Shown piece by piece: positions 1 to 64,000 of a DNA stretch of 64,000 nucleotides. A program made the translations under genes and the position numbers. The DNA is from an uncultured Verrucomicrobia subdivision 3 bacterium. GTDB taxonomy: Bacteria > Verrucomicrobiota > Verrucomicrobiia > Limisphaerales > UBA11358. Each line of letters begins with the position of its first letter. Position 1 is the stretch's first letter. The notes under the pieces are model-generated. The model worked only from the letters and a program-made list of their open reading frames with translations. It had not been told where the DNA came from and did not search any database. The stretch spans positions 1 through 64,000 of the forward strand of contig CAINLR010000115.1 of NCBI GenBank assembly GCA_903850425.1. Reading direction: 5' to 3'.

Positions 1-1086
1 GCCGGGCTGGTGGACATTCAAACCGGCGTGCTGAGTTCGCAATCGCAGTTCGATGTGAACGCCGGGGGCAGTTTTTCCGGCGCCGGCGTGACTCGCATTG
101 ACGGCGGTCTGGCCACCATGAATGGCAGCAATTATGTTGCGAACGGCGGCACTTTTGAGCTGGCCTACGCCACTATGGACGGCACGGGAACATTCAATGG
201 GCCGGGCAACTTCACCTGGAGCGCCGGGACTTTGTCGGGGAACCCGGGAATTGGCGGCTCCGGCCATCTGCTCATTACCGGCGGTGCGGCCAAACAGTTA
301 AATGGCACGTTCAGCAATGCCGGCACGGGCGTTTGGACCGGCCTCGGCAACATCAACTGTTCCGCCGGCAGCGCGTTCAACAACAGCGGCACGCTCACCG
401 CCCAGAACGACGCGCAATTTTACAACAACACCGGCGGGGCGCCGACGCCGATATTCAACAACTCCGGCATATTCCGCAAATCCGGTGCCACCAACACGAC
501 AACGTTTTCATCAGCCAACGGCGGCGTGAATTTCAACAGCCCTGGCACCGTGGATTTGCAAACCGGCGCGCTGGCTATTTACGCGGGCTACACCACCGCG
601 CCGTCGGCGCAACTGAAGATCGCCCTTGGCGGCGTGGATGTTGGCACCGGGTTTGGCCAGGAATTTTTTGGCGGCAACGCGGTCTTTGATGGCACGCTCG
701 CGGTGGTGCTGACGAACGGCTATGTGCCGACCAACGGACAGTCCTTTACGATTGCCAGCTTTTCCTCGAGCATCGGACAGTTTGCAGTGACGCAATTGCC
801 AGCGCTGCCGGTGATCTCAAAATGGCAACTGACCTACAACCCGACTTCGCTCGTGTTGCAGGTCGTGCCCTCGACCGCCTTCCAAAGCGCCTCGCTGACC
901 AACGGGAATTTCCGATTCGTTTTCGCGGGTCAGACCGGTTCAAGCTGCCTCATCGAGGTTTCCACCAATCTTCTCAATTGGAAGCCGCTGCTCACTAACG
1001 CGCCATTCAACGGCATCCTGAACTACGTTGACCCGCAGACGGCGCAATTCCCCAAACGCTTTTATCGCGCCACGATCTTCCCATAA
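1..1086 (+). CDS. C-terminal part of a large repeat-rich exported protein (truncated by window edge)
   Basis: The frame is open through base 1, so the true start lies upstream and only about 361 C-terminal residues are seen. Composition is Gly/Asn/Thr/Ser-rich with short strand-like repeats (GTGTFNGPGNFTW, GTLTAQNDAQFYNN), typical of beta-helical secreted or surface proteins. The last 80 residues form a separate module ending in FYRATIFP, with the pattern 'sxxLxNGxF ... LIEVSTNLLNWKPL ... FYRA'. The Ig-like protein at 4167-7613 ends in a similar way (NLQVQTNALSKG ... FFRLKF). This may be a shared C-terminal sorting or anchoring module, which is inference. No enzyme motif is visible and the substrate is unknown. 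Confidence 0.75.
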   Translation, partial: AGLVDIQTGVLSSQSQFDVNAGGSFSGAGVTRIDGGLATMNGSNYVANGGTFELAYATMDGTGTFNGPGNFTWSAGTLSGNPGIGGSGHLLITGGAAKQLNGTFSNAGTGVWTGLGNINCSAGSAFNNSGTLTAQNDAQFYNNTGGAPTPIFNNSGIFRKSGATNTTTFSSANGGVNFNSPGTVDLQTGALAIYAGYTTAPSAQLKIALGGVDVGTGFGQEFFGGNAVFDGTLAVVLTNGYVPTNGQSFTIASFSSSIGQFAVTQLPALPVISKWQLTYNPTSLVLQVVPSTAFQSASLTNGNFRFVFAGQTGSSCLIEVSTNLLNWKPLLTNAPFNGILNYVDPQTAQFPKRFYRATIFP

Positions 1087-1450
1087 GGGGGTCTTTTGGT
1101 TTTTGCCAGCCCAAACCACTTTTGCGCTGAAGGGTTTTCCAAAGAACGGCGAATGGTAAAAAACTGTGACCTACGTGCCCGGTTTAAGTTCCATGGCGGG
1201 CACAAGCTTCTGATCGCGCAGAAATTGCGTAGTTGGTTTCCAACGCAATTTCTGCGGGTCGTGTTCCTGCACATCTGTCAGCGTCGAAATCCGCCGCTGG
1301 TAATCATTGGCCTGCACCACGCCGTGAGCTTCGCCCGCATGAGGCGTGTGGGCGTAGAGTAGATACTGGAATTGGCGAAACAGCACGCGAGCAACCAGAC
1401 CACGCCGATGTTTTTGGGGATTGATGAGTGTTTCATATTTCAGTCCAAAG
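1087..1450. other. No convincing gene; decayed or non-coding sequence
   Basis: Short ORFs exist on both strands (for example a 112-codon frame on the minus strand at 1171-1509), but none resembles a family I know, and they overlap one another and the adjacent pseudogene. The stretch includes a long hairpin at 1217-1256. Its position beside a truncated efflux-pump fragment suggests a remnant region. Confidence 0.45.
1217..1256. repeat. Perfect inverted repeat with 14-nt arms
   Basis: The arms cgcagaaattgcgt (1217-1230) and acgcaatttctgcg (1243-1256) are exact reverse complements around a 12-nt centre, which itself contains ttgg/ccaa. No T-run follows on either strand, so it does not look like an intrinsic terminator. 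It lies in non-coding, decayed sequence. Confidence 0.6.
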
Positions 1451-1790
1451 TTAGATGGATGGCTGTTCAGACAATTGTTTGTCGTCACCAACTTCTTTTT
1501 TGCGCTCAACTACCAAGTAGAGCGTTGGCAACAGCATTAGTGTCAGCAACGTTGCCGAAACCAGTCCGCCGATAATCACGATGGCCAGCGGTCGTTGCGT
1601 CTCCGACCCGATGCCATGCGACAGCGCCATCGGCAGCAGGCCAAGAATCGCCAGCAGCGCCGTCATCAGCACCGTGCGCAGGCGCATGGTCGCGCCCTGC
1701 AAAACAGCTTGATACGTGGTCAGTCCTTCGTCTAAAACAACCGACCATGCCCATGTGTTCTCCGGTGCGCGCCGCGATGCCTGCCTGCGC
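1451..1790 (-). pseudogene. C-terminal remnant of a CzcA/CusA-family heavy-metal efflux RND transporter
   Basis: The minus-strand frame from about 1790 down to the stop at 1451 encodes the end of an RND pump: LTTYQAVLQGATMRLRTVLM, then ALLAILGLLPMALS, ETQRPLAIVIIGGL and LLTLMLLPTLY. These match the last transmembrane segments of CzcA-type proteins. An in-frame TAG lies just upstream near 1792, and nothing of the other roughly 900 residues is present. It is therefore a 5'-truncated relic rather than a gene. No CzcB or CzcC remnants are seen nearby. Confidence 0.8.
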
Positions 1791-2077
1791 TAGCTAAAAA
1801 CCATCAAAACGAACCAGCTTATCCTCCACTGGCGTAGATGTCCTGGCGAAAACCTCCGGTTCCGTTATGAGGCGGCAAACTTCAGGCAGGTTCCTCGCTG
1901 TTTTCGGTGGAATTAGAATTGGGGGGAAGCGGAGTTTGGCGGCGGTGAAGTAAAGCATGGTGATGAGGTGGGTGGGCGATGGTGCCGGTGGTCATTCCTG
2001 CCAGGCTCAAGCGCAGGCCCTGAACCCGCGGCATCACTTTGGGAACGCGGGCCTGTTTGGCCTGAGCCAGAAGTCTT

Positions 2078-2157
2078 TCGAGTTTTCGAGTGACCTCGAA
2101 ATCACCACTGGCAAATCCAGACTCCATATTTGCCAGTGAAAACAGCCGAAAACTCGA
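2078..2157. repeat. Nested double inverted repeat
   Basis: Outer arms tcgagttttcg (2078-2088) and cgaaaactcga (2147-2157) enclose inner arms cactggcaaat (2106-2116) and atttgccagtg (2128-2138). Both pairs are perfect 11-mers, so the 80-bp stretch can fold as a two-tier hairpin. It lies in the gene-free interval between the RND relic and the PAP2 gene. The remainder of 1791-2260 holds only an 81-codon minus-strand ORF (1882-2127) that I do not recognise and whose 5' end runs into this structure. Confidence 0.7.
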
Positions 2158-2260
2158 TTCTCCTCGAATTACTTATGCGCGTCTATTCGGTGCGCGGAAA
2201 AGCCCGTCGCCATGCTCAGACAACTGCAGACGAAATACCCCATTGGGGTGTGAGCGAAGG

Positions 2261-2983
2261 TCATTTTTTTATTTGTGAAGCCGACAGTTCAGCTTGAACC
2301 TCGACGAATTCATTTTGGAACGCATTGCTTTTCTTCAGCTGTTTAACGATGGCCTGCGCCAGCACGCGGCCGGCGTAGATGTCGCTTTGATAATGCCGGG
2401 CAATCTGCACGCGGTGCCAGCCGAGGCTGCGAGCTTGGGCGAGAATGGCATCGTGCTTATCGGGAAATAAGTCGGCGAGCACCAGGGCGAGCACCATTGA
2501 TTCCGTGGAATGCCCGCTCGGATAACTGAAACTCTTTTCCAGTTTGCCATTGGCCAGGTTCGTGTCGGTGGTAAAGGGGCGCGGGCGCTTAAAGAAATCT
2601 TTGCCGAGGTCCGTCACGGTTTCGGCATCCAACTGCACCTTCTCAAAAAACGCGGTGGTCTTGGGCAGGCTGTTGGATTGGAAAAAAGCGCCGACGGCGG
2701 CGGTGAAATTGAAAACGGAAAATTTCTTCTCGCCATACGCGAGGGCGATGTCGTTGCTGCTGGCAGCGTGATAAACCGCCCGGACGGTCTCCAGATCGGC
2801 GGCCTGCTCCACCGAATCAATGAGCGGCGGCGGTGCCAGCAGCGTCGCCGCGTCCGGTTTGCCAGCCGCGAGATAGTTTAACGACCGGGCTTCCCGCGCC
2901 CCCACGCTAAGCGCGAAGGTGAGCACAAGGGCGGCACTGAACCAGCGCCGGTGATGGTTGAGTGGACGGCTAAACGAATTCAT
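2261..2983 (-). CDS. PAP2-superfamily (class A-like) acid phosphatase, exported
   Basis: The 240-residue protein begins with a basic n-region and a hydrophobic segment (WFSAALVLTFALSVGA), read as a signal peptide, so it should act in the periplasm. The three PAP2 phosphatase motifs are present in order: K-x6-RP as KDFFKRPRP, PSGH as PSGHSTE, and R-x5-H-x3-D as RVQIARHYQSD. The conserved His residues would form and break the phospho-enzyme. The substrate cannot be read from sequence; class A enzymes hydrolyse many phosphomonoesters. The ATG at 2983 is preferred to an upstream in-frame TTG at 2989. The next minus-strand gene upstream is the pseudopilin at 3023-3895. Confidence 0.88.
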   Translation of the reverse strand: MNSFSRPLNHHRRWFSAALVLTFALSVGAREARSLNYLAAGKPDAATLLAPPPLIDSVEQAADLETVRAVYHAASSNDIALAYGEKKFSVFNFTAAVGAFFQSNSLPKTTAFFEKVQLDAETVTDLGKDFFKRPRPFTTDTNLANGKLEKSFSYPSGHSTESMVLALVLADLFPDKHDAILAQARSLGWHRVQIARHYQSDIYAGRVLAQAIVKQLKKSNAFQNEFVEVQAELSASQIKK

Positions 2984-3022
2984 ATTCAAAGTGTCTTTGG
3001 GTTACAGGCGTCACGGGCAGCG

Positions 3023-3895
<873 letters not shown>

Positions 3896-4166
3896 AATTT
3901 GAATTGGTTTACAGGTCGCGCTCAGGGTTGGTTGCGATCCCGTTCGGCTCGAAATCACCGAACCTCACTTTGCCAGCGAATTGTTACAGTAAAGCGTCCG
4001 CCGTGTGACAATCAGGTGACTGATGGGGCGGGGAATGGCGCCGGACAAATCAAAGCTTGGCATCGTCACGCGTTTGTAACGGGAGCGTCCTCCGGCTGTA
4101 ACCTGCGGCGACTAACTTCTTCGCTCGGCAGGTCATCAACCAACACTCAATCGAAAACGTATCCAC

Positions 4167-7100
4167 ATGAAATTAATCAAGTATCCAACCATCGCCCTCG
4201 CCTTGGCGGCGACTCTCAGCGGCACCGCCTTTGCCCAAACCCCGGCTTTTACGCCCGGGAGAATCGCGGTGCTCCAACTAGGGGATGGCGGACCCGGCCG
4301 CTGCGCGCCGTTGGGAGCCATCACCGGCATCACCAACTACAACGCCTCGGACATAGCGGGCAGTCGCCAGACGCCCTTGTTCATTGATGAATTCGATCCC
4401 AACGCGGCCAACCAAACCAACAACTACTCGGTGCAGGTCGCGGTTCCGACGAATGGTCCGGGAGCCATGTTGATCAATGGCAATGCCGGCACCGAGGGCG
4501 GCATGACGCTATCGGCGGACAAAAGCCTGCTTACCTTTGCCGGTTATCAAGGTGATATTTTGTCCATCACCACCGGTGGCCAGACGGCGCCTTCCAACTT
4601 GAGTTATGATCGCGGCATCGGCACGGTGGACGCCTTTGCCACCTATGCCAATCCCTATCGCGGCGGCGGCTGGTATGGCATCGCTACCGGCAAAACAAAT
4701 CCGCGCGGTGTGGCGACCGATGGTGCGGGGAGCTTCTGGGGCTGCGGCAATGGATACGGCAGTCTCTACTTCACCGCCAGCCTGGGGCAGCCGATCCAGT
4801 TTCAAAACATTGCGCTGACCTCCTTCTCGAAGATCTGTAATAATACTCTTTATGCTTCCGTGAAGAAGAGTGAAGCCGTGAATCTCTATCCCGCCGGCAT
4901 CTACTCGTTTGTGGACTTCTTTAACAACCCCGTGGCCTATCCAACCACCGCGGCTTATTTGCACCTGGAAATCCCGGCCGAGCCGGCCTTCAGCACCATC
5001 ATTGGCTTTGACATCAATCCGCAGAACACGGTGGCCTATGTGGCGGACACGGCAGGTGGTATTCAAAAATACGTCAAGTCGGGATTGAACTGGCAGATTG
5101 CCTACAACCTCGCCATCCCCGGATACCTGAGCCAGAACTCGGGTATCATGGCCGGCGGGGTCATCGCCAATCCGGGAGCCACCAACAATCTGGTTGGCGC
5201 TTTTAGTTTGACCGTGGACTGGAGCGGGCCGAATCCGGTGATCTATGCCACGACCTCGGATACAACCTGGACCAACAGTCCCTACTATGGCAATCGCGTG
5301 ATCCGCATCAACGACACCAACGCGGTGGTCATCGGCACCAACTCCATTCTGGCCACGACGAACATCCTGACCACCTTGGTGCATCCGCCCGTGGTTGCTG
5401 GCATCATGTTGACCAATGTGGTTTACAAATCCGTGACCTTTACGCCTGACCTTCGTCCGGTAATCGCGACCAATCCCGCCAGCTTATCGGCTGTTGTCGG
5501 GAATAATGTCAGTTTCAATGTGGTGGCAACTTCAAGTTTCACGCTCAATTACCAATGGCAGGAAAATGGCACCAATCTGCCCGGCCAGAACACCACCAGC
5601 TTGAACTTGAGCAATGTGCAACTGACGGATAACAGCACCACTTACCAGTGTGTGATTACCAACAACTACGGTGCGATCACCAGCGCGGTTGCGACCCTGC
5701 AAGTTTCGTTGGTGCCAACGTTTCCGGCTTGGAGCATGTCAAACATCACAAACTACATTGGCAACAGTGTGAGCATTCCGGTCAACTTTACCAATGGCAC
5801 TGATCCCAAGGGCGGCTTCCAATGGTTTCATGATGGCACTCCGTTAAGTGATGGTGGTGAGTATGCTGGCACGGCCACGAGCGCGCTCTTGATCACGCAG
5901 ATTGGCGCGGCTGACAGCGGTGCTTACTCCGTAATCGTCACGAACCTTGCCGGCTCGGTCACTGGCTTGGTGGCAAACTTCACCGCGCTCTATGCTCCGC
6001 CGATCTTTGTGCAACCGCCGGTTGCGGGCATTACATTCTTCGGTCATAACTTCACCAACTCGGTCTCCGCGTATGGCGTGCAATTGAACTACCAATGGTA
6101 TAAGTCCAGCAAGACTACCTTGTCCGGTTCAACCCTGACACCCATCACTGATGTCAATGAGTTTAGTGGCACGGCCACGTCGGTTCTAGGAATTACGGGT
6201 GCCACCAATTCCAGCGCCACGAATTATGTGGTGGTGGTCAGCAACCCCGGCGGTTCCATCACGAGTGCGCCGGTAGCCTTGACGGTTCAGCTTGCACCGC
6301 CGCACACCTTTGCGGCCTACAACAATGCCGGCCAAGTTTACCTGCAAAATTTCAACACCTTGCCCATTCCTGGGTTGGGCAGCGCTGAAGGCGCCAATCC
6401 GTTGCACGTTCCTTTCGTGATGACGAGTGTTGCCGGGATGCTGACCAATGGTAACCCTGGTGTCATCACCACGATCTCGGCGGACCTTACTTACTCCGTG
6501 GATAATCCGGTGGATTTTGGATATCCGATCATCACGAATGGTTCGATTGGTGGCTGGGGTCTCTCCAACAGCATGTCTGGTTGGTATGGCTGGTGCCAAA
6601 AGTCAATGGTCATTGCGGCCGGTCGTGGTGATCAAAGCCAGGGTGCCATCGTTGATAATGGCGGTAATTACTATGCGGATGGCGCGTCGCTGGCCGGCGT
6701 CACCAACCGTTCGTTGGGCTTGGTTGCGACTACCAAGACTGGACCGAATGCCATCGGTTTAGCTTTAGTCAATCGGACAGGCAAAACACTCAGCTCAATC
6801 AACCTGAGTTACCTTGGCGAGCTATGGCGGAATAATCCGAATCCGCAGCCGCTCAAGTTTGGTTATGTTATCACGGATACCAATTCGGTCTTCCAACCGG
6901 ACCTGTGGGATGCGACCAATGGGATCATCTATGTGCCAAGCCTGGATGTGGTGTTCCCTACTTCTGCCACCACAACGGTGAATGATGGCACCCAAAGCAG
7001 CAATCAAGTCAGTCTGGCTGTCTCGGGTATGACGATTGCCGACTGGCCGCCCGGAGCGGTGTTGTGGCTGACCTGGCAGGCGCAAACTCTCGGGACTTCG

Positions 7101-7613
7101 CAAGACGTGGCGATTGACAATGTGACCTTCTCGACGCCCGGAGCGCCGTTCATCGTGGCCCAGCCCACGAACCAGACGGTGGTGGTGGGTTCACCCGCGA
7201 GTTTCAGCGTCTCAGCCGGTGGTATTCCTGCACCGCTGGTTTATCAATGGTTGAAGAACGGCGCGAACATCGGTGCGGGTTTGACGAGTCTGCCCTTCGG
7301 CAGCGTTACCACGAACGATGCGGCGAACTACTCGGTGATCATCACGAATACCCTCGGTAGCATCACCAGCAGCGTCGCCAAGCTCACCGTGCTGGTTCCG
7401 GGAACGGCCCTGACCTCCACCGTCACCGGGGCAGCGTTGAAACTCGCCTGGCCCGCCGATCAAATCGGTTGGAACTTGCAAGTCCAGACGAACGCGTTGA
7501 GCAAGGGAGTTGGCACCAATTGGTTTATCGTGCCCAACTCGGCGACGACGAACGCCGTGGCCCTGCCGTTGAACCCGACCAATCCGGCGGTCTTCTTCCG
7601 CCTGAAGTTTTAG
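4167..7613 (+). CDS. Large exported protein with several immunoglobulin-like domains
   Basis: The 1148-residue protein has a clear signal peptide (basic MKLIKYP, hydrophobic core, cleavage near TAFAQ). Residues about 30-420 form an unrecognised, possibly propeller-like domain that includes DINPQNTVAYVADTAGG. Ig-like domains follow from about 430 to 710, each with a YQW...G...L pattern and YxCVITN/YSVIVTN strands. A distinct globular part (about 710-990) precedes another Ig-like domain (QPTNQTVVVGSPASFSVSAG). The protein ends in FFRLKF with no recognisable sorting signal. It is probably secreted or surface-attached. Codon phasing is clean and a strong terminator follows 27 nt after the stop, so it is probably transcribed alone. 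Confidence 0.85.
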   Translation: MKLIKYPTIALALAATLSGTAFAQTPAFTPGRIAVLQLGDGGPGRCAPLGAITGITNYNASDIAGSRQTPLFIDEFDPNAANQTNNYSVQVAVPTNGPGAMLINGNAGTEGGMTLSADKSLLTFAGYQGDILSITTGGQTAPSNLSYDRGIGTVDAFATYANPYRGGGWYGIATGKTNPRGVATDGAGSFWGCGNGYGSLYFTASLGQPIQFQNIALTSFSKICNNTLYASVKKSEAVNLYPAGIYSFVDFFNNPVAYPTTAAYLHLEIPAEPAFSTIIGFDINPQNTVAYVADTAGGIQKYVKSGLNWQIAYNLAIPGYLSQNSGIMAGGVIANPGATNNLVGAFSLTVDWSGPNPVIYATTSDTTWTNSPYYGNRVIRINDTNAVVIGTNSILATTNILTTLVHPPVVAGIMLTNVVYKSVTFTPDLRPVIATNPASLSAVVGNNVSFNVVATSSFTLNYQWQENGTNLPGQNTTSLNLSNVQLTDNSTTYQCVITNNYGAITSAVATLQVSLVPTFPAWSMSNITNYIGNSVSIPVNFTNGTDPKGGFQWFHDGTPLSDGGEYAGTATSALLITQIGAADSGAYSVIVTNLAGSVTGLVANFTALYAPPIFVQPPVAGITFFGHNFTNSVSAYGVQLNYQWYKSSKTTLSGSTLTPITDVNEFSGTATSVLGITGATNSSATNYVVVVSNPGGSITSAPVALTVQLAPPHTFAAYNNAGQVYLQNFNTLPIPGLGSAEGANPLHVPFVMTSVAGMLTNGNPGVITTISADLTYSVDNPVDFGYPIITNGSIGGWGLSNSMSGWYGWCQKSMVIAAGRGDQSQGAIVDNGGNYYADGASLAGVTNRSLGLVATTKTGPNAIGLALVNRTGKTLSSINLSYLGELWRNNPNPQPLKFGYVITDTNSVFQPDLWDATNGIIYVPSLDVVFPTSATTTVNDGTQSSNQVSLAVSGMTIADWPPGAVLWLTWQAQTLGTSQDVAIDNVTFSTPGAPFIVAQPTNQTVVVGSPASFSVSAGGIPAPLVYQWLKNGANIGAGLTSLPFGSVTTNDAANYSVIITNTLGSITSSVAKLTVLVPGTALTSTVTGAALKLAWPADQIGWNLQVQTNALSKGVGTNWFIVPNSATTNAVALPLNPTNPAVFFRLKF

Positions 7614-7640
7614 GCCAACCCTAAGCTGACAATACTGCGA

Positions 7641-7672
7641 CGGGCGGATTTCTCGGAAATCCGCCCGTTTTT
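7641..7672 (+). terminator. Rho-independent terminator after the Ig-like protein gene
   Basis: An 11-bp perfect GC-rich stem (cgggcggattt / aaatccgcccg, loop ctcgg) is followed directly by a run of five T. It lies 27 nt after the stop at 7613. Confidence 0.9.
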
Positions 7673-7720
7673 GCATTCCGCTTATTGGTGACAATTATAA
7701 AGCCTGAAGAATGAATCAAT

Positions 7721-8443
7721 TTAGGCTACTAACCGAGGTCGGGAAAACACGGTGAATAACTCGGCTTTGGTGCGCCGGGTGGATGTCAATTCAAATGTTG
7801 CGGCGGCACCCAAGCCGGCTGCGCCCCGCCCGTCAGCGAGGGTCGGCGCGGTGCGGCCGCCGAAGATTTGGGGGCAAATGGTCAGGTGGACCTCGTCCAC
7901 CAAATTCGCGCGAAACAAGGCCTCATTCAGTTCGCCGCCGCCTTCGCACAAAAGCCGTGTCACGCCCCATTTCCCGCGCAACCAAAGCAGGGCGGCATGA
8001 AAATCAAGTTCGCGATGGCCGCAGATTTTCACCTCCTCGGCAATCGCTTGGAGCCGTTTCAAATTAACCTGGGCGATGCGTGCGGTCGTGAGGATGATGA
8101 TCGGCGAAATCCTGGCCTTAAAGATAGCGGCGTCGGCGTCGAGCGAGCCGCTGCCGCTGACCAGAACGCGCACAGGATACTCCGCCAGTCCGCGTCTTAG
8201 GCGCTGTTGCCGGAACTTTGCCGCGCCGGGACTCAGCGTCGTCTCGGCGGTCTCCACGGTCCGCGCGCCGCACATCACGGCGTCGGCCGTCGCGCGCAAT
8301 TCGTAAAGGTGTTCCAGATCGCGGGCGCTGCCAAACGAGGTCACCGCGCGGTTGGCCGAGGCGATTTTTCCATCGGCCGTCATCGCCATGTTGACAAAAA
8401 CAAATGGCAATTTTGAATTTGGAATTTGCAAGTTTGAATTCAC
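7721..8443 (-). CDS. RibD C-terminal-domain (dihydrofolate-reductase-fold) pyrimidine reductase
   Basis: The roughly 240-residue protein matches the RibD_C family: an N-terminal strand with NMAMTADGKIA, a GxxT-like GARTV segment, and the nucleotide-binding LLCEGGGELNEALF followed by DEVHLTICPQIFGG. RibD_C enzymes reduce 5-amino-6-ribosylamino-uracil phosphate with NADPH in riboflavin synthesis. Stand-alone members can have other substrates, so the exact reaction is uncertain. The start is GTG at 8443, overlapping the queA stop as GTGA, which suggests translational coupling. The first dozen codons are built from 7-nt repeats (see 8409-8443), and the conserved fold starts only at LPFVFVN, so the N-terminal tail looks acquired. 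Confidence 0.85.
   Translation of the reverse strand: MNSNLQIPNSKLPFVFVNMAMTADGKIASANRAVTSFGSARDLEHLYELRATADAVMCGARTVETAETTLSPGAAKFRQQRLRRGLAEYPVRVLVSGSGSLDADAAIFKARISPIIILTTARIAQVNLKRLQAIAEEVKICGHRELDFHAALLWLRGKWGVTRLLCEGGGELNEALFRANLVDEVHLTICPQIFGGRTAPTLADGRGAAGLGAAATFELTSTRRTKAELFTVFSRPRLVA
8409..8443. repeat. Five-unit heptad-repeat arm at the queA/ribD_C junction
   Basis: Five consecutive 7-nt units (aattttg, aatttgg, aatttgc, aagtttg, aattcac) run exactly to base 8443, the first base of the GTG start codon read on the minus strand. No matching inverted arm is seen, so this is a half-element of the heptad family that has become coding. Confidence 0.7.
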
Positions 8444-9513
8444 AAAATGAGCATGGCGTCGCCGTAGCTGAAGAAGCGGTAACGCTCGCGGATCGCCTCC
8501 GCGTAGGCGGAGAAAATCAGGTCGCGTCCGCGTGTGTTTTCGCCGGGTGCGGCGAAGGCGCTGACGAGCATCAGCAGCGTGGATTCCGGCAGATGAAAAT
8601 TAGTCAGCAAGGCATCCACGATTTTAAATTCGCCGGGTGGATGAATGAAGATGTTCGTGTTACCCGCATGAATATTGAGTTTGCCAGCATGCAGACGCGC
8701 GACGCTTTCGAGGGTGCGCAGCGAGGTGGTGCCGGCGGCGATGACGCGGCGACCGGATTTTTTCGCCTCGTTCACGGCGTGGACCGTGGCTTTACTCACT
8801 TCAAATCTCTCCGAGTGCATCTTGTGTTCGATCAGTTTTTCGGCCTTCACCGGGAGGAAGGTTCCGGCTCCAACGTGCAATGTGACGAAGCAAATGTGGA
8901 CGCCCAGCGCCCGGATTTTTTCGAGCAACTCCGGGGTGAAATGAAGACCCGCTGTTGGGGCCGCCACGGAGCCGGCGGGTTGCGCGAAAACCGTCTGGTA
9001 GCGCTCCCGATCCTCGGTCCGTTCCGCCGGGCGTTCGATGTAAGGTGGCAACGGTAACTCGCCGAGCGCAGCCAAGTCATGGAAGAGATTGTCCGTGCCG
9101 AAAAACTGCAACCGGCGATGGCCGTCATCGTTCACGGCGGTAACCGTCGCAATTATTCTGCTCGCCGCGCCATTTTTTTCTTCCAACTGAATTTGCGCTC
9201 CAATCGGCGCGCGTTTGCCGGGGCGGAGCATCGCCCACCAGTCGTTCGCCGCGTTTTCTTCGAGCAACAAGATTTCAAATTTCCCGCCGGTTTTGGCATT
9301 CCGGCCGTGCAAGCGCGCCGGGATGACGCGCGAGTTGTTCAGCACCAAGACATCGCCGGGGTGAAAATATTCCAGCAACCCGGGAAAGTGACGATGCTCG
9401 GTTTGACCGGTTTTTCGGTGCAAAACGAGCAAGCGCGATCCATCCCGTTTTGGGGCGGGAATCTGCGCGATCAACTCCGGCGGGAGATCGAAATGAAAGT
9501 CAGCGGTTCGCAT
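8440..9513 (-). CDS. queA: S-adenosylmethionine:tRNA ribosyltransferase-isomerase (QueA)
   Basis: QueA transfers and isomerises the ribosyl part of AdoMet onto preQ1 in tRNA, giving epoxyqueuosine at wobble position 34. The 357-residue protein starts MRTADFHFDLPPELIAQ and shows family blocks RDGSRLLVLHRKTG, GDVLVLNNSRVIPARL, AAPTAGLHFTPELL, TLHVGAGTFLPV and NFHLPESTLLMLVSAFA. The ATG at 9513 is preferred to an upstream in-frame start because it gives the canonical N-terminus. It is the first gene of a two-gene minus-strand operon with the RibD_C gene and is transcribed divergently from mraZ. Confidence 0.97.
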   Translation of the reverse strand: MRTADFHFDLPPELIAQIPAPKRDGSRLLVLHRKTGQTEHRHFPGLLEYFHPGDVLVLNNSRVIPARLHGRNAKTGGKFEILLLEENAANDWWAMLRPGKRAPIGAQIQLEEKNGAASRIIATVTAVNDDGHRRLQFFGTDNLFHDLAALGELPLPPYIERPAERTEDRERYQTVFAQPAGSVAAPTAGLHFTPELLEKIRALGVHICFVTLHVGAGTFLPVKAEKLIEHKMHSERFEVSKATVHAVNEAKKSGRRVIAAGTTSLRTLESVARLHAGKLNIHAGNTNIFIHPPGEFKIVDALLTNFHLPESTLLMLVSAFAAPGENTRGRDLIFSAYAEAIRERYRFFSYGDAMLIL

Positions 9514-9614
9514 CGGCGGGTAGCGTAACGGTCGAAATGCGGGCTGACAATTCACAGTTAACGCCAATTGTGAATAACTTTCCAATAAACCCCCGTTTTC
9601 GGACCGGATTTCCG

Positions 9615-9660
9615 TTGACAGAGGGTGGGTTGATGTGGCTTAAATAGGGTCGTTGTGGGT
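9615..9660 (+). promoter_or_regulatory. Probable dcw promoter and four-repeat MraZ operator
   Basis: TTGACA at 9615-9620 is a perfect -35 element. A -10 candidate lies in the AT-rich TTAAAT/TAAATA stretch around 9640-9646, although the spacing is long. Four TGGGT-like pentamers follow at exactly 10-bp intervals: TGGGT 9626-9630, TGGCT 9636-9640, AGGGT 9646-9650 and TGGGT 9656-9660. MraZ in Escherichia coli binds TGGGN repeats separated by 5 nt upstream of its own gene, which is the same geometry. The last repeat overlaps the proposed mraZ GTG. Confidence 0.65.
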
Positions 9661-10158
9661 GAAACGACCATTTCGCCGAAAGCGGTGAATAAAGTGAACG
9701 ACGCGAAACCAACTGAACCGACTTACTACAACTCGTGCTACCGGCATGGAGTGGATGAGAAGCGGCGCGTCCAGATCCCGGCCAAGTGGCGGCCCGAAAA
9801 AGAGGGCGTCGAACTGACGATCATTTTGTGGCCGAAGCATCAGTCGGGCACCTGCCTGCGCGTTTTGCCGCCGGCGGAGATGGCAAAGCTCAAGGCGGAG
9901 ATTGATGCCATGCCGCGCGGTGACGCGAGCAAGGGCGTGCTGAAACGATTTATCGGCAGTGGCTCGGTGCAGGTCACGCTGGACAAAGGCGGCCGGATTT
10001 GTTTGCCCGACGAAATGGCGCGCGCGGCGGCGATCAAGGACGAGGCGATGCTCGTCGGCTTGCTGGACAGTTTTGAAATTTGGAATCCCGATCGTCATGA
10101 AAACGTAAAGGCGGCGGATGCGGCCTTCGCAACCGAGGCTTTCAAACTGATGGATTAA
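9655..10158 (+). CDS. mraZ: Transcriptional regulator MraZ
   Basis: MraZ is a ring-forming DNA-binding protein of the AbrB-like swapped-hairpin fold that represses the dcw operon. Both halves are visible: HGVDEKRRVQIPAKWRP (about 31-47) and LDKGGRICLPDEMARAA followed by VGLLDSFEIWNP. The GTG at 9655 gives an N-terminal extension of roughly 25 residues beyond the usual family start, and it coincides with the last operator repeat. A later start, for example the GTG at 9685, is therefore equally plausible. It is the first gene of the dcw cluster and probably autoregulated through the repeats at 9626-9660. Confidence 0.92.
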   Translation: MGETTISPKAVNKVNDAKPTEPTYYNSCYRHGVDEKRRVQIPAKWRPEKEGVELTIILWPKHQSGTCLRVLPPAEMAKLKAEIDAMPRGDASKGVLKRFIGSGSVQVTLDKGGRICLPDEMARAAAIKDEAMLVGLLDSFEIWNPDRHENVKAADAAFATEAFKLMD

Positions 10159-10161
10159 CTT

Positions 10162-10647
10162 ATGAACCTGGGCAACATGCTGGCAGCCGGCAAAAGTTTT
10201 ATCAGCGGCGGCGCTTCGGCGGCGTATCGCAAAAACAAGCGCGTGTATCTGCCAAAATTCAACACGGACAAAAATCCGTTCGCGCCGAAAGCGCTGGAGC
10301 AAACGGTCGCCGCGTCTGCGCCCGCGAGAAAAGTCGCGCTGCCCGTCGTAGCTACGGTGCAGAGAATTCCAGCGCTGGCACCGACGCCGTTGCGCGCGAC
10401 GAACTGGGCGAACAAATTGAATCCGTTCCGGTCGTCACCGCCGGCGGTCGCCGTGCCGCTGCCGCTGGTGCAGCCGGAATTACTTTCGCTCGACAGTGTG
10501 AAAGTGATTCACAACGATTTGACCGATGCGGACGTCGAAGTCGTGCCGGCCAAATCGCGCGGCGCGGCCGCGCTGGAAGTGCCCCTGTTGCCACCGGCGC
10601 GCGAGCCGTGGGAGTTCATGGGCGAACGGTTGATGAAATCTGTTTGA
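10162..10647 (+). CDS. Hypothetical protein of the dcw cluster, between mraZ and rsmH
   Basis: The 161-residue protein starts 3 nt after the mraZ stop and ends 9 nt before rsmH, so it is in the same transcript. It is basic at the N-terminus (AAYRKNKRVYLPKF) and Pro/Ala-rich in the middle. An acidic segment (SVKVIHNDLTDADVEVVP) and a tail WEFMGERLMKSV follow. There is no signal peptide or transmembrane segment. I recognise no family. Its place suggests a link to division or wall synthesis, which is inference. Codon use matches its neighbours. Confidence 0.75.
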   Translation: MNLGNMLAAGKSFISGGASAAYRKNKRVYLPKFNTDKNPFAPKALEQTVAASAPARKVALPVVATVQRIPALAPTPLRATNWANKLNPFRSSPPAVAVPLPLVQPELLSLDSVKVIHNDLTDADVEVVPAKSRGAAALEVPLLPPAREPWEFMGERLMKSV

Positions 10648-10656
10648 AAATGCACA

Positions 10657-11589
10657 GTGCCCGAATTTATTCACAAATCAGTGATGGCGGCGGAGGTGCT
10701 CGCCGCGCTCCAGCCGAGGCCGGGCGGACGTTACGCCGACGGCACCCTCGGTGGGGCTGGTCACGCGGCGAGCATTTTGGCCGCGAGTTCACCGACGGGC
10801 TGGCTGTCTGGGTGCGATCGCGATGGCGTCGCGGTTGAAGTCGCCAAAAAACGGTTGGCGGACCAGTTCGACGGCCGCTATGAAATCCGGCGTGGCAATT
10901 ATGCGGACCTGGCGGCTTGGATTCCGGCGGCGAGTTGTGCGGGCGTGCTGCTGGACCTGGGCGTGAGTTCGCCGCAGTTGGATGCGGCGGAACGCGGTTT
11001 CAGTTTTCAGAACGACGGCCCGCTGGACATGCGGATGGATGACCAGCAAACGCTGACGGCCGCCGATTTGGTGAATGAGTTGAGCGCGGACGAACTGGCG
11101 AAGATTTTTTGGGAATTTGGCGACGAGCGCGATTCGCGCCGGCTGGCGCGCGCAATGGTTCACGACCGCGTGGCGCGGAAGTTTACGACCACACGGCAAC
11201 TGGCCGAGCTGCTGGAAAGAATCTCGCCGCGCAATGGCAAGAAATCGCATCCGGCGACCAAAGTGTTTCAAGCGCTGCGGATCGCGGTGAACGATGAAAT
11301 CGGTTCGTTGAAACGCGGGCTGGCTGCGGCGGTGAAAATTCTGGCCCCCGGCGGACGGCTGGTGGTGATCACGTTTCATTCGCTGGAAGACCGCGGGGTG
11401 AAGGCGTTTGGCCGCGAAAAGACTCGCGAATATACGTTTCCGGGCGAAGTGGATGTGCCGGAGTTGCGCACGCCCATCGTGCCGGAATTGAAATGGGTTT
11501 CGCGCAAGGCCATCATGCCGGGCGAAATCGAGTTGAAAGAAAACCCGCGCGCCCGGAGCGCGCAGTTGAGAATTTTAGAAAAAGTTTAG
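10657..11589 (+). CDS. rsmH: 16S rRNA (cytosine1402-N4)-methyltransferase RsmH
   Basis: RsmH (MraW) methylates N4 of C1402 in the 16S rRNA decoding site using AdoMet. The 310-residue protein shows the AdoMet-binding region GGRYADGTLGGAGHA, the motif LLDLGVSSPQLDAAERGFSF followed by DGPLDMRMD, TKVFQALRIAVNDE, and the C-terminal VITFHSLEDR. Start is GTG at 10657, giving MPEFIHKSVM, the usual family N-terminus. It ends 1 nt before ftsL, as is common in dcw clusters. Confidence 0.97.
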   Translation: MPEFIHKSVMAAEVLAALQPRPGGRYADGTLGGAGHAASILAASSPTGWLSGCDRDGVAVEVAKKRLADQFDGRYEIRRGNYADLAAWIPAASCAGVLLDLGVSSPQLDAAERGFSFQNDGPLDMRMDDQQTLTAADLVNELSADELAKIFWEFGDERDSRRLARAMVHDRVARKFTTTRQLAELLERISPRNGKKSHPATKVFQALRIAVNDEIGSLKRGLAAAVKILAPGGRLVVITFHSLEDRGVKAFGREKTREYTFPGEVDVPELRTPIVPELKWVSRKAIMPGEIELKENPRARSAQLRILEKV

Positions 11590-11590
11590 C

Positions 11591-11968
11591 ATGGCAAAAA
11601 ATCGAAAAAATCAGGCGGCAGCGATCCGGTTTGGTCCGGCGCTGAAGGCCTCATTTTTCATCCTGCTGATCGGCGGTTCAGCGGTCGGTTTCGTGTGGCA
11701 GAAAAACCAGATTGACCAGCTCGGCCTGCAGATTGCCAGCCGGGAGAAGCAGGTTTTTCAGTATAAGCGCGACAATCAAAAACTGAAAATTCAGGTTTCG
11801 GATTTGCAATCGCCGGTGCGCCTGGATCAGCGCGTCAAAGGGTTGAATCTGGGACTCGCGCCCGCCCAGCCAACGCAGGTGGTGCACCTGGGCGAACTGG
11901 CTCCGGCGGCTGAGAGTAACGGGCCGCGCCAGTTTGCGCAGCGGCCCGCGGCGGATCTGACGCCATAG
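11591..11968 (+). CDS. ftsL: FtsL-like small bitopic division protein
   Basis: This 125-residue protein has a short basic cytoplasmic tail (MAKNRKNQ), one transmembrane helix (ASFFILLIGGSAVGFVWQ), and a coiled-coil-prone heptad segment (IDQLGLQIASREKQVFQYKRDNQKLKIQV). That is the FtsL/DivIC architecture, and it sits in the classical slot between rsmH and ftsI. FtsL forms the FtsQLB complex that activates FtsWI. The assignment rests on topology and position because FtsL sequences are poorly conserved. The C-terminal Pro/Ala-rich tail is not diagnostic. Confidence 0.8.
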   Translation: MAKNRKNQAAAIRFGPALKASFFILLIGGSAVGFVWQKNQIDQLGLQIASREKQVFQYKRDNQKLKIQVSDLQSPVRLDQRVKGLNLGLAPAQPTQVVHLGELAPAAESNGPRQFAQRPAADLTP

Positions 11969-12052
11969 CAACATAATTTTGGCCGCCGCTCGTGACGCCG
12001 TCGGGTGAGGAACCGATCGCCACGGGCGGTTGGCCGATTGGATTCACTGAGG

Positions 12053-13930
12053 ATGACCAATAAACTCCAAATCAGCCGGGCGCGGCTGCTGCTGTTCTTG
12101 ATCGGCCTGGCTTTTGTCGGGCTCTCGGGCTGGCTGGTTTACTTGCAGGTCGTGTGCCATGACGAACTGGCGAAAATGGCGCTGGACAAGACCCAGCACA
12201 AGTTCTGGCAGGAGGCGCGGCGCGGCGACATTCTGGATGTGCATGGCAACATTCTGGCCACGAGTGTCGCGGTGAAACGGATTTGCGCCAACCCTTCGAT
12301 GATCGGCAACCAACAGGCCGTGGTGGCCCGCGCACTGGCCCCATTGTTGCAACTAAGCGAAGCCGAAGTGGCGGACAAACTCACGCCGCACGTGGCCCGC
12401 AACCCCAAGGGTGAACTGGTCACGAACGATCTGCACTATGCGCGGCTGACGAAAAACTACGTGTCCGAGGAGACCTGGCAGCGCATTTTTGCGACCATGA
12501 CCAATCTTTCTTTCGGTGTGAATGAAAAGCTTTTAAACCGAACCAACCGCGCGTTTTTTGCCAGCCTGCGGCAGTCGGCGATCTATGCCGAGTCGGCGCA
12601 AGTCCGCAATTATCCCAACGATTCGCTAGCGGCGCAGGTCGTCGGTTTTGCCGCCGTCGAGGAGACCAAGGCGGAGGGGCGGATCACGGAGCAGATTGTG
12701 GGTCGCGACGGCATTGAATCTTCCATGACCAAACCGCTCAGCGGCGTGGCGGGCTGGCGGTTGACCGAGCGGGACAGCAAGCAACGCGAGTTGGTGGCGT
12801 TGCGCAATGAGGATGTGCATCCGCGCGACGGCTTGAATGTGGTGCTGACGATTGACGAAGCCGTGCAGCACATCGTCGAGACGGCACTGGTTGACGCGCT
12901 GCAAAAACACACGCCGAAGAGCATTACCGGCATCGTCCTGCGCCCGCGCACGGGCGAAATTTTGGCGATGGCTTCGCTGCCAAATTTCAACCCGAACAAT
13001 CTCAACACGTATTCGACCAACAGCCGCAACCGCGTCATCAACGACATTGTGGAGCCGGGTTCCACTTTCAAGGTGGTCGTGGTCTCGGGCGCGCTCAACA
13101 ACGGCGTGGTGAAGCTGACGGACCAATTTGATTGCGAACATGGGCGGTTTGCGTTCGCGGGCCGGACGTTGCATGATGCCGAGCCGCATGGCATCCTGAC
13201 CACCAAGGGCATCATTACCGAATCATCCAACATTGGCGCGGCCAAGATCGGCATCAAGCTGGGCGAACAAGGCCTTTACGACTACGCGTGGGATTATGGT
13301 TTCGGCCAGCGCTCGGGCATTCAATTGCCGGGCGAGCAGGGCGGGATTTTGAACCCCACCAGGAAGTGGAGCAAGGTTTCCATCGCGCAGATTCCCATGG
13401 GCCAAGGCGTGGCGGTGACGCGCCTGCAGATGGCGATGGCGATGGCGGCCATTGCGAATAACGGCTGGCTGATGCGACCGATGCTCGTCAGTCAATTGCA
13501 GGAACGCGACGGCGGCGTGGTGCAGCGCTACACGTCGCAGCGCGTGCGGCAGGTGATCAGCGAGGCGACGAGCCGGCTGATGATCGAAGCCTTGAAAACG
13601 GTCGTGCTCAAGGGCGGCACGGCCCCCGAGGCGGCGCTGAAAAACTACGTCGTTGCGGGCAAAACCGGCACGGCGCAGAAAGTGGAAAATGGCACCTATG
13701 CGGCCGGCAAATATATCTCGTCCTTCATCGGATTTTTCCCGGCGGACAACCCGGAACTGTTGATTTCCGTCGTGATGGACGAGCCGAAAGAGGGGCACTA
13801 TGGCGGCAAAGTCTGCGGCCCGGTGTTCCGCGACATCGCCGAGCGCTGCGCGAGCTATTTGAACATTCCACCGGATCCGACGCTGATGACGAACGCCGTG
13901 CCGCTCGTCGCGACCAACGGGCTCAAATAA
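12053..13930 (+). CDS. ftsI: Division-specific peptidoglycan transpeptidase FtsI (class B PBP)
   Basis: FtsI cross-links septal peptidoglycan together with FtsW. The 625-residue protein has an N-terminal membrane anchor (LLLFLIGLAFVGLSGWLVYL), the dimerisation region beginning RRGDILDVHGNILATS, and all penicillin-binding motifs: SxxK as STFK (Ser337), SxN as SSN (391-393) and KTG (537-539). The ATG at 12053, preceded by tgagg, is preferred to an in-frame GTG at 12005. No PASTA domain is present. In many dcw clusters murE follows; here a SIMPL gene takes that place. Confidence 0.96.
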   Translation: MTNKLQISRARLLLFLIGLAFVGLSGWLVYLQVVCHDELAKMALDKTQHKFWQEARRGDILDVHGNILATSVAVKRICANPSMIGNQQAVVARALAPLLQLSEAEVADKLTPHVARNPKGELVTNDLHYARLTKNYVSEETWQRIFATMTNLSFGVNEKLLNRTNRAFFASLRQSAIYAESAQVRNYPNDSLAAQVVGFAAVEETKAEGRITEQIVGRDGIESSMTKPLSGVAGWRLTERDSKQRELVALRNEDVHPRDGLNVVLTIDEAVQHIVETALVDALQKHTPKSITGIVLRPRTGEILAMASLPNFNPNNLNTYSTNSRNRVINDIVEPGSTFKVVVVSGALNNGVVKLTDQFDCEHGRFAFAGRTLHDAEPHGILTTKGIITESSNIGAAKIGIKLGEQGLYDYAWDYGFGQRSGIQLPGEQGGILNPTRKWSKVSIAQIPMGQGVAVTRLQMAMAMAAIANNGWLMRPMLVSQLQERDGGVVQRYTSQRVRQVISEATSRLMIEALKTVVLKGGTAPEAALKNYVVAGKTGTAQKVENGTYAAGKYISSFIGFFPADNPELLISVVMDEPKEGHYGGKVCGPVFRDIAERCASYLNIPPDPTLMTNAVPLVATNGLK

Positions 13931-13940
13931 TTTATTTTTT

Positions 13941-14672
13941 ATGAACGAATCTCGTCCGCAACTTTTTGGGATGCTTGCCGGCCTTTTCCTGGCGGCAGGC
14001 CTCGTCGGCTCCGCGATGCTCGGCACCGCCGCCTGGGTGAAGATCAAAAATTCTCAGTTCATCACTGTCAAAGGGTCCGCCCGGAAAAATATTGACTCCG
14101 ACCTCGCCGTCTGGCGCGGCAGCTTTGTGGTGGAAGCGGAAACGCTGCTCGAGGCGCAGCACAAAATCCAGGCGAACCACGCGGTGGTGGAAAAATTCCT
14201 GGCCGATGCGGGCATCACCAATTATTCCTTTGCGCCCATCAACATTGAGGAAGTCCGCGCGATGCAAAAAAGCGCGGAGGGCTGGACCCAGCAGCGGACC
14301 ACGGGTTTTCGATTGAGCCAGTTGGTGCGGGTCGAGTCCACGGATGTCACGCGGTTGGAGCATCTGGATTCGACGCCGCTAGTGGAGCAGGGGTTGTTGT
14401 TCACGACCGAGCCACCGCAGTTTATTTTCACCAGCGTCGGCGAGATGAAAATCGAGATGTTGGCCGAGGCGACCAAGAACGCCCGCGCCCGCGCCGAGCA
14501 GATCGCGACGAACGGCGGCAGCGGCATCGCCCAGTTGCACGACGCCGACATGGGCGTTTTTCAGATCACGCCGTTGCACAGCAATGACACCAGTGGCGAG
14601 GGCATGAGCGACACCTCCTCACGCCAAAAAACCATCACGGCCGTGGTGACGGCGACCTTCCGGCTGAAATAA
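13941..14672 (+). CDS. SIMPL (DUF541) domain envelope protein in the dcw cluster
   Basis: The 243-residue protein has an N-terminal transmembrane or signal anchor (LFGMLAGLFLAAGLVGSAML). A SIMPL domain follows: FITVKGSARKNIDSDLA, VEKFLADAGIT, an internal repeat-like RLSQLVRVES, and the conserved EATKNARARAEQIA. SIMPL proteins are periplasmic or membrane-associated and linked to oxidative-stress phenotypes, but no biochemical activity is firmly established. It lies 10 nt after ftsI and 5 nt before murF, exactly where murE usually sits. A wall- or division-related role is inferred only from this context. Confidence 0.85.
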   Translation: MNESRPQLFGMLAGLFLAAGLVGSAMLGTAAWVKIKNSQFITVKGSARKNIDSDLAVWRGSFVVEAETLLEAQHKIQANHAVVEKFLADAGITNYSFAPINIEEVRAMQKSAEGWTQQRTTGFRLSQLVRVESTDVTRLEHLDSTPLVEQGLLFTTEPPQFIFTSVGEMKIEMLAEATKNARARAEQIATNGGSGIAQLHDADMGVFQITPLHSNDTSGEGMSDTSSRQKTITAVVTATFRLK

Positions 14673-14677
14673 TTTTT

Positions 14678-16063
14678 GTGGAAGCACGCTCTTTGAAATT
14701 TATTGCGGATGCCTGCCACGCCGAAATCAGCAACGGCGCGGGCGCTTTGATCGTCAATAATGTCAGCACCGATTCGCGGTCGGCCAAGGCGGGGGATGTT
14801 TTCTTTGCGATCCAAGGTGAGAAGTTCGACGGCCACAAATTCATCAATGAAGTCGCGGCCAAAGGCGTGGTCGCCGTGGTCGTGGACAAAAACAAAATTC
14901 CCGCGCCGCTGCCAACATGTGCCGTGCTGGTGGTGGCCGATGTGCGTCTGGCGTTGGGCCGACTCGCGGCAACGTATCGCAAAGATTTTGCTCTGCCCAT
15001 CGTCGTGGTGGGCGGGTCGAATGGCAAGACGACGACCAAGGAATTGCTGGCGTCCATCCTGCGCCAGAAATTTCCGACGCTCTGGAGCGAGGCGAGTTTT
15101 AATAATGACATCGGCGTGCCGATGACCCTGCTGCGATTGGAGAAGACGCATCAAGCCGCCGTGCTGGAGACGGGCACCAATCATCCGGGCGAACTCGCGC
15201 CGCTGGTGGAAATGATTCAGCCGCAGTTCGGCATCATGACGAATATCGGGCGCGAGCATCTGGAATTTTTTGGCGACGTCGCGGGCGTGGCGCAGGAAGA
15301 AGGCCGGCTCGCGGAGCGGTTGCCGGCGGACGGAAAGCTGTTCATCGGCGGCGACAATGCGTGGACGGAAAAAATTGCGGCGCGGACCAAGGCGGCCATT
15401 GTCCGCGTCGGGCTTGGCGAAAAAAACGACTGGCGCGCGGGCAAGATTCGTTTGGACAAAAGCGGCGGAACTTTTCAAGTCGCCGCGCCGGCGGCCGAAC
15501 TGAGCGGCGAGTATCGGATTAATTTATTGGGTCGCCATCAGGTGACGAATGCGCTGCTGGCGATGGCTGTCGGGGCGGAACTAGGCTTGAGTCGCGCCGA
15601 GATCCAGCGCGGCTTGAGCGAAAACAAACCCGTGAAAATGCGGCTGCAGTTTTGGGAGGCGAACGGGGTGCGCGTGCTCGACGACGCCTACAACGCAAAT
15701 GCGGATTCGATGATCGCGGCCTTGGAAACCTTGTGTGATCTGCCGTTGCAAGGCCGGCGCGTGGCGATTCTCGGCGACATGGCGGAGCTCGGCGCGCACA
15801 GCGCGGCGGCGCACGCGGAAGTCGGCAAACGGGCGGGCGAGCTGGGCATCGGCCAGTTGTTCGCGGTGGGCAAGATGGCGGCGGTCACGGCGCAGGCGGC
15901 ACGCGCCGCCGGTTTGACTCGCGTGATTGAATTTGCCGACGTGGAAATGGCGGTGACGGCGGTCAGAAAATTTTTGAAAACGGGCGATGTGGTGTTGTTG
16001 AAGGCGTCGCGTTCGTCGCGGCTGGAACGCATCGCGGACACTTTGAAAGCAGACAAATATTGA
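14678..16063 (+). CDS. murF: UDP-MurNAc-tripeptide:D-Ala-D-Ala ligase MurF
   Basis: MurF adds D-Ala-D-Ala to the UDP-MurNAc-tripeptide in the cytoplasm with ATP. The 461-residue protein shows VSTDSRSAKAGDVFFAIQGE, the P-loop GGSNGKTTTKELL, SFNNDIGVPMTLL, LETGTNHPGELAPL, and the C-terminal VLDDAYNANADSM and LKASRSSRLE, which together separate it from MurE, MurC and MurD. Start is GTG at 14678; no clear Shine-Dalgarno is seen. It is followed 1 nt later by mraY. It is the only Mur ligase in this dcw cluster. Confidence 0.96.
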   Translation: MEARSLKFIADACHAEISNGAGALIVNNVSTDSRSAKAGDVFFAIQGEKFDGHKFINEVAAKGVVAVVVDKNKIPAPLPTCAVLVVADVRLALGRLAATYRKDFALPIVVVGGSNGKTTTKELLASILRQKFPTLWSEASFNNDIGVPMTLLRLEKTHQAAVLETGTNHPGELAPLVEMIQPQFGIMTNIGREHLEFFGDVAGVAQEEGRLAERLPADGKLFIGGDNAWTEKIAARTKAAIVRVGLGEKNDWRAGKIRLDKSGGTFQVAAPAAELSGEYRINLLGRHQVTNALLAMAVGAELGLSRAEIQRGLSENKPVKMRLQFWEANGVRVLDDAYNANADSMIAALETLCDLPLQGRRVAILGDMAELGAHSAAAHAEVGKRAGELGIGQLFAVGKMAAVTAQAARAAGLTRVIEFADVEMAVTAVRKFLKTGDVVLLKASRSSRLERIADTLKADKY

Positions 16064-16064
16064 G

Positions 16065-17246
16065 ATGATCTTCTATTTGAGCCAATGCATTTTGGACTGG
16101 GCGCACGGCACCGAGTGGGAGTCGCGGCTGTCATTTTTGCGCCTGTTCAAATACATCACCGTGCGTTGTGCGGGCGCGGCGGTGACGGCCTTGATTTTGA
16201 GCTGGTGGCTCGGGCCGAAAATCATCCGCTGGCTGAAGGAATTGAAATTCGGCCAGGAATACGCGGACAAGGCCGAAGAAGCGGGCTTGTCCGCACTGCG
16301 CGGGAACAAGCGCGGCACGCCGACGATGGGCGGCGTGATGATTGTGCTGGCGCTGATTGTGTCCACGATGCTGTGGGCGCAGTGGAACGCCCAGGTGGAA
16401 CTGACAATGCTCTCCGTCTTGGTTCTGGCCGGGTTGGGTTTTTATGACGACTACGCGAAAATCATGAAGCAGACCGGGGGTGGCACGCCGCCGCGAGTGA
16501 AGCTGATCACTCAGTTCGCGCTGGCGGCGTTCGTGGGAATTTACCTGTGGCAGTTGCCGGCGATGAGTGAACTGCGTTTGCTGGGCAGCAAAACGATCCT
16601 CCACAGCAATCTGGCCACCGATCTGATGCTGCCGTTTTACAAATATCCGATCTACCTCGGCGCGGCGGCCGGCATCGCCGTGGTGATGCTGGCGATTGTC
16701 GGCAGTTCCAACGCGGTGAATTTGACCGATGGGCTGGACGGGCTGGCGATTGGTTGCACCCTGATCGTGGGCTTTGTTTTTCTAGTCTTCACCTACCTGG
16801 CCGGCAACGTGAAGGCGGCCACGTATCTGCAAATTCCGCTGGTGCCAGGCGCGGGCGAACTGACGGTTTTTTGCGCGGCTTTGCTCGGTGCCGGCCTGGG
16901 CTTTTTGTGGTTCAACTGTCATCCGGCCCAGGTGTTCATGGGCGACACGGGGTCCCTCGCGCTGGGCGGCGCGTTCGGCATCGTGGCGGTGCTGATTCAC
17001 CAGCCATTCGTGCTGGTGATCGCCGGCGGCGTGTTTGTGGCGGAGGCCGTCTCGGTGATTTTGCAGCGCGGCTGGTTCAAGTTCACGCGGCGGCAAACGG
17101 GCACCGGCCGACGGATTTTTTTGATGGCCCCGCTGCATCACCATTTTGAGAAAAAAGGCTGGCATGAATCCCAGGTGGTGATGCGGTTTTACATTCTGTG
17201 CGTGCTGTGCGCGGTGGTGGCGCTGGCGACGTTGAAACTCCGGTGA
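16065..17246 (+). CDS. mraY: Phospho-MurNAc-pentapeptide translocase MraY
   Basis: MraY transfers phospho-MurNAc-pentapeptide onto undecaprenyl phosphate to make lipid I at the inner membrane. The 393-residue polytopic protein carries GTPTMGGVMIVLAL, GFYDDYAKI (catalytic Asp pair), SSNAVNLTDGLDGLAIG, the HPAQVFMGDTGSLALGG loop and MAPLHHHFEKKGW. It starts 1 nt after the murF stop. It is slightly longer than the usual 360 residues because of an N-terminal extension. No murD follows; a 293-nt gap leads to the LysM gene. Confidence 0.97.
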   Translation: MIFYLSQCILDWAHGTEWESRLSFLRLFKYITVRCAGAAVTALILSWWLGPKIIRWLKELKFGQEYADKAEEAGLSALRGNKRGTPTMGGVMIVLALIVSTMLWAQWNAQVELTMLSVLVLAGLGFYDDYAKIMKQTGGGTPPRVKLITQFALAAFVGIYLWQLPAMSELRLLGSKTILHSNLATDLMLPFYKYPIYLGAAAGIAVVMLAIVGSSNAVNLTDGLDGLAIGCTLIVGFVFLVFTYLAGNVKAATYLQIPLVPGAGELTVFCAALLGAGLGFLWFNCHPAQVFMGDTGSLALGGAFGIVAVLIHQPFVLVIAGGVFVAEAVSVILQRGWFKFTRRQTGTGRRIFLMAPLHHHFEKKGWHESQVVMRFYILCVLCAVVALATLKLR

Positions 17247-17539
17247 TATGAACAACTCGAATGGTCGAAAATACCGTTGCTGTTCGCGCTTCTTTTCTTG
17301 CGCGAACGCGCCCCGATTGTTACATATTTTGGCGCGAGCGGTGGTGTGCCCGGCAGTTGGCGGAGCGGTTTCACGATTTCAGTCTTCGACTAGTTGTCAT
17401 TCCAATTGTGAGGTCACACCCGGTTCGGCGATTTTTAACCATTTAACGCGTTGCAGAATTTTTCGAGGGAAAGTTTTGCGGCGTCAAAATCAAAAACAAA
17501 AACAGCACCTCGACGAAAGGACGCAACTGCGCCAAACCT
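17247..17539. other. Gap inside the dcw cluster, no gene seen
   Basis: This is the one long gap in the cluster, at the usual site of murD. No ligase remnant is visible in any frame. An 8-bp inverted repeat (gttcgcgc 17282-17289 / gcgcgaac 17300-17307) forms a small hairpin without a T-run. The stretch may hold a secondary promoter for the LysM gene, but I see no convincing -35/-10 pair. Confidence 0.5.
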
Positions 17540-18307
17540 ATGAATAACCCGAACCCGTTTCTTCCCCAAGGCTCCCTGCTCGAGCAACAAAGCCGGCGCC
17601 GTTCCCAGCTCAAAATCGGCGTCTCCTGCGTGCTCGCCGTGAGCGTGCTCGGCCTGGTGGGCATGCTCATCCAAGGCTGCGAGCGCAAGACCCCGACGGC
17701 CAACGAACCCTTGGTGGAAACGAACGCGTTTGTGCTCGATCCCGCCACCAACACGCCGCCGCCGGCGATGGACACGAACACGACCGTGATGCTGCCGCCG
17801 CCCGTGACCAATACGCCGGTCGTGATCCCGCCGGCCGTGGTTGAACCGGTGGTTCCTGCGGGCTCGGAATACGTCGTGGTCAAAGGCGACTCGCTCGCGA
17901 AAATCGCCAAGAAAAATGGCGTTTCTCAAAAAGCCATGGAAGCCGCGAACCCTGGCGTCGTCCCGACCAAGTTGAAGATTGGCCAAAAGCTGGTCTTGCC
18001 CGCTGGTGGCAAAACCGCCACGCCGGCCGCTGCCCCAGCCACCGTCGCGGCGGGTGATGGCAACGGCAAGAGTTACACCGTGAAATCGGGCGACAACCTG
18101 ACCAAGATCGCCAAAGCCCACGGCACCACCGCCAAAGCCATCGAGGCTGCGAACGGGATGACCACCACGAAAATCAAAGTCGGCCAGAAGCTCAAGATTC
18201 CGTCCAAAGCGGAAGCTGCCGCGCCCGCCGCCCCGCCGGTGGAAACCATGCCCGCGACGCCGGCGTTGACCACTCCGCCTCCGTCGGCTGCGACCCCGGT
18301 GAAGTAA
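17540..18307 (+). CDS. Membrane-anchored protein with two LysM domains
   Basis: The 255-residue protein has one N-terminal transmembrane segment (LKIGVSCVLAVSVLGLVGML) and a Pro/Thr-rich linker. Two LysM modules follow, at about 113-160 (YVVVKGDSLAKIAKKNGVS...LKIGQKLVLP) and 176-220 (YTVKSGDNLTKIAKAHGTT...IKVGQKLKIP), then a Pro/Ala-rich tail. LysM binds N-acetylglucosamine-containing glycans such as peptidoglycan. No peptidase or amidase domain is attached. Its place between mraY and ftsW suggests a structural or recruiting role in wall synthesis or division, which is inference. Confidence 0.9.
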   Translation: MNNPNPFLPQGSLLEQQSRRRSQLKIGVSCVLAVSVLGLVGMLIQGCERKTPTANEPLVETNAFVLDPATNTPPPAMDTNTTVMLPPPVTNTPVVIPPAVVEPVVPAGSEYVVVKGDSLAKIAKKNGVSQKAMEAANPGVVPTKLKIGQKLVLPAGGKTATPAAAPATVAAGDGNGKSYTVKSGDNLTKIAKAHGTTAKAIEAANGMTTTKIKVGQKLKIPSKAEAAAPAAPPVETMPATPALTTPPPSAATPVK

Positions 18308-18346
18308 TCGTCGCGGAAAGCGGCTGGCATTTTTTGCAACCTTGAA

Positions 18347-19507
18347 ATGAAAGTCGCCGTCACCACGTTGGCCGTTTGCGTCGCCAGCCTCCTCGCCTTG
18401 GGGCTGGTGATGCTTTATAGCGCCAGCATGATGATCTGGGACAAGCACACCAATTCCGAAATTGGCGCGCATTACTTGATGATGCAACTCATCTGGTGCG
18501 CGTGTGGGTTCGCCCTCTGCGTTACCGTGGCGTCGCTGGATTATCAATTGTTCAAGAAATACGCTGGGCCGATTTATTTCGTCGCGCTGTTGCTGCTGGC
18601 CTTGGTTTTGGAGAAACACATCGGGGTCGTGCGGGGCAATGCCCGGCGCTGGTTCAGTTTTCATGGCGTCAGCTTTCAACCTTCGGAATTGGGCAAGATC
18701 GCCCTCATCATCGCCCTGGCCTGGTATGGCGATCGTTGCCAACGCCGGATGCACACCTTCCGGTGGGGAGTGCTGGTGCCCATCACCATCATTGCCAGCG
18801 AATTGGTCTTGATTTTTCGCGAGCCCGATTGGGGCACGACCATTCTGCTGACGGCGGTGGGGGGCGCGATGTTGGTGCTGGCCGGAGCCCGCTGGATTTT
18901 TCTCATTCCGCCGCTGCTGGCGACCGCCGCCGGCGGCGTGGTGATGCTGTTGCATAACCCGATGCGCATGAAACGTATTTTTAGCTGGCTCGAGGTCGAA
19001 GCCAATAAGGAGGACGTCGGGTATCAGGCGTATCAGGCGCGCATCGCCCTCGGTTCGGGCGGTTTTTCCGGGCTGGGCCTCGGCAATGGCCGGCAAAAAC
19101 TCGGGTTCGTGCCGGAGCATCACACGGATTTTATTTTTTCCATCATCGGCGAGGAGCTTGGCTTGATCGCCACGCTGCTGGTGATTGCCGCGTTTGCGGT
19201 GCTAGTCTGGTGCGGCATTTACATTGCCCTCCGGGCGACGGACCGGTTTGGCACTTTGCTCGCGGCGGGCGTCACGCTGTTGATCGGCTTGCAAGCCATC
19301 ATCAACATCGGCGTCGTCACGAGCGCGCTGCCGAACAAGGGATTGCCGCTGCCGTTCATCAGTTACGGCGGTTCCAATCTGCTCGCCATGCTCACCTGCG
19401 TCGGCATCTTATTCAGCGTCGCGCGGCGGGCGACGCCGGAGAAAATTCCCGTGGCTGATTTTGTCGCCGACGAAACCCCCAATCCTTTTGCCGCCAAGGC
19501 AACATGA
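18347..19507 (+). CDS. ftsW: Septal peptidoglycan glycosyltransferase FtsW (SEDS family)
   Basis: FtsW polymerises lipid II at the septum together with FtsI. The 386-residue polytopic protein has family blocks LGLVMLYSAS, NARRWFSFHGVSFQPSELGK, EPDWGTTILL, GYQAYQARIALGSGGFSGLGLGNG, PEHHTDFIFSIIGEELG, and LPNKGLPLPFISYGGSNLLA. The essential Asp of the SEDS family is in the PDWGT region. Its stop overlaps the murG start by 4 nt (ATGA), indicating translational coupling. Confidence 0.96.
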   Translation: MKVAVTTLAVCVASLLALGLVMLYSASMMIWDKHTNSEIGAHYLMMQLIWCACGFALCVTVASLDYQLFKKYAGPIYFVALLLLALVLEKHIGVVRGNARRWFSFHGVSFQPSELGKIALIIALAWYGDRCQRRMHTFRWGVLVPITIIASELVLIFREPDWGTTILLTAVGGAMLVLAGARWIFLIPPLLATAAGGVVMLLHNPMRMKRIFSWLEVEANKEDVGYQAYQARIALGSGGFSGLGLGNGRQKLGFVPEHHTDFIFSIIGEELGLIATLLVIAAFAVLVWCGIYIALRATDRFGTLLAAGVTLLIGLQAIINIGVVTSALPNKGLPLPFISYGGSNLLAMLTCVGILFSVARRATPEKIPVADFVADETPNPFAAKAT

Positions 19508-20748
19508 ATCCAGCCGCCAACAAAAAACCTCGGGTCGCCATCGCGTGTGGCGGCACGGGTGGCCATCTCTTTCCCGGACTCGCCGTTGCGGAGCAACTCC
19601 GGCAGCGCGGCTGCGAGATTGCGCTGCTCATCTCGCCCAAAGAGGTGGATCAGTCGGCCGTTAAAAACGTGTCGGGCTTGGAAATTTTCACGTTGCCCGC
19701 CGTCGGCCTGCAGAATCGCAATTATTTTTCCTTTGCCCGCAGCTTTCTGAAAGCGCTGTTCACCGCGCGCAGAATCTTCAAGCAACGCCAGCCGGATGCC
19801 GTGCTTGCGATGGGCGGATTCACCAGTGCGCCCCCCATTTTTGTCGCGAAGGAACTGGGGATAAAAACTTTCTTGCACGAGTCGAACACGGTTCCCGGTC
19901 GCGCCAACCGCCTGCTCGCGCGCTTCGTGGACCAGGCATTTACCGGTTTTCCTGAGACTATTTCCAAGCTGCGCTCAAAAAAAGCTTTGGCGACCGGAAC
20001 TCCGGTCCGTCCGCAGTTTCAAATACGCGACGCGGCGGCCTGCCGCGCCGCGCTCGGACTGGCGGCCAATCTTCCGACCATTCTCGTCGTCGGCGGCAGC
20101 CAGGGCGCGAGCGGTCTCAACGAACTGATTTTATCCGCGCTGCCCTTGCTCGCCGGAAAAAACTGGCAATGGCTGCATCTGACCGGTCCGAATGATTTTG
20201 AAAAAGTGCAGGCCGCCTATCGGCGCCACGGGATCCAAGCGGTGGTTAAACCATTCCTCGCCGAAATGGAGCTGGCGCTGGGCGCGGCGACGGCCGGGAT
20301 CAGTCGCGCAGGCGCGTCTTCATTGGCGGAAATGGCGGCGATGCGCTTGCCGTGCTTGCTCGTGCCGCTGCCGACTGCGGCGGACAATCACCAGTCTTTC
20401 AACGCGGCCGCATTTGCCAAAACGGGCGCGGCCAGATTGGTTGAACAAAAAAAATCCCCGCCCGGCCAGGTCGTCGGCAGTCTGGTCGAACTCGTCGAAA
20501 GCGAGACCGTGCGTGCCCAAATCCAGGCAGCGCTGGCGGTTTGGGACGCCCCGAAGGCGGCGGCAGAGATCGCGGAAAATATATTACACGCCCTGGGTGA
20601 ACCAAATCTGAAAAACTCCAGCCTCCAAGCTCCAGCCTGCGGAGAAACTCCAAGCTCTAAGCCCCAAGCGGTGTCGCGCGCCGGAGCTTTTGGAGCCTGG
20701 TTCATGGTGCTTCTCGGGAGCTTGGGGCTTGGCGTTTGGTGCTTATGA
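19504..20748 (+). CDS. murG: UDP-GlcNAc transferase MurG with a repeat-encoded C-terminal tail
   Basis: MurG adds GlcNAc to lipid I to give lipid II at the inner leaflet. The N-terminal domain shows ACGGTGGHLFPGLAVAEQL and GGFTSAPPIFVAKELG with HESNTVPGRANRLLA. The C-terminal domain has VGGSQGASGLNELI, ISRAGASSLAEMAAM and LVPLPTAADNHQSFNA. The family fold ends near residue 365 (NILHALGEP). The last roughly 45 residues are encoded by a heptad-repeat inverted element (20614-20745), so the original stop has been replaced. Start and stop overlap ftsW and murB by 4 nt each. Confidence 0.95.
   Translation: MNPAANKKPRVAIACGGTGGHLFPGLAVAEQLRQRGCEIALLISPKEVDQSAVKNVSGLEIFTLPAVGLQNRNYFSFARSFLKALFTARRIFKQRQPDAVLAMGGFTSAPPIFVAKELGIKTFLHESNTVPGRANRLLARFVDQAFTGFPETISKLRSKKALATGTPVRPQFQIRDAAACRAALGLAANLPTILVVGGSQGASGLNELILSALPLLAGKNWQWLHLTGPNDFEKVQAAYRRHGIQAVVKPFLAEMELALGAATAGISRAGASSLAEMAAMRLPCLLVPLPTAADNHQSFNAAAFAKTGAARLVEQKKSPPGQVVGSLVELVESETVRAQIQAALAVWDAPKAAAEIAENILHALGEPNLKNSSLQAPACGETPSSKPQAVSRAGAFGAWFMVLLGSLGLGVWCL
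20614..20745. repeat. Heptad-repeat inverted element spanning the murG end and murB start
   Basis: The left arm (20614-20669) reads as eight 7-nt units such as aactcca and gcctcca. The right arm (20683-20745) reads as about nine units such as gagcttg and gggcttg, in inverted sense. The arms are imperfect complements with a short centre. A ggttcatgg block lies at 20699-20707; the same block flanks two hyf-operon copies. The element encodes the murG tail and ends one base into the murB ATG. Confidence 0.7.
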
Positions 20749-21674
20749 CCGTCACCTTGGAAAAAACCTGCACCATCGCCGACGAGTTGGCCGCGCGTGT
20801 CACACCCGCCACGCTGATCCGCCGCGACGAGCCGCTGGCGAAGCACACGACGATGCGCATCGGTGGCCCGGCGGACGTTTATGTGGAACCGGCGTCGGAG
20901 GCTGACTTGGCGGTCATTCTGAAATTTTGCAGCGAGCGGGAAATAAAATTCTTCCTCCTCGGTCGCGGCTCGAATCTGCTGGTGCGCGACGGCGGATTTC
21001 GCGGTGTGGTGATTTGTCTGGCGCATGAAAGTTTCAGCCGAATTGAAATTGACGGCGAACGCCTGCGCTGTGGCGCGGGGGCAAAATTGAAAAATGTTGC
21101 CGTTGAGGCCAAGCGGAATAATTTGAGCGGCGTGGAATTTTTGGAAGGCATTCCGGGCAGCGTGGGCGGGGCTTTGCGCATGAACGCGGGCGCGATGGGC
21201 GCGGTGACTTTTGGCGCCGTGGAGTCGCTGCGGTTCATGGATCAGGCCGGCAAGATTTATGAGCGGGCGGCAGGCGAGGTGCCGGTGGAATATCGGACGT
21301 GCGCCTTATTGAAAAACCACATTGCGCTGGGCGCGGTGTTCCGGGGCAAAACTTTGCCCCGCGCAGAAATCGAAAAGCGGATGCTGGCGTTCAGCGAAAA
21401 GCGCTGGGAATCGCAGCCCGCCGCGCCGAGCGCCGGTTGCATTTTTAAAAATCCGGCGACGATTCCGGCCGGCAAATTGATGGATGAACTCGGTCTGAAA
21501 GGCACGCGGGTCGGCGGCGCGATGGTCTCGGTCGAGCACGGCAACTTCATTGTGAACGACGGCCGGGCGACGGCGCAGGACGTGTTGGAATTGATCGAGT
21601 ATTTGAAAGCGCGCGCGAAAAACGAGCGCGGGATTGATTTGCACGCGGAAGTTGAAATCATTGGCGAAGCATGA
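20745..21674 (+). CDS. murB: UDP-N-acetylenolpyruvoylglucosamine reductase MurB
   Basis: MurB reduces the enolpyruvyl group with NADPH through bound FAD, completing UDP-MurNAc. The 309-residue protein has the FAD-binding segments HTTMRIGGPADVYVEP, LLGRGSNLLVRDGGFRG, GIPGSVGGALRMNAGAMG, then SAGCIFKNP and AGKLMDELGLKG. The usual catalytic Ser of the S(V/I)FKNP motif is Cys here, a variant found in some MurBs. The ATG at 20745 overlaps the murG stop (ATGA) and is preferred to the in-frame codon at 20736. The stop overlaps ddl by 4 nt. Confidence 0.96.
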   Translation: MTVTLEKTCTIADELAARVTPATLIRRDEPLAKHTTMRIGGPADVYVEPASEADLAVILKFCSEREIKFFLLGRGSNLLVRDGGFRGVVICLAHESFSRIEIDGERLRCGAGAKLKNVAVEAKRNNLSGVEFLEGIPGSVGGALRMNAGAMGAVTFGAVESLRFMDQAGKIYERAAGEVPVEYRTCALLKNHIALGAVFRGKTLPRAEIEKRMLAFSEKRWESQPAAPSAGCIFKNPATIPAGKLMDELGLKGTRVGGAMVSVEHGNFIVNDGRATAQDVLELIEYLKARAKNERGIDLHAEVEIIGEA

Positions 21675-22594
21675 ACCGAAAATTAAACCTCACCGTGATG
21701 CTGGGCGGCCCGAGCGCCGAGCGGGAAGTCTCGCTGCGGTCCGGCGCGGCCGTGGCGGCGGCGTTGCGGTCCATGGGGCACGAGGTTTTTGAACTCGATC
21801 CGCGCGACGCGAACTGGGTCTTGCCCGAAAAGACGGACGTGGTTTTCCTGGCCTTGCACGGAACCTATGGCGAAGACGGCACCGTGCAGCAGCAGTTGGA
21901 AAAACTGGGCGTCGCCTACACGGGCTGTGATGCCGAGTCGAGCCGGGTGGCGTTCGACAAATTGCTGACCAAACAAGCGTGCATCGAGAAGATCGTGCCG
22001 ACGCCGAAATTTCTGGTGGCGGACTCGGCGGATACGCCGTGGCCGCTGGGCTGGCAGCCGCCGCTGGTCGTGAAGCCGGTGCGCCAGGGCTCCAGCGTCG
22101 GGCTGCAATTTGTGAACCGCGTGGAGGAATGGCACACGGCGCTGGCCGAGTCGCTGCGTTATGATTCGGAGGTGTTGGTCGAGGAGAAAATCATCGGGCG
22201 CGAAACGACGGTGGGCATTTTGGACGGCCAGGCGTTGCCGGTCGTGGAAGTGCGGCCCAAGGCCGGCAGTTACGATTACAAATCGAAATACACGGCGGGG
22301 GCGTCGGAGTATTTCTGCCCCGCGGACTTTGACGCCGCCACCACGAGGCGGATTCAAGACGCTGCCCTCGGCGCGTTCAAGGCGATCGGCGGACGCGATT
22401 ATGCGCGGGTGGACGTGATGGTGCGCGCGGATGGCTCGCCGGTGGTGCTGGAAGTGAACACGCTGCCGGGCATGACGGAGACGAGCTTGTTGCCGAAAGC
22501 GGCGGCGGCCATCGGCATTCATTTTGCGGAGTTGTGTCAGCGCATGGTCAAGCTGGCCCTGGCAAGGCAATTAAAAATGAAAACTGAAAACTGA
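21671..22594 (+). CDS. ddl: D-alanine--D-alanine ligase
   Basis: Ddl joins two D-alanines with ATP to supply MurF. The 307-residue ATP-grasp protein shows MLGGPSAEREVSLRSG, ALHGTYGEDGTVQQQLE, VVKPVRQGSSVGL, VLVEEKIIGRETTVGIL, and the metal-binding C-terminal end YARVDVMVRADGSPVVLEVNTLPGMTETS. It overlaps the murB stop by ATGA. Its last codons (KMKTEN) come from the left arm of a heptad-repeat element (22574-22659), so the C-terminus has been rewritten as in murG. Confidence 0.96.
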   Translation: MNRKLNLTVMLGGPSAEREVSLRSGAAVAAALRSMGHEVFELDPRDANWVLPEKTDVVFLALHGTYGEDGTVQQQLEKLGVAYTGCDAESSRVAFDKLLTKQACIEKIVPTPKFLVADSADTPWPLGWQPPLVVKPVRQGSSVGLQFVNRVEEWHTALAESLRYDSEVLVEEKIIGRETTVGILDGQALPVVEVRPKAGSYDYKSKYTAGASEYFCPADFDAATTRRIQDAALGAFKAIGGRDYARVDVMVRADGSPVVLEVNTLPGMTETSLLPKAAAAIGIHFAELCQRMVKLALARQLKMKTEN

Positions 22595-22659
22595 AAAAAA
22601 CACACGGGCGGCGGTCGGTCTGGATTCGCTTTCATTTTGAATTTTGAATTTTGAATTAA
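22574..22659. repeat. Heptad-repeat inverted element between ddl and ftsQ
   Basis: The left arm has 7-nt units (aaaatga, then aaactga twice, 22574-22594) that code for the end of ddl. The right arm (22632-22659) has tcatttt, gaatttt twice and gaattaa. The centre is GC-rich (cacgggcggcggtcggtc). The AT-rich right arm forms the leader of ftsQ, which has no Shine-Dalgarno. Confidence 0.65.
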
Positions 22660-22667
22660 ATAAAAAA

Positions 22668-23633
22668 ATGTGGTTTCGTCGCGACAATAAGAATCAGAAC
22701 CGGCGGTTGCACCGCACGCATGTGCTGGACGTGAAACTGCGTTCCGATCAAGTGCGGGCGGCGCGCGTCCGCATGGTGTCGTGGACCTTCGCGCTCGTGG
22801 CGGGCACTTTTCTGGGACTATATCTGGTCTGGCGCTCGGGCGAATGGACGCTGGACACGTTCGTGTATGAGAACGCGGATTTTGCGATTCAACAGATTGA
22901 CGTGGCGACCAGCGGCGTGATCGCGCCGGAACAGTTGCGCCGCTGGACGCGCGTGAAGCCGGGCGCGAATTTGATCCACCTCGACCTCGCCGAGGTGAAA
23001 CGCAATCTGGAACTCGTTTCGGTCATCGAAACTGTTTCCGTGGAGCGCGTGCTGCCGCGCACCTTGAAAGTCCGCGTGACCGAACGCGACCCGGTGGCGC
23101 AGGTAAACGTGCCGCATACGGATGCTTCGGGCGCGATCGTGGTTTCGGTGTTTCAGCTCGACGCGAACGGCGTGGTGATGCTGCCGCTCGACCCGCGTCT
23201 CTGCGTGGTGCCGCTGGCGCGGGTGAATCCGTCGCTGCCCGTGATCGCGGGGCTGAATGTGTTTCAATTGCAGCCGGGCCGGCGGGTGGAACTGCCGCAG
23301 GTGCGCGCGGCGTTGCAGTTGATCGCGGCGTTCGATCAGTCGCCGATGGCCGGGTTGGTGGATTTGCGGCGCGTGGATGTGACCGCGCCGGGCGTGGTGG
23401 TGGCGACGACGGGGCAGGGCAGCGAAATCACGTTCGGCCTCGATAACCTCGACCAGCAGTTGCGGCGGTGGCGCGGGATTCATGATCTGGGTTTGCAAAA
23501 AAAAGCGACGATTGCGTCGGCGGATCTCGCGGTGGCGAACAACGTGCCGGTGCGCTGGATGACGGCGAGCGTGTTGCCGGAAGTCCTGCCAAAGCCGGCT
23601 AAACCTTTAAAGAACCGGAGGAAAAATGTTTGA
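22668..23633 (+). CDS. ftsQ: Cell division protein FtsQ/DivIB
   Basis: The 321-residue bitopic protein has a basic cytoplasmic N-terminus (RRDNKNQNRRLHRTH) and a transmembrane helix (MVSWTFALVAGTFLGLYLVW). A POTRA-like domain follows (FAIQQIDVATSGVIAPEQLRRW...NLIHLDLAEVKRNLE...VERVLPRTLKVRVTERDPVA), then the FtsQ beta domain. FtsQ links early and late division proteins and binds FtsL/FtsB. The ATG at 22668 gives MWFRRDN; the longer frame would start in the repeat leader. Its last codons overlap the ftsA start and contain the ftsA ribosome-binding site (ggagg). Confidence 0.9.
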   Translation: MWFRRDNKNQNRRLHRTHVLDVKLRSDQVRAARVRMVSWTFALVAGTFLGLYLVWRSGEWTLDTFVYENADFAIQQIDVATSGVIAPEQLRRWTRVKPGANLIHLDLAEVKRNLELVSVIETVSVERVLPRTLKVRVTERDPVAQVNVPHTDASGAIVVSVFQLDANGVVMLPLDPRLCVVPLARVNPSLPVIAGLNVFQLQPGRRVELPQVRAALQLIAAFDQSPMAGLVDLRRVDVTAPGVVVATTGQGSEITFGLDNLDQQLRRWRGIHDLGLQKKATIASADLAVANNVPVRWMTASVLPEVLPKPAKPLKNRRKNV

Positions 23634-24852
23634 CGATTCCAACATCATTGTCGGCCTGGAACTGGGCACTTCAAAAATTTGCGTGGTCGTGGGCGAGCAG
23701 AACGCCGACAGCGGCGTCAACATCATCGGCCTGGGCCAGGCGCGTTCGCGCGGCGTGCGCAAGGGCGCCATCATCAACACCGAGCAGGTCGAGGAAGATT
23801 TGCGCGCCGCCGTCGCCGAGGCGGAAACGATGGCGGACGTGGAAATCCGCAGTGTCTATCTGGGCGTCAGCGGCGGCCATGTGCGCGGGTTCAACAATCG
23901 CGGCGTGCATCCGGTGGTTTCGGCGGATCGCGAAATTTCCGCGGACGACGTTGCCGACGTGGTCAAGAATGCCAAGGCGATCAATCTGCCCGCCGAGAAC
24001 ATGGTGATCCACGCCGTGCGGCAGCATTTTTTGGTGGACGGTCATGACGGCGTGACGCAGCCCGTGGGAATGCTCGGCTCGCGGCTGGAGGTGGACATGC
24101 ACGTCATTCACGGCAATGCCAACCAGATGCAAAATGCCATCCGGCTCGTGAAGGGCACGCAGCTTGAAGTGAACGAAATTGTTTTCAACGGCATGGCCGC
24201 CTCGCTCGCGCTGCTCACCGGCGAACAGAAGGAACTGGGCGCGCTGGTGATTGATATCGGCGGGGGCACGACGGAATACGTGGTGCATTCGGATGGCGTC
24301 ATCCGCCACGCCGGCGTGCTCGCGGTGGGCGGCGACCATGTTTCCAACGATCTCGCATACGGTCTGAAAGTTCCGCTGAGCCGGGCGGAGAAATTGAAAT
24401 TAGAATACGGCTCCGCGCTGGTGACCGAAGCGGCCAAAGGGCAGACCATCAGCATCACCAATGACCTCGGCCTCGAATTGCGGCGCGTGAATGTCGAGCA
24501 CCTCCAGCGCATCATGTCGCTGCGGCTCGAAGAAATCTTCCACCTCATCGCGCAGGAGCTTGACCGCGCCCAGCTCACGGATTATTTGCGCGCCGGCGTC
24601 TTTCTCTGCGGCGGCGGTTCGCGCGTGCCGGGCATTGTGCAACTGGCGGAGAATTCGTTTCAGATGAATGTGACGCCCGGACATGCCAGCGCCATCAGCG
24701 GATTGACCACGGCGCTGGACCAGCCGGAATTCGCCGCCGCCATCGGCCTCGTGAAATACGGTTCGCTACGCAATCGGAAACGTCCAGCGTCCCGCTCGCT
24801 GGCCACGATTGGCGGCCTCACCGACGCGTTCCGCCGCATCCTGCCACGCTAA
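23626..24852 (+). CDS. ftsA: Cell division actin-like protein FtsA
   Basis: FtsA tethers FtsZ filaments to the membrane and recruits later division proteins. The 408-residue protein has the actin-fold phosphate loops VGLELGTSKICVVVGE and VIDIGGGTTEYVVHSDG, an adenosine-pocket GGGSRVPGI, and a C-terminal amphipathic helix (GLTDAFRRILPR) that would insert into the membrane. Start is ATG at 23626, with ggagg about 5 nt upstream inside the ftsQ end. It is followed 13 nt later by ftsZ. Confidence 0.96.
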   Translation: MFDDSNIIVGLELGTSKICVVVGEQNADSGVNIIGLGQARSRGVRKGAIINTEQVEEDLRAAVAEAETMADVEIRSVYLGVSGGHVRGFNNRGVHPVVSADREISADDVADVVKNAKAINLPAENMVIHAVRQHFLVDGHDGVTQPVGMLGSRLEVDMHVIHGNANQMQNAIRLVKGTQLEVNEIVFNGMAASLALLTGEQKELGALVIDIGGGTTEYVVHSDGVIRHAGVLAVGGDHVSNDLAYGLKVPLSRAEKLKLEYGSALVTEAAKGQTISITNDLGLELRRVNVEHLQRIMSLRLEEIFHLIAQELDRAQLTDYLRAGVFLCGGGSRVPGIVQLAENSFQMNVTPGHASAISGLTTALDQPEFAAAIGLVKYGSLRNRKRPASRSLATIGGLTDAFRRILPR

Positions 24853-24865
24853 GAAAGGACTGGTT

Positions 24866-26089
24866 ATGGTATCTGCCCAACAAAACTCAATACTGGATTC
24901 GCAACTGGAAATGCCGGCCACCCCGGCGGTGAAAATCTTTGGCGTCGGCAATGCGGGCGTCAGTCTGCTCACCGCGCTGACCGTGCCGGAATTTGCCGCC
25001 GCGCACCTGATCGCCGTCAACACTGAAGCGGCTTCGCTCGCCGCGTCGGCGGCGCCGATGAAAATCCAGCTGGAAAACAAATTGCTGCGCGGCCTGGGCA
25101 CCGGTGGCGATCCCGACCGCGGCCGCGCCGTGGCGGAGGAACAATTTTCCACGCTCAAGTCCGCGTGCGACGGCGCGAATATTGTGTTCATCCTCGCCGG
25201 TTTGGGCGGTGGCGCGGGCAGCGGCATCAGTCCCGTGCTGGCGCGGGCGGCACGTGAAGCCGGTGCCGTGGTGCTCGCCTTCGTGACGATTCCGTTCGAG
25301 TGCGAAGGCAATCGCCGCGAAGCGCAGGCGCAGCAGAGTTTGGAGCAACTCAAGGCGGCGGCCGATGGCGTCATCTGTCTGCCGAGCCAGAAAGTTTTCA
25401 AGCTCATTGATGAAAATACGAGCGTGTGCGACACGTTCCGCGTGATCGGCGGATTGCTGGTTGAGGGCGTGCGCGGCGTGTGGCAGTTGCTCGCGCGGCC
25501 CGGTTTGATTCAGGTCCACTTTGCCGACGTGTGCGCGCTCGTGCGCGATCGCCACGCTGAAAATGGTTTTGCCTTTGTCGAGGCCGGTGGTCCCGGTCGG
25601 GCGCGCGAGGTCGTGGAAAAATTGCTGGCGCATCCGCTGCTCGACGCCGGCCGCGTGCTGGCGGAATCCGACGCCGTGCTGGTGAGTCTGACTGGCGGCA
25701 AGGATTTGACCATGGCCGAGGTCAACCGCGTGATGGAACAGATCAAGCGGCAATGCGGTCACGCGCAGATCATCATGGGGGCCGCGATTGATGCGGCATT
25801 CACCAACCGCTTGTGCGTCACGGTGATTGCCGCGAAGCAGAATGTCGCGTCGAAGCTCGCCGTGACGCGGACGGAAACGCAGGGGGGAATTTCCACCGGC
25901 CTGAGCCAGCGCGATACGACCGTCACGCGCGGCACGCGGACGCGGCGGGCGAAGGAAAAATTATTTCAGCCGCAACTGCCGCTGGCGATTGTTTCCAAAG
26001 GCCGTTTCGACAAGAGCGAGCCGACGCTGCACAACGGCGAAGATCTGGACATTCCGACGTTTCTCCGCCGGGGCGTGCCGCTGAATTGA
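24866..26089 (+). CDS. ftsZ: Divergent FtsZ with altered GTP-binding and T7-loop residues
   Basis: Gene position and several blocks identify FtsZ: VKIFGVGNAGVS near the N-terminus, VFILAGLGGGAGSG, TIPFECEGNRR, and the C-terminal FtsA-binding peptide DIPTFLRRG. The tubulin signature GGGTGTG is GGGAGSG (114-120). The N-terminal glycine loop reads GVGNAG instead of GVGGGG-N. The PND base-contact segment is PSQ. The T7 synergy loop NxDFADV is QVHFADV (Gln216, His218, Asp221), losing one of the two catalytic acids. GTPase activity may be reduced or differently arranged. Start ATG 24866 follows agaaagga. It closes the dcw cluster before a terminator. Confidence 0.9.
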   Translation: MVSAQQNSILDSQLEMPATPAVKIFGVGNAGVSLLTALTVPEFAAAHLIAVNTEAASLAASAAPMKIQLENKLLRGLGTGGDPDRGRAVAEEQFSTLKSACDGANIVFILAGLGGGAGSGISPVLARAAREAGAVVLAFVTIPFECEGNRREAQAQQSLEQLKAAADGVICLPSQKVFKLIDENTSVCDTFRVIGGLLVEGVRGVWQLLARPGLIQVHFADVCALVRDRHAENGFAFVEAGGPGRAREVVEKLLAHPLLDAGRVLAESDAVLVSLTGGKDLTMAEVNRVMEQIKRQCGHAQIIMGAAIDAAFTNRLCVTVIAAKQNVASKLAVTRTETQGGISTGLSQRDTTVTRGTRTRRAKEKLFQPQLPLAIVSKGRFDKSEPTLHNGEDLDIPTFLRRGVPLN

Positions 26090-26113
26090 TCACCCGCAAC
26101 TTTCGCTGGAAGC

Positions 26114-26157
26114 AAATTGGCCGGCCCGTCCAGGACGCGCCGGCCAATTTTATTTGC
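26114..26157. terminator. Probable bidirectional terminator between ftsZ and glgP
   Basis: A perfect 12-bp stem (aaattggccggc 26114-26125 / gccggccaattt 26139-26150) stands between convergent genes and is followed on the plus strand by a T-rich stretch. The AT base of the stem also gives T residues on the minus strand. Confidence 0.75.
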
Positions 26158-26180
26158 AAGATTTCGCCCGGTTCACTTGC

Positions 26181-28352
26181 CTACTTGGCGAGGTAATACT
26201 TGTTGGTGTATTCCTTCACCATGCGGTCGGTGGTGAACTGCGGCACGAGCGTGGCCATGGAATGGCGGATGCGCTTGAGCCATTCGCGCGGGATGCCGTT
26301 CACGTCGCGGTTGAAGAACATCGGCACCACCTGTTCGGTGAGGGTTTGATACAGGTTCGCGCTGTCCACGCGGTCTTGTTCCTCGACGTTCGCCGGATGC
26401 GAGTCCGGCCCGATGCCGAAACCGTTCTTGCCGTCGTAGCCTTCGCGCCACCAGCCGTCCAAAATGCTCATGCCCATGCAGCCGTGGCAACTGGCCTTCA
26501 TGCCGCTGGTGCCGGACGCTTCGAGGGGTCGGCGCGGATTGTTGAGCCAGATGTCGCAGCCGGCCACCATCTGCCGCGCCACGTGGATGTCGTAATTTTC
26601 CAGGAACACGACGTTGCCGGCGAGTTCGCTGTGCTTGCTCAAATGTATAATCTGCTGGATGAAGCGTTTGCCGTCGTCATCACGCGGATGCGCTTTGCCG
26701 GCAAACACAAACTGCACCGGGCGCTGCTTGTCGCGGACGAGCTTCACGATGTTGTCGAACTGCTGGAAAATCAGCGGCGCGCGTTTGTAGGTGGCGAAGC
26801 GGCGCGCGAAGCCGATGGTCAGTGCGTCGGGATTCAGGAAATGATCAAAGCGGATGAAATCGCCCTGCGTGGCGCGCTGGTTTTGCAGGAGCAGTTTGCG
26901 GCGGGCGAATTCAATCAACTCGCGGCGCAGCTTGTAGCGCAAGGCCCAAAGCTCTTCGTCGGCGACAAAGTTCGGGTCCGTCATTTTGTCCCAGAAATCC
27001 GCGTGGTTGATCGCGGAGGACCAGTCCTCGCCGAATTTTTCGCGGAAGAATTTGGTTTCACCATTGCCGTTGTTGAGTTTCCGGCGCCAGAACGTGCGGA
27101 CCGAACCTTTCATCCAGCCGAGCAGGTGAATGCCGTTGGTGATATGTCCGATCGGGACTTCCTCCACGGATTTTCCAGGATAAAGCGATTGCCACATCTC
27201 GCGGCTGACCTGACCGTGCAACTCACTGACCGCATTGGCCGAGCGTGAAAGTTTCAGCGCGAGGACGGTCATGCAGAAGGGTTCCGACAAATTCTCGGGA
27301 TGCACACGGCCCAGCGCCTTGATTTCCGGAAACGGCACGGCCAGCACGGTGGTGAAACGCTGGAACGCGTAGTTCATCAGGTCGCGGCTGAACCGGTCGT
27401 GGCCCGCTTCCACCGGCGTGTGGGTGGTGAAAATGCATTCCGAGCGGGTGAGCCCCTGCGCCTCGACGAAGGTTTTGCCGACCGCCATTTTTTCGCGGAT
27501 GAGTTCGAGCGTGAGAAACGCCGCGTGGCCTTCGTTCATGTGGAACGTGGACGGTTCAAGGCCGAGCGCCCGGAGCAGGCGCACGCCGCCGATGCCTAGG
27601 AGAATCTCCTGCATGATACGTGTGGTGCTGTCGCCGCCATAGACGCGCATCGTGAGATCGCGGAAGAGCTGTTCGTTCTCCGGCAGATTGGTGTCGAGCA
27701 GATAAATGGGGATGCGCCCGACATTCACACGCCAGACCTGAAACCCCACGGTGTTCATCCCGATCTCCACGTTGCAGACCAGCCGGTCGCCATTCGCGTC
27801 AAACACCGGCTCCAGCGGCACGTTTTTCGGATCCACGGGATTGTAGTATTCCGTCTGCCAATTATTGGAATCAATCGCCTGCTGGAAATAACCTTCACGG
27901 TAAAACAGCCCGATGCCGACCAGGCCGAGGCCCAGGTCGCTCGCCGATTTCATGTGGTCACCGGCCAGAATGCCGAGGCCGCCCGCCGAAATCGGCAGCG
28001 ATTCATGGAAACCGAACTCCGCTGAAAAATACGCGACCGGATTTTTGTGCAGCTTGGGCGCGTTTTTGTGACACCAGGTATTTTGGGCGGCGAGATACGT
28101 TTCGAATTCTTTCAGCACGGCGCGCACCTTGTCGGCAAAACCGGGTTCCTGCAAGTGGACGCGCAGTTCGTATTCGGAAACCTCGCGGAGCACGGCCACA
28201 GCGTTGTGAAACAGATTCTGCCAGCCGCGCGGCGAGAGCTCCTGGAATAGATCCTGCGCCTCCTGGTTCCAGCACCACCAAAGGTTGCGAGACAGCTTGT
28301 TCAGGCCGGCGATCAATTCGTTCAGTTCTGCGCCCGTCAATGGTTTCTTCAT
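26181..28352 (-). CDS. glgP: Alpha-glucan (glycogen/maltodextrin) phosphorylase, GT35
   Basis: The enzyme releases glucose-1-phosphate from alpha-1,4-glucans using pyridoxal phosphate. The 723-residue protein begins with the segment seen in the bacterial short phosphorylases (LSRNLWWCWNQEAQDLFQEL). It continues with AYFSAEFGFHESLPISAGGLG, THTPVEAGHDRF, FAGKAHPRDDDGKRFI and the PLP-lysine motif EASGTSGMKASCHG, then DGWWREGYDGKNGFGIG. It belongs to the alpha-glucan phosphorylase subgroup (PF11897-like N-terminus) rather than the long muscle/E. coli MalP type. It is monocistronic and convergent with ftsZ. Confidence 0.93.
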   Translation of the reverse strand: MKKPLTGAELNELIAGLNKLSRNLWWCWNQEAQDLFQELSPRGWQNLFHNAVAVLREVSEYELRVHLQEPGFADKVRAVLKEFETYLAAQNTWCHKNAPKLHKNPVAYFSAEFGFHESLPISAGGLGILAGDHMKSASDLGLGLVGIGLFYREGYFQQAIDSNNWQTEYYNPVDPKNVPLEPVFDANGDRLVCNVEIGMNTVGFQVWRVNVGRIPIYLLDTNLPENEQLFRDLTMRVYGGDSTTRIMQEILLGIGGVRLLRALGLEPSTFHMNEGHAAFLTLELIREKMAVGKTFVEAQGLTRSECIFTTHTPVEAGHDRFSRDLMNYAFQRFTTVLAVPFPEIKALGRVHPENLSEPFCMTVLALKLSRSANAVSELHGQVSREMWQSLYPGKSVEEVPIGHITNGIHLLGWMKGSVRTFWRRKLNNGNGETKFFREKFGEDWSSAINHADFWDKMTDPNFVADEELWALRYKLRRELIEFARRKLLLQNQRATQGDFIRFDHFLNPDALTIGFARRFATYKRAPLIFQQFDNIVKLVRDKQRPVQFVFAGKAHPRDDDGKRFIQQIIHLSKHSELAGNVVFLENYDIHVARQMVAGCDIWLNNPRRPLEASGTSGMKASCHGCMGMSILDGWWREGYDGKNGFGIGPDSHPANVEEQDRVDSANLYQTLTEQVVPMFFNRDVNGIPREWLKRIRHSMATLVPQFTTDRMVKEYTNKYYLAK

Positions 28353-28689
28353 AGTTGAAAGTATTCTATATTTGCCGCCGATTCCTTGCCGACGGTGGCG
28401 CGTAGCTTAATTGCAACGCGGGCGACGGTAAACAATTTTTTCCCCGCCGGCCGCCTTGCCTTTGCGGCACATGGCTCGGACGGTTCCAATTTTCCGGTCG
28501 GCTGTGATGCCACTCGTGATGGGAAATGAAACGCCATCGTCCATTCATCGGCAGTTTCCAGGGCGCGCTTAAACCTCGATTTCGAAATCGGCGGCCATCG
28601 TAGTGGGTGGCAGCTGGCTGGTCTCCCGGCGGCGGCCTGTTTTCGTTGGCCATTTCCCGGCGCGCGGTTAAATTCTGCGCGTCCGGCGA
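28353..28689. other. Intergenic region, no gene seen
   Basis: This is the divergent interval between glgP (minus) and an ABC permease gene (plus), so promoters for both should lie here. I see no clear -35/-10 pair, repeat or small RNA. Confidence 0.5.
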
Positions 28690-29496
28690 ATGAAAAAATA
28701 TCTGCACGTCATCAACATCGGCCTGCAAAACAACCTGCAATACCGGTTTAATTACCTCACGCGGACGCTGTTCAGCTTCATCCCGCTCTTCGCGATGGTG
28801 TCGCTGTGGCAGACCATTTACGCCGGCAACAGCGGGGCGGAGCACACCAGCGGTTTCACCCAGGCGCAGATGATTTTTTATTACCTGCTCGTCGCCGTGG
28901 TGGACGTGCTGACCGCTGTGAACGAGGACGACTGGCAGATCGCCGCCGACATCCGCGAAGGCAACATCAGCCAGTTCCTGCTCAAGCCGGTGGATTATCT
29001 TTGGTATCGCCTCTGCCTGTTTTTTTCCGGGCGCATTGCGTTCGTGATGATGGCGGCGGGGCCGCTCGCGATTTTTATTTTTTGTTTTCGGGACTTCGTG
29101 GTGCCTCCCGCCAGTGGCATTGCGCTGTGGGTTTTCCCCGTCTCGCTCGTGCTGACGGCGCTGCTGCAATTTTTCATCTCCTACGCCATGGCCATGCTCG
29201 CGTTCTGGCTGCTGGAAATCTCCACGCTCATCTTCATTCTGTTTGCGTTTGAATATCTCGCCAGCGGCCACCTGTTCCCGCTCGACGTGCTGCCGCCGCT
29301 GCTGAAACAAATTCTTTTTCTGACGCCCTTTCCGTATCAACTGTATTTCCCGATCAGCATTTATCTCGGGCGCGTGAGCGGGCCGGATATATGGCAAGGC
29401 CTGGCCATCCAACTCGCGTGGGTGCTGGCGGCGTATGGTTTGGCGCGGTTCATGTGGCGGCGCGGCATCAAAAAATATTCTGCCTTCGGTGGTTGA
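28690..29496 (+). CDS. ABC-2 type transporter permease (DUF990-like)
   Basis: The 268-residue membrane protein has about six hydrophobic segments. It shows the family pattern NIGLQNNLQYRFNYLTR at the N-terminus, IREGNISQFLLKPVDYLWYRL in the middle, and LFPLDVLPPLLKQILFLTPFPYQLYFP near the end. Such permeases normally pair with a second permease and an ATPase in a three-gene operon. None is adjacent here, so this copy is either an orphan or works with subunits encoded elsewhere. The substrate is unknown. Confidence 0.85.
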   Translation: MKKYLHVINIGLQNNLQYRFNYLTRTLFSFIPLFAMVSLWQTIYAGNSGAEHTSGFTQAQMIFYYLLVAVVDVLTAVNEDDWQIAADIREGNISQFLLKPVDYLWYRLCLFFSGRIAFVMMAAGPLAIFIFCFRDFVVPPASGIALWVFPVSLVLTALLQFFISYAMAMLAFWLLEISTLIFILFAFEYLASGHLFPLDVLPPLLKQILFLTPFPYQLYFPISIYLGRVSGPDIWQGLAIQLAWVLAAYGLARFMWRRGIKKYSAFGG

Positions 29497-29630
29497 GGGC
29501 TGTAATTTGAAAGCGGCCTGCCGCTGAGGACCGGGTCAAGCGGATTACGGCCATCGCGGTTTTATTTTTTGCAAAAAAAAGTTCGCGGATTTTAACGCCG
29601 TCAGCTACGTTGCCGCCCCGTTATTGATGT

Positions 29631-30410
29631 ATGCCTCAACCTTGGCGCATTCGGGCGTTTGGGGCTTGCATGATCGGTGGCTTCCCCCACCGATATGAAG
29701 ACTCGTTTTTTCATCTGGCGCTGGAGCGGTTAAAGCGGGAAACCAAGATTGAACTTGCGCCATCCATCTTCACTTTGGGCGGCTTTCCGGTCACTCGCGT
29801 TCCCAAACACCTTGCTACTCGCTGTTTGGCGGCGCAGCCGGACATCGTCGTGCTGCAGTTCGGTGCGAGTGATTTGATTGTCCCCATCCGTAGAGCAAGC
29901 GGCCACTCCGGCAGTGGTCTTTCCCCGGTGCAAAGAACCGTATCAACGAAGCCACCCACGTTGAAAAGCCTCCTTAAATGGCGTTTCCGCGCGCTCCTCG
30001 CCGAGATGCTCCAACTACCAACCGTCACGCCGCCGAAAATTTATCTGGAAACGATGATTCAGCTCGCGCAGACGTTGCTGGCGCATCGGGTGATTCCCGT
30101 CGTAGTGTCGCCGTTTGTATTTGGAGGGAGCCGTTCCGACCGGTTTGCGCGGGGCTGCGCCGCACGGCTGCAAGCAGGCTTGTCCGCTTTGCCGCAGGCC
30201 GTCTATGTTGAAGCGTATGCCGCGCTCGACCGCCATCCGCGTCGCCGAATGTTATTATCTGACGGCACCCATCTGTCGCTGGCAGGGCATCAGGTGGTGG
30301 GCGAGAGTTTGTTTCCGAGCCTTAAGAAACTGGTGGAACCAGCTGACCGTTCCACTGGCCATTCCCTTGCCCCAAGCAAGCCTGAGGTTTTGCGGCGGGC
30401 GGCATGTTAA
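29631..30410 (+). CDS. SGNH/GDSL-like hydrolase-fold protein
   Basis: The 259-residue protein has an SGNH-like layout: a first block with GACMIGGFP in place of GDSxxxG, an Asn-block variant VVLQFGASDL, and a C-terminal DGTHLSLAGHQVVGE supplying the Asp/His pair. The nucleophile Ser of block I is not obvious (Cys at the equivalent place), so catalytic competence is uncertain. There is no signal peptide. Codon use and composition are slightly different from neighbours. It stands alone and converges with galK. Confidence 0.6.
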   Translation: MPQPWRIRAFGACMIGGFPHRYEDSFFHLALERLKRETKIELAPSIFTLGGFPVTRVPKHLATRCLAAQPDIVVLQFGASDLIVPIRRASGHSGSGLSPVQRTVSTKPPTLKSLLKWRFRALLAEMLQLPTVTPPKIYLETMIQLAQTLLAHRVIPVVVSPFVFGGSRSDRFARGCAARLQAGLSALPQAVYVEAYAALDRHPRRRMLLSDGTHLSLAGHQVVGESLFPSLKKLVEPADRSTGHSLAPSKPEVLRRAAC

Positions 30411-30473
30411 GCGAAATTCGCCAAGCCGCATGGTCGCGACTTGACGAGTGGCCAATTTGCCGTGAGCTGGCTT

Positions 30474-31643
30474 TCAGCCTTTGATAATCGTGGCGCCAGC
30501 CGCCGGGCGGGAGGCGAAGATGGTGGCTTCGATGCCGGTTTTCATGTGGTAGTCCGCCGCGATCTTCTTTGAGATGGCCGCGATGTCGCTGGCTTTCACC
30601 AGCGCCACGCAGCAACCGCCAAAGCCGCCGCCGGTCATGCGACAACCATAGACGCCGCCTTGGTAGCCGATGTCTTCCGCGATCTCCACGACCACGTCGA
30701 GTTCTTTGCAACTCACTTCGTAGTCGTCGCGCAAGGCGGCGTGGCTGGCATACATGAGATTACCCACGGCCGGCCAGTTGGAGTTGCGGATGCCTTCGGC
30801 GGCGTGCGTCGTGCGTTCGATCTCGCCGATGACGTGACGGGCGCGGCGATAAACGACTTCGCTCATCTTGCCTTTGGCCTTTTCAAGCTGGTCGGCGGTG
30901 GCGTCGCGCAGGGAGGCGACTCCGAGAATCTTCGCGGCGGACTCACATTCAGCGCGGCGTTTGGCGTATTCGCCGGAGCCGAGCTCATGTTTGACGTTCG
31001 TGTTCACGACGAGCAGTTCGACGGACGGATCGCTCATCGGCACGAGCTGAGTCTGGCGTGTGCGGCAGTCGAGCAGGAGCAAATGACCTTCGCGGCCGAG
31101 CGCGGAAATGAATTGATCCATGATGCCGCAGGGCACGCCGGCGAAATCGTGTTCGGCCTTCTGCGCGAGCAACGCTTTTTCGATCGGATCAATCGCCTTG
31201 CCGGTCGCGGCTTCCATCAAGGTGGCGGTGCACACTTCCAGCGCGGCGCTGCTGCTCAGGCCGCCGCCGAGCGGCACGGTGGACATGAAGGCGATGTCGA
31301 GAGCGGGAATCGTCACGCCGCGTTTTTGAAAGCCCGCCAGCACGCCGCGAATGTAGTTCGACCATTTCGGCTCGCCCTTGGTGACCGGCGCGGAAACGTC
31401 AACGGAGGTGCTCTCCTTGAACTGCGTGTCGTAAATGGAAATTTTGCCCGGCGCAGCGGCGGAATCGGCGGCCATGATGGCGTAGCGTTCAATGGCCATC
31501 GGCAGCACAAAGCCGTCGTTGTAATCGGTGTGTTCCCCAATGACGTTGACGCGGCCCGGCGCAGCGACGATCCAGCGCGGCGCGCGACCGTAATGCTTTT
31601 GAAATTCCGCAGCGACGTGGATGGAGAGGGTTTTTAGGGTCAT
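30474..31643 (-). CDS. galK: Galactokinase
   Basis: GalK phosphorylates galactose to galactose-1-phosphate, the first step of the Leloir pathway. The 389-residue GHMP kinase shows the galactokinase signature GRVNVIGEHTDYNDGFVLPMA, the ATP-binding PLGGGLSSSAALEV, and the C-terminal MTGGGFGGCCVALV. The ATG at 31643 gives the canonical length; the longer frame runs into a dispersed repeat (31651-31725). It lies downstream of a small membrane protein and an SSS symporter on the same strand, forming a likely galactose uptake and use operon. Confidence 0.95.
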   Translation of the reverse strand: MTLKTLSIHVAAEFQKHYGRAPRWIVAAPGRVNVIGEHTDYNDGFVLPMAIERYAIMAADSAAAPGKISIYDTQFKESTSVDVSAPVTKGEPKWSNYIRGVLAGFQKRGVTIPALDIAFMSTVPLGGGLSSSAALEVCTATLMEAATGKAIDPIEKALLAQKAEHDFAGVPCGIMDQFISALGREGHLLLLDCRTRQTQLVPMSDPSVELLVVNTNVKHELGSGEYAKRRAECESAAKILGVASLRDATADQLEKAKGKMSEVVYRRARHVIGEIERTTHAAEGIRNSNWPAVGNLMYASHAALRDDYEVSCKELDVVVEIAEDIGYQGGVYGCRMTGGGFGGCCVALVKASDIAAISKKIAADYHMKTGIEATIFASRPAAGATIIKG

Positions 31644-31650
31644 GTTATTA

Positions 31651-31725
31651 GTGGAACAGGCATCTTGCCTTTCGGGTTGCAAATTGACGGACGAACTGGA
31701 CAGTCAGGATTGCCGGTCCTACCAC
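31651..31725. repeat. Dispersed-type imperfect inverted repeat between galK and the small membrane protein gene
   Basis: The stretch begins gtggaacaggcatcttgcct and ends with the near-complement ggattgccggtcctaccac, making an imperfect hairpin of about 75 nt. Its sense (gtgg-acaggca...gcct) resembles dispersed hairpins I recall from Verrucomicrobia and Planctomycetes genomes. Only one copy is in this window, so multi-copy status is inference. Confidence 0.45.
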
Positions 31726-31727
31726 GT

Positions 31728-31943
31728 TCAGGCCGAGGGTGGAGTTTTTCCGCCTTTGATCGCGCCAAGCAGCATGAAGCCACCAAAGCCCAGGAGGGCG
31801 ATGCCCCAGATGAGATTGATGTTGATGCTTTGGCCGGCGACGAGAATGGTGGAGGCGGCAGCTCGGAGCACGCCGTAGCCGATCATCAAAGCACCGATGA
31901 GCGTGAACATGAGGCCAATCGGCCAGCGGATATCGAGTCCCAT
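31728..31943 (-). CDS. Small two-helix membrane protein in the galactose operon
   Basis: The 71-residue protein consists of two hydrophobic helices (PIGLMFTLIGALMIGYGVL and LIWGIALLGFGGFMLLGAI) joined by a short loop. It starts with ATG at 31943, 34 nt after the symporter stop, and precedes galK. I do not recognise a named family. Its place suggests a partner or stabiliser of the sodium/solute symporter, which is inference. Confidence 0.75.
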   Translation of the reverse strand: MGLDIRWPIGLMFTLIGALMIGYGVLRAAASTILVAGQSININLIWGIALLGFGGFMLLGAIKGGKTPPSA

Positions 31944-31977
31944 AAATAGTCTTTCAGTTAAGGTTGGTTGCGTTGGT

Positions 31978-33918
31978 TCACCAGAAAATCACGTTCAAAA
32001 TGATGCAGACAATCAGCAGCACAATGCCGACCACGGCGGGCTTTTGATAAATCGGGATGTTGTTGTCCACGATTTTAGGCGTGAGCGAATAGACGAGGCC
32101 TTTGAGGTCGGCATCGGTCTTCTGCGACTTGGTGGCCAGCGAAATCACCACGGTGAGCGAGAAGCAGACAATGAAAGCGAACGCGGCGAGCCAGAAGTTC
32201 TGCGCCATTTCGCTGGGGAATTCCTGGGCCAGATGCAGGTAACCGCCTTTGACGCCCGGCAGGTTGCCATGCGCAATGGTGAGGGAATGGAATAGAGCGG
32301 AGCTGGCGATGCCGCCAAACAAACCGAGGAAGGCGCCGGTGCCGGTGGTGCGTTTCCAGAACATGCCCAGCAGGAAGGTGGCGAAGATCGGCGCGTTCAC
32401 AAAGCCGAACACGAGTTGGATGATGTCCATGGCGTTGTCATATTGCTTGGCAAAATACGCCGCGCCCATGCTTAAAATAATACCGACCACCGTGATGACC
32501 TTGCCGGTGATGAAATAGTGCCGGTCGCTCTTGCCCTTCACGAAGTAGGCCTGATAGAGATCGTAGGTGAAGACAGTATTGAACGCGGTGACGTTGCCGG
32601 CCATGCCGGACATAAACGAGGCGAGCAGCGCCGTCAGCGCCAGGCCGAACAGACCCGGCGGACAGTATTTTTTAATGAGCGAAAGGATGACGCCGCTGTA
32701 GTAATTTTCGGCGATGCTGTTGTAAAGACCCTCCTTGATCTTCGTGTCGGATAATTTGCTGCCAGCATTCGCGGCGACGAGCGAGGCGATTTTGTCAGCG
32801 GCGACTTTTACCCCGAGCGCGTCACCGACTGCTTTCACAGCGGCCACCGGCTCGGACGGGCTGGCGCTTTTCACTGCGTCAATCGCTTTCGCATAGTTTT
32901 CCTCGGAGACGATGGGCGGGGGAATGCGGTAATTCTTATCCGGCATTGACGTCAGGGCGACGGCGATCATGCCAGGAATGATCACGAGAAACGGGAAGAA
33001 CATTTTCGGCACCGCAGCCACGAGCGGTGTGTTGCGGGCAGCGGTCATGTTCTTCGCCGCCATCGCGCGTTGCACGACGAGGAAGTTGGTGCACCAGTAA
33101 CCAAAGCTCAACACGAAGCCGAGGCCGAAGATCATCGCAAACCAGTCCACGCCCATCGGGTTATGCGATGCGCCGGCCAGCACGGGCGTCCAGGCGCTGG
33201 TCCACGCGTCGGGCGCGTAGGCAATGCCGGCATCCTTGAGGCCAAGCGACGACGGATTGACCGCGACCGCCTTCAACGAGTGCGTCATCGCGCCCCAGCC
33301 GCCGACATCTTTCAAGCCGAGGTAAACCACCGGCGCAAAACCGAGGACGATCATGAAGAATTGCAGCACTTCGGTGTAAATCGCCGAAGTCAAACCGCCT
33401 TTCAAAACATAGACCAGCACCACGGCGGAACAAATGAGGAGGGCGAAGTTGTAATTCCAGCCGAGCAACTGGTTCAATAATTTTGCCAGCGCGTCCATCG
33501 AAATACCCGAGGCGAAAATCGTCATCACCGCGAAGGCCACGGCGTTCAGCCCGCGGACGCGTTCGTCAAAGCGCATCTTGAGGTATTCCGGCGTGGAGCG
33601 CGCCTTGGAGCCGTAGTAGAACGGCATCATGAATACCGCGAGGAAGATCATCGCGGGAATCGCGCCGACCCAATAGAAGTGGGCGGTGCTGATGCCGTAT
33701 TTGGCACCGCTCGCCGCCATGCCGACGAGTTCCAGCGCGCCGAGGTTCGCGGAAATGAAGGCCAGGCCGGTGACCCAGGTGGGGATCGAGCGCGCGGACG
33801 TCAGAAAGTCCGACGACGTTTTCATGTAGCGCGACAGCTTCCAGCCGATGCCAATGACAAAGGCGACGTAGGCGACGAGGATGAGATAGTCAATCGCTGC
33901 GAGATGAATGGCTTGCAT
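31978..33918 (-). CDS. Sodium:solute symporter (SSS family), probable galactose/sugar importer
   Basis: The 646-residue polytopic protein has SSS-family features: an N-terminal AIDYLILVAYVAFVIGIGW helix, GLAFISANLGALELVGMAASGAKYG around the sodium/substrate region, FYYGSKARSTPEYLKMRFD, and the later AFNTVFTYDLYQ helix, with about 14 hydrophobic segments. A hydrophilic insert of about 85 residues (from PDKNYRIPPP to KEGLYNSIAE) interrupts the transmembrane part. It heads the operon with the small protein and galK, so galactose is the most likely substrate; this is inferred from context. Confidence 0.9.
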   Translation of the reverse strand: MQAIHLAAIDYLILVAYVAFVIGIGWKLSRYMKTSSDFLTSARSIPTWVTGLAFISANLGALELVGMAASGAKYGISTAHFYWVGAIPAMIFLAVFMMPFYYGSKARSTPEYLKMRFDERVRGLNAVAFAVMTIFASGISMDALAKLLNQLLGWNYNFALLICSAVVLVYVLKGGLTSAIYTEVLQFFMIVLGFAPVVYLGLKDVGGWGAMTHSLKAVAVNPSSLGLKDAGIAYAPDAWTSAWTPVLAGASHNPMGVDWFAMIFGLGFVLSFGYWCTNFLVVQRAMAAKNMTAARNTPLVAAVPKMFFPFLVIIPGMIAVALTSMPDKNYRIPPPIVSEENYAKAIDAVKSASPSEPVAAVKAVGDALGVKVAADKIASLVAANAGSKLSDTKIKEGLYNSIAENYYSGVILSLIKKYCPPGLFGLALTALLASFMSGMAGNVTAFNTVFTYDLYQAYFVKGKSDRHYFITGKVITVVGIILSMGAAYFAKQYDNAMDIIQLVFGFVNAPIFATFLLGMFWKRTTGTGAFLGLFGGIASSALFHSLTIAHGNLPGVKGGYLHLAQEFPSEMAQNFWLAAFAFIVCFSLTVVISLATKSQKTDADLKGLVYSLTPKIVDNNIPIYQKPAVVGIVLLIVCIILNVIFW

Positions 33919-34082
33919 AAAGTGTGGGCAAGGATTTAGCCATTTTTATTAGCCGTGTCAATTTCATTGGCGGGAAAAATGTGTGGCCACATCGTGCCAG
34001 TTGACAAGCGGTGGAAAAAATGTTCGCGGCATTGGCATTTGCTTTTGGTGGCCGGATATGATTTATTCCTGCCTCAAAATTT

Positions 34083-34496
34083 ATGCCTACAATCATTGAA
34101 ACGAAAACGAACGAGCTGTGCGAGCTGATTCTCGCCGAGATCCAGAACGGTGGCATCCGCCAGCGCATTGACACTTTTCAAGCCGACCGCGGCGCGCGTG
34201 GCCAGTATGAATCCCTGATGAGCAAAGGCCAGGCGCTCCAAGAAAAGCAGCACAGCGGCCAGACGCTGGAACCGGCGGAAATCGCCGCGTTTGAGAAGGA
34301 TCGTGACGCGCTGCTCCAAAACCCGGTGGCCTCCGGCTTTCTGGACGCGCAGGAAGAGATGCACGCCCTCAAGCAATCCGTCCAGAAGCGCATTGCCAAA
34401 ACCATTGAACTGGGCCGCATTCCCACGGCGGAAGATTTGGACGGCGGCGGCTCCTGCGGTAACGGCTGCGGTTGTCACGACCACCACGACCATTAA
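34083..34496 (+). CDS. YlbF/YmcA-family protein with a Cys/His-rich metal-binding-like tail
   Basis: The 137-residue protein is mainly helical and matches the YlbF/YmcA (Com_YlbF) family: an N-terminal helix with LCELILAEIQ, a QADRGARGQYE segment, and a helical hairpin ending in QEEMHALKQSVQKRIAKTIELGR. In Bacillus the YlbF-YmcA-YaaT complex assists RNase Y and competence/sporulation regulation and carries iron-sulfur clusters. Here the C-terminus is an unusual tail, GGGSCGNGCGCHDHHDH, rich in potential metal ligands. No YaaT or RNase Y gene is adjacent. It is divergent from the symporter gene. Confidence 0.75.
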   Translation: MPTIIETKTNELCELILAEIQNGGIRQRIDTFQADRGARGQYESLMSKGQALQEKQHSGQTLEPAEIAAFEKDRDALLQNPVASGFLDAQEEMHALKQSVQKRIAKTIELGRIPTAEDLDGGGSCGNGCGCHDHHDH

Positions 34497-34612
34497 GAAC
34501 TTCCCGCGAACGAGGTTCGCGAGTTGGGCTGGAGCGCAGGGTTTTTGAAGATTTTGCACTCCGGCCTTTTTGGTGCTTGTGTGCCGTGGGCGCGTGATTA
34601 TCTTCTGGTTTC

Positions 34613-35758
34613 ATGGCCCGAAAGCAAAAACGCGTCTTCCTTGCGTTAGGCTGGTATGATTACCGGTTGCATCAAGGCATTGAAAAATATGCCCAGGAGC
34701 ACGGCTGGCATCTTTACGCCGATTACACCCGCGAAAAAGTCATCCCGTGGGGTTGGGAAGGCGACGGTATTCTCGCCTGGCTCGGTGCGGGTGACGATCT
34801 GGCCGACTTCGTCAAGTCCGCCAATGTGCCGACCGTGGATTTCAGCTATCGTCGCACCCAACTGTCCTTTCCCCGCGTGCTCGAAGATCACGCCCACGCC
34901 GCCCAGTTGGTCGCGGAACATTTTCTTGGCCGTGGCTTCACCAACTTCTGTTTTTATAGCGACGCCAACAACTGGTCCTACGAAGAGCGCGGCCTCGCCT
35001 TTATCAAGGCCCTGGGCGACACCGGTCACAACTGCGCCTGGCTGCGCTGGCTGGAGTCTCCTTCCTACGCCACCGGCCGGCAGGAATGGCAGCGCAAACG
35101 CAAATGGCTGGCCACCCAGATGAAGCAATCCGCCAAACCGCTCGCCGTGTTCGCCGCCAACGACCAGCAGGCGCTCGACGTTTTGGAATCCTGCGAAAGC
35201 GCCGGCATTAAAATTCCCGAGGAAGTCGCCATTGTCGGCACGGAAAACTACCTGCTCGCGCCCGACGCCATGCACACGCCGATTTCCAGCGTGGACACCA
35301 ATCTGGAAGTTCTCGGCTATCGCGGCGCGGAATTGCTCGACCAGTTGATGGCGGGCGGCAAAGCGCCCGCCGAACCCATCCGCGTGCCCGCCGCCGGGGT
35401 CATCGTCCGCAAAAGCAGCGACATCCTCACCATCAAGCATCAAGGGGTCGCCCGCAGCCTGCGCCACATTTGGGAGCACAGCCACGAACCCATCTGCGTC
35501 AAGGATCTCGTCAGTGTTTCCGCCATGTCCCGGCGCGGTTTGCACAAGGCGTTTCTCGAATATTTGGGGCGCACGCCTGGCCAGGAATTGCAGCGTGTCC
35601 GCATCGAGCTCGCCAAAAAATTGCTCACCAAGACCGACCGCAAAGTCGAGACCATCGCGCACGACTCCGGCTACCAAAGCATCAACAGCTTCTGCGTGGC
35701 CTTCAAGCGCGCCACCGGCATGTCCGCCAAACAATTCCGCGACCGGATGCGGCGGTAA
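34613..35758 (+). CDS. XylR-type transcriptional regulator (periplasmic-binding-protein sensor + AraC HTH)
   Basis: The 381-residue protein joins an N-terminal LacI/PBP-like sensor (residues 1-270; VFLALGWYDYRLHQGIEKYA, ASYATGRQEW-like linker, VFAANDQQALDVLESCESAG, EEVAIVGTENYL) to a C-terminal double helix-turn-helix of the AraC family (SVSAMSRRGLHKAFLEYLGRTP and VETIAHDSGYQSINSFCVAFKRATG). E. coli XylR has this layout and senses xylose. Its target genes here are unknown; the papain-like gene begins 5 nt after its stop. This regulator type is abundant in Verrucomicrobia and Planctomycetes. Confidence 0.92.
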   Translation: MARKQKRVFLALGWYDYRLHQGIEKYAQEHGWHLYADYTREKVIPWGWEGDGILAWLGAGDDLADFVKSANVPTVDFSYRRTQLSFPRVLEDHAHAAQLVAEHFLGRGFTNFCFYSDANNWSYEERGLAFIKALGDTGHNCAWLRWLESPSYATGRQEWQRKRKWLATQMKQSAKPLAVFAANDQQALDVLESCESAGIKIPEEVAIVGTENYLLAPDAMHTPISSVDTNLEVLGYRGAELLDQLMAGGKAPAEPIRVPAAGVIVRKSSDILTIKHQGVARSLRHIWEHSHEPICVKDLVSVSAMSRRGLHKAFLEYLGRTPGQELQRVRIELAKKLLTKTDRKVETIAHDSGYQSINSFCVAFKRATGMSAKQFRDRMRR

Positions 35759-35763
35759 CGGCC

Positions 35764-36588
35764 ATGACGTTTTCTTTCCCTAAAAGTTCCAAGCCCCTAA
35801 CTGGCTTTCGTTCGGGCGCCACCAGATTCGGCTGGCTGGGCACATTTTTGGTCTTGGCCGCAAGCGCCTTTGCGGCGGAGACGACCGAACTGCCTGCCGG
35901 CATTGACTTGCGACCGGGCTTTCAGCAGTGGAATTTGCCGCTCCGTTCCCAGGGCCATCGCGGCACCTGCTCCGTTTTTGCGATGACTGGAGCGATCGAA
36001 TATGCGTTGGCCAGCCACCAGCAGGCCGGGACGGTTCTCAGTGTCGAGTTCCTGAATTGGGCTTCCAATCAAGCGGCTTCCAACACGGCGGACGGCGGTT
36101 TTTTTGCGGATCTCTGGAAAGGCTATGAACGTTTTGGCATTTGCCCGGAAACCAACTGTGTCTATCGCTCCGATTATGAAAGTAATTTGCAACCGGATGC
36201 CGCGGCGATGAGTGCCGCAAGCGTGGTGGCTCAGGCAGCCTTGCAGCTTCATTGGATAAAAAGATGGAACGTCACCACCGGGCTGACCGAAAAACAATTT
36301 CTGGAGCTCAAGCGCACGCTGCTTCAGCGCTGGCCCGTCTGCGGCGGATTCCGCTGGCCCAAACATGTCGAGTGGCAAAGGCACGTTCTCCAAATGGCGG
36401 CCGCCGCTGATGTCTTTGATGGTCACAGTGTCTTGCTCGTCGGTTTTCACGATGATCCGGCCCAGCCGGGCGGCGGCGTGTTTCTGATTCGCAATTCCGG
36501 CGGCGGCACGCCGGAGCAGGCCATGCCCTACGAATATGTGCGGACCTACATGAACGATGCCGCTTGGGTCGCGCCGGCAGATCATTGA
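35764..36588 (+). CDS. Papain-like (C1 family) cysteine peptidase, exported
   Basis: The 274-residue protein has an N-terminal hydrophobic signal (WLGTFLVLAASAFAAE). It then has the papain catalytic blocks: RSQGHRGTCSVFAMTGAIEY with the nucleophile Cys, DGHSVLLVGFHDD with the catalytic His, and FLIRNSGGG with the catalytic Asn. The oxyanion Gln is in RSQG. No propeptide inhibitor domain is obvious, so activation by cleavage is not evident. It starts 5 nt after the XylR-type regulator and may be co-transcribed. The substrate is unknown. Confidence 0.82.
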   Translation: MTFSFPKSSKPLTGFRSGATRFGWLGTFLVLAASAFAAETTELPAGIDLRPGFQQWNLPLRSQGHRGTCSVFAMTGAIEYALASHQQAGTVLSVEFLNWASNQAASNTADGGFFADLWKGYERFGICPETNCVYRSDYESNLQPDAAAMSAASVVAQAALQLHWIKRWNVTTGLTEKQFLELKRTLLQRWPVCGGFRWPKHVEWQRHVLQMAAAADVFDGHSVLLVGFHDDPAQPGGGVFLIRNSGGGTPEQAMPYEYVRTYMNDAAWVAPADH

Positions 36589-36699
36589 AAGCCTCAGGCG
36601 CGAAGGATTGGGCAATGGTTCGTCGCGGCTTAAGAAATCTTCGCGGGAGGCTTGCCGCTTAAGTCTTGCGCCGCTGCGCGCTTCGCGAAAACATTTCGC

Positions 36700-37272
36700 A
36701 TGATTGACAATTTCGCCGCCGCCATCCGCCGCTTCGATGAGGAAAATTCCCGCGATCCGAATCGCGAGGACGGCCAGCCGCGTGAACTGCTCTACGCCCA
36801 GCGCCTCAATGCCTGGGTCTTGCGACTCGCTCCCGCCGCCTCCGAACCGCTGCGGCTGGCCGCGCGCTGCCAGCACATTTGCCGCTGGGAAAGTCCGCGC
36901 GAGAATTATCCCATGACCAAGCCCGGCTATTTGAAATGGCGCGCGGACCTCAAAAAATTTCATGCGGAAAAGTCCGGGGCCATTCTGCGCGAAGTCGGCT
37001 ACCACGATGACACCATCCGTCGCGTGCAGGACTTGAACCTCAAGAAGCATTTCCCCGCCGACGCCGAGTGCTGCGTGTTGGAAGACGCGCTCTGCCTGGT
37101 CTTTCTCGAATTTCAGTTTGCGCCGCTCGTCGCGAAGAGCGATGACGAGAAAATGATCAACGCCGTCCGCAAATCATGGGCCAAGATGACCGCAGCCGGT
37201 CGCGCCGCCGCCTTGAAATTAAACTTCGGCGAACGGGAGCGAAAGCTGGTGGGCCAGGCGCTCGCGGGCTGA
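36700..37272 (+). CDS. DUF4202 family protein
   Basis: The 190-residue soluble protein matches the DUF4202 family: AIRRFDEENSRDPNRE near the N-terminus, RCQHICRWESPRENYPMTKPGYLKWR in the middle, and DAECCVLEDALCLVFLEFQF later. The His and several acidic residues in these blocks resemble an HD-like metal site, but no activity is established that I know of. The ATG at 36700 is chosen because the family starts there. It converges with the membrane glycosyltransferase gene, whose stop lies 3 nt away. Confidence 0.85.
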   Translation: MIDNFAAAIRRFDEENSRDPNREDGQPRELLYAQRLNAWVLRLAPAASEPLRLAARCQHICRWESPRENYPMTKPGYLKWRADLKKFHAEKSGAILREVGYHDDTIRRVQDLNLKKHFPADAECCVLEDALCLVFLEFQFAPLVAKSDDEKMINAVRKSWAKMTAAGRAAALKLNFGERERKLVGQALAG

Positions 37273-37274
37273 GG

Positions 37275-38798
37275 TTATTTCCACTCCAAATCCACGATCA
37301 CCGGCGCCCAGGAAATGTGCTGCACGACGCGCGACATCGCCGGGATGGCATCGGGCGGACGCACCTGCGCGAAGTCCCGCACCTGCACGGTCACCAGTTC
37401 AGGAGTGCGGCGCAGGTCTTCCACCACCGGCAGGAAAGACCGGTAATAATCGAACTGCGTCAGCACCAGTTTCGCCGGTTTGAACCGGATCATCCCATTC
37501 CGTTCGGCGTCCTTGGTCCACGCGGCGTGGTTGAAATACCAGTCGGTGTAGATGGCGCGTTGCACGCCCAAGTTCTGGGCGCTGTATAAAAATGCGGAGC
37601 TGACGAAGACCGGCGTGTTGGTTTTGGCAAATGGCTCAAATTCGGCGCGCAACGTCGCGGCGGTCGAACCGTAGCTGTTTTTCCAGGCGCAGGCGGCCCC
37701 CCACGTCGTGATACCGATGGCGCGGATGGCCATCAGCGCCGCACAACCGAGCAACCAGAACCGCCACCAGCGGCGGCCGGTGAAATAATATTTATCCACG
37801 AGCGCCAGCAGTCCGGCGGCGAGGATGACTTGGGCGAACAAAGCGTAAGCCACATAATTGGGAGCCAGCCAAGTCATGCTCCCGATTAGCAGCGCCCAGC
37901 CCGCCACGAAAATTCCGGCGGTAAGTTGCAGCCACGGTTCGCCGGCCAGTTGCCGCCACCGCATCAACACGCCCGGCAAAAATGCCAGCGCCAGCAGAAA
38001 CACCGGCACGGTGCGGATGAGTTTCAGCAGCGCGACACCGCGCGGCAGATGGAAGCCGGTGGTGACCACTGACTGTTGCCGCGCGGTCTCCATGAAGCCC
38101 GACCACCACAGCGGCGCTAGTTTGGCGACGGCAAACGTGATCGCCGCGAAGCACGCCATCACCGTGACAAAGGGCAGGAAGACCATGATGCGCCGATGCG
38201 ACAGCCAGCCCACCGCCACCATGACCAAGCCAGCGCCGAAATAAAATGCCGCCGAAACCGGCGACGTGAAAAGTGCGTAGAGCAACATTGCCGCACCCAC
38301 GGCCGGCCGCCAGCCGAGTTTGCCGGCGCGGCTTGGCAGCATCAACCCCAGTGCGCCGAGGCCGAGGATGTGCGCCAGGTCTTCCGGTCGGTCGCCGAAC
38401 GTCAGGGCCAGAAACAACCACGCCACGATCAGGTAATTCGTGGCGGCGGGAAAAAACTTGCGCACGATCAGCAGCGTCAGAAAACCTGAAATCGCAAACA
38501 GCACCAAATGCAGGGCCATGGCCGAAATCACGCTGGTTCCAAACACCGGCAGCCAGACCAGCAACGCCGCTTGATATCCCGGTGGATAAGCGGAAAACAC
38601 CTGCGTGCCGGAAATGGGAAACAGATCGGCGATGGCCGGATTGCAGTATTGGCCGTGGTGCAGCCAGTTCACCATCGCGCCGTCGTAGAAGAAGGCGTCG
38701 TCCGCCGGAATCGGCTGCGCGGTGAAAATAAACAGCGCCACCCGCCACAGCAGCACGAGGCCGAAGAGGAAAAACGGATTGCGCCAGCGGTCGTTCAT
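37275..38798 (-). CDS. Polytopic membrane protein resembling GT39/ArnT-type glycosyltransferases
   Basis: The 507-residue protein has about ten to twelve hydrophobic segments. The first extracytoplasmic loop has acidic pairs (QPIPADDAFFYDGAMVNWL), and a downstream loop has FSAYPPGYQAALLVWL, which resembles the pattern in lipid-phosphate-sugar-dependent glycosyltransferases. A C-terminal soluble part (about 410-507) follows. The ATG at 38798 is chosen; the longer frame has a poor N-terminus. The donor and acceptor are unknown. It is divergent from the HAD-Lnt fusion gene, 71 nt away. Confidence 0.65.
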   Translation of the reverse strand: MNDRWRNPFFLFGLVLLWRVALFIFTAQPIPADDAFFYDGAMVNWLHHGQYCNPAIADLFPISGTQVFSAYPPGYQAALLVWLPVFGTSVISAMALHLVLFAISGFLTLLIVRKFFPAATNYLIVAWLFLALTFGDRPEDLAHILGLGALGLMLPSRAGKLGWRPAVGAAMLLYALFTSPVSAAFYFGAGLVMVAVGWLSHRRIMVFLPFVTVMACFAAITFAVAKLAPLWWSGFMETARQQSVVTTGFHLPRGVALLKLIRTVPVFLLALAFLPGVLMRWRQLAGEPWLQLTAGIFVAGWALLIGSMTWLAPNYVAYALFAQVILAAGLLALVDKYYFTGRRWWRFWLLGCAALMAIRAIGITTWGAACAWKNSYGSTAATLRAEFEPFAKTNTPVFVSSAFLYSAQNLGVQRAIYTDWYFNHAAWTKDAERNGMIRFKPAKLVLTQFDYYRSFLPVVEDLRRTPELVTVQVRDFAQVRPPDAIPAMSRVVQHISWAPVIVDLEWK

Positions 38799-38869
38799 CG
38801 CGGTCAGCGTAGTAGATGTCTTGTCAACGGCCAACAATATCCGCCAGCATGGCGGGCGGATATTTAACC

Positions 38870-41098
38870 ATGAGCGATTTGCCAAACCATATTGTCCCGC
38901 CCGTCCCGCTCGTTGTGGATCTCGACGGCACGTTGATCCGCACCGACATGATGTGGGAATCTCTTGCGCGGCTCCTCAAACGTAATCCGTTCGCGATTTT
39001 TGCGATCTTGTTTTGGTGGACGCGCGGCCGGGCTTTTCTGAAACAGCAATTGGCCCGGCGCGTGCAGATTGATTCGGCCACGCTGCCCTACAACGAAAAG
39101 TTCCTCGCGTGGCTGCGCGCCGAAAAAAAGGCCGGTCGCCGACTCATTCTCGCTACCGCGTCGGATTTAAAAATGGCGCTGCCCGTGGCCGATCACGTCG
39201 GCATCTTCGACGAAGTGCTGGCGAGCAACGGCAAAACGAATCTGCGCAGCGAGAACAAGCTCCGCGCGCTCACGGAAAAATTCGGCCCGCGTGGATTTGA
39301 TTACGCCGGAAATTCCACGGCGGATTTCGCCGTGTGGCGCGGCTCGCGCGAAGCCGTGGTGGTCAACGCCAGCCGCGCCGTGCTGCGCGAGGCGGCCAAT
39401 TGCACCCAGCTCGGCCCGACGTTTTGCGAAACGTTTTCGCCGGTGGCCGTCGCTCACAGCGTCGGCCTGGAACTCTTCTGGCGCAGCGGTTATCTCGCGG
39501 CGGCCGGGGCTGGACTGCTGCTGGCCAGCGCCTTTCCGAATCTTAACTGGGCCGGCTTCGCGTGGGTTGCGCCGGCGCTGCTCCTAGCGGCGGCGCGTGG
39601 ACAAACGGGCGCGCACGCCTTTCGCGTTGGATTGGTTGGCGGATTGGCGTTCTGGCTGGCGTCGCTTTCCTGGCTGCTGCTGATTCCCGTCACCGGCTTG
39701 CCGATGCTTGGCTGGTTTTCGCTGAGCGCGTTCATGGCCACCTTCACCGGCGTCTGGCTGTGGCTGGTGGCCAATCTCAAATTTCAAATCTCAAATTCCA
39801 TTTCGGATTCCTGGTTTCGCCGCACCCTCTGGACGATCGTGGGCGCGGCCATTTGGGTGGCGCTGGAAATGATTCGCGCCCGCATCTTCGGCGGCTTTCC
39901 GTGGAATCTGCTCGGCGTCTCGCAGTTCAAAATCGTTCCGCTCATCCAGTTGGCGTCGGTTGCCGGCGTTTACGGCGTTTCATTCTTGGTCGTGTGGTTT
40001 TCGCTCGCGCTCTTTTCGGCCGCGCAACTGATTTTGCGGCAGCCGACCAAACGCATGGCTTGGCAGGCGGAAATGATTTTGCCGCTCCTCGTCACGCTGG
40101 GGTTGTTTGTCGGCGGATTCTTTGCGCTGAACCACGACGTGGTGACGGAGAACATTCTGCGCGTCACGATCATCCAACCGAGCGTGCCCCAAACTCTGAT
40201 CTGGTCGGCAAAGGCCGATGCTCAGCGCTTTCAGGATTTGCTCCAGCAATCGCAGGTCGCGCTGGAGGCGGCGAAGGGCGAACGGAAAATTGAAGTCTCG
40301 CTGGTTTCAACCAATGGTGGCTCGCCGGCTGCGTCGCCGGGCTCCAAAACGGATTTGGTGCTCTGGCCGGAATCCGCCGTGCCGAACATGGACGACGATA
40401 TTTATCATGCCATCCAGCAGTTCGCGCAATCGAACCACGTCTGGATTATTCTCAATGCCGAGGACGTGGAGTTCCATCCGACCGCGACCAATTATTTCAA
40501 CGCCGCGCTGCTTTTCCGGCCCGATGGCCAGTTGGCGCAGATCTATCACAAGCGGCAGCTTGTCATTTTTGGCGAATACGTTCCGCTCGTGCGCTGGCTC
40601 CCATTTCTCCAGTGGTTCACGCCGATCACCGGCGGTTGGACGTCCGGCGAAAAGCCCGGCACGTTCGACTTGGAAAAATGCAAGGCGTCGCCGCTCATTT
40701 GCTATGAGGATACGTTTCCCGGCACCGCGCGCGAGGCGGCGGCGGACGACATAGATTTTCTGGTGAACCTCACCAACGACGGCTGGTTCGGTCGCGGCGC
40801 CGCGCAATGGCAGCAGGCCGCCGCCGCCGTTTTTCGCTCGGTGGAAAATGGCGTGCCGCTGGTGCGCTGCGCGAACAATGGCGTCAGTTGCCTGATTGAC
40901 GCGCACGGTCGCGTGACGAGTATCCTCACCGACGAATCCGGCTCCGTGCATGGTCGCGGCGCGCTGACCGTGGAAATCCCGCTGCTCGCGCCCGCCGAGA
41001 AAACCGCCGCGACGTTTTACCACCGGCACGGCGACTGGTTTGGCTGGAGCTGCGTCGGCCTTGCGGGCCTCGCTTTCGTTTTTCAAAAGCGGCGTTAG
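38870..41098 (+). CDS. lnt: HAD-family phosphatase domain fused to apolipoprotein N-acyltransferase (Lnt)
   Basis: The 742-residue protein has two parts. Residues 1-195 are a HAD hydrolase (LVVDLDGTLIRTDMMWESL with Asp17/Asp19, LATASDLKMALPVADHVG, FDYAGNSTADFAVW), of the type usually fused to UbiA-like prenyltransferases. Residues 205-742 are Lnt: about six or seven membrane helices and a nitrilase domain with the catalytic triad Glu501 (LWPESAVP), Lys561 (YHKRQLVIFGEYVP) and Cys611 (LICYEDTFPG). Lnt adds the third acyl chain to lipoproteins at the inner membrane. A heptad-repeat run (39773-39800) is inserted in frame between two helices. The stop overlaps the hyf operon end by 4 nt. Confidence 0.9.
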   Translation: MSDLPNHIVPPVPLVVDLDGTLIRTDMMWESLARLLKRNPFAIFAILFWWTRGRAFLKQQLARRVQIDSATLPYNEKFLAWLRAEKKAGRRLILATASDLKMALPVADHVGIFDEVLASNGKTNLRSENKLRALTEKFGPRGFDYAGNSTADFAVWRGSREAVVVNASRAVLREAANCTQLGPTFCETFSPVAVAHSVGLELFWRSGYLAAAGAGLLLASAFPNLNWAGFAWVAPALLLAAARGQTGAHAFRVGLVGGLAFWLASLSWLLLIPVTGLPMLGWFSLSAFMATFTGVWLWLVANLKFQISNSISDSWFRRTLWTIVGAAIWVALEMIRARIFGGFPWNLLGVSQFKIVPLIQLASVAGVYGVSFLVVWFSLALFSAAQLILRQPTKRMAWQAEMILPLLVTLGLFVGGFFALNHDVVTENILRVTIIQPSVPQTLIWSAKADAQRFQDLLQQSQVALEAAKGERKIEVSLVSTNGGSPAASPGSKTDLVLWPESAVPNMDDDIYHAIQQFAQSNHVWIILNAEDVEFHPTATNYFNAALLFRPDGQLAQIYHKRQLVIFGEYVPLVRWLPFLQWFTPITGGWTSGEKPGTFDLEKCKASPLICYEDTFPGTAREAAADDIDFLVNLTNDGWFGRGAAQWQQAAAAVFRSVENGVPLVRCANNGVSCLIDAHGRVTSILTDESGSVHGRGALTVEIPLLAPAEKTAATFYHRHGDWFGWSCVGLAGLAFVFQKRR
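39773..39800. repeat. In-frame heptad-repeat run inside the lnt domain
   Basis: Four 7-nt units (aatctca, aatttca, aatctca, aattcca) encode the polar stretch NLKFQISNSI between two membrane segments of the Lnt domain. They share the period and AAT-start of the half-element at the queA/ribD_C junction. No inverted arm is seen. Confidence 0.55.
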
Positions 41099-41874
41099 CT
41101 CAACCTGCCCAGCAGCCGGAGCAGGCCATCCAAAATGGTCAGCGGAGGCGGCGGACAGCCGGGGATGAACAGATCCACCGGCACAACGGAACTGGCTCCA
41201 TTCAGCACCTGCGGATGGCCGATGAATGGCCCGCCGGCAATCGCGCACGCGCCGACCGCGATGACAATTTTCGGCGACGGCACCGCGGCGTAAGTTTTTT
41301 TCAGCGCCAGTTCCATGTTGCGGCTGACGGCCCCGGTGATGAGCAGTCCGTCCGCGTGTCGCGGCGACGCGACAAATTGGATTCCAAAGCGACTCAAGTC
41401 CCAGCCGATGGTGCCAAGGACGTTCACGTCCGCCTCGCAGGCATTGCAACCACCGGCGCTCACCTGCCGCAGGCGCAGCGAACGCCCGAAAAGCTTTTTC
41501 AATTTTTCGTCCAGCGCGGCGGCGAGGCGCAGTTCCTCTTCACCCGGTTTGCCGAGCAACAAATCTTCGCGCCGCCGCACGGCCATTGGATATTTGCCGG
41601 TGTGCGTGATGGCTTTGGTCGGACACGCCTCGATGCACGCAGCGCAGAAAATACATTTCCCCAAGTCGAGCGCGACTGGATTTCCCGGCGGGCGCGTGAT
41701 GGCTTGCGTCGGACAAACCGGCAAGCACGTGGCGCAACCTTCCGCGCATTTCGCCGTCTCGACGCGCAGCGCGCCGCCGTGACGGTCGGGCAGCGCGGGC
41801 GGCGGACCGTCGGGATAAGCCATGGTCTGGCAACCGTGTTGCAGCCGATGCAGGATGGTTTGGTGGGCAGACAT
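41095..41874 (-). CDS. Fused HyfH-HyfI-like subunit (2x[4Fe-4S] ferredoxin domain + NuoB-like domain)
   Basis: The 259-residue protein joins a two-cluster ferredoxin domain (CAEGCATCLPVCPTQAI and CIFCAACIEACPTKAI, residues about 40-85) to a NuoB/HyfI-like domain. In the latter, Cys residues in GGCNACEADVNVLG, VGACAIAGGPF and IPGCPPPP would bind the proximal [4Fe-4S] cluster. It would carry electrons to or from the large subunit of the membrane complex. These are separate genes (hyfH, hyfI) in E. coli. The ATG at 41874 lies 2 nt after the HyfG-like stop. It is the last gene of the operon and overlaps lnt tail-to-tail. Confidence 0.9.
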   Translation of the reverse strand: MSAHQTILHRLQHGCQTMAYPDGPPPALPDRHGGALRVETAKCAEGCATCLPVCPTQAITRPPGNPVALDLGKCIFCAACIEACPTKAITHTGKYPMAVRRREDLLLGKPGEEELRLAAALDEKLKKLFGRSLRLRQVSAGGCNACEADVNVLGTIGWDLSRFGIQFVASPRHADGLLITGAVSRNMELALKKTYAAVPSPKIVIAVGACAIAGGPFIGHPQVLNGASSVVPVDLFIPGCPPPPLTILDGLLRLLGRLS

Positions 41875-41876
41875 GA

Positions 41877-43358
41877 TCAAAGGTCAAACCCGCAGTAGGA
41901 CAGGTTGAAACTCTTGTTGCAGATCGGAAAATCGGAGATCGCCTGGCCGCGCATCGCCAGTTCCAGACCGGTCCAGTTGTGGAACGACGCGTCCACGATT
42001 TTGTAGCGGCGGAAATTTCCAGCGGCATCTGTGAGCGCGATGTGACAAACTTCGCCGCGCCAGCCTTCGACCAGCGCCACGGCGAGTGTGTCGCCAGCGG
42101 ACGGACTGGTGTCGGCGAAAATTTCGCCTTCCGCCGGCACGGCCAGTTGTTCTTCGATGAATTTGGCGGAGCGTTGTATCTCCAGCCAGCGCACATGCGC
42201 GCGCGCGAGCACGTCCCCTTCCGGCCAGACGACGACGGGCACGGGCGCGAAACGATGCCAGCCCGCCGGATGATCGAACCGAACGTCGCGCACTAAACCA
42301 GAAGCGCGCGCCGCCACGCCGACCAAGCCGATTTCCGCAGCCTGCACGGCCGAGACGGTGCCGGTGAACTCAAAGCGGGCGCGGACAGAATTCGATTCCC
42401 ACAACCATTCAGCCGCTTGATTCACTTCGGCCAGCGCGACACGAAGTTTGGCGAGCAACTGCGCCGCGCGTGCCGTTTCCAAATCGTGTTTGCAACCGCC
42501 GGGACGGATGAGGCCACGCCCAAAACGGTTGCCGCAAAGCAACGCGGTAAGATTCAAAAAATCGCCGCGGATTTTTCCACACGCGGCGGAAGTGGGCAGG
42601 AACGCCACATCATTGGCCAGCGCGCCGAGGTCGCCGGTGTGGTTCGCCAGTCGTTCCAATTCAAGCGCGATGGCGCGCAGCCATTGCGCGCGCAGCGGGG
42701 CTTCCGTGCCGGCGAGCGATTCGAGAATCGTTGCGTAAGCCGTCGCGTGGCCGATGGTCGTGTCGCCGGCAATGGTTTCCATCTGGCTCATCGTTGCGCG
42801 ATGCGGCCCGCCGGCGAGCGCCTCCTCCACCCCGCGATGTTGATATCCGAGCGCGATTTCCAGATGCAACACGTCCTCGCCGTTGCATTGAAATCGAAAA
42901 TGGCCCGGCTCGATGATCCCCGCGTGAACTGGCCCAACCGCGACTTCGTGAATCTCACCGCCTTCGACTTTGAAAAATTTTCCGTTCGCCGGATGATCGC
43001 CATCCGGCCGACGCACTGGTTTCAGCCACGGATGACCTTCCGGCACGAGGCCGTGTTGTTCCCAGACTTCGCGCTCGAACAAATGCGCCTGCGGATATTG
43101 CAACGTGAGCGACGGATAATTTTTCGTCACCGGCGCGCTGCGACCGACGGCAAGCGTGTTTTCGGAATCGAACGCAATTATCGCGACGAGGCGCGTCGCG
43201 GAATTTTCCGGCACGCCGAACCACGCGCAGAGCCGTCCGCCGCGCTCCAGTTCCGCGGCGGTGGCGGCGACGAATTCATCCGCCGGCCACTCCGGCACGT
43301 CCGCCCACGGCACGCTGGTGCCGTTGCTGATCAGTAAGAATTCGCGCGGTGCGTTCAT
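41877..43358 (-). CDS. HyfG-like large subunit (NuoC/NuoD fusion) lacking NiFe ligands
   Basis: The 493-residue protein has an N-terminal NuoC-like domain (RLVAIIAFDSENTLAVG ... EREVWEQHGLVPEGHPWLKPV) and a NuoD/hydrogenase large-subunit-like domain (HLEIALGYQHRGVEEAL). NiFe hydrogenases have RxCGxC near the start and DPCxxC near the end of this domain. Here the first site reads IAGDTTIGHA without Cys, and the end reads DFPICNKSFNLSYCGFDL, not CxxC. It therefore should not hold a NiFe centre. Such subunits occur in energy-converting-hydrogenase-related (Ehr) complexes, whose substrates are poorly known. Confidence 0.88.
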   Translation of the reverse strand: MNAPREFLLISNGTSVPWADVPEWPADEFVAATAAELERGGRLCAWFGVPENSATRLVAIIAFDSENTLAVGRSAPVTKNYPSLTLQYPQAHLFEREVWEQHGLVPEGHPWLKPVRRPDGDHPANGKFFKVEGGEIHEVAVGPVHAGIIEPGHFRFQCNGEDVLHLEIALGYQHRGVEEALAGGPHRATMSQMETIAGDTTIGHATAYATILESLAGTEAPLRAQWLRAIALELERLANHTGDLGALANDVAFLPTSAACGKIRGDFLNLTALLCGNRFGRGLIRPGGCKHDLETARAAQLLAKLRVALAEVNQAAEWLWESNSVRARFEFTGTVSAVQAAEIGLVGVAARASGLVRDVRFDHPAGWHRFAPVPVVVWPEGDVLARAHVRWLEIQRSAKFIEEQLAVPAEGEIFADTSPSAGDTLAVALVEGWRGEVCHIALTDAAGNFRRYKIVDASFHNWTGLELAMRGQAISDFPICNKSFNLSYCGFDL

Positions 43359-43382
43359 GGTGTGACAAGTTCAAAATCCAGA

Positions 43383-43478
43383 AACATCGAACCTTCAACC
43401 TTCAACGCCCAACGCTCAATACCGCAACGCGTCGCGCCGCATTGGCTGTTCGGCGTTGACTGTTGAAGGTTCGATGTT
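43383..43478. repeat. Heptad-repeat inverted element between hyfG-like and hyfF-like genes
   Basis: The left arm has five 7-nt units (aacatcg, aaccttc, aaccttc, aacgccc, aacgctc) and the right arm five (ggctgtt to cgatgtt), around a 26-nt centre. Outer units are perfect complements. A gattcatgg block follows at 43486-43494. Read in operon direction it begins 10 nt after the hyfF-like stop. Confidence 0.85.
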
Positions 43479-43488
43479 TTGCTTTGAT

Positions 43489-44925
43489 TCATGGATTCAA
43501 TATGCTCGCCGCCGCAGTCCAGGTGTCGCGCAGCAATGCCGGCGTGGCGAGGCCGAGCCAGAGCGAGAGCGCGAGGAAGAGCAGCGGTGGGACGATGACG
43601 CCGGGCGTTTCGCGGAGCTGTTTGCCGGTTGCGCGGGCGGCGGCGCGCGGCCGTCCGTCCACGATGGCGAACACGAGCCGCGCCATTCCGAAAAAGGCAA
43701 AGAGCAAACATCCGAGAAATGCCGTGGCAGCAAAGGTGTTGTTCGTCTGGAAGGTGGCGAGAATGATTTTTAACTCGCTGAAAAATACGCCGAAGGGCGG
43801 GCACGCTGTCACCGCGAGAATTCCCACCACAAAAATTCGTGCCGACGCCGGCGAACGCCACGCCATGCCGGTGACTTTGTCCGCCGTCTGCGCGCCCGCC
43901 GCGCGGCGGATGTTGCCGGCGCTCAAGAACAGCGCGCCTTTCGTCAGGCCGTTGGTCCAGACATGAAACAGGGCGGCCCAGATGCCCGCGCCACCGAGCG
44001 CCGCGCCGACAGCGAGGATGCCCATGTGCTCGACGCTCGAATAGGCGAGCATCCGTTTGAAGTCCGGTGTGCCGAGCAAAAACAGCGCGGCCACCAACAT
44101 GGAAAATAGTCCAAACGCGAGCAGCGTGCGCTCCGTCATCGCGCCGCCGCCGGCGGCATCCACGACTTGTTTCACGCGCAGAATCGCGACGAAGGCCATT
44201 GTGGTCGTGCCGCCCGCGAGCAGCGCGCCGACCACTCCCGGCGCTTCGCCGTAGGCATCCGGCTTCCAGGTGTGCATCGGCGCGAGACCCATTTTCGTGC
44301 CGTAGCCGGCGAGCAGCAGCACCCACGCGGTGATGAGCCAGGGGCGCGTGAGCGACGCGCCCTGCGCGACGAGCGCGGTGAAAGTGAGGTCGCCATTTCC
44401 GCCGCCGTGCAGCGACGCGTAGCCGAGGCAGAACGAACCGAGCAGCGACAACGCGATGCCCGTGCCGCCGACGAGCAAATATTTCCACGACGCTTCGAAC
44501 GCGCGCGCCGTGCCGTTGAAATGCAGCAGCGGCACGGTCACCAGCGTGGTCGCCTCCGCCGCGACCCAGAGCAGGCCGAGGTTTTGCGCCTGCAAGGCGA
44601 GGCTTAACAAGCCCAGCATCACGAGCAGCGCGGTGACGAAGATTCGATTTTTTCGTTCGGCTCGGATTTGCAAATAAGCCACGCCATAAATCGCGCAGAC
44701 CAGAAACAGCAGCGACACCATCGGCAACACGGCGCGCGCTAGCGGATCGAAGCCGAACCACGCATCCGCCGCGAGCAAGGGCGGATCAATCAGCAGCCAC
44801 AACGTCAGCGCTGAATGAAAAACTCCGGCGACCGGCAGCAGCCACGGGCGCGTTCGTTCGTTCGGCCACGCGAACGCAGCGGCGGCGGCCAGCAACGGAA
44901 TGGCGATGAGGAAAATTTCTTTCAT
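43489..44925 (-). CDS. HyfF-like proton-translocating antiporter-type subunit
   Basis: The 478-residue protein has about 14 transmembrane helices and resembles NuoN/NuoM-type pump subunits. Signature regions are LLHFNGTARAFEASWKYLLVGGTG, LLAGYGTKMGLAPMHTWKPDAYGEAP (Lys and His in the broken helix), LAYSSVEHMGILAVG and FFSELKIIL. These residues form the ion channel of complex I-like machines. It starts with ATGA overlapping the hyfE-like stop and is followed by a heptad element before hyfG-like. Confidence 0.92.
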   Translation of the reverse strand: MKEIFLIAIPLLAAAAAFAWPNERTRPWLLPVAGVFHSALTLWLLIDPPLLAADAWFGFDPLARAVLPMVSLLFLVCAIYGVAYLQIRAERKNRIFVTALLVMLGLLSLALQAQNLGLLWVAAEATTLVTVPLLHFNGTARAFEASWKYLLVGGTGIALSLLGSFCLGYASLHGGGNGDLTFTALVAQGASLTRPWLITAWVLLLAGYGTKMGLAPMHTWKPDAYGEAPGVVGALLAGGTTTMAFVAILRVKQVVDAAGGGAMTERTLLAFGLFSMLVAALFLLGTPDFKRMLAYSSVEHMGILAVGAALGGAGIWAALFHVWTNGLTKGALFLSAGNIRRAAGAQTADKVTGMAWRSPASARIFVVGILAVTACPPFGVFFSELKIILATFQTNNTFAATAFLGCLLFAFFGMARLVFAIVDGRPRAAARATGKQLRETPGVIVPPLLFLALSLWLGLATPALLRDTWTAAASILNP

Positions 44926-45563
44926 TCGCGCAACGAGGTCAGTTTCCGTGTGTCCAGCGTGTCAAACTCCCGTTGAATCCGGTCCACGATGATGCCGATG
45001 ACGAAGATCGCCACGGTGAGATCGAGTAAAATTCCGGCCTCGACCAGCAGCGGCGTGGTGTTGATGAGCAGGAGGCCGAACAGGTAAATGCCATTTTCCA
45101 AAATCAAGTAGCCGCAGACCTGCGAGATGGCCTTGGTGCGCGCGATGAGCAGGATAAATCCACACACGACGGTGGCAAATGCGCCGGGCAGAAGGAGCGA
45201 TTTGGCGTGCTCGGGTCGCAACGGCAGTTCGCTGGCGAGGGCTGCCGCGCCGATGGTCGCCGCCGCACCGAGCAACAGCGACGGCACGAAGCCGAGCAGC
45301 GGTTCGACTTCGCGGTCAATGTTCGCCGCGCGCAAGGCCCGTCGGAGCAGGTTTGGAATGATGAAGCCTTTCACCGCAATGGTCCCGATGGCGACGGCGA
45401 CGACGAGCCAGTGAAAATTTTCTTCAAGCAGCAACGGAAGGGTCCCGAGAATCATGCCTTGAAACGCCGCCGCGCGGATCACCGACGGCAGCCGGCTGCT
45501 GGCCAAGGCCACGAGGCTCAAGCCCATCGCGAGGCCGATGAGGAGGTTCATCGTGCCACTCAT
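44922..45563 (-). CDS. HyfE-like membrane subunit
   Basis: The 213-residue protein has about six transmembrane helices and the HyfE pattern: SVIRAAAFQGMILGTLPLL, VAIGTIAVKGFIIPNLLRRAL, ISQVCGYLILENGIYLFGL (a NuoK-like segment with Glu), and the C-terminal DLTVAIFVIGIIVDRIQREF. In Hyf complexes HyfE connects the HyfC and antiporter-like subunits. It overlaps hyfF-like by 4 nt, so the two are probably translated together. Confidence 0.9.
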   Translation of the reverse strand: MSGTMNLLIGLAMGLSLVALASSRLPSVIRAAAFQGMILGTLPLLLEENFHWLVVAVAIGTIAVKGFIIPNLLRRALRAANIDREVEPLLGFVPSLLLGAAATIGAAALASELPLRPEHAKSLLLPGAFATVVCGFILLIARTKAISQVCGYLILENGIYLFGLLLINTTPLLVEAGILLDLTVAIFVIGIIVDRIQREFDTLDTRKLTSLRE

Positions 45564-45622
45564 GGGACAACTCCCTTCTGGAAATTGGGGCGCTGTTCTC
45601 GGGTCGAAGGCGCTGCAAAATT

Positions 45623-45724
45623 AACACCCAACACCCAACACCCAACATCCAACATCCAATTGTCTGAGCGCAAACGAACGCTGTCCATTGGATGTTGAGC
45701 GTTGGATGTTGGGTGTTGGTTGTT
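45623..45724. repeat. Heptad-repeat inverted element between hyfE-like and hyfC-like genes
   Basis: The left arm is five 7-nt units (aacaccc three times, aacatcc twice), the right arm five (ggatgtt, gagcgtt, ggatgtt, gggtgtt, ggttgtt), around a 32-nt centre; total 102 bp. In operon direction it starts 11 nt after the hyfC-like stop. A ggttcatgg block (45733-45741) overlaps that stop codon. Confidence 0.88.
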
Positions 45725-45735
45725 TTCCATTCGGT

Positions 45736-46644
45736 TCATGGCATCCCGCCTTTCCACGCGACCAGCAGCGCGAACAGGCAAAACAAAAATGCCGTGGTCA
45801 GCAACAGCGGCACGCGGCGAAATGCCAGCCGCGCCAGCAGTGATTCAACCAGGCCGACCGCGACCGCCACGACGAACACCGAGGCGACGAGCGCACCAAT
45901 GGCTTGGAACAAGGATAATTTGCCGAGCGGCAAAACGGCTTCGGTCAGCAGCACGGCGAAGAGCAACAGTTTTAACGACGCGCCGTGAAGAATGGCCGCG
46001 AGCGGCGGGCCGCTGTGATCGAGCACCATCACTTCGTGGATCATCGTGAGTTCGAGATGCGTGTTTGGGTCATCGAACGGCACACGGCAGTTTTCCGCCA
46101 GCAGCACGCCGAACAAACCCGCCGCCAGCAATGCCGCGCCCGCGCCGGCTGACGGCGCGAGCATCGTGGCCAGCGACACGCTGCCGCTTTGCACACAGAG
46201 CGTGAGCAGCGCCGTGATGATCGCGGCCTCGGCGAGAATGGCGTAGCTCACTTCACGCGCCACGCCCATGCCTTCGAAAGCCGAGCCGGTGTCGAGCGAT
46301 GCGAGCGCGATGCAGAACCGCGCGAACGCCAGCAGATAAACGAACAGCAGCGCGTCACCGCGGAATGAAAACGATGCGCCCGCCGGGCCGACTGGCAGCA
46401 ACAATGCCGCAGCAATGATCGCAACCCAAGCCATCGCCGGGCCGAGGATGTGCATGGGCGAAACGGCCGTGCTCAACACGACGCCCTTGCGCCAGAGTTT
46501 GGCGAGATCGAAATAGAGTTGCAGCACCGGCGGCCCGCGCCGGCCGGCGACCCACGCCTTGACCTTGTTGATGATGCCGGGCAGCAACGGCGCGAGCAAC
46601 AGCCACACCGCGAGCCGCAGAAAGATATCGAGCGCGACGGTCAT
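45736..46644 (-). CDS. HyfC/HycD-like membrane subunit (NuoH family)
   Basis: The 302-residue polytopic protein belongs to the NuoH/HyfC family. It shows AWVAGRRGPPVLQLYFDLAKLWRK near the N-terminus, the E/D-rich region AENCRVPFDDPNTHLELTMIHEVMVLDHSGP, and about eight helices. This subunit couples the soluble arm to ion translocation. The ATG at 46644 is preferred because the upstream 9 codons fall in repeat-flanking sequence. It lies between hyfB-like and hyfE-like, each separated by a heptad element. Confidence 0.92.
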   Translation of the reverse strand: MTVALDIFLRLAVWLLLAPLLPGIINKVKAWVAGRRGPPVLQLYFDLAKLWRKGVVLSTAVSPMHILGPAMAWVAIIAAALLLPVGPAGASFSFRGDALLFVYLLAFARFCIALASLDTGSAFEGMGVAREVSYAILAEAAIITALLTLCVQSGSVSLATMLAPSAGAGAALLAAGLFGVLLAENCRVPFDDPNTHLELTMIHEVMVLDHSGPPLAAILHGASLKLLLFAVLLTEAVLPLGKLSLFQAIGALVASVFVVAVAVGLVESLLARLAFRRVPLLLTTAFLFCLFALLVAWKGGMP

Positions 46645-46666
46645 GGGCGTCCTCCGCCGGGAAAGA

Positions 46667-46768
46667 AACATTCAACATTCAAGATCGAACATTCAACATC
46701 CAATTTTCGGCAGCCGTCCGAACGCATCGCTTTGGATGTTGGACGTTGGATGTTGGATGTTCGGTGTT
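46667..46768. repeat. Heptad-repeat inverted element between hyfC-like and hyfB-like genes
   Basis: The left arm has five 7-nt units (aacattc, aacattc, aagatcg, aacattc, aacatcc), the right arm five (ggatgtt, ggacgtt, ggatgtt, ggatgtt, cggtgtt), with a 32-nt centre; total 102 bp. In operon direction it starts 9 nt after the hyfB-like stop at 46778. Confidence 0.88.
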
Positions 46769-46777
46769 CCCAATTTT

Positions 46778-48733
46778 TCATTTCGCGCCTCCCATCACAG
46801 CGAGAATCGCCAACGCGGCTAGGCCGAGCAGCAGGTAAAAAATGTAGGATTGCACCCGGCCGTGTTGCAGCCGGCGCACGGATGTCGAGAGGCGCAGCAC
46901 GAGCGAGCCGGCAGGTTCGACGACCTTTTCCAAGACTGTTTCCGGCGTGTGTTCGGCAAACTCGGCGTGCGTCGGAAAATATCCCTTGGGCAGACGTGCG
47001 TGTCGTTGCGGCCGCAAAATCCAATCGAACCAGCCGGTGATGATGCCGGCGAACGAGCCGGCGGTGTATTGCATCCGCGGCGTCGGCGCGGCGTAACCGC
47101 AGTCCCACGTTCCCGCACGGCTCACGCCGTTGCGCTGCACGCGCCGCCATAGAAATATCCCTGCTAAAATAACAAGCGCGGTCAGCGCGAGATGGAAGGC
47201 ACCGAGCGTGACCAGCGGCGCCGATGGCAACGCATTTGCGTTTGTCAGCGCCGGTTGCCACGCCGCCGAAGCCGTGGCGAGCGCCGGCCAAAATAATATC
47301 GGCGCAAGGCCGATGGTCACGCACGCCGCGCCGAGCACGAGCATTGGCAGGCGCATCCGCCAGCCGCATTCGTGGACGTGCTCCGCGATTTCAGTGCGCG
47401 GCAGGCCGAGGAAAACCACGCCGCACACTTTTACGAAACACGCCAGCGCCAGCGCGCCGGTCATGCCGAGCGCCACAGCGGCGAGAATCGCAGCGAAGGC
47501 AGCGTGGCCGTGCTCGGACACGGCGTCGAACAGGCCGAGATACACGAGCCATTCGCTGACGAAACCGTTTAGCGGCGGCAGCCCGGCGATGGCGGTTGCG
47601 CCGAGCGCGAACAAGGAGGCGGTCCACGGCATCGCGCGCCAGAGTCCGCCCAACCGGCTCATTTCCCGCGTGCCGGTGGCGTGCAACACCGAACCCGCAC
47701 CGAGGAACAAAAGCGCTTTGAACAAACCATGATTCCACACATGCAGCAACGCGCCGGCGAGCGCGAGTTGTCCCCACATCGGATTTCCGTGCGACGCGGC
47801 GAGCATTGCGAAGCCAAGTCCGATGAGGATGATGCCAATGTTTTCCACGCTGTGATACGCGAGCAGGCGTTTGAGATCGTGCTGGCCGAGCGCGAACGCG
47901 ACACCGAGCACCGCGCTGACTACGCCGAGCGCGGCCACGACCCAGCCCGCTGAATCAGGCGTGGGCAACCAACCGGTGAAGCGCACAATTCCGTAAATGC
48001 CCATCTTGATGGCCATGCCTGACATGATCGCGGAGACGTGGCTGGGCGCGTTGGCGTGCGCGGACGGCAGCCAGATGTGCAGTGGAAAAATGCCCGCCTT
48101 GATGCCGAAGCCGACCAACGCGAGCCAGAACAACGGCGCGAGCTCCGTTCGTTCGCGCATCGGGCCGAGTTCCCAGCTTCCCGTGCGCGCCGCGAGTTGC
48201 GCGAAAAAGGCGAACAGCAAAATCATCGCCACATGCGACGCCGCGAGGTAAAGCCAGCCAGCGGCGCGCGTTGCGGGGCGCTGACGTTCGCGCGTGATGA
48301 GAAAATACGCGCAGACAGTGAAGATTTCCCAGACGATGAGGAAGTGCAGGCCGTTCGCGCAGAGCAGCACGAAACCCATGTTGAGCAACATTCCGTTCCA
48401 CCACGCACGGCCCGGCGGCGCGGAGGCTGGGTGCGCTTTGTCCGACCAATATTCGCTGGAATACAAAGTGCCCGCGCCGCATAAGACTGAAAGCAGAACC
48501 AAAAAGAATGCGCTGATGCCGTCGAGTTGAAAGTGCAAGGCTTCACCACCGATGACAAAGCCCGGTTGCCAGTCCCAAACTGTGCCACTGGCGAGCATCC
48601 ACACCGCTGCCGCGAAGGCCGCGATTGTCCCGGCGAGCGTCGCCGCGAGCCAGACGCGCGGCGACTTGAAGGCGCTGAGAATTCCGGCGACGAGTCCGAG
48701 GCCGGCAATCAACAGCAGCCAGCCCGGAGTCAT
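46778..48733 (-). CDS. HyfB-like proton-translocating antiporter-type subunit (NuoL/M family)
   Basis: The 651-residue protein has roughly 15 transmembrane helices. Pump-channel blocks are WEIFTVCAYFLIT, FGIKAGIFPLHIWLPSAHANAPSHVSAIMSG (Lys and His of the discontinuous helix), LKRLLAYHSVENIGIILIG, WNHGLFKALLFLGAGSVLHATG and LNGFVSEWLVYLG. It is the first membrane subunit of the hyf-type operon, preceded by the HTH-EIIA gene. A HyfD-like third antiporter subunit is absent from this operon. Confidence 0.93.
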   Translation of the reverse strand: MTPGWLLLIAGLGLVAGILSAFKSPRVWLAATLAGTIAAFAAAVWMLASGTVWDWQPGFVIGGEALHFQLDGISAFFLVLLSVLCGAGTLYSSEYWSDKAHPASAPPGRAWWNGMLLNMGFVLLCANGLHFLIVWEIFTVCAYFLITRERQRPATRAAGWLYLAASHVAMILLFAFFAQLAARTGSWELGPMRERTELAPLFWLALVGFGIKAGIFPLHIWLPSAHANAPSHVSAIMSGMAIKMGIYGIVRFTGWLPTPDSAGWVVAALGVVSAVLGVAFALGQHDLKRLLAYHSVENIGIILIGLGFAMLAASHGNPMWGQLALAGALLHVWNHGLFKALLFLGAGSVLHATGTREMSRLGGLWRAMPWTASLFALGATAIAGLPPLNGFVSEWLVYLGLFDAVSEHGHAAFAAILAAVALGMTGALALACFVKVCGVVFLGLPRTEIAEHVHECGWRMRLPMLVLGAACVTIGLAPILFWPALATASAAWQPALTNANALPSAPLVTLGAFHLALTALVILAGIFLWRRVQRNGVSRAGTWDCGYAAPTPRMQYTAGSFAGIITGWFDWILRPQRHARLPKGYFPTHAEFAEHTPETVLEKVVEPAGSLVLRLSTSVRRLQHGRVQSYIFYLLLGLAALAILAVMGGAK

Positions 48734-48761
48734 GCGGCGGCCTTTCTAGCCAAGGAAGGAA

Positions 48762-48863
48762 AACATTCAACATTCAACCGCCAACGTTCCACGCTCAACG
48801 GACTGCGTTTGCGCAAACGCCAAAAAATGGATGTTCGGCGTTGAATGTTCGGCGTTGAATGTT
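48762..48863. repeat. Heptad-repeat inverted element between hyfB-like and the HTH-EIIA gene
   Basis: The left arm has five 7-nt units (aacattc twice, aaccgcc, aacgttc, cacgctc), the right arm five (ggatgtt, then cggcgtt and gaatgtt alternating), around a 32-nt centre; total 102 bp. The centre contains a perfect 16-bp palindrome gcgtttgcgcaaacgc (48805-48820). A ggttcatgg block follows (48870-48878) and overlaps the stop of the EIIA gene. Confidence 0.88.
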
Positions 48864-48872
48864 TCCAACGGT

Positions 48873-49568
48873 TCATGGCGGTGGTTTGGTTTGCATTTCG
48901 GCGGCGGCAATGCTGGCGAACAGTTCATCGTCCGGCGCACCATCGTTTATCAGCTTGCCCAGATTGCCGCGCGACAAGGCGGTGCTTAATTGGGCGAGCA
49001 TTTCCAAGTGCGCGCGGGGCGAAGGCGCGACGAAGAACAGCAGCCGGGTGATGGGCTGTTCGTCCGGCGCGGGTTCGTTGATGGCGAGCGCGTCGCGGAG
49101 CAACAGAATGGCGAAAATGCCGGCGTCGCGGCCGAGCGCGATGGGCGTGCGCAGATGCGGCAGCGCCAGGCCGTCGCCCACCAGTGCCCAGGAAATGCCG
49201 TTGGGTGAGCGGAGCCGTTGTTGCAACATCTGGCGCACGGGCGGGGTCGCGCCAGGAAGTTTGGCGACGATGTCAGCGAACAAATTGAGAACATTCGCGG
49301 CGGGAACGTCGCGCCAGATGCCGCCGGTGCGGAGCAGCGTTGCGAGTTTTTTCCCGCCTGGGAGCTTGGAATGTTCCGGCGCGAGAAATCCGACCTTGGC
49401 GGCCAGTCCGTGGGACTCGGCCCAAGCCACCACTTGCGTGCGGTCGAAGAGCCGCCGCCCCCGGTCAGTCACATGGGGCAGCCCGTCGTTGCGAATCCAG
49501 CCCTCCACCTCGCGCTCTTCCACGCCGAGGGATTGGGCCAGTTCAATGATGTTCAAGAACATCGGCAT
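48873..49568 (-). CDS. HTH domain fused to a PTS EIIA-2 (fructose/nitrogen-type) domain
   Basis: The 231-residue protein begins with an excisionase-like helix-turn-helix (LNIIELAQSLGVEEREVEGWIRNDGLPHV, then RGRRLFDRTQVVAW; about 1-60). It continues with a PTS EIIA-2/PtsN-like domain that contains the phospho-acceptor histidine motif GDGLALPHLRTPIALG. The EIIA domain may respond to phosphotransferase status and the HTH may bind DNA or a partner, but no PTS transporter is nearby. It lies 139 nt upstream of hyfB-like on the same strand, so it may control or sense for that complex. Start ATG 49568 or 49562. Confidence 0.8.
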   Translation of the reverse strand: MPMFLNIIELAQSLGVEEREVEGWIRNDGLPHVTDRGRRLFDRTQVVAWAESHGLAAKVGFLAPEHSKLPGGKKLATLLRTGGIWRDVPAANVLNLFADIVAKLPGATPPVRQMLQQRLRSPNGISWALVGDGLALPHLRTPIALGRDAGIFAILLLRDALAINEPAPDEQPITRLLFFVAPSPRAHLEMLAQLSTALSRGNLGKLINDGAPDDELFASIAAAEMQTKPPP

Positions 49569-49774
49569 TGTCAGTGAAAGCACTCAAATGCAGGCAGCGC
49601 AAACTCCGGCAACCTGCAACTTCCGGTTTCACTGCTGGCCAGCAAAACAAAATCGCGCCGGTTGCGCAATGTAGTTTCTCGCAGATAGTTTCTCGCAGGC
49701 AGCGGCGGCGGGACGGCGGAATTGCGCTTTTCCGGCGGCCCCTTTGCGCGTATCCTCCGCGCGTGGCAACGGCG

Positions 49775-50983
49775 ATGACATTGGCGATTTTGATTTTCGC
49801 GGGCGCGAGCTTCTTTTTCGCGCTGGCGGAAACGGCGTTGTTTTCGTTGAGCAAATGGCAGGTGGCCCGGCTGGTGGAACGGCGACCGGGCGCGGGCGGC
49901 ATCGTGGCGCAACTGCTCGCGCGGCCGCAGGATTTGCAGGCGACGCTGGCGCTGGGCAACACGTTTGCCAACGCGGCCATTCTCGCGGCGGCGCTGCGGA
50001 TGGTGTTCGACGCGCATTGGGCCCTGGCGTTGACGATGCTCGCGCTGGCGGTGCTGGTGCTGATCGTTGGCGAAGTGCTCCCCAAGACGCTGGCGGTGCG
50101 CCAGCCGGAGCGCTGGGCGGCCCGCGTGGCCTGGCCGTTGTTCGGGTTCGAAAAATTTTCCCAGCCATTGCATCGCGCCGCGCAGTGGACGAATGCGGCC
50201 ATTCTCAAACAGGCCGCCGCCAAGGCCACCCCGCCCTCGGCCGTCACGGAGGCGGAGTATCAGGAACTGCTCGAACTCGCGTGGCAGCAGGGCACGCTGG
50301 AGGAATCGGAACGCGAAATCATTTTGCAGATCATCAGCCTGGACCATCGCACGGCGCGCGATGTGATGCGGCCGCGGGCGGGCATGGCGTGCATTTCCGA
50401 TGAGGCGACGGTTGACGAAATGCTCGCGGCGGCGCGGAAAACCAAGCATCGCCGGCTGCCCATGTATGATGAATCGCCGGATACCATCGTCGGCATTTTG
50501 AACACGCGGGTGCTGCTGCTGGACCCCACGACGGATTTGTCCGAAGCCATTGAATTCCCCTCGTTCGTGCCGGAGTCCATGAATCTGCTGCTGCTGTTCC
50601 GCGCGTTGCAGAAGCAGCAACGCGGCATCGCGGTGGTGCTGGATGAATTCGGCGGGACGGCGGGGCTGGTGACGATGGAAGATATTCTCGGCCAGCTCGT
50701 CGGCAAGATTCGCACGGCCACCGAGCCGCAGGGTTTTGTGCTGGAAAAAATTTCCTTCGGCCACTGGCGCGTGAACGGCACAATGCGGCTGGAGGATTTT
50801 CGCCGTGAATATCCCGCGCTGCCGGAGGTCGCCGAGGTCGAGACGATGGGCGGCTTGCTCACGCATCTGCTCGGCGTGGTGCCGGCGGCGGGCGAGGCGG
50901 CGAGCTTTGCGGGTTTGAAATTAACGGCGCACGTTGCGGACGAACGCCGTGTGCGGGAACTGCTGGTGCAACGCGTCAAATGA
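49775..50983 (+). CDS. CNNM/HlyC-CorC family transporter-associated protein (paralog 1)
   Basis: The roughly 402-residue protein has the CNNM transmembrane domain (ALAETALFSLSKWQVARL, LALGNTFANAAI, LIVGEVLPKTLAVRQP), an acidic helix bundle (EYQELLELAWQQGTLEESEREII), paired CBS domains (DVMRPRAGMACIS to GIAVVLDEFGGTAGLVTMEDIL) and a CorC/HlyC C-terminal domain. CNNM proteins are linked to Mg2+ export and related ion handling. An upstream in-frame GTG at 49763 is possible. The stop overlaps the next paralog by ATGA. It is divergent from the HTH-EIIA gene. Confidence 0.92.
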   Translation: MTLAILIFAGASFFFALAETALFSLSKWQVARLVERRPGAGGIVAQLLARPQDLQATLALGNTFANAAILAAALRMVFDAHWALALTMLALAVLVLIVGEVLPKTLAVRQPERWAARVAWPLFGFEKFSQPLHRAAQWTNAAILKQAAAKATPPSAVTEAEYQELLELAWQQGTLEESEREIILQIISLDHRTARDVMRPRAGMACISDEATVDEMLAAARKTKHRRLPMYDESPDTIVGILNTRVLLLDPTTDLSEAIEFPSFVPESMNLLLLFRALQKQQRGIAVVLDEFGGTAGLVTMEDILGQLVGKIRTATEPQGFVLEKISFGHWRVNGTMRLEDFRREYPALPEVAEVETMGGLLTHLLGVVPAAGEAASFAGLKLTAHVADERRVRELLVQRVK

Positions 50984-51969
50984 GCGCTTATCTGCCAACC
51001 TTGTTCGCGCTGACGCTCTGCCTGCTGCTGTCGTTTTTGCTCTCGGGCATGGAGGCGGGCGTGCTGGCGCTGAACCGGCTGCGGGTGCGGCGGCTCGCGC
51101 GCACGGGCAATCCCTCGGCGAAGCTGCTGCATCACTTTTTGGAGAAGCCGGAGAAATTCCTCTGGACGATTCTCGTCGGCAACACGGCCGTTAATTTTTT
51201 CATTCTCGGCTGGTTCATTGCGCAACTGCACGCGTGGTTCGCCGGGCGGCTCGCGCTGGTCACGCTGTTGTTTGCGGGCTTCGTGTTTCTATTTTACGCG
51301 TTTTTCGATCTGCTGCCGAAGATGCTGTTCCGCTCGTATCCGAACCGGCTGTGCCTGTGGTCGGCGCCCATTTTCCGGGTGGTGACGCTGGGGTTAAGCC
51401 CGCTGGTGTTGGTGGTGGCAGAAATTTCCAAGCTGGCGCTGCGCTGGACCGGCTCCCAGGCGTTGACGGGCCGGCTGTTCGGCAACCGCGAGGAGATGCG
51501 CGCGGTGATGCAGGAAGCGGCGCAGGCGCTCACCGGCGACGAACACGCGATGGTCAACCGCGTGCTGGACCTGCAACATTTCACCGTCGGCCAGCTCCAG
51601 GTGCCGCTGGAGAAGACGTTTTCGATCGAGGCTGGCACCCCGTTGCGCGAGGTGATTGCCTGTGCGCGCGAAAAGAACATCTCGCGCCTGCCGGTCTGGG
51701 AAGTGCGCGAGGGCCGGCGGCGTATCGCCGGTTTGGTGGATGTGGGGGCGCTGCTTTACCAGGAAAATCTGGTCTTGGAAAAACCGGCGGCGGAATTCAT
51801 GTCGCCCGCGCTGTTCATTGACGAAGACACGCGGCTGGAAGTGGCGCTGCGCCGAATGCAACGCGCCGGTCAGCGGCTGGCGATCGTGCTGGCGCGCGAC
51901 CGCAGCGAAATCGGCGTGGTCACGCTCGAAGACATTTTAAAACTGATGTTCGGTGAGGTGAAACTATGA
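50980..51969 (+). CDS. CNNM family protein lacking the CorC/HlyC domain (paralog 2)
   Basis: The 329-residue protein has a CNNM-like membrane domain (LSFLLSGMEAGVLALNRLRV, ILVGNTAVNFFILGWFI, FFDLLPKMLFRSYP) and paired CBS domains ending in LARDRSEIGVVTLEDILKLMFG. It stops there, without the C-terminal CorC/HlyC domain that both neighbours have. The usual E-V-L-P-K motif is altered to LLPKML. It overlaps paralogs 1 and 3 by ATGA, indicating coupled translation and perhaps a hetero-oligomer; that is inference. Confidence 0.9.
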   Translation: MSAYLPTLFALTLCLLLSFLLSGMEAGVLALNRLRVRRLARTGNPSAKLLHHFLEKPEKFLWTILVGNTAVNFFILGWFIAQLHAWFAGRLALVTLLFAGFVFLFYAFFDLLPKMLFRSYPNRLCLWSAPIFRVVTLGLSPLVLVVAEISKLALRWTGSQALTGRLFGNREEMRAVMQEAAQALTGDEHAMVNRVLDLQHFTVGQLQVPLEKTFSIEAGTPLREVIACAREKNISRLPVWEVREGRRRIAGLVDVGALLYQENLVLEKPAAEFMSPALFIDEDTRLEVALRRMQRAGQRLAIVLARDRSEIGVVTLEDILKLMFGEVKL

Positions 51970-53267
51970 GCTGGGGCAGCCTTATTGAAATCGGGTTGAA
52001 GCTACTGCTCGTCGCCGGGTTGGTGCTGTTCAACGCGTTTTTCGTCGCGGCGGAATTGGCCTTCGTCCGCATCCGCGACACGCAGTTGTCGCCGTTGATT
52101 GCTAAGGGCAACCGGCGGGCCAAGCGGGCGCGGCATATCGTGGAGCACATTGATTCCTACATCGGCGCGACGCAGTTCGGCATCACGCTGGTGAGCATGG
52201 GCCTGGGCGTGTTGGTGGAACCGGTTTTTCGCACGCTGCTCGACCCGGTTTTCAATCTGCTCAAGATCGAATCCGAGCACACGCAAAGCACGGTGGCGAT
52301 CGCCTTCGGATTTTTCGTGAACTGTTATCTGCTGATCATCGTGGGCGAACTCGCGCCGAAGGCCATCGCCATTCGCCGCACGTTGCCGACCGCGCTCTGG
52401 ACCGCCGCGCCGCTCGACTGGTTTTACCGGCTCTCGTATCCCTTCATCTGGCTGTTTCATCACTCGTCGCAATTTCTTGTGCGGCGGCTGGGGTTCGACG
52501 AAATGGAAGCCCACAACGATCATTCGGATGAGGAAATCCGGCTCATGCTCGGCTCGGTCAAAAGTTCACCCGACCAGCGCGACCTGGTGTTGAACGCGCT
52601 GGATTTGCGGCATCGCACCGCGCGCGAGGTGATGCGGCCGCGGAATGAAATCACGGCGTTCGATTCCACCGCGACCATCGCCGACTGTCTGGCGCTCGCA
52701 GAAAAAACGCGCTACTCGCGCTTCCCGGTGTGCGCGGAGGGCGATCTTGATCAGACCCGCGGCATCGTCCACATCAAAGACCTTTACGCCCTGCGCGACA
52801 AGGCGCAGACGGCGGCAGATCTGCTGCCCGTGGCGCGACCGTTGATTTACGTTCCCGAAACCGCGCAACTGGACAAATTGCTCCGGCGTTTTCTCGACCG
52901 CAAATCGCACTTCGCCATCGTCGTGGATGAGTTCGGCGGCACGGTCGGCATCGTCACTTTGGAAAACACGGTCGAGGCGATTGTCGGCCAGATTCAGGAT
53001 GAGTTCGACGCCGAGGCCACGCAGTTTGTGCGCAAAAGCGAGGACGTGTGGGAGGTGGCGGGAATTCTGGCACTGCATGAGTTGGAAAAAATCATCGGCC
53101 AGGTGCCGCACGATGACAACACCACGACGGCCAGCGGCTGGGTGACCGAAAAACTCGGCGGCTTTCCGCGCGCCGGCGATTTTGTGACAGTGAACGGCTT
53201 TGAATTGCGCGTGGAAGTCCTGGACGCCACGCGCGTGGCGAAGTTGAAAGTCTCGCGGAAAGCCTAA
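51966..53267 (+). CDS. CNNM/HlyC-CorC family transporter-associated protein (paralog 3)
   Basis: The 433-residue protein has the full layout: CNNM membrane domain (FNAFFVAAELAFVRIRDTQL, IGATQFGITLVSMGLGVLVEP, IIVGELAPKAIAIRR), a linker with HSDEEIRLMLGS, CBS pair (EVMRPRNEITAFD to FAIVVDEFGGTVGIVTLENTVEAIVG), and CorC/HlyC domain (WEVAGILALHELEKIIG, GFPRAGDFVTVNGFELRVE). It is the last of three translationally coupled paralogs and converges with the CruF-like gene 1 nt away. Confidence 0.93.
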   Translation: MSWGSLIEIGLKLLLVAGLVLFNAFFVAAELAFVRIRDTQLSPLIAKGNRRAKRARHIVEHIDSYIGATQFGITLVSMGLGVLVEPVFRTLLDPVFNLLKIESEHTQSTVAIAFGFFVNCYLLIIVGELAPKAIAIRRTLPTALWTAAPLDWFYRLSYPFIWLFHHSSQFLVRRLGFDEMEAHNDHSDEEIRLMLGSVKSSPDQRDLVLNALDLRHRTAREVMRPRNEITAFDSTATIADCLALAEKTRYSRFPVCAEGDLDQTRGIVHIKDLYALRDKAQTAADLLPVARPLIYVPETAQLDKLLRRFLDRKSHFAIVVDEFGGTVGIVTLENTVEAIVGQIQDEFDAEATQFVRKSEDVWEVAGILALHELEKIIGQVPHDDNTTTASGWVTEKLGGFPRAGDFVTVNGFELRVEVLDATRVAKLKVSRKA

Positions 53268-53268
53268 G

Positions 53269-54057
53269 TCACCACTTCGCGCCGCGAATGGCGAAGACGG
53301 TGGCGAGACCAGCGAGAAGCGCATCCACCGCCACTGCCAGCCACAGCCCGGCTTGGGCCGAGATCACGGCGCACAATCCAATCGTTCCCAGCCACAAAGC
53401 CAGCGGGGTAAAGTCCGGCTTGCTGGGTCCGCCCGGCTGTTTTTTGATGAGCGACGGCGTGCTGAAGGCCAGAATGAGCAGCGCGACAAACGCCCAGCCG
53501 AGAAAATTCAGCGGCGAAGCGCCATACCAAGAAACGGGTGATTTCGTCGGCTGCCACAGCCAGAAATGTTTCACCTGCGCGGCGACGGGTTCAAGCGCGA
53601 GATCAAACGCCACCGCCAGCCCGGCGGTCAGGCCGATGAGCCACCAGCCGTAATTGGTGGTTTTGCGCCACGGCCGCAACGCCAGCCGCACGACTCCGCG
53701 GGAGTTGAACAAGGCCACGATCCAAACCAACGGCAAGGTCCAGGGAATACAGTCAAACAGTTTCGGCCCGGCGGTTTCGTTGAAGGTGAGCGGACCGAAA
53801 GGAATGCTGGTGCGGGCGCTCAGACCATGCGCGGCCCCGCCGATGAGCGCGGTGATGCCGGCGGCCAGCAGCACGTTCTGCCACGGCAACTGCCGCGCCA
53901 GCGTGGTGAGGCTGGCGAGGAAGGCGAACCCCAGCAGCAGGGCGTCGAGGTTTTCGCAAACGCGGGGGGCCAGGATTTCCGCCAGCGCCGTGAGACCGAG
54001 CGCGGCCAGGATGGTCCAGTGGAATCCCTTCTGAATTGTGATGGCAGACAGGCTCAT
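53269..54057 (-). CDS. CruF-like/DUF422 membrane protein
   Basis: The 262-residue protein has about six to seven transmembrane helices. It shares the DUF422 pattern: TSIPFGPLTFNETAGPKLFDCIPWTLPLVWIVA in one block and FDLALEPVAAQVKHFWLW followed by GASPLNFLGWAFV in another. Members include CruF, gamma-carotene 1',2'-hydratase, and related carotenoid enzymes. No other carotenoid gene is in this window, so the substrate is unconfirmed. The ATG at 54057 gives the typical start; longer starts add unrelated sequence. Confidence 0.7.
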   Translation of the reverse strand: MSLSAITIQKGFHWTILAALGLTALAEILAPRVCENLDALLLGFAFLASLTTLARQLPWQNVLLAAGITALIGGAAHGLSARTSIPFGPLTFNETAGPKLFDCIPWTLPLVWIVALFNSRGVVRLALRPWRKTTNYGWWLIGLTAGLAVAFDLALEPVAAQVKHFWLWQPTKSPVSWYGASPLNFLGWAFVALLILAFSTPSLIKKQPGGPSKPDFTPLALWLGTIGLCAVISAQAGLWLAVAVDALLAGLATVFAIRGAKW

Positions 54058-54180
54058 TGCTTTTCTGGACAGTGTCGGAAAATGGGGCGGCGGGCAAACG
54101 CGAAATGCTGAAAATTGCAGATTTCCGCCAGGCGGCGACTTCTTTGCTGGGCGGGCATCGCACTTGCTTTGCTCCACGGG

Positions 54181-54630
54181 ATGACTCTTGAGGAAATCGG
54201 CGGGCAGATCAAAAGCTGCGCGGACGCAATGAACTCGCGCTACGGCAGCGCGGTGTTTGACGAATGGGCGGTGGTCTCGCTCGTGGAAAACAAGGCGCGC
54301 GTGCTGTTTTACACCGGGCCGCGCAACGACGCGTTCCTGGAGAATTTTGTGAAGGATCTCGGCACCCTGCGGGCGGATCTGCTCGGCGGAAAATTCGGCC
54401 CGGGCGATTTTGAATTTTCCCGCCACGCCGTCGGCACCCACATCGAGGCGTTTCTGGCGTTGGGCTTGGGATATTATCTGATCTGCAACAACACGCGTGA
54501 GTCCATGGAGACGATCGCCAAGAATCCGCGCTGGCTGGGCGCGCAGGTGCCGTTCGTGGAACTGGCGGAGAAAGTGCGCGCGCAGCCGCTGGCCGTTTCG
54601 TGGGATACCAAGTGGTTTGCCAAGGTCTAG
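54181..54630 (+). CDS. Conserved-looking hypothetical protein, roughly 149 residues
   Basis: The protein starts at ATG 54181 (MTLEEIGGQIKSCADAMN). It has a mixed alpha/beta composition with FDEWAVVSLVENKARVLFYTGPRND, EFSRHAVGTHIEAFLALGLGYYLICNN and AQPLAVSWDTKWFAK. There is no transmembrane segment or signal peptide. I cannot name a family. It stands between the CruF-like gene (minus) and the hybrid kinase (plus), with gaps of about 120 and 245 nt, so no operon partner is evident. Confidence 0.65.
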   Translation: MTLEEIGGQIKSCADAMNSRYGSAVFDEWAVVSLVENKARVLFYTGPRNDAFLENFVKDLGTLRADLLGGKFGPGDFEFSRHAVGTHIEAFLALGLGYYLICNNTRESMETIAKNPRWLGAQVPFVELAEKVRAQPLAVSWDTKWFAKV

Positions 54631-54876
54631 GGCGGCCGGCCAAATGGAATTGCAGCGGTAATCCTGGAGGTGGATTCATAGTGGTTGGTCTGGCGCGGGC
54701 CGGCAGGTTTGCCGCGCGACCAAGTCCTCGTGAGCGATGGCTCCGAATAAACTGGCGGGAAATTTTCAGTTGCCGCTCCCCAAGTTTTAGCCGAGCATCG
54801 GGATCATGGTGAAAACCCGCTCACCAATCTCGTCGCCTCCCCCGGCGTTTCGCCACGCCAATTGGAGGATTCGGCC

Positions 54877-57800
54877 GTGAATTCTGATGCCCCCGCATGC
54901 TCGGTTCCGCAGGCTCCAATTCCAGGCAGCGTTCCGCCCGCACCCGGGGCGCGGCGAACTTTTTCCCACTCGCTGGCGTGGATTGTTCTGGCCATCGCCC
55001 TGACGGCCAGCGCGGGCGGCTGGTTCATTGCCTGGAAGCATGAGGAATTGACCGCGCGCAAGCGGTTTGATGAAGAGGTCAGCCGGATTCAAGCCGCGCT
55101 CACCGAACGCATGTCCATTTACGAGGACGTGCTGCATGGGGGGGTTGGTTTGTTTGCCGCCAGCTACTCGGTGGAGCGCGCGGAGTGGAAGGCCTATGTG
55201 GATTCCGTCTCGGTGAACAAACGGTTTCCCGGCATTGACGGGCTGGGATTTATCGCGTGCGTGCCCCGGGAGAAGCTCGAGGTTTTTTTGCAGACGACCC
55301 GCGCGGACAAGACGCCCAATTTCCAGTTAAAAAATCCCGGCACGAACGACGATCTGCTCATTGCGAAATATTTTGAACCTGAAAGGGAACACGCGGCGGC
55401 GCTGGGTGTGGACGTCGGGACGGATCCCGAACGTCGGGCGGTGGCAGAGAAGGCGCGGGATACCGGCCAGCCCGTGATCAGCGGCCGCCTCAGTGTGAAA
55501 GAGCCCGGCTCGGAAGCGGAAGGCGGGCTGGTGATGATGCTGCCAGTATTCCGCAACGGAGCGCCGGCCACCACCACCGCAGAGCGCCGGGTCAACATTG
55601 AGGGCTGGGTTTATGCCCGGTTCGTCACGTCCCAACTCATGGGCGGCATCCTGCGGGACAAGGAGCCGCTGCTGCGATTCGAGGTTTTCGACCGGCTGGC
55701 GCAGGGCTCGGAAACGCTGGTTTTTGACAGCGATCCGCCTGAAGCCAAGCCGCCGGATGAGCGGCCGCCGCGGTTCTCGATGATGAATCCCGTGACGGTG
55801 GGGCAAAATCTCTGGCTGCTGCATTACACCACCAAACCGGCTTTCAACGCCGCCATTCCCCGGAGTGCGGAAACGCTGGTGGCCGTCGGCGGCGGCGTGA
55901 TCAGCCTGCTGCTGTTCGGCATCGCCCTGTCGTTGAGCACCACGCGGGCGCGCGCGGTGGCCATGGCCGACGACATGACGCTGGCTTTGCGGGCAGCGAA
56001 TGCCCGGCTGGAAAAGGAAATCAAGGACCGTGAACGCATGGAGCGGCGCGCAGCCATCCAGCACGCGGTCACCCGCGTGCTGGCGGATGCCGAGACGCTG
56101 GCCGAGGCCACGCCGCGAATTGTCCAGGCCATCTGCGAAAGTCTTGGCTGGGATCTCGGTGCCATCTGGCGGATTGATCCGCACTTGAAGCAGCTTCACT
56201 GCGTCGAGTTCTGGCACCGGCCCGGAATGGCCGTGGCGGAGTTCGCGGCCGCCACCCGGCAGAAAACTTTCAAGCCCGGCGAAGGCCTGCCGGGCCGCGT
56301 CTGGGCCACGACGCAGCCGGCCTGGATTGCCGACGTGACCCGCGACCAGAATTTTCCACGCCGATCGTCCGCCGCGCAGGCGGGCCTGCACAGCGCGTTT
56401 GGCTTCCCCATTTTGATGGGCGAGGAATTTCTCGGCGTGATCGAATTTTTCAGCCACGAAATTGTCGAGCCGGATGCCGAGGTGCTCAAACTCGTCGCCG
56501 CCCTCGGCAGCCAGATCGGCCAGTTCATCGAGCGGAAACGCAGCCAGCAGGAACTCCAGCGCGAACAGTATTTGTTCAGCACGCTGATGGAAAAATTGCC
56601 GGACCGGATTTATTTCAAGGATCGCCAGAGCCGGTTTTTGCGGGTGAACAAGGCCATGCTCGCTTGTCACGGATTCACGGATGCCGCCTTGATCATCGGC
56701 AAGACGGACTTTGACTTGTTCACCGAGGAACACGCCCGGCAGGCGTTTGAAGATGAGCAGCGGTTGATCCGCAGCGGCCAGCCGGTGACCAAAGAGGAGA
56801 AGGAAACCTGGCCCGACGGCAGCGTGTCTTGGGTGCTGACCACCAAGATGCCGTTGCGCGACGAGGCGGGCGACATCGTCGGCACTTTTGGCATCTCGCG
56901 CGACATCACCGCGCGCAAGCGGACCGAGGAGGCCCTGCGCGCGAGCGAGGCGCGCTTCCAACTCATGGCGGCCACCATCGAAGACGTGCTCTATAGCGTG
57001 GACGGCGCGACCGGGGAATTCCAATACGTCAGCCCCGCCTTTGAACGCCTGCTCGGCTACACACTGGCCGATGTGACGGCCCTGGGCGGCCGGGAGAAAT
57101 TCCTCGCCCAATTGATCCAGCGCGACGCTTTCGCCACCCAACAGGACACCTTCCACGGACTGCAGACCCAACCTCATCCCCCGACGCCGACGCGGTGGGA
57201 AGCCTGGTGGCGCTGCAAAAGCGGCGCGCTGCGCTGCTTTGAGGACTGCTGGATTCCCCTCTACACCGGCGACACCCTCACCAGCACCCACGGCGTCCTG
57301 CGCGACATCACCGACCGCAAGCGCGCCGAGGAGGCCATGCGCCGGGCGCGGGACGAGGCGGAGGAAGCCAACCGCACCAAGAGCCAGTTCCTCGCGAACA
57401 TGAGCCACGAGTTGCGCACGCCGCTCAATTCGGTCATCGGTTTCGCCGGCATCCTGTTGAAAAACAAAACGGGCAATCTGCTCCCGGCCGAACTTAATTT
57501 TTTGGAGCGCATCCAGGCCAACGGCAAACATCTGCTGGCCTTGATCAACGAAGTGCTCGACCTGTCAAAAATCGAAGCGCGCAAAGTGGAACTGCAACTG
57601 GCCCCGGTGGCGCTGGACGTTCTGGTGCGCGAAACCATCGCCCAACAGGAGGGCTTGGTGCGGGACCGGCCGGTGCAGTTGCTCGCCGAGGTTCCGTCGC
57701 GGCTCAACTCGATCCAAGCCGATGCCGAGAAATTGCGGCAAGTCATCATCAACCTCATCGGGAATGCGCTCAAGTTCACCGAGCGCGGCAGTGTCACCGT

Positions 57801-58914
57801 GCGCGTCGTGACCAATCCCGTGAATCACGAGCCGCTGCGCATCGAGGTCATTGATACGGGCATTGGCATTCCGCAGCAAAAGCTCGGCGTGATTTTCGAG
57901 GCGTTCCAGCAGGCCGATGCCAGCACCGCCCGCAAATTCGGCGGCACGGGACTGGGCCTCACGATCTCGCAGGCGCTCTGCCAGCTCATGGGTTTTCGCA
58001 TCGAAGTGACGAGCGAAGTCGGCTGCGGCTCCACGTTCAGTGTCGTGCTCCGCAGCAAACCGGAAGACGTCGCGCCGCTGGCTGCCGACGAACCGGCGGC
58101 GAAATCGACCATTGAAAAGTCCGCCGCCCCGACGCCCTCCGAATTGCGCGGCCGACTGGTTCTGGTCATTGACGACGAATCCGATTCGCGCGTGCTGCTG
58201 ACACACATGCTTGAAGAATTTGGCTGCCAGGTCATCGCCGCCAATTCTGGCGAGCAGGGCCTGCGCATGGCCCGCGAGTTCCGGCCCCAGATCATCACTG
58301 TGGATTTGCTGATGCCGCGAATGGACGGTGCCAGCGTCATCCGCGCGCTCAAGGCCGATCCGCAACTGCGCGCGATCCCGCTGGTTGTGGTCAGCGTCGT
58401 GGCTGAAGAACATCGGGGCAGCATTCTCGGCGCGGTGGACATTCTCGAAAAACCCGTCGCGCGCGAGGATCTGCTGGCGGCGCTGCGGCGCAGTCTGCTG
58501 CCGGTCCGCGCTAAAATTCTCATCGTGGACGACGAGGCGGACGCGCGGCAAATTCTGCTTTCGCACCTGGCCAGCGAACCGGTGGAGACGCGCACGGCGG
58601 TGAATGGCCAGGAGGGGTTGGCCGCGTTGGCGGCGTTCCCGGCCGATTTGGTTTTGCTGGACTTGATGATGCCGGTGATGGATGGCGTGGCGTTTCTGGA
58701 CGCGCTCCGCACCGACCCGCGTTACCAGCATTTGCCCGTGGTCGTCATCACCTCCAAGGAATTGAGCGGGGCGGAAAAAGAAGAATTGCGCCGGCAGACG
58801 CTGGAGGTCGTGAAGAAAACCGAGTTGTCGGAAGAAAAATTCAAGGCGTTGCTCCGGCGGATTCTCAAAACCCAGACGGAAGGCGGACGCCGCCAACCCG
58901 CCGCCACCGGATGA
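54877..58914 (+). CDS. CHASE-GAF-PAS-PAS hybrid histidine kinase with two receiver domains
   Basis: The 1345-residue protein has two membrane helices (about 35-55 and 335-355) flanking a CHASE sensor (ERMSIYEDVLHGGVGLFAAS...FPGIDGLGFI). A GAF domain (about 390-560), two PAS/PAC domains (about 565-815), HisKA with the phospho-His motif FLANMSHELRTPLNSVIGF, and HATPase (DTGIGIP, KFGGTGLGLTISQ) follow. Two receiver domains end it (VIDDESDSR...VDLLMPRMDG and IVDDEADAR...LDLMMPVMDG). It lacks an own HPt domain; the two downstream genes supply receiver-HPt proteins. Start GTG 54877 is favoured by ggagg 8 nt upstream. The stop overlaps the next gene by ATGA. Confidence 0.94.
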   Translation: MNSDAPACSVPQAPIPGSVPPAPGARRTFSHSLAWIVLAIALTASAGGWFIAWKHEELTARKRFDEEVSRIQAALTERMSIYEDVLHGGVGLFAASYSVERAEWKAYVDSVSVNKRFPGIDGLGFIACVPREKLEVFLQTTRADKTPNFQLKNPGTNDDLLIAKYFEPEREHAAALGVDVGTDPERRAVAEKARDTGQPVISGRLSVKEPGSEAEGGLVMMLPVFRNGAPATTTAERRVNIEGWVYARFVTSQLMGGILRDKEPLLRFEVFDRLAQGSETLVFDSDPPEAKPPDERPPRFSMMNPVTVGQNLWLLHYTTKPAFNAAIPRSAETLVAVGGGVISLLLFGIALSLSTTRARAVAMADDMTLALRAANARLEKEIKDRERMERRAAIQHAVTRVLADAETLAEATPRIVQAICESLGWDLGAIWRIDPHLKQLHCVEFWHRPGMAVAEFAAATRQKTFKPGEGLPGRVWATTQPAWIADVTRDQNFPRRSSAAQAGLHSAFGFPILMGEEFLGVIEFFSHEIVEPDAEVLKLVAALGSQIGQFIERKRSQQELQREQYLFSTLMEKLPDRIYFKDRQSRFLRVNKAMLACHGFTDAALIIGKTDFDLFTEEHARQAFEDEQRLIRSGQPVTKEEKETWPDGSVSWVLTTKMPLRDEAGDIVGTFGISRDITARKRTEEALRASEARFQLMAATIEDVLYSVDGATGEFQYVSPAFERLLGYTLADVTALGGREKFLAQLIQRDAFATQQDTFHGLQTQPHPPTPTRWEAWWRCKSGALRCFEDCWIPLYTGDTLTSTHGVLRDITDRKRAEEAMRRARDEAEEANRTKSQFLANMSHELRTPLNSVIGFAGILLKNKTGNLLPAELNFLERIQANGKHLLALINEVLDLSKIEARKVELQLAPVALDVLVRETIAQQEGLVRDRPVQLLAEVPSRLNSIQADAEKLRQVIINLIGNALKFTERGSVTVRVVTNPVNHEPLRIEVIDTGIGIPQQKLGVIFEAFQQADASTARKFGGTGLGLTISQALCQLMGFRIEVTSEVGCGSTFSVVLRSKPEDVAPLAADEPAAKSTIEKSAAPTPSELRGRLVLVIDDESDSRVLLTHMLEEFGCQVIAANSGEQGLRMAREFRPQIITVDLLMPRMDGASVIRALKADPQLRAIPLVVVSVVAEEHRGSILGAVDILEKPVAREDLLAALRRSLLPVRAKILIVDDEADARQILLSHLASEPVETRTAVNGQEGLAALAAFPADLVLLDLMMPVMDGVAFLDALRTDPRYQHLPVVVITSKELSGAEKEELRRQTLEVVKKTELSEEKFKALLRRILKTQTEGGRRQPAATG

Positions 58915-60125
58915 CCAAAAAAATCACCTCGCTGCTCGTCGTGGACGATGATCCGGTGTTCTCGCGGTTCGTCTGCCAACTGGTGCTGGCGCTCGCCGAA
59001 GAATTGCCCTGCGGCGTGACGTGCGCGGCCAGCGCCGAGGCGGCGCTGACGCAGATTCCGCGTGGCCGGTTTGAGCTCGCGCTGGTGGATTATCATCTGC
59101 CCGGACTCAGTGGCTTGGACCTGCTGGCGCAAATCAATCAGTTGCCGCTTGATCAACGGCCGGCTGTCATCCTGCTTACGGGCAGCGGCAACGAAGCGGT
59201 GGCGGTCGAGGCCATGAAGCGCGGGGCCAAGGATTACCTGAAAAAAAATGAAGTGGATGTGCCATCGTTGATGCGTGCGTTGCAAAGTGCGCTCGCGCAA
59301 AAACGGCTGGCCGAACAGGTCGCCGCCTACAACGCGCAGATGAAGGCCGATTTGGAAATGGCGCACAAACTTCAGGAGTCGCTGCTCCCGCAGAGTTATC
59401 CGTCGTTCCCGCCAACGGCCACCGCCGAAAATTCGGCGCTCCGGTTTTGTCACCGCTATTTCTGGACCGCGCAACTGGGCGGCGATTTTTTCAACGTGCA
59501 GAATTTGTCCGACCGCAAGGCCGGCGTGCTGATTTGCGACGTGATGGGCCACGGCGTCCGCTCGGCGCTGGTCACGGCGATGCTGCGCGCGTTGGTCGGT
59601 GATTTGGAAAAACACGCCCACGACCCCGGACGGTTTCTTTCAGACATGAATCGCAAGCTCGCGGCCATCTTGAAACAGATTGAGGAACCGCTTTACGCCA
59701 CGGCGTTTTACATGGTCGCGGATGTCGCCGCCGGAAAATTGCGTTATGCCAAAGCCGGACACCCCGCGCCGTTGCACTTGCGGCGGCAGGCCGGCATCGT
59801 CGAGCCGCTGCCGTTTCCCACCCACGCCGGCGCGGCCCTCGGCCTGTTTGAAAAAAGCGACTTTATCACCAGCGAGCGTCCGCTGACGGCCGGCGACGGA
59901 ATTTTGCTGTTCACTGACGGCCTGTTTGAAGTGCCAAATGCGGAGGACGAAGATTTCGGCGCGGAACGATTGCTGGCCGCCGCGCGTCAACGGATCCACC
60001 AGCCGCTGCCGGCGCTGCTCGACGGCTTGATCACCGACGTGCGCGCGTTTGCCGGCGGCAACGACTTCAGCGACGACGTCTGCCTGCTCGGAATGGAAGT
60101 TGCCAGAACCGGCGGCAACGGTTAA
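58911..60125 (+). CDS. Receiver domain fused to SpoIIE/RsbU-type PP2C phosphatase
   Basis: The 404-residue protein has an N-terminal receiver (LLVVDDDPVFSRFVCQL, phospho-Asp in LALVDYHLPGLSGLDLL, LLTGSG, DYLKKNE), a coiled linker (MKADLEMAHKLQESLLPQSYPSFP), and a PP2C-like SpoIIE domain with metal motifs LGGDFFNV, LICDVMGHGVRSAL, YAKAGHPAPLHL, LFTDGLFE and NDFSDDVCLL. Such proteins dephosphorylate anti-sigma-factor antagonists in partner-switching systems when the receiver is phosphorylated. No anti-sigma gene is in this window. It overlaps the kinase gene by ATGA. Confidence 0.94.
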   Translation: MTKKITSLLVVDDDPVFSRFVCQLVLALAEELPCGVTCAASAEAALTQIPRGRFELALVDYHLPGLSGLDLLAQINQLPLDQRPAVILLTGSGNEAVAVEAMKRGAKDYLKKNEVDVPSLMRALQSALAQKRLAEQVAAYNAQMKADLEMAHKLQESLLPQSYPSFPPTATAENSALRFCHRYFWTAQLGGDFFNVQNLSDRKAGVLICDVMGHGVRSALVTAMLRALVGDLEKHAHDPGRFLSDMNRKLAAILKQIEEPLYATAFYMVADVAAGKLRYAKAGHPAPLHLRRQAGIVEPLPFPTHAGAALGLFEKSDFITSERPLTAGDGILLFTDGLFEVPNAEDEDFGAERLLAAARQRIHQPLPALLDGLITDVRAFAGGNDFSDDVCLLGMEVARTGGNG

Positions 60126-60152
60126 AACAAAAACAGGAACCTGAATCGCACC

Positions 60153-60908
60153 ATGAAAAAAATCGCCGTTGTGGAGGACAACCCGGACAACCGCCTGCTC
60201 GTGCAGGTGATCCTGGAGTCGCTTTACAAGGTCGTGGAATATGAAAACGGGTTCACGGCGCTGGCAGGCTTGCCCAAGGAAAAACCGGATGTGGTGCTGC
60301 TGGATATTTCTTTGCCGGAAATGGACGGGGCCGAAGTGCTGCGGCGGATGCGCGCCGATCCGCAGTTGCGAATGCTGCCAGTGATTGCGCTCACGGCGCA
60401 CGCGATGAGCGGCGACCGCGAAAAATTTCTCGCCGCCGGTTTCAACGATTACGTCACCAAGCCCATCGTGGACGAAAATGTTTTGCTCGACGCGATCCAG
60501 CGCCTTTTGCCCGGCGAACGGCCGGTTGAAGCTTCGACTCGGCACGAACCCAGCGACTTCAATCCCGACGCCATCGAACGCCTGCTAAAATTGGGCGGGA
60601 CGAAGTTTACGCTGGAAATGATGGAGATGTTCAGCAGCTACGGTGCAACCAAGTTGGCCGACGCGCGGAAGGCCCAGCAGGCCGGTGACCTCAATGCCTT
60701 GGCGGAAGCGGCCCATCCGCTCAAATCCAGCGCGGGCAATGTCGGGGTCACTGGCGTGCAGGAACTGGCGGCGCAGGTTGAATCGTCGGCGCGGGACCGG
60801 CAGGCCGAATTGGCCGGCGCGCAGTTGGACCAGTTGGAACGCGCTTTTGCGGCGGCGCTTTTGTTTTTGGATTCGGAAAAGGTGCGGCTGACGAAACCGC
60901 CGTCCTGA
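60153..60908 (+). CDS. Receiver-HPt protein with intact phospho-histidine
   Basis: The 251-residue protein has a receiver domain (IAVVEDNPDNRLLVQVIL, phospho-Asp in VVLLDISLPEMDGAEVL, ALTAHAM, DYVTKPI) and a C-terminal HPt domain with AHPLKSSAGNVGV, where His188 is the expected phospho-acceptor. It can pass phosphate between the hybrid kinase and other receivers. It starts 27 nt after the receiver-phosphatase gene and is co-directional with the next receiver-HPt gene. Confidence 0.92.
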   Translation: MKKIAVVEDNPDNRLLVQVILESLYKVVEYENGFTALAGLPKEKPDVVLLDISLPEMDGAEVLRRMRADPQLRMLPVIALTAHAMSGDREKFLAAGFNDYVTKPIVDENVLLDAIQRLLPGERPVEASTRHEPSDFNPDAIERLLKLGGTKFTLEMMEMFSSYGATKLADARKAQQAGDLNALAEAAHPLKSSAGNVGVTGVQELAAQVESSARDRQAELAGAQLDQLERAFAAALLFLDSEKVRLTKPPS

Positions 60909-60959
60909 CGATTTCGGTTAACGCTTGGTCAACACCCTGAGAACCACGGAGCGAAGCAT

Positions 60960-61766
60960 ATGAATACAACCAGCGACAGCGCGCCGGCCGCCACCCCCAA
61001 GCCCGCGCGCATCCTCGTGGCGGAAGACTCGCCGCTCAACCAGCAGGTGGCGCTCAAGCAATTGGAGAAACTCGGCTATGCCGCGGATGCGGTGGCCGAC
61101 GGTGATCAGGCGTTGGCCGCGCATGCCCGCACCCCTTACGACATTATTTTGATGGACTGTCAGATGCCCGGCATCAGCGGCTATGAAGCCACCTGGCAGA
61201 TTCGCAACCGCGAGCAGGAAAAAGCGGGCGAGGTGGAAGCCGGCAAACGGGTTTACATCATCGCCATGACCGCCAACACCCAGGCCGACAACCGGGAAAA
61301 ATGCGCCTCGGCCGGCATGGACGGTTTCATCAACAAGCCGGTGCATCTGGCCGAACTGGAAGTCGCCCTGACGCACGCCCTGGCCGATCAGTCAACCCGG
61401 GAAATGGAGGCGGTGATTGATCCCATCATCATCGCCGGCCTGCACCAGTTGCGGACGCCGGGCAAACCGGATCCGCTCGCGGAACTGATTGATTTATTCC
61501 TGCGCGAGGCGCCGATGGAACTGGACACCATGAGCGACGCCGTGGCCAAAAATGATTTGTCGTCGCTGTCCCGCACCATCAGCGCTGTGACCGCGCTCAA
61601 AGGCAGCGCCGGCAACCTCGGAGCCCGCAACCTCGCCGCGCTGTGCGACGAAATCGAGCAGACCGCCAAGACGTGGATGCTCTCCGACGTGCCGCCGCTG
61701 ATCGAGCGGGCGCGGGAGGAATTCAGCCGCGTGCGGGTCGCGCTGGAGCGGATCAAGCGCAGTTAA
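60960..61766 (+). CDS. Receiver-HPt-like protein with the HPt histidine replaced
   Basis: The 268-residue protein has a receiver (ILVAEDSPLNQQVALKQL, IILMDCQMPGISGYEA with phospho-Asp, AMTANTQAD, GFINKPVHL) and a C-terminal HPt-like four-helix domain. In its key helix the motif reads SAVTALKGSAGNLG, so the position of the phospho-His (AHxLKGS in the family) is Thr211. The domain cannot accept phosphate in the normal way and may bind or block partners. It is the last gene of the signalling operon; the next gene is convergent. Confidence 0.9.
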   Translation: MNTTSDSAPAATPKPARILVAEDSPLNQQVALKQLEKLGYAADAVADGDQALAAHARTPYDIILMDCQMPGISGYEATWQIRNREQEKAGEVEAGKRVYIIAMTANTQADNREKCASAGMDGFINKPVHLAELEVALTHALADQSTREMEAVIDPIIIAGLHQLRTPGKPDPLAELIDLFLREAPMELDTMSDAVAKNDLSSLSRTISAVTALKGSAGNLGARNLAALCDEIEQTAKTWMLSDVPPLIERAREEFSRVRVALERIKRS

Positions 61767-61895
61767 GCTCGCCACTGGCAGGCGCACCGGGCGAAGATAT
61801 TATCATGCCGGCGTCGGCGTAAGGCGGCACTGGTGTGCTGGGTGACAATAAACTGGCGGTGCGCGGAAGATGTAAATCTGCCCCACCGATTCCGG

Positions 61896-63401
61896 TTAAG
61901 ACTGCCGCAGGAGTTCCAGCATTTGGCGGTCGAGCTTGTGGTTCTTGAAAGCCTCGTAGGTGATGTCTTTGCGGTTGCTATCGAGGAGACCAAAAGGGCC
62001 GCGGAAATTCCACAGCGCCCAGCCGAACCCGGCTGCTCGCCAGTTAGCGAGGCAGTCGCGCATCCAGGCCAGCACCACTGCGTGCGGCGTGTGATTGAAG
62101 GCGCCCCATTCGCCGACAACCACGCCAACGCCCTGTGCCGCCAACGCCTGCCACGGCTCGATCATTTTTTTCTGGAGCGTTTCTTTGCTGTGCAAATACC
62201 GTGGATTAGCCGGACGAGCACCGTGAGCGTCCACGATAAACGTTTCCTGTTTCACTCCCCAATCGTAGTTACCCGGCACAATGATGGTCTCGCCAAAACG
62301 AAATTCCGCAAACGTCAGCCAGTCACCTTGGAGGACCGTGATCTGAACCTCACGCGTGCCGGCGGGAAGCGTGGCGGCATAATCACGATCGTAGTCGGCG
62401 TTGAAACCGCCCCACTTGGACCGTTCCGACTTTTTCCATTCGCCCGCCCCGGGGCCAGGCTGGAATTGTTTCTGCAAGACTATCGCGCCATCCGCTTTCA
62501 CGATGAGTTCGGCTGGCGCTGAAACATGACCCACGCGGATGCTAAATGGCGTGGCTTGCAGGCATTCGATCTGGAAAACGAGCGCGCTCTTGAATTCCGG
62601 TTTGGCATCGCCGTAGAGGTGATTGTTGAGTTGCACAGGAATCGGCCAGACCGGCACCGGCCAAGGTCCTTCGTGAAAAATCCAGCTTGCTTCGTAATGG
62701 CTGATCAGCATCGGCTCGTAGCCGCGCGTGCTTTGGGCGATGCCCGACGATACCAGTTCCGGCACCGGCTGCGTGCCCCAGCGAATGCCGTCAGCGATGA
62801 TGAGCCGATGCGGATCGGCGGCGCGGATGGCCTCGATCGCTGGTTTCATCGCCGCCGCATAGACGGCACCGGTGATGTCGCCGGGTTCGTTGATGAGGTT
62901 GAAGCTGAGTTGCCGGCTCGGCACACTTTTGTAGCGCGCCGCAAACACGCTCCAGTGCCGGGCAAACTGCGCCTGCGCTGACGCTTCGGTCCACAGCGTC
63001 GGTTGCTCGCCGTCACGCAGGTTGACGCAGTAGCCGGGGCCGCGGTGGAAATTGAGGCAGACGTGAACGCCATACTCCTTGCCCCACGCCACGGCTTGGT
63101 CAATCTCCTTCATGGTCTGCTCATGAAACTCCGCTTCCGGCGTTTGCGCCCAGCAGCGGAAATCCATCGGCAGGCGAACGAAGTTGAAGCCCCACTCGGC
63201 CATCCACTCGAAATCGGTTTCGACAAAAGGCTGGTTGCTGGCGCTCTGAAATTTCTCCAGCAAGTTAAACCCGCGCCAGCGCGGCAGCTTGGCCGGCGTG
63301 GCTTCGGGCAGCGCGCGGGGAGCACCACCATAGCCGTGTTCTGCAAACGTAGCCAGGACTGCGGCGGCGGCACTGGCCTGGAGAAATTGGCGGCGATTCA
63401 T
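61896..63401 (-). CDS. Glycoside hydrolase family 5-like enzyme with an inserted beta-sandwich-like domain
   Basis: The 501-residue protein has a twin-arginine-like signal (MNRRQFLQASAAAAVLATFA). A GH5 barrel follows, with NFVRLPMDFRCW, VCLNFHRGPGY, the acid/base Glu172 in NLINEPGD, LISHYE and the nucleophile Glu431 in VVVGEWGAF. Between the last two, residues about 262-395 form an extra segment rich in beta-strand pattern (FSIRVGHVSAPAELIVKADG, EVQITVLQGDWLTFAEFRFG) resembling a carbohydrate-binding module. The substrate is unknown, perhaps a beta-1,4 or beta-mannan glycan. It is probably exported by Tat in folded form. Confidence 0.85.
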   Translation of the reverse strand: MNRRQFLQASAAAAVLATFAEHGYGGAPRALPEATPAKLPRWRGFNLLEKFQSASNQPFVETDFEWMAEWGFNFVRLPMDFRCWAQTPEAEFHEQTMKEIDQAVAWGKEYGVHVCLNFHRGPGYCVNLRDGEQPTLWTEASAQAQFARHWSVFAARYKSVPSRQLSFNLINEPGDITGAVYAAAMKPAIEAIRAADPHRLIIADGIRWGTQPVPELVSSGIAQSTRGYEPMLISHYEASWIFHEGPWPVPVWPIPVQLNNHLYGDAKPEFKSALVFQIECLQATPFSIRVGHVSAPAELIVKADGAIVLQKQFQPGPGAGEWKKSERSKWGGFNADYDRDYAATLPAGTREVQITVLQGDWLTFAEFRFGETIIVPGNYDWGVKQETFIVDAHGARPANPRYLHSKETLQKKMIEPWQALAAQGVGVVVGEWGAFNHTPHAVVLAWMRDCLANWRAAGFGWALWNFRGPFGLLDSNRKDITYEAFKNHKLDRQMLELLRQS

Positions 63402-63632
63402 CGTGGTAATTTGACAATGTTTTCGGTCTCAATCGCAGTTTCAATTCACAATTTCCCGGTTGATTTCCGGCCCACGACCAAGGTGGTCTTTTTTTGTGTT
63501 TTTCGCCCTGCTCTGCGGGTGGCCGAACGTGAGCGTGAGTCTCTTTTAACAGTAAAGGGGTTGATGCTCCAATGCTAAATGGAACGTTAGCATGAATACG
63601 CCTTGGGGCTTCTTGCAGGCGAAAATATTCGC

Positions 63633-63660
63633 TTGCCTTGTTCCCTCTGATTGTTATGCT
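63633..63660 (+). promoter_or_regulatory. Possible promoter of rpmB
   Basis: TTGCCT (63633-63638) and TATGCT (63655-63660), spaced by 16 bp, lie 25 nt before the rpmB ATG. The -10 is near consensus and the -35 is weak. The rest of the 284-nt gap (63402-63685) shows nothing else. Confidence 0.4.
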
Positions 63661-63685
63661 TCGCGACTAATTTTATCTAAAATTT

Positions 63686-63961
63686 ATGGCACGCATTTGT
63701 GAATTAACCGGCAAACGCCCGATCAAGGGCAACATTATTTGGCGCTCGGGTAAAGCCAAGAAAACCGGCGGTATCGGCACGCACGTTACCGCCATCACCA
63801 AGCGCAAATTCCATGTGAATCTGCAGCGGGTGAAGGCTCTGATGCCTAACGGCGAAGTCCGTTATATCCGCGTCGCCGCCAGCGCGCTCAAACAAGGACT
63901 CGTCACCAAGGCGCCCAAGCGCACGTGGAAAAAAGGCGACGAAGTGAAGAAGAAGGCCTAA
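63686..63961 (+). CDS. rpmB: Large ribosomal subunit protein bL28
   Basis: The 91-residue basic protein shows the bL28 pattern: MARICELTGKRPIKGN at the N-terminus with the Cys and the GK...GN core, KRKFHVNLQRVKALMPNGEVRYIRVAASALK in the centre, and a Lys-rich tail. bL28 is a structural protein of the 50S subunit. The start has no strong Shine-Dalgarno (AT-rich leader aattttatctaaaattt). A dispersed insertion (WRSGKAKKTGGIG) relative to the E. coli form is common in some phyla. The 39 nt after the stop hold no gene. Confidence 0.95.
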   Translation: MARICELTGKRPIKGNIIWRSGKAKKTGGIGTHVTAITKRKFHVNLQRVKALMPNGEVRYIRVAASALKQGLVTKAPKRTWKKGDEVKKKA

Positions 63962-64000
63962 GCCCGATTCACCGACCCACTCCCCGCGAGGCCGTCATGG

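Follow-up and report, generated by a model that had tools for sequence, protein, structure and literature searches.

The 23S rRNA intervening sequences (IVSs) are the closest described counterparts of the elements reported here. In Coxiella and Leptospira they carry an ORF for S23p (PF05635), the four-helix 23S rRNA intervening-sequence protein, and a short gene-less form occurs in Salmonella. The S23p of Xanthomonas campestris is reportedly a ring-shaped pentamer. Among repeats outside rRNA, cyanobacterial STRRs are degenerate heptads, and REPs are dispersed palindromes found after stop codons at tandem or convergent junctions and are not known from divergent ones. The Coxiella IVS has tandem heptamers ahead of S23p and a 28-bp terminal stem that is cleaved by RNase III in vitro; the cited sections describe the function and origin of rRNA IVSs as unclear and S23p as lacking a known function (PMC4990558). 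In the cited part of a study of Xanthomonas, arrays of GGGAATC heptads, mostly of four units and often in inverted pairs, lie between aligned ORFs at most 50 bp from stop codons (PMC4692102). P6b of the Nostoc trnL intron is described, in the section cited, as a degenerate heptanucleotide hairpin (PMC3488679). A GTAG or CGTC tag at the foot is a feature of REP/REPIN palindromes (title of PMC3733652).

In the window (the whole 64-kb stretch of DNA that was analysed), four elements with about five units of 7 nt per inverted arm occupy four junctions of one operon. A phase scan counting runs with at least three of five units in phase found paired AAC/GTT runs only at these four elements; it gave three isolated hits elsewhere in the window, compared with a mean of 2.25 (maximum 5) in 20 simulated windows. 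No Rfam match was found within the 64-kb window. The elements and their surroundings are as follows.

48873..49583, minus strand: upstream gene, HTH_17 and PTS_EIIA_2
46778..48733, minus strand: hyfB-like membrane subunit, Proton_antipo_M
45736..46644, minus strand: hyfC-like membrane subunit, NADHdh
44922..45563, minus strand: hyfE-like subunit, Oxidored_q2 slightly under the Pfam cut-off
43489..44925, minus strand: hyfF-like membrane subunit, Proton_antipo_M
41877..43358, minus strand: hyfG-like large subunit, Complex1_30kDa and Complex1_49kDa
48762..48863, minus strand: element 1, arms and centre, junction of the PTS_EIIA_2/HTH_17 gene and the hyfB-like gene
46667..46768, minus strand: element 2, arms and centre, hyfB-like/hyfC-like junction
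45623..45724, minus strand: element 3, arms and centre, hyfC-like/hyfE-like junction
43383..43478, minus strand: element 4, arms and centre, hyfF-like/hyfG-like junction
48734-48872, minus strand: whole insert of element 1, ATGA copy to ATGA copy, 139 nt
46645-46777, minus strand: whole insert of element 2, ATGA copy to ATGA copy, 133 nt
45564-45735, minus strand: whole insert of element 3, ATGA copy to ATGA copy, 172 nt
43359-43488, minus strand: whole insert of element 4, ATGA copy to ATGA copy, 130 nt
48864..48876, minus strand: stop-side end of element 1, ATGAACCGTTGGA, contains the upstream TGA stop
46769..46781, minus strand: stop-side end of element 2, ATGAAAAATTGGG, contains the upstream TGA stop
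45725..45739, minus strand: stop-side end of element 3, ATGAACCGAATGGAA, contains the upstream TGA stop
43479..43492, minus strand: stop-side end of element 4, ATGAATCAAAGCAA, contains the upstream TGA stop
48730..48733, minus strand: second ATGA copy, start of the hyfB-like gene
46641..46644, minus strand: second ATGA copy, start of the hyfC-like gene
45560..45563, minus strand: second ATGA copy, start of the hyfE-like gene
43355..43358, minus strand: second ATGA copy, start of the hyfG-like gene
44922..44925, minus strand: ATGA stop/start overlap without element, hyfE-like/hyfF-like junction
41877..41880, minus strand: TTGA overlap without element, junction of the hyfG-like gene and the small subunit

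A sequence-only reading had placed the four elements at these coordinates, starting 9–11 nt past a stop codon and ending 22–59 nt ahead of the next start codon in operon direction (minus strand), and this was borne out, with TGA as the stop and ATG as the start. Its five AAC-type units per arm hold overall, with one broken unit in each of two arms (AAG for AAC in 46667-46768; CAC for AAC in 48762-48863). The arms are, as it stated, alike by unit and not base-perfect (80.5% of paired cells in eight copies vs 80.3% in arm shuffles). The neighbouring GTTCATGG-like block that it described exists and contains the upstream stop codon (ATGAA...AAC in operon direction); the downstream side of all four elements likewise opens with ATGA. 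The two junctions said to have no room for an element indeed carry none, with the correction that both keep a 4-nt overlap, the commonest state in relatives. Its statement that known heptads do not form inverted pairs is wrong in general, given the Xanthomonas pairs (PMC4692102) and the Nostoc trnL hairpin (PMC3488679), each as described in the sections cited. The Xanthomonas repeats resemble the window elements as heptad arrays in inverted pairs near stops; however, they are interpreted as G-quadruplexes, whereas the words here are mostly not G-rich, and neither S23p nor ATGA sites are connected with them in the cited part of PMC4692102. The degenerate heptads of Nostoc P6b also pair into a hairpin but lie within an intron, and the cited section of PMC3488679 does not mention S23p.

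Hyf-type junctions in relatives are mostly bare: 155 of 184 usable junctions (56 loci, one contig being in twice as L126 and L188) are 4-nt overlaps, with the sequence ATGA and sometimes GTGA or TTGA. A 4-nt overlap without insert is present in 9/12 usable orthologous junctions at the site of element 1; overlaps were counted in 10/15 usable junctions for element 2, in 44/56 for element 3 and 43/49 for element 4 (one contig in twice in both), and in 49/52 as counted for the hyfE-like/hyfF-like junction. AAC elements also occupy the element 2 junction in the relatives G001 and G015 and the element 3 junction in G001. The hyfB-like/hyfC-like junction of L193, with a broken hyfC-like frame and an extrapolated start, was left out of the junction comparison. 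Filled and empty sites differ by the entire 130–172 nt insert with ATGA on each side. Because most relatives have bare 4-nt overlaps at the same junctions, comparison of the sequences shows that the window elements are insertions at such overlaps, and because ATGA is kept on each side, neither the stop of the upstream gene nor the start of the downstream gene is lost. A target duplication longer than ATGA is suggested; right flanks were on average closer to the empty sites of the same junction than to other junctions in 7/7 comparisons, with small margins and with Shine-Dalgarno sequences as a confounder. In five ortholog pairs (a sixth was left out of the count), changed positions amounted to 7/147 in AAC, 34/147 in the words, 14/50 at the seventh base and 44/151 in the centre.

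The genome that holds the window contains at least about 47 such places: the 150 candidates scored, out of 893, yielded 94 model matches, each place being matched once per strand. In the 45 copies that were parsed, using gene calls from a home-made codon-score caller, 40 lie at co-directional junctions, three at convergent and none at divergent ones, one overlaps a called gene and one is at a contig edge. The chance of 0/43 divergent copies is 0.0006–0.0025, with the junction make-up of G001 as background. At 38 of the 40 tandem-junction copies the first AAC is −1 to 21 nt from the called stop, in agreement with the proposed insertion just past stops, and the other two (L067 and L076) have a far or clearly negative stop distance. 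The same caller put 30/65 runs and 7/39 paired elements within genes, and some of these gene calls appear to be artefacts. In G001, a close relative represented by 1.58 Mb, 18 of the 40 tandem junctions were located: five empty, six with an AAC element, three with a heptad element of other words, one with another palindrome and three with a larger gap; all five empty junctions, two of them inspected by eye, are ATGA overlaps. Thus, further copies and presence/absence at orthologous gaps were found as the sequence-only reading had anticipated, and neither outcome that it named as contrary (no more copies, or unrelated gaps of equal length in relatives) occurred. The best identity between any two of the 45 copies is 0.82 and their centres are nearly unrelated (0.68 vs 0.64 shuffled); no recent transposition event of the gene-less form was therefore seen. 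Copy-paste from one master was rejected on the same top identity.

The repeat period is more general than the AAC word. In the 1.58 Mb of G001 there are 146 lag-7 runs, compared with 0–17 at each other lag of 5–15, and these 146 arrays comprise 51 different words; the three with other words noted above lie at junctions whose orthologues in the window genome hold an element. Searching up to 120 nt away gave an inverted partner for 55/146 runs and a direct partner for 0/146. A scan for far arms (121–900 nt) recovered 16/146 runs vs 17/438 in the control, and these correspond to ten distinct centres, five with an S23p frame and five without. Across the phylum the AAC-element family is patchy. Lag-7 enrichment was absent from pooled hyf-type loci of other verrucomicrobia (466 kb, eight runs; lag 6: 8; lag 9: 16) and from those of other phyla (446 kb, five runs).

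S23p genes also have heptad arms. All six centre proteins chosen for a Pfam search are PF05635, an identity check and not a rate since they were picked for likeness. At a threshold of 18/28 or better, inverted heptad arms are present at 31/37 scorable verrucomicrobial and 22/27 plasmid S23p loci and under threshold at 6/37 and 5/27, in a non-random sample of 30 best-match loci, eight more own matches and 27 of 44 plasmid entries (one of the 38 verrucomicrobial loci has no right flank). Controls gave 1/32 verrucomicrobial and 0/27 plasmid outer flanks, and 24 and 39 per 1000 random places. Direct partners at the same threshold occur at 12/37 and 9/27 loci (random, 37 and 87 per 1000), so the S23p flanks are not purely inverted. 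Lag-7 runs were counted in 31/74 verrucomicrobial and 40/54 plasmid flanks, with at most 5 at the other lags of 5–11. Heptad-armed S23p genes were seen in Verrucomicrobiota and Cyanobacteriota and at one or two plasmid loci each in Pseudomonadota, Chloroflexota, Spirochaetota and Bacillota. One of them (L327) has heptad arms around S23p inside a 23S rRNA and is a true rRNA intervening sequence; the examined stretches of the 38 verrucomicrobial loci contain no rRNA match. The own genome has nine PF05635 matches, eight above the cut-off, and one is AAC-armed (L091; 37.4 bits vs cut-off 33.8), with a start block like that of the window elements and an S23p start region similar to the stop-side end of element 2.

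Among 59 genomes, PF05635 counts correlate with AAC-pattern counts (rho 0.57, p 2e-6). There are R1 matches in 3/9 genomes without a PF05635 match (G029, G043 and G044, the last 57% complete) and S23p genes in two genomes without R1 matches (G006 and G012). Closer S23p proteins have closer words: between a locus and the one with the most similar protein, the word distance averages 1.42 vs 3.03 permuted (43 loci; 0/2000 permutations as low) and 1.48 vs 3.04 on 40 loci, a coupling that could come from whole elements being copied together and not from binding. The window family resembles rRNA IVSs in its inverted terminal arms, in coming in two sizes, one bearing the gene (Coxiella, 428 nt; L091, 537 nt) and one of about 100 nt lacking it, and in that longer members (here L091) encode S23p. 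Unlike rRNA IVSs, the window elements sit at stop/start overlaps of an mRNA operon and not in an rRNA helix, and the family has many copies per genome.

These observations bear on three other accounts. Replication slippage alone, in which a 7-nt word beside a chance palindrome expands via the polymerase footprint and only intergenic sites are tolerated, fits period 7 with many words as well as the words that arms of one element have in common beyond chance (offsets −2 to +1), and a polymerase idea has been reported for heptanucleotide repeats (PMC4679880, section cited). It is nevertheless unlikely, because filled and empty sites differ by a whole ATGA-bounded insert, the partners found for G001 runs are inverted and never direct, and the S23p association and protein-word coupling are left unexplained. 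The narrower proposal of the sequence-only reading, slippage of one repeat, is insufficient as a full account because the period is common to 51 words and such arms also flank S23p genes. We regard as very unlikely that these are REP/REPIN-like palindromes that owe their spread to a Y1 transposase (RAYT), are tolerated past stops and protect mRNA ends. Both are dispersed palindromes past stop codons at tandem or convergent junctions, and Y1 matches occur in 50/59 genomes (three matches in the own genome). However, Y1 is absent from G003 despite 20 R1 matches (counted over both strands), it is present in G006 and G012, which lack R1 matches, the Y1 correlation is weaker (rho 0.28, p 0.03), and the many unrelated words have nothing but the period in common; heptad architecture and ATGA on each side also set the window family, which has no Y1 association, apart from REPs. 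RAYT was rejected as driver on G003 and the phyletic test. Reverse transcriptase was rejected too: G001 and G005 (40 and 34 R1 matches; 96–97% complete) have no RVT_1, and rho is 0.11 (p 0.43; one RVT_1 match in the own genome). A MITE of a DDE transposon would share terminal repeats with a copy that bears the transposase and would have a target duplication of fixed length; ATGA stands on each side of the window inserts, and no transposase-bearing copy was present among the few long centres read.

The third account, intercistronic hairpins (attenuators or stability elements) selected for operon-specific expression and not themselves mobile, draws on the operon-internal position, the AAC skeleton conserved between orthologs and the strong predicted folds. 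The window elements have complementary ends forming an imperfect stem in addition to inverted arms of tandem 7-nt words, and all four are predicted to fold strongly (−64.5, −66.9, −36.3 and −44.2 kcal/mol; z −8.9, −8.0, −2.5 and −3.8), in line with the suggested mRNA hairpin between cistrons, which the sequence-only reading saw as possibly setting subunit ratios. Yet folding of chimeras showed that arms of one element pair barely better than swapped arms (21/43 better, Wilcoxon p 0.083), which weakens the reading as selected hairpins. The reversed-pattern control is not independent because the reversed pattern matches the element itself. A simple covarying RNA structure was rejected, as the eight-copy alignment is not above shuffles and chimera folding gave only that p-value. 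Intrinsic terminators were rejected as well, since six or more T within 8 nt after the stem occur at only 3/40 tandem copies. With arms that do not covary in register, patchy presence at the same junctions among near relatives and copies in many unrelated operons, this account is quite unlikely.

The window sequences probably belong, as members without a gene, to a class of heptad-armed S23p elements that inserts into ATGA-coupled operons and places a hairpin between cistrons. A member of this class has two inverted arms, each of about five tandem 7-nt words, with a short unique centre between them or, in longer members, an S23p gene; in operons the elements enter 4-nt stop/start overlaps such that ATGA remains on each side, as the empty and filled orthologous sites show. 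Once transcribed, the arms may form an RNase III-type hairpin at which the operon mRNA is cut between cistrons, as IVS stems are in rRNA, and the cut or hairpin would replace translational coupling with separate initiation. An S23p pentamer may recognise the triplet skeleton along some five heptads, and S23p may aid persistence or spread of the element, also in trans for gene-less copies.

TRAP reads spaced triplets, and by analogy we tentatively extend this to a broader reading, possible rather than probable, in which S23p proteins read heptad arrays in a sequence-specific manner and, with their arms, constitute a single, widely distributed class of very small mobile elements that includes rRNA IVSs and gene-less copies. 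Each protomer of the pentameric ring would read the triplet that stays fixed in a 7-nt unit, each S23p lineage would have its own word, the class would take in cyanobacterial and possibly xanthomonad heptad repeats, and gene-less copies would turn ATGA-coupled operons into hairpin-separated cistrons. In the open-licence literature, we found no paper joining S23p to inverted heptad arms outside rRNA or to ATGA junctions. The class may offer one explanation for the heptad repeats that have been described sporadically from Xanthomonas, Nostoc and Coxiella, and the heptad arms, together with the protein coupling, provide a testable ligand for S23p. The operon insertions are a natural experiment, in which the same subunit genes are coupled (ATGA) or uncoupled (ATGA-hairpin-ATGA) in near relatives.

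All four elements that the sequence-only reading had placed in the window are present at their claimed positions, in an operon on the minus strand:

43383-43478, in the minus-strand operon, inverted heptad element
45623-45724, in the minus-strand operon, inverted heptad element
46667-46768, in the minus-strand operon, inverted heptad element
48762-48863, in the minus-strand operon, inverted heptad element

Each has two inverted arms of about five AACNNYS units around a short centre, with RNA folding energies of -36 to -67 kcal/mol, and the clustering of four copies within 5.5 kb is far from random at the genome copy number (Poisson P 8e-8). Based on Pfam, the operon genes encode HTH_17 + PTS_EIIA_2, Proton_antipo_M, NADHdh, Oxidored_q2 (a match slightly under the Pfam cut-off), Proton_antipo_M, Complex1_30kDa + Complex1_49kDa, and Oxidored_q6 with ferredoxin domains, a set that is compatible with a group-4 hydrogenase or a related complex; the hyf gene names in the window are taken over from the sequence-only reading. 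The genome search for more copies that this reading had proposed, done with a covariance model built from eight copies, returned 94 matches in the 6.9-Mb source genome, i.e., about 47 places read on both strands, which is a lower bound because scoring covered 150 of the 893 first-look candidates. Model matches were found in 37 of 59 genomes (the source genome and its relatives), ranging from none to many inside a single genus. A strict pattern of four AACNNYS units occurs in 45 of these 59 genomes and, across a phylum sample, in 120 of 288 genomes and 85 of 152 genera, with words that vary from genome to genome among the places listed. Two genomes of the phylum sample (G272 and G279) are extreme expansions, with >650 pattern matches each, overlapping ones included. 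At one locus (L059:3393-3475), the usual order is reversed, with a GTT arm, 21 nt, and then an AAC arm facing outward, perhaps two adjoining damaged elements.

Among 45 parsed copies in the source genome, 40 lie between co-directional genes, three between convergent and none between divergent genes, one over a called gene, and one at a contig edge. The arm starts -1 to 21 nt from the upstream stop in 38 of the 40 co-directional copies, bearing out the near-stop placement proposed from the sequence. These 40 upstream stops are TGA (32) or TAA (8), compared to TGA 110, TAA 52, and TAG 17 for surrounding called genes. Words ending in NNTG are scarce relative to NNCG in the arms of this genome (ATTG 16 vs ATTC 96; ATCG 32 vs ATCC 63), resulting in fewer TGA in the AAC-type arm. 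In the close relative G001, 39 paired elements occupy 24 tandem, five convergent, and two divergent junctions, with seven within called genes and one at an edge.

Junctions were compared across 56 loci with the same operon (two of which, L126 and L188, are a single contig counted twice), and 155 of 184 usable junctions were 4-nt overlaps. The four window junctions read ATGA-element-ATGA, and bare overlaps exist at some or all of them in the near relatives G001 (hyfC-like protein 97% identical to that of the window), G015, L102, and L103, so that the comparison of orthologous gaps suggested by the sequence-only reading revealed both presence and absence. Of the 40 tandem junctions of the source genome, 18 were located in 1.58 Mb of G001, in and beyond the hyf operon. 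Five are empty, all of them ATGA overlaps (two judged by eye because called starts differed), six hold an AAC element, three a heptad element of different words, one another palindrome, and three have larger gaps. These results show that the elements inserted at 4-nt overlaps. Other repeat families occupy the same operon junctions in L118 and L184, showing that such junctions tolerate inserts that leave ATGA on both sides. In L118, another verrucomicrobium, two of the junctions (L118:3665-3893 and L118:5844-6000) contain a different inverted repeat (GACAGGCG..CGCCTGTC type), flanked by ATGA or GTGA on one side and ATGA on the other, and the 253-nt hyfF-like/hyfG-like gap of L184 contains a third palindrome set (CACCCGGCTT..AAGCCGGGTG and AAACCGTT..AACGGTTT types) after ATGA. 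Heptad arrays whose words (GTAGCGA and CCGCTAC) are very unlike those of the window are found at the hyfC-like/hyfE-like and hyfF-like/hyfG-like junctions of L125, a distant verrucomicrobium.

The period counts for more than the word. In the 1.58 Mb of G001 there are 146 lag-7 runs (0 to 17 at the remaining lags from 5 to 15), mostly of 4 to 6 units each, representing 51 canonical words; a partner within 120 nt is inverted for 55 of the 146 and direct for none. Between five ortholog pairs, changes affected 7 of 147 positions of the AAC skeleton, 34/147 of the words, 14/50 of the seventh base, and 44/151 of the centre. Words were shared more between the two arms of one element than between arms of different elements (44 of 218 vs 11% expected). 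This sharing extended to neighbouring offsets, a pattern more suggestive of arm-to-arm copying than of selection on a single register. True and swapped arms differed little in folding (p 0.083).

A gene-bearing form was identified in the source genome (L091), in which AAC arms about 500 nt apart enclose a 169-aa frame matching PF05635 (23S_rRNA_IVP, hereafter S23p) at 37.4 bits. Similarly, G001 has ten distinct far-armed centres whose words differ from AAC; five of them contain S23p frames, and all five match PF05635. We chose 38 verrucomicrobial PF05635 loci without regard to arms (30 best-match loci and eight further matches from the source genome; 37 scorable). Inverted arms at the threshold of 18 of 28 or better were present at 31/37 loci and a direct partner at 12/37, whereas the inverted-arm controls gave 1/32 at outer ends and 24/1000 and 39/1000 at random places; lag-7 runs occurred in 31/74 flanks, with at most two for other lags. 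Plasmid S23p loci (27 of 44 listed rows retrieved) had inverted arms in 22/27, direct in 9/27, and 0/27 at outer ends. Among the arm-positive loci are some from cyanobacteria and Chloroflexota, as well as one from a spirochaete, one from a Bacillota plasmid, a weaker one from a Bacteroidota plasmid, and one from Azospirillum; a Gemmatirosa locus was negative in the arm test. The Azospirillum locus lies within 23S rRNA (Rfam LSU match across the whole stretch), showing that one rRNA intervening sequence (IVS) has the same arms; the examined stretches of the 38 verrucomicrobial loci had no rRNA match. Several plasmid copies lie in cas or restriction operons, flanked by genes that run in one direction. 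S23p genes within defence operons (L316, L319, L326, L330, L332, and L337) have as neighbours cas6/cas4 (twice), cas10/cmr3, drmD/mmeI, helicase/methylase, and hsdS/hsdR; L326 has no arms that reach the threshold. The window elements are members of a heptad-armed class.

Related features have been described separately. In the passages concerned, the Coxiella IVS has tandem heptamers before the S23p start and a 28-bp terminal stem, is cleaved in vitro by RNase III, and is viewed as a selfish element (PMC4990558); Xanthomonas GGGAATC heptads are often inverted pairs, mostly near stops (PMC4692102), and a Nostoc trnL intron carries a heptad hairpin (PMC3488679). Our searches of open-licence papers listed none that unites these observations. 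The Xanthomonas campestris S23p is described as a homopentamer (PMC4990558), and sequence search returned one solved structure, 2gsc (XCC0516).

Arm words and S23p proteins vary together. In 43 loci for which a homologue scored >60 bits, the mean word distance to the locus with the nearest protein was 1.42 vs 3.03 when shuffled (0/2000 shuffles as low). S23p pairs with ≥70% identity had a mean distance of 0.91 (14/22 at most 1), compared to 2.94 (2/33 at most 1) at 50–60% identity, and the distance was 0 in the close pairs L278 (verrucomicrobial)/L324 (Nostoc) and L329 (Gloeocapsa)/L331 (Chloroflexota). This coupling is compatible with two readings: the protein may recognise the word, or gene and arms may travel together. 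Across the 59 genomes, AAC-pattern number correlated with PF05635 number (rho 0.57, p 2e-6), less with RAYT-type (Y1) transposases (rho 0.28, p 0.03), and not significantly with reverse transcriptases (rho 0.11, p 0.43); element-rich genomes include G003, which lacks Y1, and G001 and G005, which lack reverse transcriptase. Nine of the 59 genomes had no PF05635 match, three of which have element-model matches (one only 57% complete), and S23p genes occur without such matches in G006 and G012.

The start block of the L091 S23p frame (ATGAAAAAACGGA, then AAC) is similar to the ends that the four window elements have on the side of the upstream stop. This likeness suggests that the ATGAA block of these elements is a leftover S23p start, now serving as, or overlapping, the upstream stop. 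S23p may recognise the heptad array, and RNase III would cut the element hairpin between cistrons, in which case translational coupling would be lost and each gene would initiate separately.
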